Of a DNA stretch of 64,000 nt, positions 1 to 64,000 are shown one piece after another. The notes under the pieces are model-generated. The model ran no database searches. It was not told where the DNA came from and saw nothing but the letters and a program-made list of their open reading frames with translations. The stretch spans positions 111,457,692 to 111,521,691 of the forward strand of contig CM060978.1 of the NCBI GenBank assembly GCA_030765065.1, given 5' to 3'. The translations under genes were made by a program, and so were the position numbers. This stretch comes from Deroplatys truncata. Its lineage: Eukaryota > Arthropoda > Insecta > Mantodea > Mantidae. The first letter of the stretch is position 1, and each line of letters starts with the position of its first letter.

Positions 1-149
1 AACCCCTTAAAGTAAGGTGTTATTTCAAATGGTTAAAAATGATAATTCAACCTCAAAACACTGGTCAGTACAGCTTATTACTTTATTATGTCAACATACT
101 TACTGAACATATATTAAAAGTGGCGCTGCATATTGTAATGTATTCTTAT

Positions 150-560
150 TATCTCCGTTTACCTTTCTCATGTCCGTTAAAATAGGTATATGGAATATAC
201 TATATTTGTGATTGTTTCTCCAGTTTATAACCTTTGACTTGACAAAATGATTGAAATTGTTTCCAAACATACATTATGTTCATTTCGGCCTGCTAAGGCT
301 CAGCCAATAGAATTGACTGATTTATTTCCTGTTTCGTAGCTTACCAATCCTTTCAGACGTCCGATTCGCATCTGAATTTAGCACTTGTTTCCACTGGACA
401 TATTTTCCATCGTGAAGCAACAAGACACACTTATTCAGCAATGTAAGAGTATTGTCCTCAGTTTTCGATATACACAGTCAGGATTGGTCGATGTCCGACA
501 TTTTCTACCACGTGATGATCTATATCAGAGGACTGAGTATGTGTGAAATAGCCTTAGATA
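150..560. repeat. Dispersed repeat Y, copy 1
   Basis: This stretch can be aligned by eye with 18300-18850 in the same orientation. Shared words include CCGTTTACCTTTCTCATG, TTTCCAGTTTAT and GATTTATTTC..GTTTCGTAG, in the same order with similar spacing. Divergence is high, so these are old copies of an interspersed sequence. No open frame is shared between them, and the family was not identified. Confidence 0.5.
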
Positions 561-633
561 GTCTTAGCAACATATCCTTCTTCCTCACTGGTTTTAAAGA
601 ATGTGAAAAAACCATAATGTGAATGCCTCATAA

Positions 634-852
634 GTAGGTTATTAAGGACAGAGCGAGGCCACTTTTTTGGGCATATATGGGAAAGGATAGGGAAAACGAG
701 GCTGGATGGGGCGGTTCAAGGAGGAAAATGGGTTTATATGGGAGAGATAGGGAATACGACGACGATACTATGCTAGACAGGGTTGAAGGAGGGAAATACG
801 TTTATATGGAAGGAATAGTAGAGAGGTGTTAGGCTAGACAGAGGTCGAGGAG
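634..852 (+). repeat. 219-bp direct repeat, copy 1
   Basis: This block is essentially identical to 1681-1899 in the same orientation. It starts GTAGGTTATTAAGGACAGAG and ends GGTCGAGGAG in both. Internally it is made of degenerate ~70-bp units (TATATGG..GA..ATAGG.. AGACAG.GTTGAAGGA), of the same type as the minisatellite at 1900-2291. The near identity implies a recent duplication or gene conversion. Confidence 0.9.
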
Positions 853-1680
853 GACGCCGAAGCGTGGCAGTTTATCTGTGAGTAGGGGCGATTCAGGGGA
901 AGCAGTGTGTCATTGGGGGGGATATGGCGTTACTGACGCTAAGACTTGGCGTGGCTTCATTCTGTGACTAGGCTTCGCGTGAGTTAGACGGATAACTGCC
1001 TAAGACTTGGCGTCCTCGCCCGGCAGACACATGGGATAAGACAACATTTTATAATAAATCTACCAGCTATCCATTCTCTTGCCGTTTTAATTATGATAGT
1101 GTAGAGTTCCTTGCCTCTCCCTTCAGCCAGAAATTATGTTGGTGTAGTAATTATTTTTATAATCTAACTTTAGCTGCGTCCCTTTGTCGTTGCCTCTTAA
1201 AGTAAAGTTCTTTGTTTGATTAACGATCCCTCTTGCAAGCGAGTAGCTCTCCTCTGAAGTTAAATAATAAATAAATGTGAGGCATACGACAATATATAAT
1301 AAAAAAAACGAAGCTAAAACAGGCCATTTTGTTTTCACTTCGCCCTGTTCATTATTTATTCACAATGGCAACGCATTTTTGCTGGCCATTAAATTACACT
1401 GACAATCCAAACATTTGAGCATTGCTTTTATTCTCTTCTCTTTAACAGACTTTCCATTGATGTTATTTAACGATGTTTAACATAAACATAGTATTCCATT
1501 CTACAAAATATAATAATTAATTATTTTAAACTCAAATCAGGTGTATGAACATTCACATATTTAATATGGCATTTCAAAATAAAAGAATTTGAATATGAAC
1601 CATAATACAATTTTCTAACATATTTCCTTTCGTTTACTTTAAAAATTATCCATATCCTGGCTAATAAGACTAATATGAGA
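853..1680. other. Spacer between the two 219-bp repeats; no firm gene
   Basis: This ~830 bp separates the identical repeat copies. The only notable open frame is 1123-1338 on the minus strand (71 codons). It would encode an N-terminal hydrophobic segment (FFLLYIVVCLTFIYYL) followed by a hydrophilic tail with two N-glycosylation sequons, the pattern of a type II membrane anchor. It has no homologue I recognise, no clear splice site and no promoter, so I treat it as probably chance. Confidence 0.3.
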
Positions 1681-1899
1681 GTAGGTTATTAAGGACAGAG
1701 CGAGGCCACTTTTTTGGGCATATATGGGAAAGGATAGGGAAAACGAGGCTGGATGGGGCGGTTCAAGGAGGAAAATGGGTTTATATGGGAGAGATAGGGA
1801 ATACGACGACGATACTATGCTAGACAGGGTTGAAGGAGGGAAATACGTTTATATGGAAGGAATAGTAGAGAGGTGTTAGGCTAGACAGAGGTCGAGGAG
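1681..1899 (+). repeat. 219-bp direct repeat, copy 2
   Basis: This is the second copy of the 634-852 block. It runs directly into the 140-bp tandem array, so this copy looks ancestral and the upstream copy a displaced duplicate. Confidence 0.9.
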
Positions 1900-2291
1900 T
1901 AGAGTAGGGTTTATATGAAAGGCATAGGAAAACGAGGAGGGGTGTTAGGTTAGACAGAGTTGAAGGGCAGAGCATGTCTTGTATATGAGAGAGGTAGGGA
2001 ACAGGAGCAGGGGTGTTAGGCTAGGCAGAGGTCAAGAAGTAGAGTATGGTTTATATGAAAGGTATAGGAAAACGAGGAGGGGTGTTAGGCTAGACAGAGT
2101 TGAAGGGTAGAGCATGTCTTGTATATGAGAGAGGTAGGGGACAGGAGCAGGGGTGTTAGGCTAGGCAGAGGTCAAGAAGTAGAGTATAGGAAAGGTATAG
2201 GAAAACGAGGTGGACTGTTAGGCTAGACAGAGTTGAACGGTAGAGTATGTCCTTTATATGAGAGAGGTTGGGATCAGGAGGAAGGGTGTTA
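1900..2291 (+). repeat. Minisatellite, 140-bp unit made of two ~70-bp halves
   Basis: Units start near 1901, 2041 and 2181 (period 140; the last is partial). Each holds two related halves with TATATGA.AG.GGTA.AGG..A.GAG and GGGTGTTAGGCTAGRCAGAG. The array ends in the bases that adjoin the truncated PolB reading frame at about 2292-2300. It occupies the place where the left part of element 1 should be, and it does not resemble the terminal repeats of element 2. Confidence 0.85.
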
Positions 2292-2310
2292 GGTTAGGAG
2301 ATGTCTGGGG

Positions 2311-3756
2311 ATGTATAAACTTGACCCAGCATGGTTTTATACATTACCAGGACTCGCCTTTGACGCTATGTTGAAGATAACTAAGGCGAAACTTTCCTTA
2401 ATATCCGACAAGAGCATGCTGGAGTTTTTCGAGTCTGGAATTAGAGGCGGACTGTGCACAGTGGTGAAGGGCTATACCAAAGCTAACCACAGGTACATGT
2501 CCAACTTTGATCAGCATGCTCCTGTTATACACCTGTCCTATTGGGACATAAATAACTTATATGGAGCTTCTATGGGGTCTGCCCTCCCGTACAAGAATCT
2601 GAGATGGCTCACCAGAAAAGAAATTGATAGTATAAACTTTGCTGAAATCAAAGAAGATTCAGAGACTGGCTATGTGCTAGAGGTTGATATCGAATACCCC
2701 GACCATATCCATGACGCCCACAACGAGCTTCCTTTCTGCCCACAGAGCGCGATACCACCGAATGGCCAATACAAGAAACTGCTTGCGACATTAGAACAGA
2801 AAAGCAAATATGTCTTGCACTACAGGGTGATGCAGCAGTGTATTGAACAAGGTCTAACTGTGAGACATATTCACAGAGTGGTATCCTACGACCAGTCTAA
2901 CTGGTTGAAGACATATATCGACTTGAACACAGAGAAAAGAATTCAAGAAAAGTCAAAATTTGGCCAAAACTTATGGAAAAAGATGAATAACGCCGTATAT
3001 GGGAAATTTATAGAAAATGTGAGGAAATACAGTGATTTCAAAATAGTTGGATCCTGGGATCAGGCAAAGAAGTTGATAGCACGCAGCACTTACCTACGCA
3101 CCATAATATTCGAAGAAAATCTTGTAGGAATCGAGCTGGGTAGAGAGGAAGTGCATATGAACAAACCAATCTACATAGGACACGCAATTTTGGACATTTC
3201 AAAATTTATCATGTATGACTTCTTTTACAATATCATGAAACCAAATTTAAAAGACTTGCTGCTGAATTACATGGATACAGACTCATTCATTTTTGAAACG
3301 AGTTCTGATACCTATGATTTCATCAGGGAGAACCCCCAATATTTCGACACTTCAAACTTCGAAAAGGATAATGCATATGGCATTAAGCAAGCCAATAGGA
3401 AAAAGATTGGGTTGTTCAAGGATGAATTGGGTGGCTTGGTTATGGAGGAGTATGTCGGTATAAGAGCAAAGTTATACGCCTACAGATACGGAGGGCAGAC
3501 AATTAAGAAAGCTAAGGGCATCACCAGGACAGGCATGGATAAAATCGATTTCGGCCATTATTTTGAATGTTTAAAAGACCATAGCCTAAAAATTTATTCG
3601 ATACAAAAAACATTTCGGAGTAAACACCACAAAATTACAACAATTGAAACAAACAAATTGGCTTTGAAGGGGGGTGACGATAAGAGGAAGTTGATGGAAG
3701 GAAGCTATAAGACTGTAGCGTGGGGCCATTATTCCCTTAGACCCGGTGATTGCTAG
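2311..3756 (+). pseudogene. polB: DNA polymerase B, C-terminal palm/fingers fragment
   Basis: This is the C-terminal part of a Polinton-type, protein-primed family B DNA polymerase. The frame retains motif A (DINNLYG, about 2555), motif B (NNAVYGKF, about 2987) and motif C (YMDTDS, about 3268). It ends just after the conserved WGHYSLR tail. Homology to the element 2 polymerase begins at the residues around DPAWFYTLP, so the N-terminal ~700 codons (exonuclease domain and Cys/His cluster) are absent and replaced by minisatellite. The open frame itself has no stop, and the ATG at 2311 is an internal methionine, not the original start. It converges on the integrase gene. The fragment could not proofread or prime normally. 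Confidence 0.9.
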
Positions 3757-3870
3757 TGCCTAAACTTTTAAATAATGTATATATTGTGTAAAATAGATAT
3801 CAAATGTGTGAGGGTTTTTTGTGTAACACTTTTCCCTCAAAAAGAAAGAAAAATATGAATGCTTTTTTAA

Positions 3871-3917
3871 AATAAAAATACTCATGATTTTACAATCATA
3901 AAACTTTAGTCTTTATT
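3871..3917. terminator. Convergent polyadenylation signals, PolB and integrase clusters
   Basis: AATAAA at 3871-3876 serves the rightward PolB transcript. TTTATT at 3912-3917 (AATAAA on minus) lies 14 bp beyond the integrase stop. Element 2 has the same arrangement at 35180-35216, so the two converging transcription units probably end here. Confidence 0.6.
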
Positions 3918-3930
3918 AATTCTTCACATA

Positions 3931-4851
3931 TTACACCCTGTCCTTTATATCAATCCATTGAGTATCTGGAAAACCATACCACTTTACAAGAACTTTGTTT
4001 CCACGTTTACGTATAACCTTTTCTACTAAATATGTGTTAGGATAGTTAGTCTTTTTTAGTTCATGTCCATAAAAGCCACCTTTTATGATTTCACCATTCC
4101 TATCCTTTAGTATGTATGCTGTAGGCTTGGTACGGTTCACACGAAATACTTTGAAGATTTCAACGCTCCAGTTAGATTCATAACCCTTTTCAAAATGTCC
4201 TTTATGTTTAGATATCCTGACATAATCACCAACACTAAACTTCCTTGAAGCCTTCTTCTCTCTTCGTTCTTGATTATAATTATACACAGTCAGAAGAAGA
4301 TCGTTGTTTTTCAGTTCATTAGGTTTCATGCGGATAGTTGAATGAAAAGTATCATTGTACTTTACAAGGATTCTAGGTAAAAGATCTAGCCACTTGTATG
4401 AGCCTTGGACTAAAAACTCTCGGTACATCATATTCTTCAAGGTTCGAATTAAACGTTCAACAGCCGCAGCCTTCACATTGGTATAGGTGCTGTAGTGGTT
4501 AATATTATACTTAAACATTAGCCGTTTAAAGAATTTGTTATAAAATTCTTTCCCGTTGTCACTTTGAATATTCCGGGGAGGGACATCCATTTCTTGTAAT
4601 ATATCCTCCATTGCCTTTGCAACATTAACTCCGCTCTTATCCTTTAAGGGTTTTGCATATGCCATTTTAGAGTAAAAGTTGACTGCGATCAGAATGTATT
4701 TGAAATTTTTGTTCACTCTTGCATATGGTATCATTTCAATCAAATCAATTTGTACTAAATCGTTCATACCTTTGCTGATAATTTTGCGTCGTAAATAGTT
4801 CCTCCTCGCCGACCCGTGAAGCTCTCTGGCGATATTCTGTTTGGCTGTCAT
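3931..4851 (-). CDS. int: Retroviral-type integrase with chromodomain
   Basis: This DDE integrase (306 aa) is expected to insert the linear element and generate 6-bp target duplications. The rve core shows D36 (QIDL), D98 (QSDNGKEF) and E132 (AAVERLIRTL). An SH3-like strand region follows (FSVGDYVRI.. WSVEIF), then a C-terminal chromodomain (YLVEKVIRKR.. VLVKWYGFP). Chromodomains can bind modified histones and may steer insertion. The ORF is intact, unlike the copy in element 2. Its ATG overlaps the stop of the upstream gene as ATGA (4848-4851). No separate N-terminal zinc finger is visible, so either this start is internal to a larger product or the domain is absent. Confidence 0.93.
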   Translation of the reverse strand: MTAKQNIARELHGSARRNYLRRKIISKGMNDLVQIDLIEMIPYARVNKNFKYILIAVNFYSKMAYAKPLKDKSGVNVAKAMEDILQEMDVPPRNIQSDNGKEFYNKFFKRLMFKYNINHYSTYTNVKAAAVERLIRTLKNMMYREFLVQGSYKWLDLLPRILVKYNDTFHSTIRMKPNELKNNDLLLTVYNYNQERREKKASRKFSVGDYVRISKHKGHFEKGYESNWSVEIFKVFRVNRTKPTAYILKDRNGEIIKGGFYGHELKKTNYPNTYLVEKVIRKRGNKVLVKWYGFPDTQWIDIKDRV

Positions 4852-5606
4852 GCTATAACTTTAGATGCTTTCAACTCCCTGATAATTTCCTCAATCTCTT
4901 GAGTGTGACTATTATTACCAGCGTCCCTCGAAGCAATAAGTAACCTCAGCCTATTCACTAATGTGTTAGGGTTTCTCCAAAAAACGTAGTCAACCTCCTT
5001 ATCAGACTTATGCTCCTTCCATGTCAGTCCTAGACCTGAATGTGTATTGAGCAAGGGGCGTATTATATTCTTGTATTTATACGATTTACCAGATTTCAAA
5101 CGACCGTGTCTGGTGTAACCAGATCTATGAAGAAAAGTACTTTTCATAATCTTAGCGTACGTCTCCAAGTCTTCACTGGTGTATGCAGAAATCTGAGGCG
5201 TTCGCTTAAAGATGAGATCCGTCAAACCGTCTGTAGACTCATACGTTTCATCACCTATCAATATTTGATTATTTATAAAATGAATATCTTTATTTCCAAG
5301 CATATAACTTCCATCCTGATATCTCACCCCGTACAATGTATCAATGCGGTCCTTGTCTTTTGAGCGAACGTGTTGAAGGAAAGTAGAAATACTTGTAGAA
5401 TCATCATCTTCATTCTTGACTGTCTCCACAGCCAACCCTCGTTGACTGTCCAAAATATCCTTGAGGGGAGCGGTTACAGGCTTCAAAGCTTCGGACATGA
5501 TATGCTGAGTCTCAAACCTGAGACCTTTTAGAGCTCTCAGTTTTTCTTTTACAGCCCTGGTATGCTCGGCTACAGACTCTTTAAGTCTTATGCTTTCAGT
5601 ATCCAT
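4848..5606 (-). CDS. Conserved Polinton protein of unknown function
   Basis: This 252-residue protein is conserved in both elements between the fibre-like gene and integrase. The start at 5606 (MDTESIRLKES) is chosen because element 2 has the matching methionine (MDSESIRLKES); an upstream ATG at 5660 is not conserved. The N-terminal ~60 residues look like an amphipathic or coiled helix. The C-terminal block carries YGVRYQDGSYMLGN, YE.T.GL..LIFKR, an HRR/HRSG-containing segment and a last helix ending EIIRELK. I believe this family recurs in Polinton-derived loci and may be the one catalogued as DUF8207, but I could not check. The function is unknown. It overlaps integrase by four bases, so the two may be translationally coupled. 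Confidence 0.8.
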   Translation of the reverse strand: MDTESIRLKESVAEHTRAVKEKLRALKGLRFETQHIMSEALKPVTAPLKDILDSQRGLAVETVKNEDDDSTSISTFLQHVRSKDKDRIDTLYGVRYQDGSYMLGNKDIHFINNQILIGDETYESTDGLTDLIFKRTPQISAYTSEDLETYAKIMKSTFLHRSGYTRHGRLKSGKSYKYKNIIRPLLNTHSGLGLTWKEHKSDKEVDYVFWRNPNTLVNRLRLLIASRDAGNNSHTQEIEEIIRELKASKVIA

Positions 5607-5643
5607 CTTACAAATGACATGAAAATAGACGATTACATTCAAT

Positions 5644-6747
5644 TTATAGTCTGCGTCCACCTTGAGTTCTCATCGTATCGATAGCCTTAGCTAACATCTC
5701 TATCGAAGTTCTCAGTTGCTCGGTTTCTTTCTTATGTTCCTGCGTATGTGTCTTGAACGCTTCAGCAAAGATTGCCGTATTAGCGTACAGGCTTCTGGTT
5801 GATTCTTCTAGACTCGTCATTTGCTGCACATTAGTTTTGTAAGCGTCCATCATCATATTTACATTTTCCTCCACTTTCTTAAGTTTATCATTGCATGAAT
5901 CAGTTTTGAGAGTATTCAAAACCTCTGTCTTTAACTGACCGACTGTAGCCTCTAAATCTGAAACTCGCTTCATCGCTAACTTTTCTAAATTGCTAATTTT
6001 CTGATTGCAAAGATTCTGAAGATTTGTTTTTTCTCTATCAAGCTCAGCGGTAACTTGTTTAATGGAGTCCATTACAGAATCCACTCTGTCTTTTGTAGAG
6101 GTTGTTAGAGTATCCACTTTACTCGTAGTTTTATTCAGATTTGCTGTGATGTCTAGCAGCTTCTTACCTATTTGCATCTCGATTTCCTTTGGTAAGTACC
6201 TGTTTAACTGCTGTCGCGTCTCGTTCGATTTCCTAATGATCATAGCTCTAGCATATCTTTTATTTACAGCATCTGTATCTCCGAGAGGATCTGCTATATC
6301 AGTGATTCTCTTATTGTCGAATATAATGTTACCATTACCATCTCTCGTCTGCGTGCGTGAATTGACATATCCAGTGATGAACTTTTTATTCACAACATCG
6401 TTATCGTGAACAGGATCTAGCAATACCTTCAATCTAACTTTATCAATCACAATGTTATTTTCCTTATCTCTCTTGAGGATATATCTTGAAATCATTTCAT
6501 CGATCAGGGTCTTAGCCATAACCTCAACATTGTTAGCAGCTTGCTGCGAGAAATCTTGCATCCTAATTTCGAGTGTATCCACATAATTCTTATTGGAGGC
6601 ATCATGATTATCTTCAGGATCGTGAACGTTACACAATCTCTTATTCTTGAATTGATAATTTCCTTTGACATCTCTATTTATGATAAAACGATCAAACACT
6701 CTTCTAACTGGACCAGTTCTCTGAGAACCGAACCTATCGATGCTCAT
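5644..6747 (-). CDS. Fibre/spike-like protein with coiled-coil C-terminus
   Basis: This 367-residue protein is a candidate vertex fibre. It has three ~25-residue repeats near residues 34-58, 100-128 and 140-165, with the pattern DP....D[AV].NK.[YF] (for example DPEDNHDASNKNYVD and DPLGDTDAVNKRYA). That pattern also occurs in phage tail-fibre shafts. The second half is heptad-rich coiled coil ending TMRTQGGRRL. The first ~165 residues match the element 2 protein well, but there the C-terminus is a beta-rich domain instead. It lies 6 nt downstream of the ATPase stop and 37 nt upstream of the next gene. The structural role and receptor binding are inferred from repeat pattern and architecture only. 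Confidence 0.7.
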   Translation of the reverse strand: MSIDRFGSQRTGPVRRVFDRFIINRDVKGNYQFKNKRLCNVHDPEDNHDASNKNYVDTLEIRMQDFSQQAANNVEVMAKTLIDEMISRYILKRDKENNIVIDKVRLKVLLDPVHDNDVVNKKFITGYVNSRTQTRDGNGNIIFDNKRITDIADPLGDTDAVNKRYARAMIIRKSNETRQQLNRYLPKEIEMQIGKKLLDITANLNKTTSKVDTLTTSTKDRVDSVMDSIKQVTAELDREKTNLQNLCNQKISNLEKLAMKRVSDLEATVGQLKTEVLNTLKTDSCNDKLKKVEENVNMMMDAYKTNVQQMTSLEESTRSLYANTAIFAEAFKTHTQEHKKETEQLRTSIEMLAKAIDTMRTQGGRRL

Positions 6748-6753
6748 GGTTAA

Positions 6754-7470
6754 CTACGAATGATCATTTTCTTTTTTGTCGAGCTTAATATATACATCAA
6801 AACCATTCCTATATCGTCCCTCATTCATGTGAAATTCAGGAACTATCACAACAAAGGGTCTTCCTTCTGGAGAGCTCTCCCAAACGTTTTTACATAGATC
6901 TTTAAATTCATTGTAGGTCATGTCGGTATTTACATAATCTTCGTAAATGTGCTTTAAGTTTAAATTGTCTTGCCTGAAGAGTATTATCATGTTTGTATTA
7001 TCGCGAATTAAATGTTTTGGAACTTTGGCATAGGACTGTGCTAGATATACAGAGTCGAGATTTCGATGTCTACCCATACTGTAAAAGGATGCTATCTTTT
7101 CCTGCTTTTCAGTGATGACGTCATCAAATATAAAGATTGAATTTTCTTCGACTTCAGAAGGATGCAAAACATCATCCCCGTTGTCGAAGGTGTTCACTTC
7201 TATACCTTCGATGTTTCCGAGCACTTTAATTAGATATTGGTACTTTGGTTGATAGAGAGACTTTGAATAAATATACAAATTTTCAAAACGTAGTCCATTC
7301 TCATGGAGTAGCATATTGAGTAATACGTTTGTTTTCCCTGCATTGGAGCTCCCTAAAATAAGAGCTCTGACATTAGATGGAAATAACTTGCCATGACGAT
7401 CACTTGTAAAGTCACTTTCAAAGTCTAATACCTGAATAGGTAGAGAGCAGTGCTGCTTAACAAGCTCCAT
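6754..7470 (-). CDS. A32/FtsK-like DNA packaging ATPase
   Basis: This 238-residue P-loop ATPase of the A32/FtsK-HerA type is expected to drive genome packaging into capsids. Walker A is GSSNAGKT (residues 40-47) and Walker B is IFIFDD (112-117). The following LAQSYAKVP.HLIRDN segment is conserved in Polinton packaging ATPases. Length and motif spacing match the element 2 protein. It is the first gene of the leftward cluster, with its ATG about 35 bp from a minus-strand TATATAAA (7505-7512). Confidence 0.92.
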   Translation of the reverse strand: MELVKQHCSLPIQVLDFESDFTSDRHGKLFPSNVRALILGSSNAGKTNVLLNMLLHENGLRFENLYIYSKSLYQPKYQYLIKVLGNIEGIEVNTFDNGDDVLHPSEVEENSIFIFDDVITEKQEKIASFYSMGRHRNLDSVYLAQSYAKVPKHLIRDNTNMIILFRQDNLNLKHIYEDYVNTDMTYNEFKDLCKNVWESSPEGRPFVVIVPEFHMNEGRYRNGFDVYIKLDKKENDHS

Positions 7471-7594
7471 GTTAACAACTAACTTATAACATGTATGTGC
7501 ATTGTTTATATATATTACCGTTTGTAAAAGTAGTTAATGATTGACTGCAATGATATAAAAGGGCTAATGCATTCAATTACTCGTTTAGTCTATC
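7471..7594. promoter_or_regulatory. Bidirectional promoter between ATPase and late cluster
   Basis: The 124-bp gap carries TATAAAAG on plus (7554-7561), about 40 bp before the PLA2 ATG, and TATATAAA on minus (7505-7512) facing the ATPase. Element 2 keeps the same layout, with TATAAAAG at 38875-38882 and a TCAGCT initiator at 38901. The two leftward and rightward gene clusters therefore appear to fire from one short divergent promoter. Confidence 0.7.
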
Positions 7595-8322
7595 ATGAGA
7601 GCTAAGAGAGGGAGGTCGTTGCAGTATAAGCGCGGCTCTGGAATTATTAATTCTATAATTAATTCGCTCCCCTTTGAAGCTCACTTACCTGGATATAGAT
7701 ATTGCGGGCCTGGTACTAAATTGGAAAAACGTCTAAAAAGAGGAGACCCCGGAATTAACCAATTAGACACAGCTTGCAAACAGCACGACCTCGCGTACGC
7801 TGAGAATAAGGACACCGCTTCAAGACAAATAGCGGATAAGATTCTTGCAGAGAAGGCTTGGAAACGTGTGCAGTCATCAGATTCAACTTTTGGTGAAAGG
7901 TTAGCTGCAAGGCTAGTAACTGCAATCATGAAGGGAAAGGTTGCAGTGGGAGCCGGAAAGAGGAAGAAGAAGAGAGGAGGGTTTTTACCGTTGATTCCCA
8001 TCATTGCTGCTTTAGGCGCTGCAGCAGGTGGCGCTGCTCAGATAGCCTCTGCAGTCAATAAAAAAAGGCTGCTGATAGACACTTGGCAGAAGTTGCGAGG
8101 CATAACAAGGCGATGGAGACCCAAGGAAAGGGGCTCCGGAAGGGTAGGTGTAAGAAGAGGAATAAAGGAGGATTCTTACCTGCAATGCCGCTGATGTCGT
8201 CTTTAGCCGCTGCATCTAAAATAGCAAGGTCTTTGAAAAAAAGGGGATCTAAAGGCGAGGGTTTAAAGAAGAAGGCAAAAAACGGAGGAAGAGGATTGTA
8301 CATATACCAGAGGAAGCCCTAA
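7595..8322 (+). pseudogene. PLA2-domain capsid protein, frameshifted
   Basis: This is a parvovirus-like phospholipase A2 protein; in related viruses the domain helps breach endosomal membrane during entry. Calcium loop YCGPG is at residues 36-40 and the catalytic helix DTACKQHD at 58-65 (His64, Asp65). A basic linker and a hydrophobic GGFLPLIPIIAALGAAAGG segment follow, resembling adenovirus minor core peptides. The frame from 7595 ends at 8194. Homology to the intact element 2 protein moves to another frame near the A run at 8060-8066, one base shorter than needed, and continues to a stop at 8320-8322. The displaced tail holds a second GGFLPAMPLMSSL segment that element 2 lacks. Its end overlaps the protease frame. 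Confidence 0.85.
8277..8283 (+). promoter_or_regulatory. Candidate -1 frameshift site A AAA AAC (copy 1)
   Basis: The heptamer AAAAAAC lies with AAA (8278-8280) and AAC (8281-8283) in the frame of the PLA2 C-terminus, the correct phase for tandem -1 slippage. The protease frame is the -1 frame. It becomes open at 8253, after a TAA at 8250-8252, and has no ATG before the conserved protease region. The same heptamer in the same phase sits at 39514-39520 in element 2. A downstream pseudoknot was not established. Confidence 0.6.
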
Positions 8323-8651
8323 GTAACGTAGCCCTCGAATATTATGCTAAACGTTTAAAAATTCCTTATTTTAGAGGGGTTTATATGATTGACAAACTTC
8401 CTTTAAAACCACACTGCAAAGAGAGACTTATTACCAATCTCGATACATCAGATAATGAAGGAACACACTGGGTTGCTATAAGGAAAGAAGGTGATGTCGC
8501 ATACTACTTTGATAGTTTCGGTAATTTGAAGCCGCCTCCTGAGATTGAGAAATATCTACAAGACGTTAAAATCTACTATAATACACAGAGATACCAGAAT
8601 TTCGATTCAGTCATCTGCGGACACTTGTGCTTGCAATTTCTTTTATCCTAG
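8277..8651 (+). CDS. Adenain-like cysteine protease, -1 frame of PLA2 gene
   Basis: This is a C5/adenain-type maturation protease expected to cut virion precursor proteins. Catalytic residues are His in GTHWVAIRKE (codon 8466-8468), Asp in YFDSFGNLKPP (8511-8513) and Cys in ICGHLCLQFL (8616-8618). The first ATG in frame is at 8385, but homology to element 2 extends well upstream of it (PEEALSN.. LEYYAKRLKIP). At the position where element 2 has an ATG, this copy has TAT. The N-terminal part therefore must come from frameshifting off the PLA2 frame, splicing or a non-AUG start. I set the start at the slippery heptamer. The domain is compact for the family. Confidence 0.8.
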   Translation, partial: KKRRKRIVHIPEEALSNVALEYYAKRLKIPYFRGVYMIDKLPLKPHCKERLITNLDTSDNEGTHWVAIRKEGDVAYYFDSFGNLKPPPEIEKYLQDVKIYYNTQRYQNFDSVICGHLCLQFLLS

Positions 8652-8670
8652 AAGCTGCTTCATCGTCAAG

Positions 8671-9381
8671 ATGAGTTATACAGTTACAGTGAGTGGGCCA
8701 GACACTGTTATTTCAACGTATCTAAACCCTCCTCTACAGCTAGATCCTCCAGGTCATTATGAGATTGCTCTCTTGAATTTTGAAACAACCTATTCAATAC
8801 CAAATGTCGATGGAAGTAATAATAGATTTCATTATATTCATAATGGTAAACCTGAAACCATTGTCATCCCTCATGGAACCTACGAGATTGCCGATATCAA
8901 TACATTTCTAAAGGATAAACTAGAATTGAATGATGAAGTCTTCTTCATAAGGCCTAACAATAATACAATGAAGGCTGAAATTAAATGTCCTTATACAATA
9001 GACTTTTCTAAGGAAAGATCTATTGGTTCGCTTCTAGGATTCACAGACACTAAAATAATTCCTGCTGGAGAAGCGCTCGAATCTGACGATCTTGTGAATA
9101 TATTTAAAGTGAGTATCATAAGTGTGGAGTGCAGTATTGCAACAGGCTCTTTCATTGACGGTAAAAGCGGACATTCGCTCTACGAGTTTTTCCCTTCTGT
9201 TCCGCCAGGCTATCATATCTCTCAAGAACCTTCGAACCCAATATATTTACCAGTCATAGATACAAACTATATAGACCAGATCACTATTCGAGTGGTAGAT
9301 CAACACGGGAAGGCTATCAACTTCAGGAACGAAGTTATCACTACAAGACTCCACATAAGACGTAATGGCAATACATTTTAA
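8671..9381 (+). CDS. Penton-like minor capsid protein
   Basis: This 236-residue protein is strongly conserved with the element 2 homologue from MSYTV to IRRNGN. Its size, position next to the major capsid gene and beta-rich character fit the single jelly-roll penton of Polintons and adintoviruses, which forms capsid vertices. Prominent blocks are YEIALLNFETTYSIPN, FFIRPNNNTMKAEIKCP and ATGSFIDGKSGHS. The ATG at 8671 is the conserved start, 19 nt after the protease stop. The last 17 nt overlap the next small gene in another frame. Confidence 0.82.
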   Translation: MSYTVTVSGPDTVISTYLNPPLQLDPPGHYEIALLNFETTYSIPNVDGSNNRFHYIHNGKPETIVIPHGTYEIADINTFLKDKLELNDEVFFIRPNNNTMKAEIKCPYTIDFSKERSIGSLLGFTDTKIIPAGEALESDDLVNIFKVSIISVECSIATGSFIDGKSGHSLYEFFPSVPPGYHISQEPSNPIYLPVIDTNYIDQITIRVVDQHGKAINFRNEVITTRLHIRRNGNTF

Positions 9382-9508
9382 AAGACACCTCAAATACTAT
9401 AATAGACGACGTACACAGCGATCGAAGCATACTACCTCTTCAACTTCCGAGGAGTTAACACGTGCTAACCGCAAGTTCCTCGAAGAGTTAGGTTACAGGA
9501 CGCTATAA
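9365..9508 (+). CDS. Small basic protein, 47 aa, between penton and capsid
   Basis: The gene starts inside the penton 3' end (17-nt overlap). Its TAA shares a base with the capsid ATG (TAATG, 9506-9510). The product is rich in Arg, Lys and His in its first half and ends NRKFLEELGYRTL. Element 2 encodes a 49-residue counterpart at 40579-40728 with the same overlap at both ends and a matching C-terminus (NRRFLEALGFRIL). Conservation of frame, length, charge and C-terminal motif argues it is real. A DNA-condensing core peptide is one possibility; I do not recognise a family. Confidence 0.72.
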   Translation: MAIHFKRHLKYYNRRRTQRSKHTTSSTSEELTRANRKFLEELGYRTL

Positions 9509-10722
9509 TGGACATCTTAAATGTGACAGAAGTTCCAGCCTTTGACGACAAGATCACCAAGGAGGAGGAGCATATTTTTCTTCCATACAACACCTCCGCT
9601 CTGGATGTAAACGATGAAATTAGAATACCATGCCAAGCTGAAGATTTGTATACGCTGCCTAACAAGAGTTATCTCTACATCGAAGGTGCTCTCGCCAAGG
9701 TAGATGGATCCCCTACTACTACATCGAAGCTCACTAATAATGCTATAACCTTCATGTTTGATGAGATACGTCTAGATATGAATGCTACAACTATAGACAG
9801 AACAAGGAATCCAGGAATTACTACAACTATACGAAATTATGTGACTCTCAACCCTATGGAATCGAATCGTCTGCTGAATGCTGGATGGGCCTATCCTGGT
9901 GAAGAAGTTGATATAGTACACGCTACGAATGGAGCTTTCAATGCTGTAGTCCCTCTCTCGATGCTCCTAGGATTTGCTGATGACCACAAGGAACTTATAC
10001 TCAACAGCAAGTTTGAATTGATTCTCATAAGATCCAAAGACTCTAGAAACTGTGTTCTGAGTTCGAATGGAGAGGAAGCTAATGTAAAGTTAACTAGAAT
10101 CGAATGGAGGATGCCTGTAATTCGTCTTTCCGATGCTGAAAGAGTTCACATTCTAAAAATTGTCAAGTCTGATAAACCTCTACACATTGCCTTTCGATCT
10201 ATGGATCTTCATACCCAGCCTGCTGTACCCCAGACAAGATCTTTCACGTGGAATGTAGCAACAACATCTAAGCTCGAGAAACCTCGCTTCATCATAGTGT
10301 GTGCTCAGACTGCAAGATTGGGCGATTATAGCAAGAACAGTTCCGAGTTTGATCACTGCAACATTACTAATATGAGACTATTCCTCAACAGTGAATGCTA
10401 CCCCTACCATGATTTGAACTTGGACTTTAAAAATTCAAAGTTTGCTTCACTATATGAAATGTACTGTAAATTTCAAAGTTCCTACTATGAAAGAGAGAAT
10501 TATCCCCTCTTGAAGAGAAAGGATTTTCTTCACCGTGCACCATTATTCGTAATAGACTGTTCTCACCAACCCGAGGAGGTTATAAATGGAGCTGTGAACA
10601 TCAGAATCGAGATTCAAGCAACTGTAAATATACCAGCCCAGACGTCACTGTACTGCCTGATTCTACACGACAAAGTATTTACCTACAAACCTCTTTCTCA
10701 CGTGATGCAAGCACTTATATAA
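9508..10722 (+). CDS. Major capsid protein, double jelly-roll (hexon-like)
   Basis: This 404-residue protein is the major capsid candidate, expected to form pseudo-hexameric trimers. It carries conserved Polinton capsid blocks: IRIPCQAEDLYTLPN, DRTRNPGITT.. RNY, ESNRLLNAGW.YPGE, VPLSMLLGFADDHK and QPAVPQTRSFTWNVATT. It aligns with the element 2 protein along its whole length. The ATG at 9508 overlaps the preceding stop. It is the last gene of the rightward cluster and ends 62 nt before an AATAAA. Confidence 0.9.
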   Translation: MDILNVTEVPAFDDKITKEEEHIFLPYNTSALDVNDEIRIPCQAEDLYTLPNKSYLYIEGALAKVDGSPTTTSKLTNNAITFMFDEIRLDMNATTIDRTRNPGITTTIRNYVTLNPMESNRLLNAGWAYPGEEVDIVHATNGAFNAVVPLSMLLGFADDHKELILNSKFELILIRSKDSRNCVLSSNGEEANVKLTRIEWRMPVIRLSDAERVHILKIVKSDKPLHIAFRSMDLHTQPAVPQTRSFTWNVATTSKLEKPRFIIVCAQTARLGDYSKNSSEFDHCNITNMRLFLNSECYPYHDLNLDFKNSKFASLYEMYCKFQSSYYERENYPLLKRKDFLHRAPLFVIDCSHQPEEVINGAVNIRIEIQATVNIPAQTSLYCLILHDKVFTYKPLSHVMQALI

Positions 10723-10784
10723 TTATGCATACGTTTGGGTGAATGGTTTTTGTAAAGGAATGTACAAGGATACGTTTTATGAAT

Positions 10785-10790
10785 AATAAA
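10785..10790 (+). terminator. Polyadenylation signal of late cluster
   Basis: AATAAA lies 63 nt after the capsid stop. The opposing leftward gene ends at 10804, and its own AATAAA (on minus, near 10814) is inside its last codons. The two converging transcripts probably overlap at their 3' ends. Element 2 has the same arrangement (41994-41999). Confidence 0.6.
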
Positions 10791-10803
10791 TTGAATTCAT
10801 ATA

Positions 10804-11286
10804 CTAAAACACTCTTTTATTGACTTTAGCATACATTTCAAGCATTTTCCTTCTTCCCCTCCTACTCCCTGAAAAACTAATTGCTCCTGACTTGCAGAAA
10901 TCATTTAAAATATTCAAATGTCTTTCAATATAGGGCGATAGCCGTTTTAGGTTCCTTACACCCTCAATGCCTAAAGATATTACATTATTATTTAAACACG
11001 TATTTATGAAATGAATTGAACTGTCAAAAAATACAATAATATTGTATGCATAAATTACATTGTCACAATATTCATCACACGCAAACTTTTTTTCTTGGCT
11101 TAGGTAATCTTCAATTATTGAAATGTTTTTGGATATTATATCCCAGTCTGATTTTGTAATATAAACAATTGATTTATCACTTTCACAATTTATGTAGAGG
11201 GATGGAATGTCATAGTATAGTCCAATGTTCACGGAATGGGAGGGGGAGATGCTGACGTCATCAAACGCCTGTGATTGATTCTCCAT
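10804..11286 (-). CDS. Conserved Polinton protein of unknown function (frame B)
   Basis: This 160-residue protein is homologous to 42021-42488 in element 2. Shared features are SVNIGLYY[DE].P, a [YF][IM]TK.DW.II segment, YNI.VF, a long helix around LKRLSPYIERHL and a basic tail (RRGRRKMLEMY). The start at 11286 is chosen because both copies place a methionine after PRR[S/E] exactly 17 residues before SVNIGLYY. The same frame is open further upstream to the splice acceptor at 11417, so a longer spliced form with an Arg/Gly-rich N-terminus is also possible. It overlaps the last exon of the Cys/His gene in a different frame. I do not recognise a family. Confidence 0.68.
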   Translation of the reverse strand: MENQSQAFDDVSISPSHSVNIGLYYDIPSLYINCESDKSIVYITKSDWDIISKNISIIEDYLSQEKKFACDEYCDNVIYAYNIIVFFDSSIHFINTCLNNNVISLGIEGVRNLKRLSPYIERHLNILNDFCKSGAISFSGSRRGRRKMLEMYAKVNKRVF

Positions 11287-12177
11287 GCTCCTCCGGGGTA
11301 TCTTCAATGAATAAGAAGACCCTAGGACCCTCGTTGAGTATCCTCCTCTTACAACTCCTCTTCTGCTTTCTCTTCCCAGTCTCGTTCTGCCTCTTCCTCC
11401 GCTCCCTCCTCGCACCCCTGCAACATATATTCAAAACAATGTTAGAAATAGGTTTAGTTAATGATTTCATGCCTTCTGAAAGAGAAAATACAAATATTAG
11501 AAAAATCCTCTCCCATTGCCACACAAAAAAAGTACTATCAAAGCGTGTCATACTCACTTCAAGGGTTTGCGCGTTTCTGCGTGTATCTCGGGCGAGCAAT
11601 CTGGAATCGTCTGATTTATCCCATCCTGTAGCATCGTTGCTTTATCATCATCAGAGGTAGTAGTAATGGCTGGTAGTGGAGCGCCATCCTCATCCATAGG
11701 CTGTGTATGGCGCTCTGCGATTGGATATTCCACTATATCGACAATACGTCTCTCAGGATCCAGCTCCTCTATTGGCACGGGTACCTTAGGCTCAGTCATT
11801 CGCAGTCTGTAATAATTTAATTTTAGGTTAGACATAGAGTAGCATTAGAAGCAGTAAATGAAAATGTAATTTAACGTTTCTTCTACTTACTCGAGTTTTC
11901 TCCTCCTGCGTTGGTAGACGTCGCAGTTGTCGTTACATAGGAAGAATGATGTCATGCGTTCATGCTGGGCCGGGTTAGTACAAAGTATAGAATGCATGTA
12001 TCCCGTGCACGACTCTGTATCACATTCTGTTAGATGTTTCGATACGAAGACATCGTCAACTTCCTCGACATCGCTAAGGTCGTCCACATCATCACCCATG
12101 CGATTTTCACTGAAAGAATAAAATAATTTCAAGTTAGTTTTCATTTAACATACGTACAATATATTACCGAGTTATAG

Positions 12178-12217
<40 letters not shown>

Positions 12218-12425
12218 CTTACATGTTCGCTCCTCGATAAACAGGACAGCTCTCTGTACACACTTCCAGTGTAGTCATCTGATCATGATGCGATGGTTGA
12301 GTACACAACACTGAATGCATTAAACCATTGCATGTTTCGGTATGGAAGTATACGTAGTGAAAATAATCTTCTCCGCACTCGCTCCAGTAATCATTCATCT
12401 CAGATGCACGACTATCACCAGCCAT
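11261..12425 (-). CDS. Spliced four-exon gene with duplicated Cys/His module
   Basis: The exons I infer are 12223-12425, 11891-12109, 11558-11806 and 11261-11417. Donors are GTAAGT, GTAAGT and GTGAGT; acceptors are CTTTCAG, ATTACAG and GTTGCAG. All three introns split codons after two bases, and joining keeps one open frame of 275 aa. Exons 1 and 2 each carry one copy of a Cys/His module (C.G.MHS.LC..P..H..M......C...C.VY), suggesting an exon duplication and metal binding. Exon 3 is acidic; exon 4 is very basic. Element 2 has the same exon number, phases and modules (42436-43528). The start MAG is shared. A regulatory or nucleic-acid-binding role is only a guess. Confidence 0.72.
12180..12216. 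repeat. (TA)n microsatellite in intron 1
   Basis: This is about 18 TA units immediately downstream (minus strand) of the exon 1 donor of the Cys/His gene. It is slippage-prone and lies entirely within the intron. Confidence 0.95.
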
Positions 12426-12477
12426 TTCGATTATCACTGAACGAACAATAAATTGATCGCTCTGGCTGCCGACGTTC

Positions 12478-12485
12478 CTTATATA
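12478..12485 (-). promoter_or_regulatory. TATA box for the Cys/His gene
   Basis: TATATAAG on minus lies 53 bp upstream of the MAG start codon. A TCAATT initiator-like word lies about 31 bp downstream (12451-12456). Element 2 has TATATAAG at the equivalent place (43605-43612). Confidence 0.55.
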
Positions 12486-12829
12486 CTGATGACTGTGACG
12501 TCACGCGGCTGTGGAGGGGGATGAATGCATGTTGAGACCTGTTATTCGTCTCCAGGCAGAGCCCAGCTGTCTATTTTTTGAATACAATCACCTTTTTTAA
12601 TAACATTTATAATATTTAACTATAATGTTATCCGTATTTATTTTACTTTTAATAACATATGTAGTATTCACCAATCAATGAGACGCTTCTGAATTATGAA
12701 TACTTTATTCGCAATATTTTATTGAAAGAAATAAGAACTATGAAACTTAATCATTAATTATCAGGGAAAAAATTGTCTAGACTTGGGTTTTTCCACGGTT
12801 TGTGATGGAAATTCTACGAGCTAAAAGGT

Positions 12830-13233
12830 ATTTACATTGAGTGTCTGGGGGTTTTTCAGAGCACTTAGGAAAACAATTACTGGCATTGTTCGCTAATGAG
12901 GTGAAAGCGTCTAAAGATGTCAGCTAATAGAGGTCACCGTTACCATCAGACAGAAGTAGGTTACGGGTTTTTTCATTACATGCCGGGCTCTTGTTCGCTA
13001 ATGGAGTGAAAGCGTCTAACGGGTCAGCTAATGTGTGTCACCGTTACCTCCAGACGGAAGTATGTCGTTGATCGCTAATGTATGTAAACAGATCCGGAAT
13101 GTAAACTTAAAAGCCTATTAATGTTGTGAAAGCGTCTAACATGTTCAGCTAATGGACAAGCGCTTTCCCCAGATAGAAGAAGAAGGCTGCAGTGTTTCAT
13201 TACATGACAGACTGTTACCGTGAGCAGACTACT
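12830..13233. repeat. Sub-repeat block, probable right terminal repeat of element 1
   Basis: Degenerate units begin near 12890, 12992 and 13118 (with a weak one at 13068). They share TTCGCTAATG.. GTGAAAGCGTCTAA.. GTCAGCTAATG, then GTCACCGTTACC.. CAGAC.GAAGTA, and two share CATTACATG.C.G. The organisation mirrors the 75-80 bp sub-repeats in the terminal repeats of element 2, although the sequence differs. It ends in GCAGACTACT at 13233; element 2 also ends in ACTACT. The missing left end prevents confirmation. Confidence 0.55.
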
Positions 13234-16200
13234 TATACTCACGCTCCAGTCAACAATTCATTAATCAAAAAACTTAATTGCTCGAGGATGCAATCTGCAG
13301 ACCTTAGTAATCATAAAAAAAATGTTTGACGAACATTACCTAATTAATTTGCCGGGGGGCGGCAGGACTCGAGAAAACAATTCCCTCAAGTCAGGACGCC
13401 TCAGTAGAACGCATGGGAGAGGGGGTAGGACCTGTTAGCACAGACACTGTCGGCATTAGGTGAGCACACAAAGCGAGAGGGGGCGGGGCCTAACGACACG
13501 AGACCTGGCGGCATGTAAGCCCTCAAAGGGAGGGGGCGGGGCTTGTCGGCGTAGAACAAAGAACTTTATCGCTTGTCGGCATCTCTCTGTGCGCAGCTCT
13601 CTCATTTTATTTCTACTCAAGGTCAAAAATGTGTATTTACAAGTTGTTTCTTCGCCAAACTGAAGCCCTTCAGAACACAATGATAATTTATCACGCGCAA
13701 AGCAATTTAGTATTTGCGTCACAGTATAACAATTCGCAATGAAATATTATTCGTTACTAATATTATGTAGCACTTTCACGTATTATATCCAAATAAATCA
13801 CATTACGAGTGCGGAATACAATGAAAATAACACCAACCGATAGGTTAACCACACTATATAATATTGCATTAATGTATACTTAGTTTGGAAAATTGCCTGG
13901 TAATTATTTCTTCATAATCGCCTTCATCCGCTCCATTTTGTGGTAATCCACGGAGCTCTCGATGTACAGACACGGCCAGCTTATGTATAACCTAATCAGT
14001 TCGCATACGAGATACCTTGGCCGGGTAGTCATTTTTGTTTACTTTTCACTTTCAGCCATGTTGCAGATTTCGTGACGCACTGTGAATACTCGCATTTCAA
14101 TCATTGTGAAATCTTTGACCGTTTAGAGCATGTCCTTATTTGTTTTCAAGACTTTGAAAGACTTTAAGAGCATTGGAAGCAATTTGACAAGAAAAGTTGT
14201 ACCTAAAGTTGCGACAACTCTTGAAAAGTCTTGTAAAGTATTGAATTTGACAAAACTTTGATCGTGTACAAGTGACTTTAGACTACATAAGCTAAGGTCC
14301 GGGAAGCAAATTCAGTCTTCTTTTGAACTCACTTGCGGGCATAAACTGCGACACTCCGCTAAAGCATTCCGCGCCAATTTTTTCGGTATAAAACGCAACA
14401 CAAGGAAATATCGTGCGCGCTACGGTAACAAGTTTAAAAGTATTCGTGTGAACTCACCTGCCGCTAGAAACTACAGCCATCAGAGAAACAATTCCGTGCT
14501 AAGTATTAAATGCATAGTAAGAAACAATGAAATGTGTGCGCGAAGCGAACAAACTTCAAGTAAATATTAACAATTAATTCGACGCAATATTGTGTGCGCG
14601 AAGTAATCCCCGAAAGTTCAATGCAGTGGAAATGCGTCAATTATCGCTACACTAATCTTTGTAAAGTGCTATTGTTATTAATCTCAACATTTATACTTGA
14701 AACTTAACTAAAGTAAATACTACAAATTCAAACTTAACCACAGTCTTCATTTTAGTAAGTCTTCTTATGAGGCACGCCCTGGAGGTATCCATATCCAACC
14801 TCATGTTCAACAATAATCATCATCAGTCGACAGCAGCCGAGGCCCCGAGAACTTCAAGTGCAGCAACTAAAATATGGAGACACGCCCTCGTAACTAGCCC
14901 ACTCAACCTGTAAATACTATTATCTCACTTCGAGCCGACCAAGCACAGTAACGGCTCAAACCTATTACTTTTGAGTCGAACAAATAGTATTCGTCTGTTT
15001 ATCCTTCGCCACTAATGCTGCATAATTAATAAGAATTAAATCCCAACAGACGAGAGGGACAACGACGCAGCCCGATTCTAAGCAATGATGACTAAATTAA
15101 GAAACTACATCCACAGAGTGTAAATTTAAAACAAACTTGTTGCTATTGTCTGTACAAAACGAGAAGGAATCTGGGGCGGAGCTAGATAACACCGGTGAAA
15201 GTCGCTCAGCCAATAGCGAGGTTGCCTAGTTCCAGTGCCGCGTGGTCTCACTGTAGGCCACTGTTTCAATTGCGCTGTTTACAGTTGTTAAGTACTCATC
15301 ATGTATAGTATTATTAGCTGAGCAGGGCTAAACATTTTGAATCAGACTGTCCAAAAACCGTGTCTCTACTATGTTTGGTTCTTTGGTTATGTATCAAAGC
15401 AGATATTTATGAGGGTTGCTGAAAGACCTTGACCATTGTACACCACCATCAGCAGTATTGTGTTTGCGTTCGGTCTGCTTGCAAGAGCTTAGAGCCGTTG
15501 AGTTCCGACAAGGGAAGACGTGTGCACCTCAGTTCTTAATTTGTTGCTTGTAATTTACCTTTTAGACGTTGTATTTATACGCGAACATGTTCTTTATATA
15601 AGCTTAAAGTTACAAAGTTTGTTACAAGTGTAGTGGTTTTAATTAACTGTTTAACAATGATGAAAGCGTGCCCGCTGGACTCCGCGCCAAGTAATAGGGG
15701 TGAATGAATGTGTATGCTACACTGGCCATCTCGCTCACAAACAATCGGCCAACGCAGCGCTCCTACTGGCGCTCCATTGGCTTGTTTCAGATTCCTTCTC
15801 GTTTCGTACGGGTTATAAAGAAGAACGCCAGTGTGTTTTATGAGGCGCAGACGCGTTTGATTACGCAGCAGAGAACATGTGCAAGAAGAATGAAGAATAT
15901 AATCGATACGTCTGAGGCTGAGCAGTGATCTCGTGGGATTAAATGTAGTTACGTGGGAAAACTCCGTGGTAGATTATTAGTTAAAACTCCGCAAAGACGC
16001 ATTGAGAAAAAACTTTCACCAGTAAGAGAGGTATCTAAACTGAAATTTCGCGAGGCAGTGTAATTATATTAAAACTCCCCATCGCCATTATTAAATACAC
16101 TATTAGTAATTATTATTATTAAAGAAATAATTAAAGTAATTTAAAGCTTAAGTTTGAAAATACAAAGCGATACGTTCTTGAGATTCTGTTGGAACCAGAT

Positions 16201-18177
16201 TTGTTAAGGGTAGATTAGTATTTAATTTAATTTTGTTACAATTCAGATTAATGTGAATAGATTTTGTTGATTGTAAGAACCACAAAATACTTAAAACATT
16301 TTTTTATTAAGTGTCTCAAGGACTAAGGTCAAGGGAAGCTATAAATTCAATAAAACGAGTTTATCAAATGAATACCGAATTTATTATTTCAGTAGTGCAG
16401 TAAAAAAATTAAATATGTATTCATATAATTTAAAAGCGAGTAATTTTGGAAACACCACGTGCATGAACAACCGCCACAGGTTTAAGGGCGAAGTCTCATT
16501 TCAGTCACACCGTGAAACAATTAGAATCATTTTTCAGTAATACGATGAACACTGATAGTTTTCCGTTAATGTAATTGAGCTTAACGAATGCTTGCCATGT
16601 CAATTATTTCGAGACCGAAGGTCGAACTTCTACGATTTATATAAGGCAATCAAATTATAATAGCAGAGCGTTCCATTTTTACCTTGTACTTTATATAATC
16701 ATAATCATTAAGGCAGTGAATTTTCTGTAATTTTTTCCTAGTAAAAAAACATCCAAGTTTTTAATTTTTATTCAAAGCAGAACCGTGTAAATGTCGGAAG
16801 TTAAACTACAATAATAATAGAGGGACATTTATGGCTGTGACAACATACGAACAGCCGATACAGTTTTTCGCTCCGGAACCGAAACACAGATGAGATTAAA
16901 GCAAATAAACCTTGGTGGGAGGGAAGTACTATCACTTATTATTTTTCAAGCAGAATATTATTGATTATTCTATGTAATAGAACGAATTATTTATCTAGAA
17001 AATTTGAAAATCACCATTTGCACTTGCTAGCATTATTTCACATATAAAATGAGCTAATACAACCCATAAAATGACATGTTTTAAAACCTTACTATAAATG
17101 GTTAATTAGCCTAAAAATACTTGCCACTAGAGGTTGTGCCTTTTTACAGTAAAGGCATTTGCGGCGGCGATTTTTGAGGTGAGTTACCTGCTCTGCCAAG
17201 CGGTGATTACGGCAGTATTGAATCTGGATACTCTGCCTGTCGCTCTCCGTTGCTGAAGTCGGGTTTGAAGGTCCCTTTATGGCTGTGATGCTCTGCTCCT
17301 CCCCCGCCTCGGCTACTTATGTTATTATAGGGCTCTGGATATTAGGATGAGCATGGGTTCTGGTCCCTGGGTAAAGAAGATTTTATGCATGGTATCACTT
17401 CTCACTTTTATTCACTCGGCCATCTTAAATACTGAAATTCTAATCCAGGAAACCACCATCTCACTCTTTGTAATGCTACGTTTATTGTACACACTTTGCC
17501 TTCGGTCCTCGCGCACCTCTAATCACGTGCCATTTCGCGTTCTTGACTAAGGCGGCGGAAATAATTTAGAATTTATACTTCTAACACGCTGCTTCGCGGC
17601 GATAAATACTGAAAATGTCGGAGTATTCGAATTATTCGGCACTTTCAACTCTTTCCGGCAAATTTTCCACCTCGGTCATAGCATGTTTGCTTAGACGACC
17701 GTACTTTTAGAAACGCCCCGAATCTTCTGCTTGACTCGATTTTTGTCGGAATCGTGTCTTAGATCTCTCTGTTCCCAGATTGGATGGAATTCTCGTGCTC
17801 TTGAACGTGTCCGATTCTTACGTAGTTAAGTTATATTTATTGGCTAATCTTAACATCACATGTCTTATTTCTAAAATGGCGATGGTTATTCCCCGAAATA
17901 TATACCCGCTTTTTCCTCCCGCTTGACTTGGTCACGAATTATTGAATAAAAGTACAAAAGGTACCCTCTTGGAAGTTTACAAAGGATTCCCTTGCTAGGC
18001 AGCGCCATAAAGTTAACTTGCCGATGCAATTTTTCTGTACTCAAAACTTGGCGATTCTGGACAGTTTACAGGCATTAACTTACAAATAACATTTCATCTA
18101 ATTTTACTATCCTTAAAATAGTCTTAACCTAACAACATTAGCATGAAAAGATTACAATATGATAAACAATCTACTGT

Positions 18178-18180
<3 letters not shown>
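13234..18180. other. Intergenic sequence, no gene supported
   Basis: No reading frame with recognisable domains was found on either strand. Points of note are a GC-rich patch at about 13410-13560, in which a ~58-bp unit ending GGGGGCGGGGC is partly repeated; CCAAT-like words near 15210 (AGCCAATAGCG); and a purine/CpG-richer stretch at 15180-15260 that could be a promoter. The open frame at 15704-15928 has no supporting features. The rest is AT-rich and unremarkable. Confidence 0.5.

Positions 18181-18181
<1 letters not shown>

Positions 18182-18214
<33 letters not shown>
18182..18214. repeat. (TA)n microsatellite
   Basis: About 16 uninterrupted TA dinucleotides just before the second copy of dispersed repeat Y. 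Confidence 0.95.
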
Positions 18215-18216
<2 letters not shown>

Positions 18217-18299
18217 ATCTGACACGATATTATGAATATTGTTAGCTACCAGACGCAATTACAAACTTATTGAACACAAATGACAGGTGTTACAATACT

Positions 18300-18850
18300 T
18301 TAATTTGTATTCCGTTTACCTTTCTCATGTTAACTGCCCAGTCTTTTATAAATGTTTGCAATCCGTTGTGTTTATGTTTGCTTTTCCAGTTTATGATGCT
18401 TCAGTTGACAAAATTTATCACAACCATGCTTTGTATTCATTTTCGCATTCTGAGGCTTAATCTAATAATTAGGTGATTTATTTCTTGTTTCGTAGTCAGG
18501 TCAAACTTTTTCAGAAGCCATTTTGTCGTTGAATTTAGTATTTGCTTCCAGTGCACACATGTTCGTTATACTTGATCGTAAAAGAGAACGAAATAATTGC
18601 CGAGCGAGCATGGTTCCGAATCAGCGTTACACAGAGTGTGATGCACGTGATATACAACGTTTGGTTGATATCCGGCATTTTCAAGTAGTAATTGGCGATG
18701 ACCGACATATCAGCGAATATATAGTTCGACAGCTTGTTGATTGGCCGAATGCCAAAATATCAAATTCAATAGTTCATCTTTCAGATGTGTTTATATCCAA
18801 ACTACACCATTATTCTGCAAACGTAATGCAGTATTAGGTCATACTCAATT
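18300..18850. repeat. Dispersed repeat Y, copy 2
   Basis: Related to 150-560 in the same orientation (see that entry). An open frame here (18523-18837) has no counterpart in the other copy and no recognisable domain, so I do not call it a gene. Confidence 0.5.
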
Positions 18851-21800
18851 CCAGTGAACACCAGGTAAGCAGGAAGGATGTCTTTGAACACCAACATTAG
18901 AGTACTACTGCGGTTAGTGTTTATGTTTATGTTTCTGGCTACTATGTAACAGAGCCTGAGTTCATAAGCTATGACATACCTCCTTAGGTCTTATCGTATT
19001 TTAAGGAAGACTTGAGTGTTTCCTCCCTGTGGGGAACAGTCTTTTGCTGCGCCAGTGTGTAGCAGATAACAATGTAACATTCCGTATTAGAGACGCCTGA
19101 ATAATGTAATGTTCAAAAGAATGGTATCCCTATGTCACTAAAACCGGATAATGCTACATCACCCGCTGGTGACCTCCCAAGCACGTCTTTGTGTTATCTC
19201 TGGAACATTTGAATTCTTATATATCAAGTAACAATGCGCGGCCTCAGCTTCTCCAGCTGGACCATTGACTTCGTCTGACTACATAGCTCTCCTGGCTAAT
19301 ATACGATATCTGTCTCCTCCCTAAAGCTAAAGACTAGGATATGGAGCAAAGAGTAAGTTTGAAATGAAAGCTAACATCCCTAAACGGCTAATGACGCAGA
19401 CAGGAATGGATACGAAAACAGAAAGTAATACATGTTAATAAATAATAAACTAGGCCGCAAAACACATACAGTGTCTCCAGAAAGTATTCATTTCCAACTT
19501 AAAACACTTTAGAAACCAAATTAACAGAGAGAAAATTCTGGCTTTTAATACGCAGGAATAAAAAACAATATTATAATTTATATATTTTGGAATTTTTCTA
19601 TATTTCTTATTAGTTTCATTTCTTTTAGAAATTGCATCGATTTGGAATATGTGTTGCTTACAAAACTATTTTCTATGCATTTAGAAGAGCAATACCATGT
19701 TATATAATAACTAACAATGTCAACGATATTATTTAAATTGACAGAGAAATACATTTGTGAAGTTATAAAAGCTGAGCCTTGATTAGAAAATTCAATAAAA
19801 AACATTGATAATTCCTGTTTCGACATGTTATCTCCCCGTCAGGTCTAAACCCATTTTAAATCAAAAGATTTACCCCATTAATGTGCGGGTAAAACAACTT
19901 TACAAGCACCACACACGAAAAAGTTGAAAAATAGGTGCAACTTAAAAAATATTTAAAATCACGTTAGAACTGCCGCTGCACACAAACTATAACATAATTT
20001 CTCGTTTCTATACAATAAAAGTTTGAATTTAAATGCTAGAATTTTTTTTAAGTCAAGGCGAATCATTTCTGGAGTCACTCTACACCCATTTAAGAAGAAT
20101 AAAAGATCTAAGGAGAGTAAGAAACATATTATATATGACATTCTAATTAATTTCAGTGGAGACGAAATTACAATGGAGCTCACAGAAAAATTACAAAACA
20201 TCTCATTTTGAATTGAGTATTTAATAAATGGCTGCATACATGATGTTTATTTGTGGAATTAGGATTTACATATATTATCATAACATGAAGAATGGAAGTT
20301 GTCTATTTTTATAATTACTCAGTATATTATTGAGGTAGCGTAATAATGATCGACATGGCACGAAATTTCTACAAGCTAGAGTAACATGATCGCTTATCCC
20401 ATTTGCACATCTGGAGTGAGGAACCTGATTTTGTTTGCCTCGTGTTCTCTTGTAAGAGAGAAGAAAGTCAGAAACACAACATGGTTTATTATTTAAGTTA
20501 AGAAGATTGTTATTTAAAATCAAAGATATTGAATATATTATACCAGCTTATGCAACCTTATTACCAGTAGCGTCGCGTTAATGTAGATATTTTGTGTAGA
20601 TATTTTCTATCAGGACAGCTACATCTACTTGTATTGCTGCTGACGAATATCCTCAATTAAGGTGTCATATTTTCATAGTTTCATTGCTGGTCTGAGAGAG
20701 GTTTCAGACAACTAATGACCAATCCTGCTTCTTCCTAACATATATAGCAGATCAGCATTTAAATACGACCTTCTCTTCCGGTGTGCTTTAGCTTCAAAAT
20801 CTTTTACTGACTCTCTATGTAGCAACGACAAAGCATTTCTTGAGACTACGACCTCTATTTTACAATTTGTATTTTAGGTACCTATTAATTACTTGCCAAT
20901 TTACATCTTTTTGAAAAGGATCTAGGATGGGTCTAGGTATTTTAGGTTTTAAACATTTTAATTATTGTTAAAAAAAACCGAACGGAGTCAGAAGTTCTAC
21001 TTTCAGCATTAAACTCACCAGAATATTACATAATTAACACACACCGTCACAATTTACAGACACGCTAACAAATCTACAATAAACATCGACACTCAGAAGC
21101 AAGATAACACTATGTCAGTGGCCGATATACACGCACCGTTCTGGCATGGAGATGAAGACATGTCTACCCTGGCCAGTCAAGGATTGGCATAGACAGCATA
21201 CGCAGCAGTATTCTGAGCGCTACTGAGGTGTCTATTCAAGAGATGCTAGAAGCCAGCTGAGGAAGAAAAGTGAAGGTAGCAATACAACCATATATTATTT
21301 TACCGCTTTGCTTTATCAAAAGCAGAGTAGAAACTTAAGGAATCCGAAAACGATAGCTTTGTGCTGCAAGAACAAGTATACGTTTTTCAATATATAACAA
21401 TCATACATAAATTATGCACTATAAAAGAGACTGATTATATTTAAATGTGAGGAAGTGTAACAACCAAAATCAACTAAAACAATATTAGTTTCCATATTTG
21501 GGGTAGACACCATCAACCCTGTCTCTCCCGCCTCTTAACCTTGTATTTGAAGCAAGATGTTCGTTTTATTTACGGAGTAAGATACAAACTCTGAATGGAT
21601 CATTTATATTGTTACCGTCAATGTTCGCAAATATTGCACGAACCTCACAGAGAGAAAAGCGGACAGAATGCAATGCAGTACTCAGAGGAGATGAGTAATT
21701 ATTTTCAAACCATCCAAGGAAGGTGATGTTCCCTAGCAGGTGAGTTTGACTGCAATCATGTTGCCATCGTACGCCAGAGCCTAAAACACAGGTAACAAAA

Positions 21801-21967
21801 AAGCTGTAATAGGCAACATTTCTGTTTTATACCAATGTGATATCTAAATAACGTTTAGAAGTTTGTATTTTAATACGAAGCATATAAGCATCTAAACATC
21901 CTAGATTTTCATTCAAAGAAAAAGTTAAATCATCTTCCTTCGATCCTCTCCACAACCGTCAAAACAT
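18851..21967. other. Intergenic sequence, no gene supported
   Basis: AT-rich, with only short open frames lacking domains. At 19469 a CAGTGTCTCCAGAAAGTATTC word preceded by TA resembles the end of a Tc1-type transposon, but no opposite end was found. Otherwise nothing recognisable. Confidence 0.5.
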
Positions 21968-22860
21968 AACAAAAAAAATCTGATGTGTTACACTCACATG
22001 ACTTTCTCTACTCTTGTACACACTATTTTTACAAACGCCTATTCTCCATATGCTTCATGTTAATCGAGATATCGAGATGTCAATCTTATTGGTAATTTTC
22101 TTGTAGATGCAAGGGAAATATGGTAGGTTTTAAGCGATAGTCAAATATTTTAACGCTGGTTGCTATGTGGCGCATTCCATTCTCTTTGCATGTCCAGGAC
22201 ATAAAAAAAATGAATAACGAATTTGAGAAAAAGTATAAGTATTGGAAAATTTAAGGAAATAACAAGCAATATCTCGAAAACGGTTCACTCAACAAAAGAA
22301 ATGTATATGACATAAGTTGTGTATTTTAACGCGATCTACATTTTTTGTGTAGTAAAATTTTGTCTATCTCTTATGGTTTACCAGTTATACAAAAGTCGTT
22401 CACAATGAAGAATACGTTTGGAGACATTCCCAGAAAATTTGAGATATACATTTCATTTCTCATGACATTATCTTAAACATATGATATTTTCATCAAAATC
22501 GTTAGAGCCATTTTTGAGAAAATTAAAATTTTCGAAAAATCTTCCATGTAAAGGGTAGTCTGGAGTGAGAGGATTTTCTTGAAAACCTTCGTGTCGCATC
22601 TCTGGAATATACTGAACCTAAATACCAAGTTTGGTGCTTATCCGACTGTTCGTTTTTGAGTTATGCTGTTCACAGACACACAGACAGACAGACAGACACA
22701 CAGACACACAGACAGACACACACACGGACATGTTTCCAAAAATGCTTTTTTTGGATTCAGGAGGTCTCAAAACATGTATTTCCGGTGAAATCTCGGTATC
22801 GAATTTTTGGGTGGAATGCAATACTTCCCCTACTTACTATACGTAGTAGGGAAAGTAAAA
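21968..22860 (-). repeat. Dispersed repeat X (subtype A), left arm of inverted pair
   Basis: This is a copy of an interspersed ~850-880 bp repeat seen at least five more times in the window. In its own orientation it runs from TACTTTCTCTACTACGTATA to GAGTAGAGAAAGTCATGTGAG..TGTAACACATCAGA plus a T run. It contains an internal CA/CAGA microsatellite (22676-22730) and no coding capacity. Inverted ACTTTCTCTAC/GTAGAGAAAGT words lie near its two ends. The family is not recognised. It is the mirror image of 23045-23920. Confidence 0.85.
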
Positions 22861-23044
22861 AAACACGAAATGTATTTAAGTAACAAATATTAAAATATTA
22901 GATTTTAGTTATATCGGAAGCTTCTCTAAATGCTTGTATAGTAGTTTATATTCCCAAATATTCAGACAAATATTTTTACAGGCATAATATGAGAAACTAA
23001 GGTCTATATCGCAGGGTTAAAATATATCATTCTGCACCTTAATG

Positions 23045-23920
23045 ATTTTTACTTTCTCTACTACGTATAGTAAGTAGGGGAAGTATTGCATTCCACCCAA
23101 AAATTCGATACCGAGATTTCACCGGAAATATATGTTTTGAGACCCACTGAATCCAAAAAAAGCATTTTTGGAAACATGTCCGTGTGTGTGTCTGTGTGTG
23201 TGTGTGTGTCTGTGAACAGCATAACTCAAAAACGAACAGTCGGATAAACACTAAACTTGGTATTTAGGTTCAGTATCTTCCAGAGATGCGACACGAAGGT
23301 TTTCAAGAAAATCCCCCCACCCCAGACTACCCTTTACATGGAACATTTTTCGAAAATTTTAATTTTCTCAAAAATGGCTCTAACGATTTTGATGAAAATA
23401 TCATATGTTTAAGATAATGTCATGAGAAATGAAATGTATATCTCGAATTTTCTGGGAATGTCTCCAAAAGTATTCTTCATTGTGAACGCCTTTTGCATAA
23501 CTGGTAAACCGTAAGAGATAGACAGAATTTTACTACACAAAAAATGTAGATCGCGTTAAAATACACAACTTATGTCATATACATTTCTTTTGTTGAGTGA
23601 ACCGTTTTCGAGATATTGCTTGTTATTTCCTTAAATATTTCAATACTTATACTTTTTCTCAAATTCGTTATTCATTTTTTTATGTCCTGGACATGCAAAG
23701 AGAATGAAATGCGCCACATAGCAACCAGCGTTAAAATATTTGACTATCGCTTATAACCTACCGTATTCCCCTTGCATCTACAAGAAAATTACCAATAAGA
23801 TTGACATCTCGATATCTCGATTAACATGAAGCATATGGAGAATAAGCATTTGTAAAAATAGATTGTACAAGAGTAGAGAAAGTCATGTGAGTGTAACACA
23901 TCAGATTTTTTGTAATGTTA
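23045..23920 (+). repeat. Dispersed repeat X (subtype A), right arm of inverted pair
   Basis: A nearly identical, opposite-orientation copy of 21968-22860, separated from it by ~184 bp of unrelated AT-rich sequence. Together they form a ~1.9 kb imperfect palindrome able to fold into a long hairpin as RNA or single-stranded DNA. The arms share the internal GT/GTCT microsatellite and small details, suggesting inverted duplication rather than two independent insertions. Confidence 0.85.
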
Positions 23921-24720
23921 CGATATAACGTATGCAATTGCGTTCTTTTCCACCACTTTCATTTTTACTTTCTCTACTATGTATAGAGAAGTGGGGGACG
24001 TACTGTATTCTACCCAAAATTTCGATGTCGAGATTTCACAGGAAATACATGTTTTGAGGCCCCCTAACCCCAAAATAGCATTTTTAGAAGTAGTTCCGTG
24101 TGTGTCTGTGGACAGCATAACTCAAAAACAATTTCGGATAAATACAAAAGTTGGTATTTAAGTTCAGTACCTTTAAAGGATGGACACGAAAGTTTTCGAG
24201 AAAGCCCCCACCCTAAAGTGCCCTTCACATACATTTTTCGATTTTTTTATTTTATGAAAAATGCCATATACCATATATGAAATATATTTACATGAAAAAT
24301 AAAATTTATGTTCTTATTTCTGAGAATAGATTTGAAATCCCCTTCATTTGGAAGGAAATTTGTATAATCTTGCATAACTGGTAAACATAAACCCCTACAT
24401 AAAAAATGTAAGTTTGAAGCACAAAATTATTTCAAATAACCTTTTTGTGGCATCAGCCATATCCGAGATATCGTTATTAGTAGTTCGAATTGTTCAACAG
24501 TAATGTTTTTATTCCTGTCGATATTCAGCTGTTTCTCGCGATGTCAGGAAAAGAGACTAGAATTTTAAGGCTAGCATATAGCGTCTAGTTCTAAAACAAT
24601 TGACTAACATTATTCCCTTTTATCTACAGTGCGGTCGTTTTATGTGAGAACGGATCGCGCGTATGCCTGTTCCGCACACTATTACACGCTTCACGAGCGA
24701 TAGTAACATGCACTATAACC

Positions 24721-24857
24721 AGTACAATCCTTGTTATAAGTGGTGATAGAATTGACGTGAAAGCATTCCTGGCATCTTCGGATGAAATTTTCATTCACAC
24801 GCATAAGTTCTTGCGTAATGTTCATAATTTCTGTTTTTATTTCGTCTATGGTGTGGG
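24721..24857 (-). pseudogene. Transposase C-terminal remnant (mariner-like)
   Basis: The minus frame reads HTIDEIKTEIMNITQELM, then NFIRRCQECFHVN, the typical C-terminal end of insect mariner-family transposases. Across the retrotransposon insertion the frame continues at 26725 upward with KVYMNNPHTIDE-type residues, the expected preceding motif. The catalytic core is absent, so the copy is dead. Confidence 0.6.
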
Positions 24858-26712
24858 AAGATAACCATGAATCTATGTGGGGAGACGCTGGATGTGTCCA
24901 CGGAGAGGGGCTGCCCGCAGGGGGGTGTTTTATCACCCCTGCTATGGAACCTTGTAGTGGACACACTTCTTTGCGCACTCAATAGTGATGGTTACTTCAC
25001 AGTAGGTTTTGCAGATGATATTGCAATAATCATAAGAGGTAAATTTCCTCACACAGTTTCTCAAGTGCTACAAATGGCGCTTGAGAAAGTGGAAGCTTGG
25101 TGCAAGATGAATAATCTAACTGTTAATCCAAGCAAAACAGTAGTGGTACCCTTCACCAGGAGAAGGGGGCCTGATTTAACCAGACTCTCTCTCTCTTTGG
25201 TGAGGTAGTGCCCTATTCAACACAAGTTAAATATCTTGGGCTTGTTTTAGACAAGAAATTAACTTGGAAACATCATATGGAATTATGTATTACCAAAGCC
25301 TACAGAGCCTTTTGGACATGTAGAGGTATGCTTGGCAAGACATGGGGTCTGAAACCTAGCATAGTGTATTGGATATACACTGCTATGGTGAGACCTATAT
25401 TCTCTTATGCCGCACTGATGTGGTGGCCTAGAGTTAATTTAAAGGTGTACAGAAATGAACTCTGTAAATTACAGAGGACCTTCTGCATTTCAATTATGGG
25501 AGCCTTCAAAACTACTCCAACTGCGGCTATGGAGATGCTGATTGGGCTCACACCTCTCCACTTATGGATGAAGGCAGAAGCCATGATCGCGTATCACCGT
25601 ATTTGTCGCCAAACCAAAGTGTCTAACACTGGACATATTAATCATCTCAAGCTTCCTTGGGATAAGAATGTTCAACAGATACTCAACATGGGGACTGACA
25701 TTCTTGAAACAAGATTTAAGTTTGATTTGAAATTTACGGTATCCTATCCACAGCGGAGTGAATGGGAAAGACTGGTAAAACCTCATAATAACAAAGGCCC
25801 AATCTGGTATACTGATGGTTCTAGAACCAAATCGGGAACGGGTGCTGGGCTTTACGGTAATGGTACCAAGATTTCTTATAGTCTTGGTACCTTAGCTACA
25901 GTTTTCCAGGCTGAGGTTTATGCAATCCTAGCCCGTGTCATGGAAATCATTAAAAGGAGATATAAGAATAGAAGTGTTCTTATCCTCTCAGACAGTCAAG
26001 CTGCTCTTAAAGCACTTGAATCGCCATCAATAAAATCAAAGCTCGTCTCAGAATGCCGGGAATCCTTAATGGCACTGGCCGAACACAATAAGGTTCAACT
26101 TATGTGGGTGCCAGGACATATAGGTATACCAGGCAATGAGAAAGCAGATGAAGCAGCCAAGATTGGCAGTGAAATCCCATTTTTTGGTCCGGAGCCTGTA
26201 CTGGGACTGTCCTACAGACCAGTGAAACAGGCTATTAAGTGCTGGGCTCAAGCAGAACACAAGAACTACTGGAACTCCATTGAGGGTTGCAGACATTCCA
26301 AGTTGTTCATTACAGACCTGGATAACAGCCGGGCAAAATACTTGCGCGGTCTTAGTAGAAGAAGACTTGCATGGGCAACAGGATTCATTACAGGACACTG
26401 TGCCCTAAAGTTTAATCTATACAGAATGGGATTGTTTAACAACCCTATCTGTAGTAGATGTCTAGAAGGAGATGAGACTGTTACTCATCTACTATGTGAT
26501 TGCCCTGCTCTTGCGAGTCAAAGAGCAAGTATTTTTGGCAGTCACTTTCCAAAGATAGATGAACTATCGAAAGCCTCAGTTAGCAGTCTGGTTAAGTTCA
26601 TATCGACCAACAGACTACTTAACTGATGAAAGGGGGGATGCGCAATAGATCTTAAGGTCGCAGTGCTTGGGCATAAAACCCACCCCTTCTCAAACTAGAA
26701 CTAGAACTAGAA
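24858..26712 (+). mobile_element. 5'-truncated non-LTR retrotransposon with 12-bp TSD
   Basis: The insert carries the end of a reverse transcriptase, an RNase H domain and a 3' tail of three ACTAGA-type repeats (26693-26712). The 12 bases CTATGGTGTGGG occur on both sides (24846-24857 and 26713-26724), a target-site duplication that also restores the interrupted transposase frame. Truncation at the 5' end is typical of target-primed reverse transcription. The RT plus RNase H layout fits the I/R1/LOA/Jockey group; clade not resolved. Confidence 0.9.
24867..26626 (+). pseudogene. Reverse transcriptase / RNase H polyprotein fragment
   Basis: The first frame (24867-25208) holds RT motifs CPQGGVLSPLLWNL and the catalytic FADDIAI, followed by NPSKT. 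It is broken near 25190-25208 beside a CTCTCTCT run. The next frame (25208-26626) continues with VKYLGLVLDKKLTW and thumb residues, then RNase H with DGSRT, QAEVYAIL, LSDSQAALKAL and GNEKADEAAK. The C-terminus has a zinc-knuckle-like CSRC....THLLCDC. The N-terminal RT, endonuclease and ORF1 are missing. One frameshift plus truncation make it non-functional. Confidence 0.92.
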
Positions 26713-27400
26713 CTATGGTGTGGGGATTGTTCATATAAACTTTGGTGTTCCCCACAAATAGATACATCTATTTCGTCAATTTATTCCTCCGTTAGAACAT
26801 CTCGTTTCGCTTCCTAGATTTATTGTTTAGCGATCCCTTGTCCTAAACTTATTAACCAGACGCCTAACACTTTTTCCATCTCGAACTGGGCTACCAAAAT
26901 ATCAAGAAATTTCTCCTGAAGTTGTCTATACGCCTGTCTACATGATTATCGTACATAAAAAATTCGTTGTTCAAGCTTGAACAAGCAGGCATTGCAGTGG
27001 ACTAACATTAGTACATTAACGTCCTTAAGCAAGTCACACGCAACACAGATGTCTTCAATAAAATTTCACCTTTGAGATGCACAACTCTTTACAGCACGAA
27101 CACAAAGTAGCGACTGAGGCACAGGTGATAAAGATAACCTTGAACATGTTATGCGCCACCAGTTGCACATCGGAAAACTACCGCGGTCGCTGCAGTATAG
27201 CATGCTACGCCTATAGGCGGCCTGTGGTCTCACCTTAAAACGACCGCACTGTATAACGATATGTTTAATGCAGCTATTTCTGGAAAGCTTACCTCGACTA
27301 AAATGAAGTATATAGGAAAATAAAATGTCGTAGGTATAATTTGTATACTCACTAATAAGCGATAGAGGCTAGAGAAAGTCATGTGAATGTAACACACATT

Positions 27401-27748
27401 TTGATCTGTTTATTGTATACTAGTTTATCCCTTATATCCTGAAAATTACTGTTCATTGAAACACTATTATCCTGCTCACAATTAATTGACATAAATGTTT
27501 TGCATTACATTTAGTTTCCAGTAGGTCTTCTGTTTAGTTCTACCTGTTGAACAAGCCTAGCAACTCTGCTACTGGGATATGGAAAGACATTTAAGTAAAT
27601 AATTTGATGAACTGGTGATGCAATGATTTTCAAGTTGATGTCAAACACACTCATACAGTATGTAACCAGTTCGGGAAACAACTTGGGTACATAATACTAG
27701 TCGTATGCTACTTTGCGAAGACGATGTATCATATAAAAAATATGTGAG
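27401..27748. other. Unique sequence left of element 2
   Basis: AT-rich host sequence with no reading frame or repeat recognised. It ends in the GACTCT target site. Confidence 0.6.
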
Positions 27749-27754
27749 GACTCT

Positions 27755-28199
27755 AGTAGTATACAATGAGACCTTCTGGATCAATTTATGGCTTTTTAAT
27801 TGGCTTAATTGATTTAAATTGGCTGTAATTGGTCTTTCATGTAAGCCCGACCCAAGTACATGATACCTTCTGGATCAATTTATGGCTTTTTAATTGGTTC
27901 ACATGGTTCATTTGGTCTTTCACGTAAGCCCGACCTAAAGCACATGGGGTTTCTGGATCAATTTATGGCTTTTTAATTGGTTCGCTTGGTTCAATTGGTC
28001 TTTCAGGCAAAGGGGACCTATAGTGCATGAGTCTTCTGGATCAAATTTATGGTTACTGGTGAGTTGACAGTTTGTCATTCCAGGCCACGTGGTGTCATTT
28101 ACTTGAAGCATTTAAAGGCACCCTCCTCCTCGGCTTTGGGTGAGGGAGGTAATCAAAATAATGTATGCATTTCCAGTCAGCTATGAGACATGATTCACC
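27755..28199 (+). repeat. Left terminal inverted repeat of element 2
   Basis: The outer ~230 bp are almost identical to the complement of the right end. Further in, the arms are alignable with indels to GACATGATTCACC. It is built of 75-80 bp sub-repeats, each with TTCTGGATCAATTTATGGC, TTTTTAATTGGTT, GGTCTTTCA.GTAAGCCCGACC. The innermost part carries CCACGTGG and CTCCTCCTCGGCTTTGGG. Confidence 0.95.
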
Positions 28200-29019
28200 C
28201 CTATAAAGTACACAGCGTTAATTCTAATCATATACATCAAATAAAAAAAAACAAGTTTCAATTTTTGTGGCGAACGCTCCTAACAACTGTAGATGTTTAA
28301 AAAAATCGAAAGGTTTAATTTTCACCATCCTACCGGGACTTGTTGCTTGTACGGGTCGATAACACGCTAGTGTTATCCTCTAAAATGCAACAAGAGGGTT
28401 CTGAAATGGATCGTAGAATGGTTAGTATACGGTGTTCGCTAACTAAAGCACACCTCTTTATTACAATGAGAAATTTCGCAAATTAGAATCACAAGCGATG
28501 AAAAAATATTGGAATATTTAGCTTTCAAGGTTAACAAGCGTCACTCTGTACTTAAATACCCCGATAAGAACGCTAAACCTTCTGTAAGCGGTATAGAAGA
28601 ATAAGAAATTCTGTATACCAATTTTTGGAGCACAGACTATACAGCCCCGCATGTTATTGCCTGGAGGGGGAGAACCCTCCTGGCAGTCTCCCCTTCTGTA
28701 TACAATTTAGCGGCTATTGACTCACCCTTCGCATAAGCGGGGGATCTATTCACGCTATTGATTTTTTCCGTTAGCTTACCTCTCATATATAAGACTGGTA
28801 TCTATTCTATCACGCTCTTGTAAAAGTTCGCTTTATCTACGCCAGATGCCAGAAGGTTACAGAACTAGCATTTGTATTTCATATCTGGCACTATAGATAC
28901 CAGCAGCATACGATCCGCTATTGATTTTTCATTAAAACTGCAGGAGAGTCAAACACATTAGCTAATTACAGTGTTACAAGCTGTATGTACAGTGAAATAA
29001 AAACGAATCGCATTTAAAA
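28200..29019. other. Non-coding left interior of element 2
   Basis: No gene was found. A perfect inverted repeat GATAACAC-GCTA-GTGTTATC lies at 28358-28377 and could be a protein-binding or cruciform site. The rest is AT-rich without recognisable structure. Confidence 0.5.
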
Positions 29020-29330
29020 AAAATTCTCATATGTTACACTCACATGACTTTCTCTACTCTTGTACAAACTTGAGTGGGTTGCCATGTGACGCATTCCATT
29101 CTCTTTACATGCCTAAGACATAAAAAAATGAATAACGAATTCGAGAAAAAATATAATTATTGGGGAATTTAAGGGAATAACAAGCAATATCTCGAAAATA
29201 GTTCTCAATAAAACAGGGCGGGCTCAAAACATAAATATCCGGTGAAGTCTCGTTATCGAATTTTCGGGTGGAATACCATACTTCCCTTACTTACTCTTCA
29301 TAGTAGAAAAATTTAAAATACTTAGTTATA
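29020..29330 (-). repeat. Internally deleted copy of repeat X inside element 2
   Basis: Both ends match repeat X in reverse orientation (TGTTACACTCACATGACTTTCTCTACTC at the left; the complement of TCGATA..GAGA.TTCACCGGA near the right), but the middle ~500 bp are missing. Homologous Polintons lack it, so repeat X was probably mobile after or during the life of this element. Confidence 0.75.
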
Positions 29331-29360
29331 ACAACGGGAAAGATGTCTTATATCTTTTTT

Positions 29361-29768
29361 CCCACGAGGTGTATGATTCATACAATAAACAGTAATTGAA
29401 CAATGTCTTTATTACTTCATTAACAGCACACCCAAAGGCAGCTGCAACCATCAATAAGTTCCCCTCCCCTTAAGTTACTTAAGTTCATGAAGATTTACAA
29501 TTTCCTGTCTAAGGGCAATTTATCTTAATATTTCCCACAGATGTATGATTCATACAAGGTAATTGAACAATGCCTTTATTAAATCATTAACAGTACACCC
29601 AAAGGCAGCTGCAACCATCAATAAGTTCCCTCCCTTAAGTTACTTAAGTTCATGATGATTTACAATTTCCGGTCTAAGGGCAATTTATCTTAATATTTCC
29701 CACAGATGTATGATTCATACAATAAAGAGTAATTGAACACTTCCTTTATTAATTAATTAACAGTACAC
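29361..29768 (+). repeat. Tandem ~170-bp repeat with palindromes, upstream of PolB promoter
   Basis: Two full units (about 172 and 165 bp) and a partial third share CCCAAAGGCAGCTGCAACC, AAGTTACTTAAGTTCATGA and GTCTAAGGGCAATTTATC. Each starts with the 13-bp palindrome GTATGATTCATAC (29371-29383, 29543-29555, 29708-29720). The array ends ~200 bp before the TATA box at 29972, so it may act as an enhancer or replication-related binding array. Confidence 0.8.
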
Positions 29769-29971
29769 GAGAATATATTACTTAAGACACGGCGTCAAAT
29801 ACATTTATAACTTCATCAGATGTGATTAAAGATCCTGGGGAAAAGAAACGTGAATGATTAGACAAGGATAGATATAGCCAGCTAATATTGTTTAACCAAT
29901 CAAAACACTCGATTACGGAGTGGATTCTTCTGCGCATTCTTTCTGGGAGAGGGAGAATGAACTTCAAAGTC

Positions 29972-30007
29972 TATATAAGAAGAAAGCAGGAGCGTTAAAG
30001 TTCATTC
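29972..30007 (+). promoter_or_regulatory. PolB promoter: TATA box plus initiator
   Basis: TATATAAG (29972-29979) and TCATTC (30002-30007), which fits the arthropod initiator TCAKTY, are spaced so that the initiator A lies 32 bp from the first T of the TATA box. A GTAAGT donor follows at 30096. Confidence 0.65.
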
Positions 30008-30933
30008 TTAAAGGAATAACGTCTGTGATTGTGATAGCGTGTGTTAGTGCAAAGATCTTCAAGTACTTAATTCATCCTAGATTTCAATTCGCAAGGTAAG
30101 TGCATATACTAGATTTCATACAGGAAATTCGTGTGATGTATTCTTAAAAAGTCGAGTGAAGATACTGAAAGTCAAAATCACATTTAAAAAAAAACGTGTG
30201 ATCACCTAGCTTCGTAAAGTTTGTCTTGCAATAATGTAGCAGGGTCAGTGTCTAGATGCATATTTAAACTTATATATCACTAATCAATGTCTAAACATCA
30301 CACAAAAAACTTTAAAGACAATACTGTAACAAAAAATAACAGGGCTTAAGCAAGCTAAAACATAATACATTCTATCTGAACAATCTCATACGCAAATATT
30401 CAGTTTTCAGAACGCTAAAGTACGATTGAAAAGGAATATATATGTTAAATCAACTTCCATTTCCACGTAACGGATTACGACAAAACTAGAAGAGAAAGAC
30501 AAAAGTAGACCAAAAAAGACAGTGCAAGCGCAAATAGTAGTAGTTATTTGGGGACTATAGCTACTTTCAACTGCAACTTATTTTAACTCAAGCAACCTTA
30601 AGACAGGGCTTCTATTAGCTAATTTTATAATTAATAAAACAATTAATGTTTGAAAATACTTCATTAACATACTAATTAACAAAAATTAACTTAACTCTGA
30701 ATTTTTCGTTGAAACTCTGTAATCTGCTATAAAATAGCTTGCATAATATATAAAAAATACTCTTACGACATGCAAAAAGCTTAACATACTTAAAGCTTAA
30801 CCACGAATGTCAACAACTGAAAAAAAAATTGAAAAGCGGTAATATGCCAGAAAATGGAGTATAGAATATAGGGAAATTATCCTTTTCTTCATTCATCAAG
30901 TTTACACGCCTAAATTATTATTTTCCAGTGAAG
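30004..30933 (+). other. PolB 5' UTR exon and 833-bp leader intron
   Basis: The predicted leader exon runs from the initiator A to 30095 (GCAAG|GTAAGTGC). The intron is 30096-30928 and ends TTATTTTCCAG. The coding exon starts at 30929, five bases before the ATG at 30934. The intron interior is AT-rich and holds no other gene. This is inferred from splice-site match and position, without transcript data. Confidence 0.55.
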
Positions 30934-33900
30934 ATGCACTCGAAGACAAACAAATTGAGTCTGGCAGGACGTGTCCGCCGCTCACCTCTCCCGGCACAGG
31001 ACGCTCCTGAGTCCAGCACTCTACCGTCACCACCACCACTATCACCATTGATAGACGACGGGGCAGCTGCGTGGCTTGATGCTGATAATGCGGGGGACTT
31101 TATCATCCCACCTCCGCCAGGTTTCGGAGATGTTGAGAATTTCAGCGTCGTCCAAAATAACGACAGGGAGGATACACCAATGGAGGGAATTTGTACATGC
31201 ACTAACTGCGGGTACAAGACCGCGCTCATCGAGTTGCTTCAGTCATTCCAAGGTAAGTCTTTCACTTCTTTTAACATTAATATTGATGCAATTTATTCCC
31301 ATGTCTTCTACTAGAAGACTCCCTGCTTGATTGTCACAGATGCTAACAATGTGATGCTCCTATTGTTACAGATCTTGAATCTCTACACCCCGAGCCAGAG
31401 CCTCAGGCGAATGAGGCTTTGAGAAAAGGTGTCAAGAGACTTCGTGAAGCAGAAGAGGAGCGTGGTTCTGAAGAAGCAACGTGCAGCAGCCAACCCTCCC
31501 GCAAATTAAACCATCAGGTGTACGCAGCACATGTTAACGGACCCGCGGCAACAACGTCCAGACCATCCCAGACAATTGATTCATCCTCACCATCACCGGC
31601 AAAAAGGGTATGTCGAAATGATTATGATGACCTAGAATGTAGGGTAATAGAGTCTGCATTCAAAGGTCGTATTTTCAATAGTAAAATTGAAAATACGGCT
31701 GGGATAATTGACCCCAGTGAGTTTCTCGAGGCATGCAGGGCTCTCGTTATTAAGAAAATCGAATCCACTCTAAAGAAGAGTATGTCTGGGATAAAGATGA
31801 GTTGTTCATTGAACGTCTCATACTTAATCCAGACACCAGATCATGAAAAAGTGGAATCGATATTTCTCAATTCCAAGACAAAGGAGATCCAGCAATCATC
31901 TAACCTCGATGTCATCTTTCGTGCAATGAAACACGAAATTTTAGAAAATCTAGCCTGTTTTGAAGGCCAATCTAGTTCAAAGACACTGTTCGCAATCCAC
32001 TCGCTGATAAATAGCGCAGCTAACTATAATCCCCTTCGTGCTTCAGGATACATAGAGTTGCCAGCATGCATCAAGCGAAAGAAGGCAGTTCTTAATATTC
32101 AGAATGCCGATCATTTCTGTTTCGCTTGGTGCATGCTAGCTTCCAGATACCCTGCAAAAGTCAACAAAAATAGACCATCTTCATACCCGCAGGATTTGCT
32201 ATTCAAGGTGTTCAATTATGCTGGAATTACTTTCCCGTTTTCCGTCGATCAGATTGAACGCTTTGAGAAGCAGAATCCAGATGTATCTATAGCTGTATTT
32301 GCTCTGAATGCCAACGACTCAGTGGAGTCTATTCGCAAACCATCTGAGAGGAAGGCTAGACAAGTGAACCTCTTAATGGTTGAAGAGGGTGACAAGTCTC
32401 ACTACTGCCTCATCAGCAACTTATCGAGGCTTATTAGAAGTCAGATAAGTGCTAAGAGAAAAATGCGGCTATGTGAGGCATGCATGACAAGGTGTTCTAA
32501 TGAGGATGCCTTGAGAGTGCATAAACTGAAATGCAATAAATGCCAGATCCTCAAAATGCCAAAGCAGAATGAGGTTCTGGAATTTAATGCATATTCAAAG
32601 TGTGCCCCTGTACCTTTTGTGATTTATGCAGATATCGAATCTGTTTTGAGGAAGGTCCACTCATGTGAACCCTCTGACGCAGAGAGCTGGACCCGAACCA
32701 TACAGGAACATGAAGCGATATCGATAGCGTTGAAGGTTATATGTAGACATGATCAGTCCTTGTCGAGATTTAAGCTCTTGAGAGGTGGCAGTGCACTCAA
32801 TGACTTCTTCAGCGAACTTAGAAAGATTGCTGATGAAGTCATTGAGATATATGGGCGAATACAGCCCATGCATATGTCACCTCAGGATATCCTGGATTTC
32901 AACAATGCTAATCACTGTCACATATGCAGGAGAGATTTTGCTATAGATGATGTTAGGGTGAGGGACCATTGTCATATCACTGGAGCATATCTTGGAGCGG
33001 CTCATAATGCTTGCAATTTGAATAGAAAATTGCCGAATTTTATTCCAATTTTCTTTCATTGCTTAAGCAATTATGACAGTCACTTCTTGATCAGGCACAT
33101 GGCATATGATAAGGCTCCTATTTCATGTATAGCACAATCATCTGAACGTTATCTAGCATTTACTAAATGGTACAAGGGCATTAATTTCAGGTTTCTCGAC
33201 AGCTACAAGTTTCTCGATGACAAGTTATCTAGCTTGGCAGACATGCTTAGCGCTGATGACTTCAAGGTCACTAATGCCGAGTATTCTAATCCAGAACACC
33301 TGGAACTAATGAAGTGCAAGGGCATATTCCCCTATACATACCTGGATACCATCGAGAAGCTCCAAGAAGAGGAGCTCCCGCCGATACAGCTTTTCGACGG
33401 TGTCACAGAGGAGGAATATGCTCATGCACTTAAGGTATGGAGCACATTCAACATAAAGAATCTCGGGGAATATAGTGACCTTTACCTAAAGACCGATACT
33501 CTGCTTTTAGCAGATGTATTCGAGAAGTTTAGAGACTTGTCGCTGGGGATGTATAACCTGGACCCAGCATGGTACTATACTCTGCCATCACTAGCCGTCG
33601 ACGCCATGCTTAAGACAACGAAAGCAAGGCTCCAGCTAATAAGCGATCCCAGCATGTTAGAATTTTTCGAGGAAGGTATTCGCGGCGGGCTTTGCACGGT
33701 ATCAAAGCGGTACTCCAAAGCTAACCACGAATACCTTGCAGACTACAAATCTGAGGAACCTCGAAACTTTTTATCATACTGGGACATCAACAACTTGTAC
33801 GGCAAGAGCATGGCGTCCCCAATGCCGTATGGGAACCTCAGATGGCTTGATAGGGATGAAATAGACACCATCGACTTCGCTGCGATCCCTGAGGACTCCA

Positions 33901-34984
33901 AGACAGGATATGTCCTAGAGGTGGATTTGGAGTATCCTGACCATCTCCATGATGCACACAATGATCTACCTCTCTGTCCCCGGAGTGAGATACCACCCGG
34001 CAGCCAATACAAGAAACTGATTGCAAGTCTTGAGAACAAAAGCAAATATGTCTTGCATTATAAAATCTTGCAACAGTGCCTAGATCTGGGGCTGCTATTG
34101 AGACATATTCATCGGGTGGTATCGTATGACCAAGCTGAATGGCTTAAGGTCTATATTGACCTTAACGCCGAGAAGCGAGCCAGGGAAACTTCCAAGTTTG
34201 GTCAAAACCTCTGGAAGAAAATGAACAACGCTGTGTACGGTAAGTTCATTGAAAATGTTCGCAAGTACAGAGATTTCCGTATTGTACCTACCTGGGAGCA
34301 AGCACGGAAATTGACGGCTCGTCCAACATATGTATGTAGCCACATTTTTGATGAAAACTTAGTCGGCATAGAGTTGGCTCGAGAGGAGATCCTCATGAAC
34401 AAACCAATCTATATTGGCCATGCAATTCTCGATCTTTCAAAATTTATTATGTATGATTTTTTTATAAAGTAATGAAACCCCAACTGAATGACCTGGTCCT
34501 GAATTATGTGGATACAGATTCATTCATTTTCGAAACTTCTACAGACATTTACAGATTCATGAAAACCAATCCCCAGCATTTTGATACATCAAATTATAAG
34601 CAAAATAATGTATATGACATAAAGCAGGCCAACAAGAAAGTGATTGGGTTGTTTAAAGATGAGCTGGGTGGCATGGTGATTGAGTACGTTGGACTTAGGG
34701 CAAAGCTCTACAGCTATAAATATAACAACAGCACCATCATGAAAGCAAAGGGGATTACCAAAGGTGGAATGCGAGCAATCACCTTTGAGAAATATTTCGA
34801 GTGTCTAAAAGATTTAAATAAAAAATTTTTGGCTAAACAAATTTGCTTCAGGAGTACAAAACATAAAGTCTCGACTGTGGAAATTAACAAAATTGCATTG
34901 CATGGAGGAGACACGAAGCGCAAGATGATTGATGGCTCTCATGCAACTCTCGCGTGGGGCCATTATTCACTTAGGGCCTCGTAA
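30934..34984 (+). pseudogene. polB: Family B DNA polymerase (protein-primed type), one frameshift
   Basis: This replicative polymerase copies the element from protein-primed ends. The first coding exon is 30934-31252 (Pro-rich, CTCTNCGYK near its end). Donor AAG|GTAAGT, intron 31253-31371 and acceptor TTGTTACAG give a clean in-frame join. Exon 2 shows an N-terminal Cys/His stretch (CEAC..C....H...C..C, ~32470), exonuclease I YADIES (~32625), a second Cys/His cluster CHIC..DHCH..GA.H..CNL (~32915-33020), exonuclease III YLKTDTLLLADVF, and polymerase motifs A DINNLYG, B NNAVYGKF and C YVDTDS. A T run at 34457-34463 is one base shorter than the frame requires, giving a stop at 34470-34472; the remaining 170 codons are intact. 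Total is about 1300 codons, normal for the family. Confidence 0.93.
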
Positions 34985-35179
34985 TCCATTCCGACTTCCC
35001 TGGATGTCACATCCCCATCTCATGTATTATATTGTATATAGATTATTTATTGACTAATTTATTAATTGTATATATTGTATTTATTTATTTTTACTGTTTT
35101 TTTAATTATTTTATATAATACAATGTTAATGGTACATTGTTCAGTTAAATGTATCAAAGGAGGAAATCAAATTACTGTA

Positions 35180-35216
35180 AATAAAACACGAGGTACTGCA
35201 TTTAAGACTCTTTATT
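35180..35216. terminator. Convergent polyadenylation signals, PolB and integrase
   Basis: AATAAA at 35180-35185 on plus is ~195 bp after the PolB stop. TTTATT at 35211-35216 (AATAAA on minus) is 11 bp past the integrase stop. The layout matches 3871-3917 in element 1. Confidence 0.6.
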
Positions 35217-35226
35217 TCAGTATTAG

Positions 35227-36147
35227 CTACAATAAATCCTTTCCATTAATCCATTGGCTATTAGGGAATCCATACCATTTCACTAGAATCCTCTCTCCTT
35301 GCCTACGCAAAATCTTCTCCACTAAATAAGTGTTAGGGAATAGTGTAGAATGTAGTTCATGTCCATAAAATGCTCCTTTTATATGATCTCCATCATTATC
35401 CTTTATGATGTATGTGAGAGGATTGGTTGGTTTCACATGAGCCACTTGGAAAATTTCAACACTCCAGTTGGGTTCAAAACCCTTTTCGAAATGACCTTTA
35501 TTCTTAGATATCCTCACATAATCGCCGACACTAAACCTCCTTGCACTCCTCTTCTCTCTTTTGGGATGGTTATACTTGTAAACAGTCAGAAGAAGGTCAT
35601 TGTTCCTCACTTCACTGGGTTTCATTTTGATGGTTGAGTGGTAAGTGTCATTGTACTCTGCAACGATTTTAGGTAGAAGATCTAGTCACTTATATGATCC
35701 TTGAGCTAGAAACTCCCGATACATCATATTCTTTAAAGTTCTGATTAAACGCTCAACAGCTGCAGCCTTCACATTAGTATAGGTACTGTAGTGATTGATA
35801 TTATACTTTGCCATTAGATTTTTAAAGTGCTTGTTATAAAATTCTTTTCCGTTGTCACTCTGTATATTCTTGGGTGGCGTTTCCATGTCCTTTAGTATAT
35901 CTTCCATGGCCTTTGCAACCTGTAGTCCTGACTTGTCCTTTAATGGCCTTGCATAGGCCATTTTAGAGTAGAAGTTGACTGCAATCAGGATATATTTGAA
36001 ATTCTTGTTGAGATTTGCATGGCGGATCATCTCAACCAAGTCGATTTGCATCAGATCATGCAGACCTTTGCTAACGATCTTCCGACGCAAGAAGTTTCTT
36101 CGGGCGGGAGCATGGAGCTCTCTTGCTATATTTTGCTTCACCCTCAT
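35227..36147 (-). pseudogene. int: Integrase with chromodomain, one in-frame stop
   Basis: This is the same protein as 3931-4851, at equal length and with all features present: DDE core (QIDLVEM, QSDNGKEF, AAVERLIRTL), SH3-like region and C-terminal chromodomain (YLVEKILRRQ.. VLVKWYGFP). A TGA at 35686-35688 replaces the Trp codon that element 1 has in GSYKW, after all three catalytic residues. No frameshift is present. It could be a real loss-of-function mutation, a polymorphism or a sequencing error. The ATG overlaps the preceding stop as ATGA (36144-36147). Confidence 0.92.
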
Positions 36148-36920
36148 GCTATAATCCTAGCCGATTTCAGTTCTTGAATAATTTCTTCAATTTCTTGTGT
36201 ATGATTATTATTTCCGGCGTCTCTGGATGCAATGAGAAGCCTCAGGCGATTCACCAGGTCGTTCCAGTAGATGTATTCTTGCCTCGTATCAGGGCGATAC
36301 TCCTTCCACTGCAAACCTAAACCCTTGTGTTTCGTTACTAGAGGGCGTATAATGCTTTTATAGTTGTAGGAATTGCCTGATCTCAGCTGCCCGTGCTTGC
36401 TGAAGTTTCTTCGATGAACATGTGTTGCTTTCAATATTCTGCTATATGTATCCAGATCCCCTTCTGTATATGCATGCATTTCAGGTATCCTCTTGAAGAT
36501 GAGTTCACTCAATCCAGGTGTCACCTCGTACGTTTCATCACCTACTCGTACTTTATTGTTGAGGAAGTCAATGATCTTGTTCCCCAGCATATAGCTTCCA
36601 TCTTCGTATCTCACACCGTAGGCATTATCTATTTCATTCTTATCATTCCTTCGAACTTTCTGCAGGAATCTTAAGATATTCTCATCTTTCTCCTCTTTAA
36701 GTGGATCACTCTTTTTCTGACTATCCTCATTGTTTGAAGTAACACTATTGTTTTTCTGAATTTGTAGTATATCATGTAACGGTTCTGCTACTGGCTGAAG
36801 AGCTTCACTCATTACTCTCTGGGTCTCAAACGTTTGTCCTTTTAGTGCACGTAACTTTTCCCTTATAGCCTTTGTATGCATGGCTACAGATTCTTTAAGT
36901 CTTATGCTCTCGCTGTCCAT
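36144..36920 (-). CDS. Conserved Polinton protein of unknown function
   Basis: This 258-residue homologue of 4848-5606 starts at the shared MDSESIRLKES methionine. It keeps YGVRYEDGSYMLGN, YEVTPGLSELIFKR, LHVHRRNF-like His/Arg residues and the C-terminal EIEEIIQELK helix. The middle third (Lys/Glu/Asn-rich linker) differs in length from element 1, suggesting two domains joined by a flexible linker. It lies 47 nt after the fibre-like gene and overlaps integrase by four bases. Confidence 0.8.
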   Translation of the reverse strand: MDSESIRLKESVAMHTKAIREKLRALKGQTFETQRVMSEALQPVAEPLHDILQIQKNNSVTSNNEDSQKKSDPLKEEKDENILRFLQKVRRNDKNEIDNAYGVRYEDGSYMLGNKIIDFLNNKVRVGDETYEVTPGLSELIFKRIPEMHAYTEGDLDTYSRILKATHVHRRNFSKHGQLRSGNSYNYKSIIRPLVTKHKGLGLQWKEYRPDTRQEYIYWNDLVNRLRLLIASRDAGNNNHTQEIEEIIQELKSARIIA

Positions 36921-36967
36921 CTTGAAATGATCATGAATTTTGTTATTCACCTCAATATATAGCTGTT

Positions 36968-38056
36968 CTATTCTGTTGGCCTCAGTTTATATGCTATACT
37001 CATTTCGATATTTAGAATATGGCCATCTTTTGCTCGATTGGCCGGAGCAGTAAAGGTGAGTGTATCTCCATTTGCAATAGGAGTAGGGAAGGTTCTGACT
37101 ATGTTATTGTTTATAGCAAATAATGTATCTGCTCTTACAAAAGGAGGAGTTGACGATGTCATATAGCATGCAACGACCTCTCCGTTTACAGGTGCTCTGT
37201 AGTATTCGAGACCCGATGTTAATGTGTATCTTAGTGAATTCCCTCTGAAAGGCTTCGTCTGCAGGCTAAAAACGTGGTGACCTTTCATTTGATCTAATAG
37301 CGCATTTATAACATTCACTTGTGATTTAAGAATATTCACATTATTCATAGCTATTGTCAAGTGCTTATCCATGGAACTCTGTTGGTTCGCCATAGTTTCC
37401 ATATGTTTCACTACTGTTTCGGTGATATCATTTCCAATAGAGGCTAGTCTCCTGTTTAGAGCTTGCTGTGCTTCATTGTGCTTTTTACCAATAATGTGTT
37501 TAACAAACTTTTTACTAGCTGCATCACTGTTATCGATGGGATCTGCTATCTCTCTTATTCTTCTTTTTTGAAAGGAAGCGTTCCCATCTGAATCGATCGC
37601 TGGTGTTCTTGCATTAACATAGTCTGATACATATTTCCTATTCGGTACATCGTAGTCCTCCTGAGGTGATAATATTATCTTCATTCTTATTGTATCTAGA
37701 ATAATGTTGTTTCCAGCGTCTCGTTTAAGTGCATGTTTGTCCAGGTATTTCATTAGAGACTCATATTGTCCATCTAGCGATTTCTGGATGTGATTCCTTA
37801 TCATAGTTTCAAGTTCACCCATACGCTGATATGCCACTTTTTCGGTGAATTCCTGAATTCGATTTTCGGTAGAAGTCGTAAGGGTGTCAACATAACGTTT
37901 AGTGCTTGCGTCATTGTCTTCCTCGGGATCATGAACAATGCATAGTCTTTTGTTTTTAAATTGATAGTTTCCTTTTCCATCTCGGTTTATGATGAATTGA
38001 TGAAGTGCTCTTTTAACTGGAGCAGTCCTCTGTGAACCGAACCTGTCAATACTCAT
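36968..38056 (-). CDS. Fibre/spike-like protein with beta-rich head
   Basis: This 362-residue protein has an N-terminal half matching the element 1 protein, with the same MSIDRFGSQRT start and three DP....D[AV].[NST]K.[YF]V repeats. After a short coiled coil (to about residue 245) the C-terminal ~115 residues form a beta-rich, Gly/Thr/Pro-containing domain (RGNSLRYTLTSGLEYYRAPV, TFTAPANRAKDG) that is absent from element 1. A conserved anchor, shaft and variable tip is the plan of viral fibres, so this is a plausible receptor-binding head. The assignment rests on architecture only. It lies 6 nt after the ATPase stop. Confidence 0.7.
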   Translation of the reverse strand: MSIDRFGSQRTAPVKRALHQFIINRDGKGNYQFKNKRLCIVHDPEEDNDASTKRYVDTLTTSTENRIQEFTEKVAYQRMGELETMIRNHIQKSLDGQYESLMKYLDKHALKRDAGNNIILDTIRMKIILSPQEDYDVPNRKYVSDYVNARTPAIDSDGNASFQKRRIREIADPIDNSDAASKKFVKHIIGKKHNEAQQALNRRLASIGNDITETVVKHMETMANQQSSMDKHLTIAMNNVNILKSQVNVINALLDQMKGHHVFSLQTKPFRGNSLRYTLTSGLEYYRAPVNGEVVACYMTSSTPPFVRADTLFAINNNIVRTFPTPIANGDTLTFTAPANRAKDGHILNIEMSIAYKLRPTE

Positions 38057-38062
38057 TTCGAT

Positions 38063-38779
38063 CTATGAATGATCCTTTTCTTTCTTTTCTACTTTAATAT
38101 ATACATCGAAGCCGTTCCTATATCGACCCTCATTCATAGGGAATTCAGGAACTATCACTACAAATGGTCTTCCTTCCGAGACACTTTCCCAAACACCCTT
38201 GCACAGGTCTTTAAATTCAGTATATGACATGTCAGTGTTCACATAATCCTCATATATATGTTTCAAGTTTAAATTATCCTGCTTGAAGAGAATAATCATG
38301 TTCGTGTTGTCTCTTATTAGATGTTTAGGCACTTTAGCATACGACTGTGCTAAATGTATAGAGTCCACATTACGGTGTCTGCCCATGCTGTAAAAAGAGG
38401 CGATCTTCCCCTGCTTTTCAGTGATTACGTCATCACATATAAATATGGAGTTTTCTTTAACTTCAGAGGGATGTAAGACACTTTCTCCATCTTCATAAGT
38501 GTTCACTTCTATCCCTTCAATGTTTTCGAGTAGCTTGATGAGATATTGATACTTTGGCTGGTAAAGGGACTTTGAATAGATGTACAAGTTTTCAAAACGT
38601 AAACCATTCACATGAAGCAGCATATTCAGTAATACATTAGTTTTTCCGGCGCTTGAGCTGCCTAGAATAAGAACTCTGACATTAGAGGGAAATAACTTTC
38701 CGTGTCGATTGCATCTAAAATCACTTTCAAAGTCTAGCACCTGAATGGGCAGGGAGCAATCTTGCTTCACGAGCTCCAT
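38063..38779 (-). CDS. A32/FtsK-like DNA packaging ATPase
   Basis: This 238-residue ATPase is collinear with 6754-7470. Walker A is GSSSAGKT (residues 40-47) and Walker B is IFICDD (112-117), followed by LAQSYAKVPKHLIRDNTN. It is intact and is the first gene of the leftward cluster. It is expected to translocate DNA into procapsids. Confidence 0.93.
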   Translation of the reverse strand: MELVKQDCSLPIQVLDFESDFRCNRHGKLFPSNVRVLILGSSSAGKTNVLLNMLLHVNGLRFENLYIYSKSLYQPKYQYLIKLLENIEGIEVNTYEDGESVLHPSEVKENSIFICDDVITEKQGKIASFYSMGRHRNVDSIHLAQSYAKVPKHLIRDNTNMIILFKQDNLNLKHIYEDYVNTDMSYTEFKDLCKGVWESVSEGRPFVVIVPEFPMNEGRYRNGFDVYIKVEKKEKDHS

Positions 38780-38914
38780 CTTAATAACTAAATATACAAA
38801 GCATGCTTAATGTATATATATATATATATACGTTTATATCAGGTGCGCATGGATTCCAGTTTGTAGCTTGAGAGTATAAAAGTCCAATACTATTTTAAAG
38901 TCAGCTAGTCTATC
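38780..38914. promoter_or_regulatory. Bidirectional promoter, element 2
   Basis: On plus, TATAAAAG is at 38875-38882 and TCAGCT at 38901-38906, with the initiator A 28 bp from the TATA start; the PLA2 ATG follows at 38915, so the leader is only ~12 nt. On minus, a (TA)n run (38813-38830) supplies TATA-like sequence for the ATPase cluster. Equivalent to 7471-7594. Confidence 0.72.
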
Positions 38915-39559
38915 ATGGGAGCTAGGAGGATCAAGATCTCCAGAGGCTCTGGGTTAATTAACTCTCTTATTAATTGGCTGCCCTTTGAAGCACATTTACC
39001 GGGCTACAGATATTGCGGTCCGGGTACGAAGTTGGAAAAACGCCTACAGAGAGGAGACCCCGGAATTAACCCATTAGACGAAGCCTGTAAGCAGCACGAC
39101 ATCGCCTACGCTGAGCACAGGGACTCTGCTACGAGAAATATAGCCGATAAGATCTTAGCCGAGAAGGCGTGGAAAAGAGTACAGGCATCGGACGCTACTT
39201 TAGGAGAAAAGTTGGCCGCCAGGCTAGTTACAGCAATTATGAAGGGCAAGGTGGCTGTAGGTGCTGGCTCCAGGAAGAAAAAGCATGGAGGATTTCTGCC
39301 TCTCATTCCTATTATTGCAGCCCTAGGTGCTGCAGCTGGAGGAGCAGCTCAAATCGCCACAGCAGTGAATAAGAAAAAGGCTGCAGATAAACAGGTTGCA
39401 GAAATGGCAAGACATAACAGAGAGATAGAAGCAAAAGGAAAAGGTCTTCAAGTGAAGAAGAATAAGACGAGAAATGTCAAAAAGAAGAGACGCAACAGCA
39501 AGAATGGAAATTTAAAAAACTCTGGAAGAGGACTGTACTTGTCCCGGAAAAAGCCTTGA
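38915..39559 (+). CDS. PLA2-domain minor capsid protein
   Basis: This intact 214-residue protein has the calcium loop YCGPG at residues 33-37 and the catalytic helix DEACKQHD at 55-62 (His61, Asp62), as in parvovirus VP1-type phospholipase A2. A basic patch follows, then a hydrophobic GGFLPLIPIIAALGAAAGG stretch (about residues 128-146) like those in adenovirus minor core proteins, then a Lys/Arg-rich tail. A role in membrane escape plus DNA or capsid binding is inferred. The tail codons contain the A AAA AAC heptamer, after which the protease is open in the -1 frame. First gene of the late cluster. Confidence 0.88.
   Translation: MGARRIKISRGSGLINSLINWLPFEAHLPGYRYCGPGTKLEKRLQRGDPGINPLDEACKQHDIAYAEHRDSATRNIADKILAEKAWKRVQASDATLGEKLAARLVTAIMKGKVAVGAGSRKKKHGGFLPLIPIIAALGAAAGGAAQIATAVNKKKAADKQVAEMARHNREIEAKGKGLQVKKNKTRNVKKKRRNSKNGNLKNSGRGLYLSRKKP
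39514..39520 (+). promoter_or_regulatory. Candidate -1 frameshift site A AAA AAC (copy 2)
   Basis: AAA (39515-39517) and AAC (39518-39520) are zero-frame codons of the PLA2 gene, 36 nt before its stop codon at 39557-39559. The -1 frame is open from 39466 and leads into the protease. Between slip site and zero-frame stop, the -1 frame products of the two elements share KK..KR.V..PE.ALSN, so this overlap appears to be translated in both frames. Confidence 0.65.
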
Positions 39560-39888
39560 GTAACATTGATCTCGACATGTATGCTAGACGTTTAAAGATT
39601 CCGCATTTTAGATGTGTATATAAGATTGATGAGTTGCCTACAAAGCCTCATCACCATGAGAGGATTATCGTCAACATCGATTCTTCAGAGAATGAAGGTA
39701 CCCATTGGGTTGCTGTAAGGAAGGAGGGTATCATTGCATTTTATTTCGATAGCTTTGGGAACCTAAAGCCTCCTAAAGAGATAGAAAGGTATCTCAGAGG
39801 TGTTAGGTTAATGTATAATACTGAGAGGTTTCAGAGTTTTAGCTCAGTCATCTGTGGACACTTGTGCTTACAATTTCTATCACAATGA
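39514..39888 (+). CDS. Adenain-like cysteine protease, -1 frame of PLA2 gene
   Basis: This maturation protease has His in GTHWVAVRKE (39703-39705), Asp in YFDSFGNLKPP (39748-39750) and Cys in ICGHLCLQFL (39853-39855). The only early ATG (39577) is not conserved in element 1, and homology extends upstream of it to the slip site; I therefore set the start at the heptamer (124 codons). If the ATG is used the product is only 103 aa, short for this family. The stop overlaps the penton ATG as ATGA (39885-39888). Confidence 0.82.
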   Translation, partial: KKLWKRTVLVPEKALSNIDLDMYARRLKIPHFRCVYKIDELPTKPHHHERIIVNIDSSENEGTHWVAVRKEGIIAFYFDSFGNLKPPKEIERYLRGVRLMYNTERFQSFSSVICGHLCLQFLSQ

Positions 39889-40595
39889 GTTACACTATTG
39901 CCGTTAGCGGTAATGAATCTGTTCTGGCAACACACCTGAAGCCTCCTCTGAGGATCGATCCTAAAGGATATTATGAGATCGCTCTTTTGAATTTTGAAAC
40001 CTTCTATTCTATTCCCAATGTGGATCATAGCAATAATCAGTTTCATTACATTTACAATGACAATCTTAAAGTCATTGATATACCTCATGGAACTTATGAG
40101 ATTACTGATATTAATGCATACATCAAAGATAAGCTTCAATTGGATGAGGATGTCTTCTTTATTCGGCCTAATAATAATACAATGAAGGCTGAAATTAAAT
40201 GTCCTTTTCCTATGGATTTTTCAAGGGAATGCTCTATTGGATCCCTTTTAGGTTTCAGTGAAAGCAAAGTCATTCCTGCTAATCAAGTGACTGAATCTGA
40301 TTTCCTAGTAAACATATTTAAGGTGAGCATAATACGAATCGAGTGCAGTATTGCAACAGGCTCTTTCATCGACGGTAAAAGCGGACACTCGATCTATGAG
40401 TTTTTCCCTTCTGTTCCGCCAGGATATCACATTTCGCAAGAGCCTTCAAATCCCATTTACCTGCCTATCATAGACACTAACTTTATCGATCAAATCACTC
40501 TTCGAATAGTCGACCAGAACGGTCATCCCATCAACTTTAGAAACGAGGATATAAGCATAAGACTTCACATACGTCGTAATGGGAATAGATTTTAG
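39885..40595 (+). CDS. Penton-like minor capsid protein
   Basis: This 236-residue protein is the same length as the element 1 copy and aligned throughout (YEIALLNFETFYSIPN, FFIRPNNNTMKAEIKCP, ATGSFIDGKSGHS, PPGYHISQEPSNPIYLP). It is expected to be the single jelly-roll vertex protein that also anchors the fibre-like protein. The shared MSYT start at 39885 was chosen over an upstream ATG at 39864. Its 5' end overlaps the protease stop by four bases and its 3' end overlaps the small basic gene by 17. Confidence 0.83.
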   Translation: MSYTIAVSGNESVLATHLKPPLRIDPKGYYEIALLNFETFYSIPNVDHSNNQFHYIYNDNLKVIDIPHGTYEITDINAYIKDKLQLDEDVFFIRPNNNTMKAEIKCPFPMDFSRECSIGSLLGFSESKVIPANQVTESDFLVNIFKVSIIRIECSIATGSFIDGKSGHSIYEFFPSVPPGYHISQEPSNPIYLPIIDTNFIDQITLRIVDQNGHPINFRNEDISIRLHIRRNGNRF

Positions 40596-40728
40596 CAGAA
40601 GAAGACGCCTACGAGGATATAATAAGCCTGCGCATCGTCGTATACATCATAGTCTACCTGCGACACTCAGTGTGTTAACATCGAGCAATAGGAGGTTCCT
40701 TGAAGCATTGGGCTTCAGAATTCTGTGA
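40579..40728 (+). CDS. Small basic protein, 49 aa, between penton and capsid
   Basis: This is the counterpart of 9365-9508. It starts inside the penton end with the same 17-nt overlap, and its TGA shares a base with the capsid ATG (TGATG, 40726-40730). The N-terminus has a run of arginines (SRRRRLRGY), the middle is His/Arg-rich, and the C-terminus NRRFLEALGFRIL matches element 1. A virion DNA-binding or protease-processed core peptide is plausible. No family recognised. Confidence 0.72.
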   Translation: MGIDFSRRRRLRGYNKPAHRRIHHSLPATLSVLTSSNRRFLEALGFRIL

Positions 40729-41942
40729 TGGACATCTTCAATGTGACGGAAGCACCTACATTTGAGGACAAGATTGCTAAAGAAGAGGAGCATGTGTTTT
40801 TACCGTATAATACATCGGCTCTGGATGCGAATGATGAAATTAGAATCCCTTGTCAAGCTGAAGATTTATATACTCTACCTAACCGGAGTTATCTCTACAT
40901 TGAGGGATCTGTTACTAAACCTAATGGAACAACTACTACAGCAAGGCTCACCAATAATGCTATTGCATTTATGTTTGACGAGATTCGATTGGACATGAAT
41001 GGATCGACTATAGACAGAACAAGAAATCCAGGGATTACATCAACTATGCGCAACTATGCTGCACTCAACTCTATGGAATCCAACCGTTTACTCAATGCTG
41101 GATGGTGCTACCCTGGAGAAGATGTGGATATTGTGCATCCTGCAAGTGGAGCATTCAACGCTATAGTACCGCTGTCAATGCTTCTGGGATTTCCAGATGA
41201 TCACAAGGACCTCATACTCAACAGCAAGTTTGAGCTGGTCCTCATTCGATCCAAGGACTCTAAAAACTGTATTCTGGCAACCGAAGGAGAAGAAAATGCT
41301 ATTGTTAAACTTACACGTATCGAGTGGCGGATGCCTATAATACGCCTTTCTGATGGTGAAAAGGTGGAGATCCTTAAGATTGTCAAGTCAGACAGGCCAT
41401 TACACATAGCCTTTCGAAGTATGGATCTGCATACTCAGCCTGCGGTACCTCAAACTAGATCATTTACATGGAACGTTGCAACAACATCGAGACCCGAGAA
41501 ACCAAGATTTGTTATTGTGGGAGCGCAGACTTCGAGAGTAAATAATGCAACTAAAGACTGTTCCGAGTTTGATCATTGCAACATAACCAATTTGAGACTG
41601 TACCTCAATAGTGAATGTTATCCCTACCATGATATGAACTTGGACTTTGGAAACTCTAGATTTGCCTCGTTATATGAAATGTATTCAAAGTTCCATAGCT
41701 CCTATTATTCGAGAGAGAATTACCCCTTATTGAGGAGAAAAGATTTTCTTAAACATGCACCGATATTTGTCATTGACTGCTCACATCAGCCTGAGGAGGT
41801 TGTAAATGGAGCTGTCAATATTAGACTGGAAATTCAAACTAGTGCAAATATTCCTGCACAGACATCTTTGTATTGCTTGATAATTCATGACAAAGTATTT
41901 ACATACAAGCCCCTGTCTCATGTGATGCAGTCTTTAATTTAA
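40728..41942 (+). CDS. Major capsid protein, double jelly-roll (hexon-like)
   Basis: This 404-residue protein is collinear with the element 1 capsid. It carries IRIPCQAEDLYTLPN, DRTRNPGITSTMRNY, ESNRLLNAGWCYPGE, VPLSMLLGFPDDHK and QPAVPQTRSFTWNVATT. The start is the ATG at 40728, overlapping the small basic gene. The ORF is intact. Last gene of the late cluster; AATAAA follows at 41994. Confidence 0.92.
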   Translation: MDIFNVTEAPTFEDKIAKEEEHVFLPYNTSALDANDEIRIPCQAEDLYTLPNRSYLYIEGSVTKPNGTTTTARLTNNAIAFMFDEIRLDMNGSTIDRTRNPGITSTMRNYAALNSMESNRLLNAGWCYPGEDVDIVHPASGAFNAIVPLSMLLGFPDDHKDLILNSKFELVLIRSKDSKNCILATEGEENAIVKLTRIEWRMPIIRLSDGEKVEILKIVKSDRPLHIAFRSMDLHTQPAVPQTRSFTWNVATTSRPEKPRFVIVGAQTSRVNNATKDCSEFDHCNITNLRLYLNSECYPYHDMNLDFGNSRFASLYEMYSKFHSSYYSRENYPLLRRKDFLKHAPIFVIDCSHQPEEVVNGAVNIRLEIQTSANIPAQTSLYCLIIHDKVFTYKPLSHVMQSLI

Positions 41943-41993
41943 ATGTAGTTATTTTATGCTTGATATAAGGAAGTGTAAGGGGGGATTTTCGTG

Positions 41994-41999
41994 AATAAA
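41994..41999 (+). terminator. Polyadenylation signal of late cluster
   Basis: AATAAA 52 nt after the capsid stop and 21 bp before the stop of the convergent gene at 42021. The opposing gene has TTTATT (AATAAA on minus) within its last codons, as in element 1. Confidence 0.6.
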
Positions 42000-42020
42000 A
42001 GCAAGTTATAAAAGATATAT

Positions 42021-42488
42021 TTACTTCTTTATTTTCTTATTATACATTTCCAGCGCCTTCTGCCTCCAGCTCCTTGTCCCTACATATGTGTCTTCATTTA
42101 CAATACATAGGTTCTGCAGATGTCTATCTATATAGGATTCGAGTCTTTTTATTAGTGATAGTACATCATAATTCAAATGAATTTCACCGTAATTTAAAGA
42201 CGTATTAAAAAGAGTAATTTTTCCACTTTCCATAAACACCGTGATATTATAGGAGAATACAACATGTTCACTGTACTCTCTGTTCGGACACTTCTTCACT
42301 TTCAGATATGTTTCGAATTCTGCGAGACTTTTTTGAATTATCTGCCAATCATATTTTGTCATATACACGAAATTATTATTGTCTGTTTCTTTTATGAGGA
42401 GCACTGGGGTTTCATAATACAATCCTATATTGACACTACTGCTTCTTGAGGTGTAGCCGCCTTGGAGCACGAGTGCGGGTGCTTGCAT
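42021..42488 (-). CDS. Conserved Polinton protein of unknown function (frame B)
   Basis: This 155-residue homologue of 10804-11286 shares SVNIGLYYETP, Y[ML]TK.DW.II, YNITVF, a long helix around LIKRLESYIDRHL and a basic end (RSWRQKALEMY). The start at 42488 (after PRRE) sits the same distance from SVNIGLYY as in element 1. The frame is also open back to the acceptor at 42601, so it might be reached by alternative splicing. Its 5' part overlaps exon 4 of the Cys/His gene in another frame. Confidence 0.68.
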   Translation of the reverse strand: MQAPALVLQGGYTSRSSSVNIGLYYETPVLLIKETDNNNFVYMTKYDWQIIQKSLAEFETYLKVKKCPNREYSEHVVFSYNITVFMESGKITLFNTSLNYGEIHLNYDVLSLIKRLESYIDRHLQNLCIVNEDTYVGTRSWRQKALEMYNKKIKK

Positions 42489-43528
42489 CTCTCTTCGGGG
42501 TGTTAGCGCAGGTAATTCGCTCTTCCAATAGCGCCAACCTCCTATGGAGATCTTCAAAGGTTTTATTGTTCTTCCTCCTGGTGGGCTTCTTGGTAGCGGA
42601 CCTGAAACATTACATATTGCGTCTATTAGAAAAAATCATTTTTTAAATAAATTCGCAGGTCTCCTGAAAGGAATTGCACATGTTAGACACCAGGAATGGG
42701 AGCGATGTAGTTTTATTTAAAGCATGCGTGTTCTTTCATAGATTTGAAATTAATACTCACTGTATTGCTTTGTGTAATTCTGCTCGTTTCCTGGGTGAAT
42801 GTTCAGGAGTCACCTGGAGCATATCGCCATCTACTTGCAAATTGTTTGGCCTCTCTTGGTCATCCAAAGTCATCAAAAGCTGCGGTACATTCGGGAAATC
42901 TACTTCATCTATGTCCTCTGTAGGAATAGGCGTTGTCTGACGATTTCTGGAACAATTTTAATTATTTTTTAAAACATTAGATATTCTACAACCCCGTGCA
43001 GGGTAAGAGCATCTAGATATTTTCAATGCCACTTACCTTAAGCTTCCCCGCCTGAGTAAGAATACAGCGCAGTTTTCATCACACAGGAAGTACGATTTCA
43101 TTTGATCGTGCACCTCTGGCTTCTCGCATAGGGTTGCATGCGTATCACCATTACAAAATTCAGAATGATGTTGGACTGCATGGGTGGTTACAAGGACATC
43201 GACATCATTCACGCCTCTGTGTTGTTCCTCATCTGCATCCCCTCCTCTGGAAGAACGACCATATTTCAAATTCGTTACTTTCTTTAAAGATTAGATGTAG
43301 CATAGTATTTCCTAGAAAGGAATAAAAAAGAGGGTCTACTTACAGGTACCTTCTTCTGTAGACTGGGCAGTTCTCTGTGCATATTTCTCTTGAAGACATC
43401 TGGTCATGATATGAGGGCATGTTACAGACAATTGAATGTATGAACCCATTACACTCCTCCTTGTGGTAGTAGGTGTAGTGGTACGCTTCCTCTCCACACT
43501 CACTCCAAAAATCTTCCATTCCTGCCAT
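42436..43528 (-). CDS. Spliced four-exon gene with duplicated Cys/His module
   Basis: The exons I infer are 43344-43528, 43037-43246, 42761-42946 and 42436-42601. Donors are GTAAGT, GTAAGT and GTGAGT; acceptors are TTCCAG, TTCCAG and TTTCAG. Every intron interrupts a codon after its second base, as in element 1, and the join gives 248 aa without stops. Exon 1 has C.G..HS.VC..P..HDQMSS..IC.ENCPVY; exon 2 has C.GDTHA.LC.KP..HDQM.S..LC.ENC.VF. Exon 3 is acidic with a GDMLQVTPE segment; exon 4 is basic (TKKPTRRKNNK). Conserved splicing between diverged copies is strong evidence for a real gene; function unknown. Confidence 0.75.
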
Positions 43529-43604
43529 ACTAATAACGTGCAGATTGAGAAACTCTTTCTACAAAAACCTTCAAATAATACTTTCAGGGTGCTAGGCCTG
43601 AGAC

Positions 43605-43612
43605 CTTATATA
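43605..43612 (-). promoter_or_regulatory. TATA box for the Cys/His gene, element 2
   Basis: TATATAAG on minus, 77 bp upstream of the ATG at 43528, in the same relative place as 12478-12485. A clear initiator was not seen. The flanking 43529-43821 holds no gene. Confidence 0.5.
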
Positions 43613-43821
43613 GCAGTGGTATAATGGAGGGGGGATAATTGCAGAAGGATAGGGCGGCGCATGCGCGGTCATATGGTTTGAGGGCGGAGCTTGAAGCGAA
43701 GAATAGCCGTCTATTAGCCTTCACGGATGCGGTCCATTAATTTTTAAATTTGCAACTGTACCGGATTTGAAAGATTTATTAGCCCGCATGGGAAAGCAAT
43801 GTAGCAATGGTTCTCACAGTC

Positions 43822-44335
43822 GGTGAATCATGTTTCATCCTTAAAGTAATTACCTCCCCCACCCAAAGCCGAGGAGGAGGGACGAGCCTTTAAATGCTTC
43901 TTCAAGTAAAGCCCTCCACGTGGCCGGGAATGACAAACTCAACTCGCCAGTATCCTTGTTTTGATGGTGAACTCTCATCCACTTTAGGTCTGGTCTTGCA
44001 CGAAAGACCAATTAAACCCGATTTAAGACCACCAACTCCAGCAGTAACCTTGAGTTGATCCAGAAGGAACATGCTACTTGGGTCGTCTTTACATGAAAGA
44101 CCAATTGAACCAATTAAAAAGCCATAAATTGATCCAGAAACCCCATGTGCTTTAGGTCGGGCTTACATGAAAGACCAAATGAACCATGTGAACCAATTAA
44201 AAAGCCATAAATTGATCCAGAAGGTATCATGTACTTGGGTCGGGCTTACATGAAAGACCAATTACAGCCAATTTAAATCAATTAAGCCAATTAAAAAGCC
44301 ATAAATTGATCCAGAAGGTCTCATTGTATACTACT
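43822..44335 (-). repeat. Right terminal inverted repeat of element 2
   Basis: Complement of the left terminal repeat. The outer ~230 bp match almost base for base. This arm holds one or two more 75-80 bp sub-repeats than the left (514 against 445 bp), so copy number of sub-repeats has changed after or during replication. Followed directly by GACTCT (44336-44341). Confidence 0.95.
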
Positions 44336-44390
44336 GACTCTGTTTCATCTCAAACCCGAGTCGCTTCCATTGCCAGAATGCGTTAATTTT

Positions 44391-45225
44391 TACTTTCTCT
44401 ACTACGTATAGTAAGTAGGGGGAAGTATTGTATTCCACCCAAAAATTCGATACAGAGATTTCACCGGAAATACATGTTTTGAGACCTCCTGAATCCCAAA
44501 AAAAGCATTTTTGGAAACATGTCCGTGTGTGTGTCTGTGTGTGTGTCTGTGAACAGCATAAACTCAGAAACGAACAGTCGGATACACACCACACTTCCAG
44601 AGATGCGACACGAAGGTTTTCAAGAAAATCCCCCACCCCAGATTACTCTTTACATGGAACATTTTTCGAAAATTTTAATTTTCTCAAAAATGGCTCTAAC
44701 GATTTTGAAAAAATATCTTATGTTTAATATATTTTCATAACAAAGAAATGTATAACTCGAATTTTCTGGGAATCTCTCCAAAAGTGTTCTTCATTGTGAA
44801 CGACTTTTGCATAACTGGTAAACCATAAGAGTTAGACAAAATTTTACTACACAAAAATGTAGATCGCGTTAAAATACACAATTTATGTCTTATACATTTT
44901 TTTTGTAGAGTGAACCATTTTCAAGATATTGCTTGTTATTCCCTTAAATTTTCCAATACTTATACTTTTTCTCAAAATCGTTGTTCATTTTTTTTATGTC
45001 CTGGACATGCAAAGAGATTGGAATGCGCCACATAGCAAGGAACGCTTAAAATATTTGACTATCGCTTAAAACCTACCAATTCCCCTTGCATCTACAAGAA
45101 AATTAGTAATAAGATTGACATCTGGATATCTCGATTAACATGAAGCTTATGGAGAATAAACGTTTGTAAAAATAGTTTGTACAAGAGTAGAGAAAGTCAT
45201 GTGAGTGTAACACATCAGATTTTTT
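44391..45225 (+). repeat. Dispersed repeat X (subtype A)
   Basis: Begins TACTTTCTCTACTACGTATA and ends GAGTAGAGAAAGTCATGTGAG..AACACATCAGATTTTTT. It contains the GT/GTCT microsatellite near 44524 and is closely similar to the inverted pair at 21968-23920. It lies ~50 bp outside the right end of element 2. No coding capacity. A further ~35-bp end fragment is at 45395-45430. Confidence 0.88.
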
Positions 45226-45515
45226 AAGAATAATTGGGCACTTCCAGAATCACAGGTGACGAGAGTTGCAACAAATCACAGCAATCAGTCTGTATGAAGT
45301 GTTATACAAGGAAATAAAGGATTTCATATGGAAGCGAAACAGAGCTTACAAAAAACGTTTGGAGTTATGTATTAACTTAATAATAAGTAAGAAATATCTG
45401 ATGTGTTACAATCACAAGACTTTCTCTATTTATTATTTATTTTCATAACTATCCTACAATTATTCATACTTAAGGTTTGTTTTTCTATTTCCCTATATTA
45501 ATGTTAGCAGAAATA

Positions 45516-46015
45516 CAGGATTATTCAAAAAGAAGGAATAAATTTTAAATATTTATTTCTAATGAACGACAATAGATAACAGTACATACGAAATATTATT
45601 GAATAGAAAAAAGTTCAAGTTTTAAGTCCCCACATATTAGTACCTTCCAACGCCTGCGCGGCGCTGGGTTTGTTTACTAGAAAATTGCAACACCGCAGGA
45701 AAAGTTGTTTTGTGTGCTGCAGTATGCAGAGTGAATCCATTGTTTCATTGCAGCGTGCATTTCGTGGTAAGTTCAACAAAGAGCCACCTCGTCATAAAAA
45801 ATTTACAATTGATACAATAAATTCGTAGAAGATTGCTGCATATGCAAATGGAAAAGCACTGGTCGTCCTCGCATGACGAATGGTGCTCATTTTGAACACA
45901 TAAAATAAAGTTTTGAAGTTTCCTCTATTCCATGATGTAACGCATGTGTCGCCATCTATTGTCGTTCATTAGAAATAAATACTTAAAGTCTGTTCCTTCT
46001 TTTTGAATAACCCTG
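45516..46015. mobile_element. Mariner-derived MITE, 500 bp
   Basis: Inverted ends of ~60 bp start CAGG[AG]TTATTCAAAAAGAAGG and include AATGAACGACAATAGAT. Both sides are flanked by TA (45514-45515, 46016-46017). The interior keeps a transposase N-terminal remnant on plus (45724-45828), with RAFRGKFNKEPPRHKK, then out of frame TGRPRM, the typical HTH region of insect mariner transposases. It is a non-autonomous deletion derivative. Confidence 0.85.
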
Positions 46016-48494
46016 TAGTTTCAATATACCTTTCGTAGCAGGTCCAGAAGCTGGAAGTTGATACGAAAGCTATTTTGTATACGTCTGTCTTGAATTAGAC
46101 CTACTCTTTCATGAGGGGAGAAACACAAGAATGACACTTAAAACTGTACTGCTTAAAACAATGGATAATTCAAACGAAAAATAACGAATATATCGGCAAT
46201 ATCTAAAGCTATGAAAATAGTTTGGCATAAATTTTATATTTTAGTGAGGTGGTACAATATCCCTATCGTAAGCTTACGTCTACCTCTTGTGGTTTTCCAG
46301 TTATATAAAATATCAAATTCAGTGATAAAAAACGACCTAGTTACAAAAAATTCAAGATATATATTCCGTTCTGAAATATTTTAATCAAAATAGTTTGAGA
46401 AAGTTTTTTTGAGAAATGAAACAATATAAAAATTTTCACCATGTATCTATAGGATAGCTTGCGGTGGATAAACTGTTATGTTGGCTCAAGTATAGAAGTT
46501 GGTATTCATTCAACATTTCATTTTAGAGTTATGGTTTTCGCATGGACCCATTTTTTGTTGGATTCAGGGGACTTCAAAACGCGTATTTCCTATGAAATCT
46601 TGTCTGATATCAGTATTGCAATATCCATACCTAATATATGCATGTACGGAAGAAGTAATTACAGGTAAACTATATAACCTATAATGTGATAGGTTTCACG
46701 GATAAGCGCCGTTGAAACTTAATTCTTTTTTTACCATGTTACTTCTTCTGTTACGTATTGCTATTAAATATTTTACTGTCTAATACACGTTATGCTTAAC
46801 TTTTCCAGATAAGACGATTTTTTTTACATTTGAGAAATGTATTATTTCAGAACTCCGACATCATACATAATTGTTTTGACTGCGTTACTTGAATAGGTGA
46901 AATTAACAGAGGACCTAGACAGATAGTCCACAATGTATTTTCCTAACTAAAGTGTTGTCTTAAATATTGTCCACCCAAACATCGGCTGAAAACTTTTCAG
47001 ATAACTGAAATTTAAGCAGGCCAACGTTCTTATCATTCATCCACTAGCTCCCTACCTTAACTCCTCAGTTACATCGCGATCTTGTTTGGGTATAGGACTA
47101 TATAGTGACCAAATTCTGGTGAAATAATGTTTCCATATGAAATTCGTGGTAGTGGACAATCAACAGCATGCTGCTTTTAGCCGAGGGGCAACATGGAGCA
47201 TCAAATATTTTACGGGACATCCACTACAGATTTTCATAGTAATATATGTGACAATAGAGAAAACCAAGATAAAGATAACAGCGATAACCGTATGTGATTT
47301 TGTTTTCCAGTTCGTAAAAGTCCAACAGATTCTGTCAATTTTTATCAGCTAACCGAGAATTTCAGCCTCTTCCTACAGTTCTCCCGGTGGGAACCCTTCA
47401 AGAACACGCCCAACATATACTCAGCAAGTTAATGCTTCCGTCTTCCTGGTGATATTTCAGCAGATGAAACTGCTATTGACACCAGAGAAATCTGATCTCT
47501 CCGTAGTACTCTTCCTTTCTTTCTCCTAGAGGTAAAGAAGAAGAGTAGAGCGTGGTCGGGCTGTAATTGCTCGCCAGTCAACCCGGCAGTCACCTATTTG
47601 TCATCCTGGAGTGAAGTGTCTGATTGGAACAAATGGTCACGTGATGGGGCTATTTCCATTTTAATGAACCGATTGGGATATTTTTGTTCGTCCCTCTGTG
47701 ACATTCCCCTATTGCGTCAAAGTATCACGTGACCAAGCATGTCCTTCCTCCGGCTTATTGGAACAACATTCCGCATGCCGAGGTTCTTTAGCCAAGCCTG
47801 AGGGCCCGGAAACTCACATAAGATCTCTATATTTATATGTCCAGAAGTCTGTATTTTTCAAATATGCAACATAAATACCCAAGCCATTAATTTACTTCTG
47901 TAAGTACAGCTTTTCTAAGATCTCGGCAGGGGAGAGAAAGTCCTGATTGCTCGGGGACAGAATGAAGTTATTCCGACCTATAAGACAGCTATTTAATACC
48001 ATTACATTCTAAGAATGATTTTAATTTCACCATCTTGCGTTGTAAAGTTTCCCGAATGTCATTATCGCACTGGATGCTCAGCCGTTTTTTAAACTATCGC
48101 TCCTGTTTGTAATATGTTATAACTGGTACACAAAGTAAAATGAAGAGCAATTCGCAAACCAGATATGTAAGCACGTGCAAGTGAACAATAATCACACAGA
48201 GTAAGCGTGTTACTTTTTCTACTTCTTGCAACGCAAATATTTCGGAATCTTGCAACAAACGCCACTGAAATTCTAATTTACCCTATATTTATTCTGTTGA
48301 TGTAACTAGGCATTGTTCCATTTAAAAAAATTGTATGTTTGCTCAAAAATTACACTTTCTCAGTATTATTAAAATCTGTTTATAGGCTAAATGTACGAGC
48401 CCCGACTACCAATCAATGCTGTGAAAACTGCACATCAATAGCACTTTCCATTTCCGAAATATTTGCGATGCAAGTTTTAGGCTAATCATCCTGT
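46016..48494. other. Intergenic; degenerate repeat X at 46150-46680
   Basis: The segment around 46150-46680 carries decayed repeat X words (AGTTATATAAAA, TTGGATTCAGGGGACTTCAAAACG, TATTTCCTATGAAATC). The remainder, including a GC-richer stretch at 47390-47830, shows no gene or other repeat I recognise. Confidence 0.5.
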
Positions 48495-49090
48495 ATATGT
48501 AGAAGTATTGTTACTCCACCCAAGTTTCGATATCGAGATTTCACCGTGTTTTTAAACATAGGCTTGCCTGCGCTTGTGTGCGCGTGTGTGTGTTAAAAAT
48601 ATAACTCAAAAATAAAACGTGGGATAAATGACAAAGTAGTTGTTTAAATTTAACACGTTCCAAGGACGCGACACGATTATTTTTACGAAAATCCCACACT
48701 CCAGCTATCCTTTACATGGAACATTTTGAAAATATTTTATTTTCTCAAAAAATGACTCAACCAAGTTTTATTAATATACCAAATGTTTAAGGTATTTGCA
48801 TGACAAAATGTATATATCTTGAATTTTCTAGGAATAGCTTATGCTGTTCTCTTCGTTCTAAAGAATTTAATATAACTTTGTATAATTGGTAAACAATACG
48901 AGATAGATAAAAGCTTACTGTACGAAAAATACAGATCTCGTTAAACCAGACATTTAATATGAAATAAAAGTTTGTGGCATTAAGCGTTTTCTAGATTATT
49001 CATAGTTTATTGATTTGATTTCCAAATATGTTACTTAAACTCTTTTGAAGCTTTAAGTATCCATTCAAATGTTTCTCGTGGTCATGCAAA
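48495..49090 (+). repeat. Degenerate copy of repeat X
   Basis: Contains GTAGAAGTATTGTTACTCCACCC, CGATATCGAGATTTCACCG, a short GTGTGTG run and CTTTACATGGAACATTTTGAAAAT in the order seen in intact copies. Heavily diverged; no terminal words remain. Confidence 0.65.
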
Positions 49091-52000
49091 GAGGAATCTC
49101 AAAGTCAGCACACAATGATCCGCTTTTTAAAGATTTGAATATTTTCTCAACCTCGTATAACCACCTCCTTGTGCTCAATATGAAATATGTAATGGAACCA
49201 TTTAAAATTTCTATCCGAATTAGCATGAAGCAGATAGAAAAAATGAGGTTTTAAGGAATAGTTTCTAGAATAAATAAATGTTTTATGGAATTCCGTTGGC
49301 GAAATAATCTTACGAATGCCACAAATGGTTTCATCTTTGAAATTACCCGCGAGATATAAAACTGCCGTAATATTACTACACAATAAGATTACTATAATGA
49401 CTCAAGCATCTAGAAATGACAAATTCCATTTTGTAAGAATTGCTTCCGTTTCAACAAATCTAGTCATAGCTATGTTGTCGCTGTGCACATCTCTTAAAGG
49501 GGCGCGGACAGTGCAGTGTGATAGGGTCCTTTCTTCTTTCCTTCCTTTCCTTTCTTTCTTTTCAGATGACCAGAACATACATATTTAATATCGCCTGGCG
49601 ATTATTTAGCCAGCGGAAACTCCACTTCTGATACCAGGGAGGCGTCATCCGAGTGATCGCTCCCCCCTATCAACTTCATTTCTGCAAGGACGGAATTGAT
49701 CACGCCATATAATAGGGAAGACTATTCAGGAACTTGGTAGGGGCGAGGGAATACTAGCACCGTCTTCCAACTCTCCAAGTGTATCACAACCCAATCTCCT
49801 GTGAATTTCAGGAACCACTGCGCCGCTGAGTCCAACCCAATCCGAACAAATCCCTTTCGAGTGTGTCTAAGATGTTCGGTCAGTCGTACTTCTAGTAACG
49901 TCATAAATACCAAGGGATACGCAACGTCCGCACCAAGGCAGCCGAAGGAGTCGGAACCCCTCCTCTACGGGAACACCTGGTGGTTCTGTAGACTAAGCAT
50001 AATGATTAAAAATGTGCGTTTATGAAACGATGGGTATACTAAACTGTAACACTTTAAACATGAATTTGCGTACGCTCTTAATAACTTTTTCTTAAATTCC
50101 TGCTCTTTCACAGATCTGCAATACCTATACTATGAAAAGAAAACAAGAAAAAAAGATAATTACATAAATAAAAAAATGAGTGAATAATTTTAGTTCATAT
50201 TCTGTGTCAAAAAAGGTAAGTAATTGTAATATATAGACATGGTACGGAAGGAGATGTGATAATGCTGAATCGAGAAGAAAAAGGAATATTTGTTTGCTGT
50301 ACAACTGTGTTTACAGCACAACCCGAATCAGACTGTCAGCTGTTCAGAAAGGTCCTCAAGTGCAAGCAATAAAACAAGAGACTGTGGGAGTAGAGTGCAG
50401 TGTGGGCAATGGAAATAAACGTGCCAGATCACGAATAATGCTCTATAAACTGTTATTTCCGAGGAACAGGGACGATTTTAAAACAGTGGGGAAGGCCGTG
50501 GGAGCAAATTTCCGGTCCTTTTTACTTCGTCAAATGCACAGATGAGAGCTAAGAATGGAATATTCGGGTCGATGGGAAAGTAACCCTCTATTAGAAAACA
50601 TTGGTATTAAGATTAACCAAACCTAGAATACTAGGAGACAGTTCGCAATCCTATTCTTAAATTTGTGTAGGTGGTGTTTGCATCGATATCATAATGCTAA
50701 ATTCCAGTCCTTTTAGCCACAAGGCAGTTGAAAATTGCGTTGGACACTATAAAAGTAATTATAGTGCCAAAATACAATGAAAAATAAAATACAAACTATT
50801 AATGAAATATAAAAGCCAACGATTTTAGAAGCAACAATTATATTTTGAAATAATGAAATTTAAATGCAGGTGATAGGTCTGGTTGCGAGCTTGAATTTGA
50901 AAAGGGTAGTAACGGTTGGTTCAAAATAACCTTATGTAATAAATTAGTTTGTTGAAAAGTCAGTGTCATAGTGTGTTTTTAAAAATAGTTGAATAAGCCT
51001 TGCTGCCGACTTGTCAAACATTAAAGGTTGCAATGTTTGATTTTCTTAATTTGTTATGAGGTTCCACTAAAAATACAAAACTCTGGAAGATTAGTAATAA
51101 TCGCACTGTACATGATATATTATTGATATTTTATTACTCGTAGAACTTCACTAAACACGCAAATATACCTACAGCGATTTGTGACTTGGTACATTTTCAC
51201 GAATGCCGAATACCGCACAACAAAGATAAAAATCATATCCAACTAATACAGAATGACTTTATTTCGAAAAAAGGGTATATTATGAATATTTCTTTCCTTA
51301 CCTTAGACATGGAGGCCATAACTTATGACGGACTTCAGAAATCTCACAAAAAAGGTACGGTTCCAAGCACCTAAAATGGGAAGAACAATTATTAAATTAG
51401 GCTGTAAATTAAACACTATCTATAACTATAAAGCAAATAAAATTTGGTTACTGCTACCATTACAAAGAGCATTTTTATTCTTCCCAGTTTGTGTCAAAAA
51501 CGACAGAATTTTATTCTCTCGTCTTGAAGTAAGGTATTTATAATCAACCAGCCAGGAGTTAATTAAAGATACTTTTCTAAACGCAATATCTAACTTTGTT
51601 TCTTTTCGCAATGTTGTGAAATGCGGCTGAACACAGTACCTACAGCATTTGAGCAGCAAAACATAAGAGACGTTAAATCGCTGGGATCAGCCGTAATGGG
51701 TCGTGTTTCATTGTTGAGACGAATCCACTGTAGTCACTGCTCCTCACATTCTTTCTATTGGTGGTTCAAATTTTAAAATAATTATTAGTTTTTTAAATAG
51801 TTTCAAGCGGTGCCGTTATCCATACGTTTGGAACTTTGGGCACTAGAATTACTTCTTTTGGCCCGTACTATGCAAACAAAATAGTCATCAGCCATTCTTT
51901 CGGAACATTTTGCAACATGTGTGTGCAATAAGGTTGATTTTTCATTATTCATAAACATCAATTGTTTTCCACGAACCCTCCCTAAAATAACTATCCGAGG

Positions 52001-53462
52001 TCTACTTATCAGGTATTGAAAAATCTGCAGTTAGGATTTTAAAGATACGCTTCAGAAAAACAGGTTTCAATAGTCTCAAGAGTGAGATCGTTCCTGACAG
52101 AAGAATAAAACAATACATAATATGTCGTGTATGTCAACGGCGTCGTGAAAAGTTACAATCGTCACTGTGAGTGATGAAAACGCTTAACATGGTTAAAGTT
52201 GGTTTCAAAAATATTAAAGGAAGAATGGTTAAATTTGGATTAGCGTTCATATGATGCTAAACAAGATTAGGTATATAGTGTCAACTATTCTGCTCATAAA
52301 CTAAAACATTTTTCTCTAAATTACTTCTTCATATTTCAACACTTTCATCTGAAGATTTTGGTGCGCATATGCTGTTACAAAATATATGACAAATATTTTG
52401 GTTCAATTTCATTCAGAGGATTAATGTTTCTATGGCAAGTGAATAGATTAGAGAATTTAACTCTTGAGACAAATAAATAAATAATAAAAAGATTTCGCAA
52501 TAAAATATGGGAAGAAAATTTTGCTGAAAGGTTTCTTAGCTTACGTTAAACTTTAGGCACCAAAATATTTGGTGTTTCCAGCATATAGCTTTGTGGAAGC
52601 AGATAGACTGAATGTTTGATATCTAACAGCTGAGAAAGAAAGATCTCAAGATCTGAAGGAAAAGCTATTTAAATGGGGATCTTTGAACACGGCAATCAAG
52701 ACAGATGATATTGATTGTATAAATTCTGCAAACTTCCTGAAAGTATAATTCAAAACTACAAGAATAGAGTATATATACGAAATTTACTAGAAACCTTGCT
52801 AATCTGAAAATATCAATTCATAAACGGAAGCAATGGCTTTCAGAAGTTCATATACACTTCACTCTAAAACAGTAGAAAATAAAACTTCATAGTAAACAAA
52901 GTTTCAACTTTATGGCATAAAAACTGGACCTGACACAGATATAAATGAGGAAATAAGTTCACCACATAACATACCGTTAAACTGAGCTTTGAAGATGTCA
53001 AATACTCGTAGTTAAAGTGTACACCAGCATCACTTTATGGCTAAGAAACGGGGAGAGCCACAATTTAATATAAAGTTTTATTATAAATAGGAGAAGTGTA
53101 TTTTTGAATAAAAACAAAACTACAAAGTAAGACAAGTAAACATCGAAGAACTGGTCACAAGCACAACAAAATACATAGCATATTGAAGACAGCATTTGAG
53201 CAAACTGAGAAATCGGAGTACAGCTGTTAAATTATGAATCCCAAAGAAGACGAAATGCAGGAAGATCCAGAAAGCGGTGTGTAGGCTATAAACGGTGCAG
53301 ATCACGTGGAAGAAGAAAAACTTCGAACATTTTGACACAAACTACTATTTTTGGCATAGCCATTATAAATTCGATGAAGCGTTGCACTTGAATAACATCT
53401 CAGTTTAAGGAAAGGAAAAGAAAACTATTGTTGAAGAGAGGTTCAGGTCTTGGCCTTGTTAA
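49091..53462. other. Intergenic sequence, no gene supported
   Basis: AT-rich overall. A GC-richer segment at 49490-50000 has only short open frames in several phases and no domain. No repeats clearly shared with the rest of the window were found. Confidence 0.5.
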
Positions 53463-54185
53463 TTACTTTCTCTACCACGTACATAGTAGGTAGAGAAGGT
53501 ATTGCATTCCATCCAAAATTCGATACCAAGATTTCATCGGAAATGTATGTTTTGAGAACAGCTGAATCCAAACAAAAGCATAGGTATAACTCAAAAACGA
53601 AAACTGGATATGTACCAAACTTGGTATTTAAGTTCTATCTTCCAAGGATAGAACATCTCCCCTCCCTAAACCACCCTATACATGGAACATTTTTCGAAAA
53701 TTTTGATTTTCTAAGGAATGGTTCTAATGATTTTGATTGACATACCGTTTATAAAGATATATACATGACAAACAAAATGTTTATCTTAAATTTTCTGGGT
53801 ATGGCCTGTGAAGCTCTCTTTATTCGGCAGGAATTTTGTATAAACTCTGTATAACTGGTGAACGTTAAGCGATTTGTGGCTTAAGTCATTTCTAAGATAT
53901 CCGTTATTAATGGTTCGAATTATTAATTAACAACATTCAGTTGTTTCTCGCGATTGTATGGAATTTTAAGGCCAGCATAGAGTGTCCAGTTCTTAAACAT
54001 TTGACTATCGCTGTTCTCTTTGTATCTGTAACGAAATGTGTAATGTAGCTATTTCTGCAAAGGTTTATTTTGATTAAAATGTAGTACATAGAAAAATAAA
54101 CTTTAGTAAGAATAGTTTGTACAGCCACTAATAAATACAGAGGGTAGAGAAAGCCATGTGAATGTATCACACCAGATTCTTTTTA
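53463..54185 (+). repeat. Dispersed repeat X (subtype B)
   Basis: Starts TTACTTTCTCTACCACGTAC and ends AGAGAAAGCCATGTGAATG..TCACACCAGATTC. It lacks the long CA microsatellite. The 3' half (ATGTAGCTATTTCTGCAAAGG, GTAGTACATAGAAAAATAAA) matches the split copy at 23966-27400 and was used to define that insertion. Confidence 0.85.
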
Positions 54186-55262
54186 ATCTTGCTATAATTC
54201 TTTCTGTTTCGTCAGTAACAAGGAAAGATTCTATGTGTATACCAGAAGTTTGTATTAAGACTTTCAGAGTGATCTATGGCTTGGGGCTCAGTAAAAATTA
54301 AATTCCGCTTGGTAAAGATACCTAAGATGGGCAGTTTAATACCGTAGATATTAAAGATGAGGTGCTGTCAGATCCCACGGTCTCGTGGTACCATGTGGAG
54401 AAACATTACAGATGGAACTGGTTGAAATTATTGTTACCGGCCGGACAGTTCGTTAAGAAAGCACTAGAAACTCGGAGAACCGATGAAAAATGGACGTGCC
54501 GCTGAAGCTTATTCACATTTATAGAACTTGTGTAAATGGGAAAAGAGAACCGTTACACGCCTCGTTATCAAACATGTCTCTGCTTGTGACTCCTGAGAGA
54601 AAGTCAACGAACTCCATTCATTTTTCCTTAAAACTCGTTTTACATGCCACTATCGTATACAGAGATTAGTAGGGAATGTTGGAAATTTGTCACATTTGAA
54701 CTCCAGTTGAAAGGAGCAATCCAAATTATTTTAAGGGTATCAGTATTCCCTAAGCTTCTCAAATTAATTCTAAATGCCACAGTGAAATGGAGTGAGTAAG
54801 GCATGTGGAGTGCAACAAAAATGTTTGATATAGTTAACGTTACTTATACTATCTTACTTAGGTAGTTTTCTTTCTTTCTTTTTCGTTTCAGTATCAAGAG
54901 TCACAAAACTTTACCTTAGCATGATGTAATCTTTTACTAATTTGGAGAGAAAGGTCACGGTGCATGGTTTAGAGAATTTACCCAAGATAGCACGAAGAAT
55001 TGCGATCGAGACATAGTTTCAAAGCAAAGTTCTGCGCTTGATTGTTCAGTTTGAATGCATGTCGCATAGACGATGCTTAGTTAGAAACTTGCATAATTGA
55101 ATATGGTAGCAAAACATTTGTTAACTGAAACGCTGTTATGCCATACAATTTACCTGGCATCGCTCCTCAATAATAAGATTTCACAATACTTTTTAAGTTC
55201 TTATCTGTGACTTTACTCTGGATTTGTTCAACTTTCAGAGGCAGAAAAGCACAACTATACAT

Positions 55263-55293
<31 letters not shown>

Positions 55294-55939
55294 GAGAGAA
55301 GGAAGGCGAAATGGCTCCGCGGTAACGTCCGACCACAGACCTTGGGCTTTTTTGTGGTTTTCCCAAGTCGGTAGGCGAATTTTGGGGGATTTCCCTCTAC
55401 CACGAATTTCCTGTCCCCATTATTTCTTTTCATCTGTTATATCTCCATATGTTTCAGGACTGCAGGATCACACGACGGCGATTGGCGCGTTGCGGCGGGG
55501 CAGTGGAGTTTGCGCTGTGCAAAATATTTCTCCCTGGTGCTTGGATGGCCGGCTGGTTTCCCTTCCTTGTGAGCTCGTTCGCCTGAGTACCTCCGGATCG
55601 AAGATGGAACCATAAGATAGAGAATCGACTCCGGAGTCTGGTAGTGTGAATGCGGGAGTTAATGAGAATGTATTCATTGTAAACATTAACAAAATCAACT
55701 TTAAGAAAACCCACAGTTCAGAGAGTAAAAGCACATTCAGTAAGTCGCTTCCCAAGTCAAAACCCACATGTGACCACAGAAGATAAGTGGGGCTACAAAT
55801 GAAACGAAGTTCATTATCAATGAAATATAAACTCACAAGGTCTGATGTTAATGTACGGATCCCTCATTGTCTAACGCACTTTGTTACTTGCGTTGGTATG
55901 GCGACGGTTGTTGGTCAGAGGGCCGATATGTGTCCTTTG
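54186..55939. other. Intergenic; contains (GA)n at 55264-55300
   Basis: The only structured part is an AGAGAGAG tract at about 55264-55300. A GC-richer stretch at 55310-55620 has overlapping short open frames but no recognised domain or splice structure. Confidence 0.5.
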
Positions 55940-57590
55940 CTATGTGTTGATTCTGACGAGATCAGAAGTTTGTTGGCACGCTGGATGCACTAAAAGAGTT
56001 TGTTGGAACCACTGCCAGTCACATGTCTTTAATGTGTCATACCCAAATGTGTAGATTCTGATGAGATCAGAAGTTTGTTAGCACGTTGGATGCGGTAAGA
56101 GTTTGTTGGAACCACTGCCAGTCAAATGTCTTTAATGTGCATACCCAAATGTGATGATTCTGACAAGATCAGAAGTTTGTTGGGGCACTGAATGCGGTAA
56201 GAGTTTGTTGGAACCACTGCCAGTCAAATGTCTTTAATGTGTCATACCCAAATGTGTTGATTCTGATGAGATCAGAAGTTTGTTAGCACGTTGGATGCGG
56301 TAAGAGTTTGTTGGAACACACTGCCAGTCAAATGTCTTTAATGTGCATACCCAAATGTGATGATTCTGACAAGATCAGAAGTTTGTTGGGGCACTGAATG
56401 CGGTAAGAGTTTGTTGGAACCACTGCCAGTCAAATGTCTTTAATGTGTCATACCCAAATGTTTTGATTCTGATGAGATCAGAGGTTTGTTAGCACGTTGG
56501 ATGCGGTAAGAGTTTGTTGGAACACACTGCCAGTCAAATGTCTTTAATGTGCATACCCAAATGTGTTGATTCTGACGAGATCAGAAGTTTGTTAGTACGC
56601 TGGATGCGGTAAGAGTTTATTGGAACACACTGCCAGTCAAATGTATTTAACGTGCATACCCAAATCTGTTGATTCTGATGAGATCAGAAGTTTGTTAGCA
56701 CGCTGGATGCAGTAAGAGTTTGTTGGAACACACTGCCAGTCAAATGTCTTTAATGTGTCATACCCAAATGTGTTGATTCTGATGAGATCAGAAGTTTGTT
56801 GGCACGCTGGATGCGGTAAGAGTTTGTTGGAACACACTGCCAGTCAAATGTCTTTAATGTGTCATACCCAAATGTGTTGATTCTGATGAGATCAGAAGTT
56901 TGTTGGCACGCTGGATGCGGTAAGAGTTTGTTGGAACACACTGCCAGTCAAATGTCTTTAATGTGTCATACCCAAATGTGTTGATTCTGATGAGATCAGA
57001 AGTTTGTTGGCACGCTGGATGCGGTAAGAGTTTGTTGGAACACACTGCCAGTCAAATGTCTTTAACGTGCATACCCAAATCTGTTGATTCTGATGAGATC
57101 AGAAGTTTGTTGGCACGCTGGATGCAGTAAGAGTTTGTTGGAACACACTGCCAGTCAAATGTCTTTAATGTGTCATACCCAAATGTGTTGATTCTGATGA
57201 GATCAGAAGTTTGTTAGCACGCTGGATGCGGTAAGAGTTTGTTGGAACACACTGCCAGTCAAATGTCTTTAACGTGCATACCCAAATCTGTTGATTCTGA
57301 CGAGATCAGAAGTTTGTTAGCACGCTGGATGCAGTAAGAGTTTGTTGGAACACACTGCCAGTCAAATGTCTTTAATGTGTCACACCCAAATGTGTTGATT
57401 CTGATGAGATCAGAAGTTTGTTAGCACGTTGGATGCAGTAAGAGTTTGTTGGAACACACTGCCAGTCAAATGCCTTTAATATGCATTCCCAAATGTGTTG
57501 ATTCTGATGAGATCAGAAGTTTGTTAGCACGTTGGATGCAGTAAGAGTTTGTTGGAACACACTGCCAGTCAAATGTCTTTAATGCGCATG
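55940..57590 (+). repeat. ~104-bp satellite array, 16 copies
   Basis: The unit contains GATTCTGATGAGATCAGAAG, TTTGTTGGCACGCTGGATGC, GTAAGAGTTTGTTGGAACAC and TGCCAGTCAAATGTC. The GATTCTGA word recurs about every 101-107 bp, 16 times. Two adjacent units alternate in places (GATGATTCTGACAAG..GGGGCACTGAATGC at units 3 and 5; AACGTGCATACCCAAATCTG in units 8, 12 and 14), a hint of dimeric higher-order structure. Period and indels are incompatible with coding. Confidence 0.95.
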
Positions 57591-57628
57591 CTCAAACTAT
57601 TGGGACTGATATTGGAACAAACCTTTGT

Positions 57629-57661
57629 AGAGAGAGAGAGAGAGATAGAGAGAGAGAGAGA
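57629..57661. repeat. (GA)n microsatellite
   Basis: AGAGAGAG tract immediately after the satellite array. Confidence 0.95.
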
Positions 57662-57728
57662 ATTATATCCAACATTAATACGGCAACCATATACTCAGCC
57701 TTCGTAATCATCAACTAAATATGTTATT

Positions 57729-58565
57729 ACTTTCTCTAGCAAACGGTAGGGAAGGTATTGTGTTCCATTCAAAAATTCAATACCGTGATTTCACCGGGAA
57801 CACAGGTTTTGAGGTCCCCTGAATACAAATAAAACATATTTTACAAAAGACCATGTAGCGGTGGGGTATGTGTGTGCGTGTGTCGAGTCTGAACAGCATA
57901 ATTCAAAAATACCAAACTTGGTATTTTGGTTCAATATCTTCCAAAGATGCGACAGGAAAATTTTCAAGAAAATCCCTCATCCCAAACTACCCTTTACATG
58001 GAACTTTTCTCGATTTTTTTTTGTAAAAAACGCCTCTAACGTTTTTTATTAAAAATGTCATATTTATTTACAAGATAAATAAAATGTATATCTTGAATTT
58101 GCTGGGAATAGCCTATGAAGCCCGTATAATTTGTATAATCTTGCATAACTGGTACACGTTAAACGATAAATGAAAACGTACTAAAAAAACTCTTTAAAAC
58201 ACAATTTATTTCAAATAAATTTATTTGTGGCATAAGTCATTTTTCAGATATCCGTTCTTAAAGGTTCGAACTGTTCATTTCTTGGTCGTTCTCTTCAAGT
58301 TGTCAACATTCAGTTGCTTCTCGCGATTGCATGGAAACAGTATGGAATTTTAAGGCCAGCATATGGCGCCCAGTTCCTAAACATTTGACTATCGTGTTCT
58401 CTTTGTATCTATAACGAAATGTGTAATGTAGTTATTTCTGCAAAGGCCTGTTTGGATTAAAATGTAATAGAAAAATAAACTTTCTTATTAAAAGTCTGTA
58501 TACCTACCCATTAATAAACGATAGAGGGTAGAGGAAGTCATGTGAATCTAACTTATCAGAATTTT
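57729..58565 (+). repeat. Dispersed repeat X (subtype B)
   Basis: Starts TTACTTTCTCTAGCAAACGG and ends GAGGAAGTCATGTGAATCTAACTTATCAGA. Similar to 53463-54185 and to the split copy. Non-coding. Confidence 0.85.
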
Positions 58566-61500
58566 TTCTCTAGGGGTACAGACTATGAACAAAAGTTTTA
58601 GACTACTGGCTTAAGCAGTGCTGCATTCCTCATATCCGTCAATACTGCCTCTCTTTCGTTGAATACTGATACCAGGAGATCATGGTTTCCTTAATGTAAA
58701 AATTATGGAGTTTATATGTCATTAAATAATTATGGGACAAAAGAGAAGTTATTTAAATATGTCTCAACCACTTGGATAATACTTATAAGCTATATAACAT
58801 ATCCAATATTTGAAGGATTGTCGAGGGCTAGTAGGAAGTTAAAAATACAACACCCACCAATATTTGACTTCCATTTCCAAAAATACAAGATATTTGGTGT
58901 TATTATTACGAGTATATTTGGGTTTACAAATTGGCTCAAAGGAGGTAAATAGGAAGATTCTATATAAAGGGACTTCTTGATTATTGTACAACAATTCCAC
59001 AATGAGTACAGGGGACAATCTCATTCAAGATTTAAGAAGTTACCCGTACAAGCCAGCCAGTAGTATATAATCTGCTGTTTAAGATGGTACACAAGAAGTA
59101 AAAGTACTTTTTAATAAAGAATTTAGAAATTAATGCATTTCTTTCAAATCAACTCAAATGTATGAAACAGGATTTAAAGGAATAAATTGAAAAAATAAAA
59201 TTTAGATCTTTTCCTTCTAAAAGTAAAACGCCGCGCTGATAAAAATAGACCTCTTCTGGGGATATAAAACATTTTGAATTTAATATATCAAAACAGATTT
59301 CATATAATCTATGCGGCATTAAACGGTTAATTTCTAATGAAATACAACTTAGCGTTTAATATTCTAAGAGTTATTAAATATAAGCAGCTTACGAAGTTTA
59401 TCAACCAAATTGATTTAATATATTCTAAGATATTACGTTTCAAGTGGCCAAAATTGGGGGGAAAATTGCTTGGTTACATATACATTGGAGGAAATGGTGA
59501 ATGGGAAGAAGGTTCGAGGCAGATATGCTAAATTATGGTATTAAGTTAAACAGCATATTTTTGGGAGGGAAGGAAGAGAGAAGAATAAAGGAGATTAAGT
59601 TTGCAGTGAAGGACGTGCCCCTGAGCGAAAACTGATTTATCATTTTTTATGCTAAATTATGATTAGTGATGTATATTGCATTTTCATAATTATCCTTTGC
59701 GGAACCGTCAGCCCTAACATTAGGGAAGCAATACGGAAATAGGTTTTAGCCCCTGTAAAATTAAGTTTGTAGTCCCATGTTACTTTTTACTTTGCTTTGG
59801 CTTAATGTCAACCTTATTGCCATTTCAAAAAAGGGACAATTTAGATTTATATTCGAAGTTAAGTTAAACTTATGAGACTTTACCAAGCAGATCAACTGAC
59901 TTCTCTTCTGTCGAGTAACCACAAGAAAAGCGTATGTTTCAAGAAGTGTGTTACTTTTCTAGCTTCTCTCATTCATGAGGCTCATCGCCTGGCGTCGGTC
60001 CCATATTTCTTATAGACTGCGACGAGATGCAGGTTCAAGGTACAGAAAATAGCATGTAACACGAATTAAATTAATTCTCCTGCATTCTGGCGCTCTGCCC
60101 ACTGCAGCTGCAGCTAACGAAAATCAGCAAACTAATGGAAATGCGTCGTGCCGACTTGATCATCATTCAGCTGATTCGAAATTGTAAATGCAAAAAATAC
60201 GATAAAATGTAATAAATAGTACCTAAAAGCCTGGTATTTTGTAGATTCAGAATTATTACAAGGTCTACCCTAATACTTTTACTGCTAGCTGTGGAATTTT
60301 TACGAAATTATAGCAATATAGACTACTTGGTTAAAATTTTAGGGACAATATCATTTCGTTAGGCTTTTGAAGATTTTTCCAGAATGCGTGCGTAAGAAAT
60401 CCTTCGTAATTAATAATCCAGAAGTTGTAACATTAGTTTCTTCTTCTATTGTTACAAACATGAGATATACGCATCACTTCAGCAAATTCGAGTAAAAAAT
60501 GCCTGCGATCATTAAGATGTCCAGTTGTATCATTAGCTTTCTGAACTTCTACTACTACTTCCCTTCATCTTAACTCACGATCTATAATGCAACATATTTC
60601 GATTACTCTATCGCTTTGCCTCCTCACAAATGTGGTCTTTCTTCTACTCTCCGATTCTTTGTGCTCCCTGGAATCATGCTCCATGCAATGATACGCCTAT
60701 TTTTTCAGGTATTGCATAGGTTATTGATGATTTAATGAATGGGCGCTCGACTGAGCCTGGGACCACAGAGATGAGACTTACTGCACATTCATAATTTTAT
60801 TATAAGGAAAAATCGCGGAAAAAGCATATGAACACTGCTCAACACAAGCAAGATTAGAACTAGACGCTCCAAACTATGTAGTAGGCAGACTCGGGTACAT
60901 AATGGAATTTGCCCACGCACTTTTCAGACTATATGCTTCTAACTTATGCCCAATGTATCAAAACCTACTTCAAAAGTTTAGGGGAGTCCTCCTGTGATGC
61001 AAACATAGCTCCTTAAATGAAACAACTCCATTATAGCGCCCCCTCTCAGTTTCACTTCATTAGGCAGTGTGCAAACTATTCTATTTTTATGTAGAGCGGT
61101 ATTGTGTTTCTGGTGTAAGAACCACCCCGAGGTCAGTTCGCGTTTACCTTTCGTTAGAATGTAATTATCATGTCGGGTGCGGTGAAGTGGGGTTATATAA
61201 AAGTCGTTGCTATTCATCTTGTTCGAAATGTGCTGTTCTATGCGACGTATTTACGCCGAGACATAACGACTTTTTCCGGGATAGATCGATCCATCCGAGA
61301 TTCAACACGACAATAGATGATGCATGTATTCTTGCTAACTGGAATTTCCTTTAAGATGCTGTTTCAATTTCACACAGCGTAGCTGTGGGGAAAGCTGTAA
61401 TAAGCTGTTAATTTAATATTTTCATTCTCTGTGTGATAATCATATTACCTAAAGTTTTGAGGTATGCGTTGTTTTTTGCACTTTGTGCATCATTGCAAGT

Positions 61501-62703
61501 TTCCACATCGCTTTTTTTTTCTCTTTGGCTTCACTCAACAATAATTCTATGTATTTTAAGAGACCATGCCAATAGATCCACAGTTTTTTTTGGGGGGGGG
61601 AACAGGAATAAAGGTATAAGGGAAAACAATAAGTATGTGGTGTTTGATAGGAAAGAGGGAGAGGTATAGAAGGGATCTTATTCTGGGGTGACACAATTTA
61701 TTGCGACATACTTGGTGACCGGTTCCGCCGAAGCGCCCCGGTGGATCGTGGGTGATGACATATGTGTGATTGAATTTAATTTCATTAATACTGGCGAAAG
61801 CTTACCTCCAACCTTAATCAAGAGAAAGCTATCGTTATTAACATCAATAACAATTTGAACGACCAATTAGTTTGCAATATTAAGTGAACTGATGTACAAA
61901 CCTAAGGTGGGTAAAAGGCAACTCGTGATTAGAGACGAAATTAATAACGTTGTGCCCGCTCTTTGTTTTACTTTCCACTAGACCGTTAGGCCAATGTTCG
62001 TGCACTACAGTAGCTAAGTTTGATATGTTACAATTTTGAATACACTACTGCTCACCAAAGGAAACGGTGTTAGCATAAATCTATTACACTGGGCGAATTT
62101 AGCTCTGTTTGTCGCCGAGTTTGTTAGCAGTGTCCAAATTTCTCAGTGGCATTTAATACAACCAAATAATTCTCAGTGTTTACAGTTGACACTCTCGGTG
62201 ACTTTACTCGGCTACAAGATGTAGATACTGTTGTCATGGATGAAAACCAATAAAGAAACACATTTAATCTCCAATCGCAGTCGGTACATAATGTAGAAAG
62301 AACAACATAACAACATGGTAGTTGTGCCACTTACTGCAATTATTTTAAGAGAAAAACATTTAAGAGCGGACGGGAAAAAGGGTGTACGTGCCAAAAGTAA
62401 GACTAGGATAAAACCGTTTCAGAATTCGCTATAAACAAGCTTTGTTCGTCTGTGTGTGCAAATATTTTTTTGGTATTACAAACACTGAATGCAACAAATG
62501 ACTCAAAAGCAGTGCAAAATTTCTATAGAATTCTGATTTAACAATGTACTTTAACATGGTAATTGTTTTAAAATTGTATAAGCAATTATATGTTCTACCA
62601 CTACCACTGCATAGGTATGAGGATATACATCTCTTTCTGTCAAAAAAGTGCATTTTACAGGTACATATACGCCCACTTTTCTCGGTCTCCTTTTCAATTA
62701 ATT
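58566..62703. other. Intergenic sequence, no gene supported
   Basis: AT-rich with short unrelated open frames. A T8/G9 homopolymer junction is at 61583-61601. No domains, RNA genes or repeats recognised. Confidence 0.5.
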
Positions 62704-62919
62704 AGGAAAATGCTAAAAGGAACAATGTGTGTACGTTTAACCTCCACCATTAGGACGCTGTGTATAATCACAGCAGATAACAATTTATCCGTTATGTTCC
62801 AGCATTTAAAAGGAAAATGCTAAAAGGAACAATGTGTGTACGTTTAACCTCCACCATTAGGACGCTGTGTATAATCACAGCAGATAACAATTTATCCGTT
62901 ATGTTCCAGCATTTAAAAG
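62704..62919 (+). repeat. Perfect tandem duplication, 107-bp unit
   Basis: 62704-62812 is repeated without visible change at 62811-62919 (AGGAAAATGCTAAAAGGAAC to CAGCATTTAAAAG). No difference was seen between the copies, so the event is very recent or is an assembly artefact. Confidence 0.93.
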
Positions 62920-64000
62920 TGCCCATGTAAGAAAAAAACACACACACAATACGAGAGAGGATAACTCCACATTTAACACAATAATAACTTTCCGGTATAC
63001 AATATTAAATACATCCACTACTAGTGAAATTATTAAGAGTATTTATTACTGTTGAAGCAAAATCACATTACGTCTAAGAGCTGACTTTTTTGGAGGTCAC
63101 ACTGCATATAGAGATGAGGTTAAATCAGGAAACAAGCTCCGAGTCACGTGCAAGAGTATTGTTTACCGAGCAAAAAGCCTACCTCAATTTAAGTAGGCAG
63201 CAATCAAAATGATCTGGAATCAAGCCGATGGATGAAAATATGACGTTATGGTCTGAACGTCCAGCTGAGCTCAATTGTATATAGTGGAGGGGTGTGGAGG
63301 GGGATCGTGGCAGACGCTCTCATTAAGAGGTTAACAATGTGAATGAGAAGTAGCAGGCATAGTGTGTTGCAGCCCATCCTATCCTCAATGTTTGTAGACA
63401 TAGGAGTGTGGCAGAATCAGTCTTTCAACACAGTAGCAGAATGTTTGTGAAACTAATTATTCAAAGATATTTTCTGTGAAATATACAAACTGGAAAAGCA
63501 TAACATTAGTTTGCTAATGTTATGAGAATGCTTACGACTGATTTGATAGAAAACTGTTTAGAATGACTATACAGCCAAGCTTAGTAAATGCCATAAAAAC
63601 TCTACCAAGAGGCTTGCATATGGGTAACTCAAACCACGAAACAAATTCGCACAATATTTTATTGCTAATTTAGGATTACAACTATTAGTTAAGCTTCTTT
63701 CTAATACTCACACTCGGCAGAATGTCAAACTATGAATTTCGAATAAATTAATTACATTCAAGCAAACAGCAGACGATAAAATACTTAATTTCAGGCACAG
63801 AAAACTTTTTACTTAATATGCAGAACGAAGGCCACTTGGTGTTCCTTTTCGCTCTACCACAATCAAAATAGTTACAATATTACTTTTGCGTAAATCAGAA
63901 GGGAAGAAATATACTACTGCTTGAATATTTGCATACATAAATACATACCATATGAGCTACAATAAATGATACTAAGGAAACACTATGTAAAAATAATACT
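62920..64000. other. Intergenic sequence, no gene supported
   Basis: AT-rich. A short CA run is near 62938-62948. Nothing else recognised. Confidence 0.5.

What the first reader, a model, noticed from the sequence alone, without database searches (positions are those of the whole stretch)
39466..39888. Probable programmed -1 frameshift joining a PLA2 protein to an adenain-like protease
The zero frame of the PLA2 gene carries A AAA AAC (39514-39520), one of the most efficient -1 slip sequences, 36 nt before its stop. The protease is in the -1 frame, which opens at 39466 and has no ATG before 39577. The equivalent heptamer, in the same phase, is at 8277-8283 in the diverged element 1, where the ATG is absent. 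Between slip site and stop, the -1 frame translations of the two copies share KK..KR.V..PE.ALSN, so that stretch seems selected in a second frame. It would give a fixed low ratio of protease fused to a membrane-lytic minor capsid protein, packing the protease in the virion as retroviruses do. I know of no report of this in Polintons.
Basis: partly seen in the sequence, partly recalled or inferred. Interest (0 to 1): 0.93.

Follow-up and report, generated by a model that had tools for sequence, protein, structure and literature searches.

The report
Frameshift-made lipase–protease fusion in Polintons
In virus-like mobile elements, probably of insects, the gene for a membrane-attacking capsid protein appears to end with a built-in ribosome slip that fuses the element's protease onto it, the same trick retroviruses use to make their protease.

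Summary
A PLA2 gene (38915-39559) carries A AAA AAC in slip phase at 39514-39520, and an adenain-like protease lies in the -1 frame with no ATG before 39577. The diverged copy keeps the heptamer (8277-8283) and has no protease ATG before 8385. Both ATGs cut into the predicted fold. Relatives add evidence. Of the 120 best PLA2 homologues, 86 have Lys-Asn in the last 18 residues, 72 of them 0-2 residues from the end. In the 78 of the terminal kind, the residue before KN is never one without an A-ending codon (0 of 78; 35 of 78 one position upstream), and the next codon can start with T in 70 of 78. Protein data alone thus spell A AAA AAC T, in the slip phase (70 of 120; other phases 9 and 8). 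Some relatives fuse PLA2 and protease in one frame. I conclude: a conserved programmed -1 frameshift that works like retroviral gag-pro. Not shown: translation, efficiency, packaging, a stimulatory RNA structure (none found). DNA was available only for the two window copies. A capsid-adenain frameshift was suggested before for hexon, not PLA2, in the text I could read.

The parts
38915..39559 (+). PLA2 / protein-X-like minor capsid gene (zero frame); start context TATCATGG (strong by recalled rules)
   Evidence: Pfam PF08398 E 5e-13; Adeno_PX E 2.9e-4, below its cut-off
39514..39520 (+). slip heptamer A AAA AAC in zero-frame phase
   Evidence: protein-level conservation
39508..39517 (+). two further overlapping in-phase heptamers, AAATTTA (39508-39514) and TTTAAAA (39511-39517), element 2 only
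   Evidence: element 1 sequence
39521..39559 (+). dual-coded stretch: zero frame SGRGLYLSRKKP*, -1 frame LWKRTVLVPEKAL
39466..39888 (+). -1 frame holding the adenain-like protease; productive part expected from 39514
   Evidence: profile vs adenain 1avp E 6.2e-6; AlphaFold mean pLDDT 91.5; Foldseek 1nln E 1.5e-7
39577..39579 (+). first ATG in the protease frame, inside the first helix of the predicted fold (residue 23 of helix 18-27)
39885..40595 (+). next gene of the series (penton position), its ATG overlapping the protease stop (ATGA 39885-39888)
   Evidence: no Pfam match, named by position only
7595..8194 (+). element 1 PLA2 gene, frame disrupted (homologous C-terminal frame ends at 8322)
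8277..8283 (+). element 1 slip heptamer A AAA AAC
8253..8651 (+). element 1 -1 frame with the protease; first ATG 8385, at the last residue of strand 1 (residue 38)

Best explanation
The end of the PLA2 gene is a programmed -1 ribosomal frameshift site. Ribosomes translating PLA2 mostly stop at 39557-39559; a fraction slip one base back on A AAA AAC and continue into the protease frame, giving a PLA2-protease fusion. The protease has no usable start of its own. The same site, at nucleotide level A AAA AAC T with the -1 frame reading Lys-Lys-Leu, is inferred for most (78 of 120) of the closest listed PLA2 homologues; other relatives have one continuous protein instead. Shown: sequence, phase, conservation pattern at protein level, predicted fold. 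Inferred: the slip itself, the fusion protein, and its role (probably placing the maturation protease at the membrane-active core protein during assembly).
For: 1) Two diverged DNA copies keep A AAA AAC and the -1 phase. 2) Of the 120 best of 2258 PLA2 homologues, 86 have KN in the last 18 residues, 72 with 0-2 residues after it (shuffled tails: mean 18, max 31 of 120 in 500 shuffles). 3) Residue before the terminal KN: 0 of 78 are residues without an A-ending codon, against 35, 16 and 32 of 78 at the three positions upstream and 29 of 136 at other KN pairs in the same proteins; on the tree it changed at least 33 times and never left the A-ending set (79 tips). 4) The next codon can begin with T (F, Y, C, S, W, L or stop) in 70 of 78 (70 of 79 with the window copies), although that residue changed at least 40 times: unlike chemistry, shared first base, giving a constant Leu in the -1 frame. 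5) AAAAAACT can be encoded in the slip phase in 70 of 120 tails, in the other phases in 9 and 8; control stretch upstream 2, 2 and 5. 6) Protease ORFs that run upstream read KKLPIKLP, KKLVKRLP and KKKTSIKLP before the domain (P0124, P0146, P0143). 7) The fold begins upstream of any ATG; 54 of 82 protease homologues have called starts at or after the later conserved Met, judged by distance. 8) 33 of the 120 listed long protease homologues carry PF08398 in the same protein.
Against: No DNA of relatives was available, so A AAA AAC outside the window is inferred from proteins. No stable or unusual RNA structure follows the slip site in either copy (printed z -0.76 to 1.30). 42 of 120 homologues do not fit the terminal-KN pattern as typed; 34 of 120 lack KN in the last 18 residues. 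Element 1's PLA2 is broken, and the base after its heptamer is G, not T. The 120 are the nearest hits, not a random sample, and are related to each other. Some homologues (MKLP..., MNLP...) may have their own start near the junction. KN also stands in the linker of 13 of 33 one-protein fusions, so the two residues alone may partly be inherited. No expression data.
Confidence: 0.86

Rival explanations
1. The protease is translated on its own, from ATG 39577 or a near-cognate start, by leaky scanning, re-initiation after the PLA2 stop, or from a separate transcript; the heptamer is incidental.
For: An in-frame ATG exists 18 nt after the PLA2 stop in element 2; some homologues have called starts just before LPxR; the next gene starts at an ATGA overlap in element 2, so re-initiation is conceivable in this gene series.
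Against: The ATG lies inside the first helix and is absent in element 1, whose first ATG (8385) would remove helix 1 and nearly all of strand 1. Near-cognates sought (CTG, GTG, TTG, ACG) in the first 100 nt from the slip: one TTG in element 2, none in element 1; five other AUGs lie between the PLA2 start and 39577. It does not explain the A AAA AAC T signature in phase.
Confidence: 0.07
2. An intron removes the PLA2 stop and joins the frames by splicing.
For: Some annotated insect gene models join the two domains with different junctions in closely similar proteins (P0203 and P0204), which looks like predicted introns.
Against: No AG in 39440-39580 has a pyrimidine fraction of 0.55 or more in the 15 nt before it (maximum 0.53 of 15 sites); one of 17 in element 1 (8206, 0.67) does. 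It does not explain the base-level signature. The differing models look like annotation guesses (inference).
Confidence: 0.03
3. The polymerase, not the ribosome, slips on the A-run (transcriptional slippage), producing mRNAs with a shifted frame.
For: A-run at the site; some relatives end in KKKLR and may have longer A-runs. It gives the same fusion.
Against: A run of six A is short for this (recalled); it does not need codon phase or the T after the C.
Confidence: 0.03
4. Lys-Asn is conserved as a protein motif (for example a processing or binding site) or the stretch as a DNA signal (for example a promoter), with no frameshift.
For: KN also stands in the linker before the protease in 13 of 33 one-protein fusions, so common descent of the residues is possible. 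The residue before terminal KN is only S, P, Q, T, A, L, R or K, a set that could have chemical reasons.
Against: After terminal KN come F, Y, C, S, W, L or stop in 70 of 78, sharing only a possible first base T; in the 13 fusions with a linker KN the next residue is V in 8, F in 4, I in 1 (mostly one clade), so T is not needed where the -1 frame is not used. A DNA signal would not keep one phase.
Confidence: 0.01

Closest known systems
Retroviral gag-pro -1 frameshift (MMTV, HTLV-1; recalled, no call)
   Same: Same heptamer A AAA AAC, a structural protein upstream, the maturation protease downstream in the -1 frame.
   Different: Double-stranded DNA element; unrelated cysteine protease; a minor capsid/membrane-active protein instead of Gag; no downstream structure found here.
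Hypothetical adintovirus Penton and Hexon-Adenain ('Hexain') frameshifts, PMC11071296 (section 16 and passages read)
   Same: Same virus group; KnotInFrame-based suggestion that a capsid protein is extended by -1 frameshift, with a similar relationship for a fusion to adenain.
   Different: Other upstream genes (Penton, Hexon); no heptamer or conservation analysis in the parts read; the term PLA2 does not occur in its main text and 'phospholipase' once, about polyomavirus VP2.
Sf Maverick 1 and 2 CAP (PLA2) and PRO, PMC5803895 (passages read)
   Same: Insect Maverick with PLA2 and adenain-like genes.
   Different: Described as separate ORFs; both uses of 'frameshift' there concern errantiviruses.
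Adenovirus pVI / adenain system (recalled)
   Same: Membrane-active core protein functionally tied to adenain.
   Different: There a cleaved pVI peptide binds adenain; here the two would be one polypeptide.

Membership tests
Programmed -1 ribosomal frameshift site | X XXY YYZ heptamer in zero-frame phase | tested here: met
   39514-39520 and 8277-8283
Programmed -1 ribosomal frameshift site | overlapping downstream ORF in the -1 frame without a usable start | tested here: met
   element 2's ATG 39577 lies inside helix 1
Programmed -1 ribosomal frameshift site | heptamer and phase conserved in relatives | tested here: met
   DNA in 2 of 2 copies; protein-level signature in 78 of 120 listed homologues; no DNA of relatives, so at base level inferred
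Programmed -1 ribosomal frameshift site | stimulatory hairpin or pseudoknot a few nt downstream | tested here: not met
   no low-energy structure, z -0.76 to 1.30; pseudoknots not modelled; not needed in every known case (recalled)
Programmed -1 ribosomal frameshift site | measured -1 product depending on the heptamer | not testable with these tools
   needs reporter, ribosome profiling or mass spectrometry
Polinton/Maverick (adintovirus-like) | PolB, rve integrase, A32-type ATPase, adenain-like protease, double jelly-roll capsid | tested here: met
   PF03175 1.3e-21, PF04665 1.2e-6, PF21738 3.9e-109; PF00665 8.8e-13; adenain
Polinton/Maverick (adintovirus-like) | terminal inverted repeats and target-site duplication | not tested
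   element ends were not determined
Adenain (adenovirus proteinase) fold | fold and His...Cys catalytic motif | tested here: met
   1nln Foldseek E 1.5e-7, TMq 0.72; GTHW and CGHLC aligned

The most novel reading that the evidence does not exclude
A gag-pro-like translational switch, with the retroviral heptamer A AAA AAC, arose in eukaryotic DNA viruses and is the ancestral way of making the maturation protease in arthropod Polintons. The protease exists only as a PLA2 fusion, delivered to the core through its membrane-active partner, and several lineages later replaced the slip by an in-frame fusion (or keep KN there to make protease-free PLA2).
Probability: 0.5. Interest if true: 0.87.

Novelty: new variant of a known kind. 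Interest (0 to 1): 0.76.

Why it matters
It would be a conserved, testable -1 frameshift in a large group of animal DNA viruses/transposons, converging on the retroviral gag-pro solution for protease supply. It would explain why the Polinton protease appears as a short ORF without a good start, tie protease activity to the membrane-active core protein, and give a sequence marker (PLA2 ending in ...KN[FYCS]*) for intact elements, useful for the open question whether Polintons still make virions.

Tried and rejected
DNA of relatives: viral-contig scans with PLA2, protease and capsid queries found none; the PLA2 alignment found 11 loci with only short PLA2 matches and no protease by profile (tblastn E 3 or worse); the single genome-contig hit L012 is bacterial. 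The window's own genome could not be searched: the genome search did not complete, so other copies are unknown. RNA structure after the slip: nothing. Two-copy substitution pattern in the overlap: too few sites to decide. U UUA AAC in the packaging ATPase gene: the -1 frame closes soon, dropped. The shuffle test for KN alone was judged insufficient (Lys-rich tails), hence the codon-level tests. A T-type next residue alone is not unique: KP and KG pairs, which lie in the GLYLKPY repeats, are followed by T-type residues in 0.89 and 0.72 of cases; KP, KG and KL pairs also show low rates of excluded residues before them (0.04, 0.08, 0.09), which repeats may explain but which weakens the test somewhat. 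Weight rests on the many independent changes on the tree and on the phase.

Literature: eight searches (several lists were capped, for example 40 of 145, 15 of 355 and 12 of 48 papers shown) showed no PLA2-protease frameshift in Polintons. Passages were read in PMC11071296, PMC10120064, PMC12567637, PMC8363768 and PMC5803895, and section 16 of the first; the others were seen as listings only. The founding adintovirus paper (Starrett 2021) is not held, so it remains unchecked.

Full report
What is there. The window holds two diverged copies of a Polinton (Maverick/adintovirus-like element). In element 2, PolB (PF03175), integrase (PF00665), an A32-type ATPase (PF04665), a PLA2 gene (PF08398, with a sub-threshold adenovirus protein X match) and a double jelly-roll capsid gene (PF21738, E 3.9e-109) were recognised. 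The adenain-like protease has no Pfam match, but its profile finds adenovirus proteinase 1avp (E 6.2e-6), and its model (mean pLDDT 91.5) matches 1nln best (E 1.5e-7). Host: not given; the named homologues listed and nearly all are insects by genus name (taxonomy recalled; one, Capitella, is an annelid), so an insect is likely (inference).

The junction. PLA2 runs 38915-39559. A AAA AAC at 39514-39520 is read AAA AAC in the PLA2 frame, 36 nt before the stop codon. The protease is in the -1 frame, open from 39466 to 39888. Element 1 has the same heptamer at 8277-8283, in the homologous C-terminal frame, and its -1 frame reads into the protease. Element 1's PLA2 gene is broken upstream of this, so element 1 is a fossil of the arrangement rather than a working example. 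The heptamer occurs in phase nowhere else in 17 ORF stretches (5581 codons; element 1's lies outside those stretches), and 1 of 20 KN pairs in 15 stretches is A AAA AAC, with a chance per pair of 0.051.

Why the protease needs the upstream frame. In the model, helix 1 spans residues 18-27 of window:39511-39885, and the ATG at 39577 is residue 23. The stretch LPxRPLSNIDLxKYAK before it is conserved in homologues. In element 1 the first ATG (8385) is residue 38, the last of strand 1. In 54 of 82 protease homologues the called start is at or after the conserved Met of GVFM, i.e. a like truncation (sorted by distance to the catalytic His; gene callers choose starts, so this is supporting only); 5 start inside helix 1, 15 about LSN, 7 further upstream, 1 could not be sorted. 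Near-cognate starts (CTG, GTG, TTG, ACG) are one TTG (element 2) and none (element 1) in the first 100 nt, and five AUGs intervene between the PLA2 start and 39577.

The comparative test. Of 2258 PLA2 homologues the best 120 were listed. 86 of 120 carry KN in the last 18 residues, 72 with only 0-2 residues after it; shuffling the last 30 residues gives a mean of 18 and a maximum of 31. If KN is there because of a slip on A AAA AAC, the codon before must end in A. It can: in the 78 of the terminal kind (72, plus 6 of the window's own clade with KN 12 residues before the end) none of the preceding residues is of the eight kinds (C, D, F, H, M, N, W, Y) that have no A-ending codon, whereas 35, 16 and 32 of 78 are at the next three positions upstream, and 29 of 136 before other KN pairs in these proteins. 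On a tree of 146 PLA2 rows (79 typed terminal-KN, 77 homologues and both window copies) that residue changed at least 33 times and never into the excluded set; the position before it entered or left that set at least 17 times, the one before that 11 times. A caution: some other pairs in these repetitive tails (KP, KG, KL) also have few excluded residues before them. The codon after KN can begin with T in 70 of 79 (F, Y, C, S, W, L or stop; S and L also have other codons), though the residue changed at least 40 times. In the -1 frame this keeps Leu after Lys-Lys, as seen in protease ORFs that happen to extend upstream: KKLPIKLPNKPL (P0124), KKLVKRLPKRAL (P0146); P0143's KKKTSIKLP fits the -1 reading of a tail like the KKKLR* of P0062, P0083, P0090 and P0103. 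The phase is specific: AAAAAACT can be encoded in the slip phase in 70 of 120 tails (last 20 codons, stop included), in the other two in 9 and 8, in none in 33; the stretch 22-60 residues before the end gives 2, 2 and 5. These tests use proteins only; no DNA of relatives could be obtained.

In-frame fusions. A protease query padded with X, so that longer candidates were scored, gave 193 hits; of the 120 listed, 33 carry PF08398 by my count of the table, i.e. PLA2 and protease in one protein. Of these 33, 14 come from annotated genomes or UniRef, whose models may contain predicted introns (P0203 and P0204 differ in the join), and 19 from contig sources only; I could not see the DNA of any. On the tree 25 fused rows were usable: 13 lie in one clade whose six named members are ants by genus name, 7 in a second clade, 5 elsewhere, while terminal-KN rows are spread over the whole tree (17 changes, shuffled mean 48.6). 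The root is unknown, so which state is older is not proven; the spread favours the frameshift state. In 13 of the 33 fusions the linker before the protease holds KN, followed by V in 8, F in 4 and I in 1 (2 of 33 had no anchor): the T is not kept where the -1 frame is not needed, although most of these 13 are one clade. The fusions also suggest that a PLA2-protease polypeptide is viable.

Against. No structure downstream (pseudoknots not modelled). 42 of 120 homologues do not fit the terminal-KN pattern; some sit in clades with fusions or KKK tails, one (P0002) may be incomplete, some are unexplained. The sample is the nearest 120 hits. The overlap between the two copies is too short to show selection in both frames. 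Efficiency, and therefore the 'low ratio', is unmeasured; virion packaging is speculation by analogy with retroviruses and adenovirus.

Known or new. Eight literature searches (lists partly capped) gave one relevant precedent: PMC11071296 (section 16 and passages read) suggests from KnotInFrame that adintovirus Penton genes may carry -1 slip sites and that a similar relationship holds for potential Hexon-Adenain fusions. The term PLA2 is not in its main text. PMC5803895 (passages read) describes Spodoptera Maverick PLA2 and protease as separate ORFs. The founding adintovirus paper could not be read. Retroviral gag-pro frameshifts on A AAA AAC are recalled knowledge. I therefore rate it a new variant of a known kind: the mechanism class is known, this gene pair and its wide conservation appear new.

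Noticed in passing
proteins P0251, P0257, P0263, P0270, P0271 and others: A second fusion architecture: an adenain-like protease at the N-terminus (MDVYGxxIPDKALTN...) in one protein with an rve integrase and mostly a chromodomain; 40 of the 120 listed hits carry PF00665 by my count (in P0255 the protease comes after the integrase).
   Followed up: no
proteins P0170 and P0191: Protease ORFs reading ...RSFFREKSLQKL / ...RSFFRSKSLQKL just before PLSNIDL; FFR could be the -1 reading of a T TTT TTA or T TTT TTC heptamer, an alternative slip site in another lineage.
   Followed up: no
window 39885-39888: Protease stop and the next gene's start overlap as ATGA in element 2 but not in element 1 (start at 8671), hinting at coupled re-initiation there.
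   Followed up: partly
window about 8155-8250: Element 1's PLA2 tail has an extra GGFLPAMP...AAASKIA hydrophobic segment missing in element 2; the homologue P0001 has a similar one.
   Followed up: no
one-protein fusions such as P0225, P0231, P0233, P0234: KN is kept at the junction of 13 of 33 in-frame fusions; if it is A AAA AAC there too, a slip would yield protease-free PLA2, the reverse arrangement.
   Followed up: partly
window 6964 and 38273 (minus strand): U UUA AAC lies in phase at the same place of the packaging ATPase gene in both copies; the -1 frame closes after 18 and 7 codons, so probably chance.
   Followed up: yes
window 25208-26626: Retroelement ORF with RNase H and a weak zf-RVT match between the two Polinton copies.
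   Followed up: no
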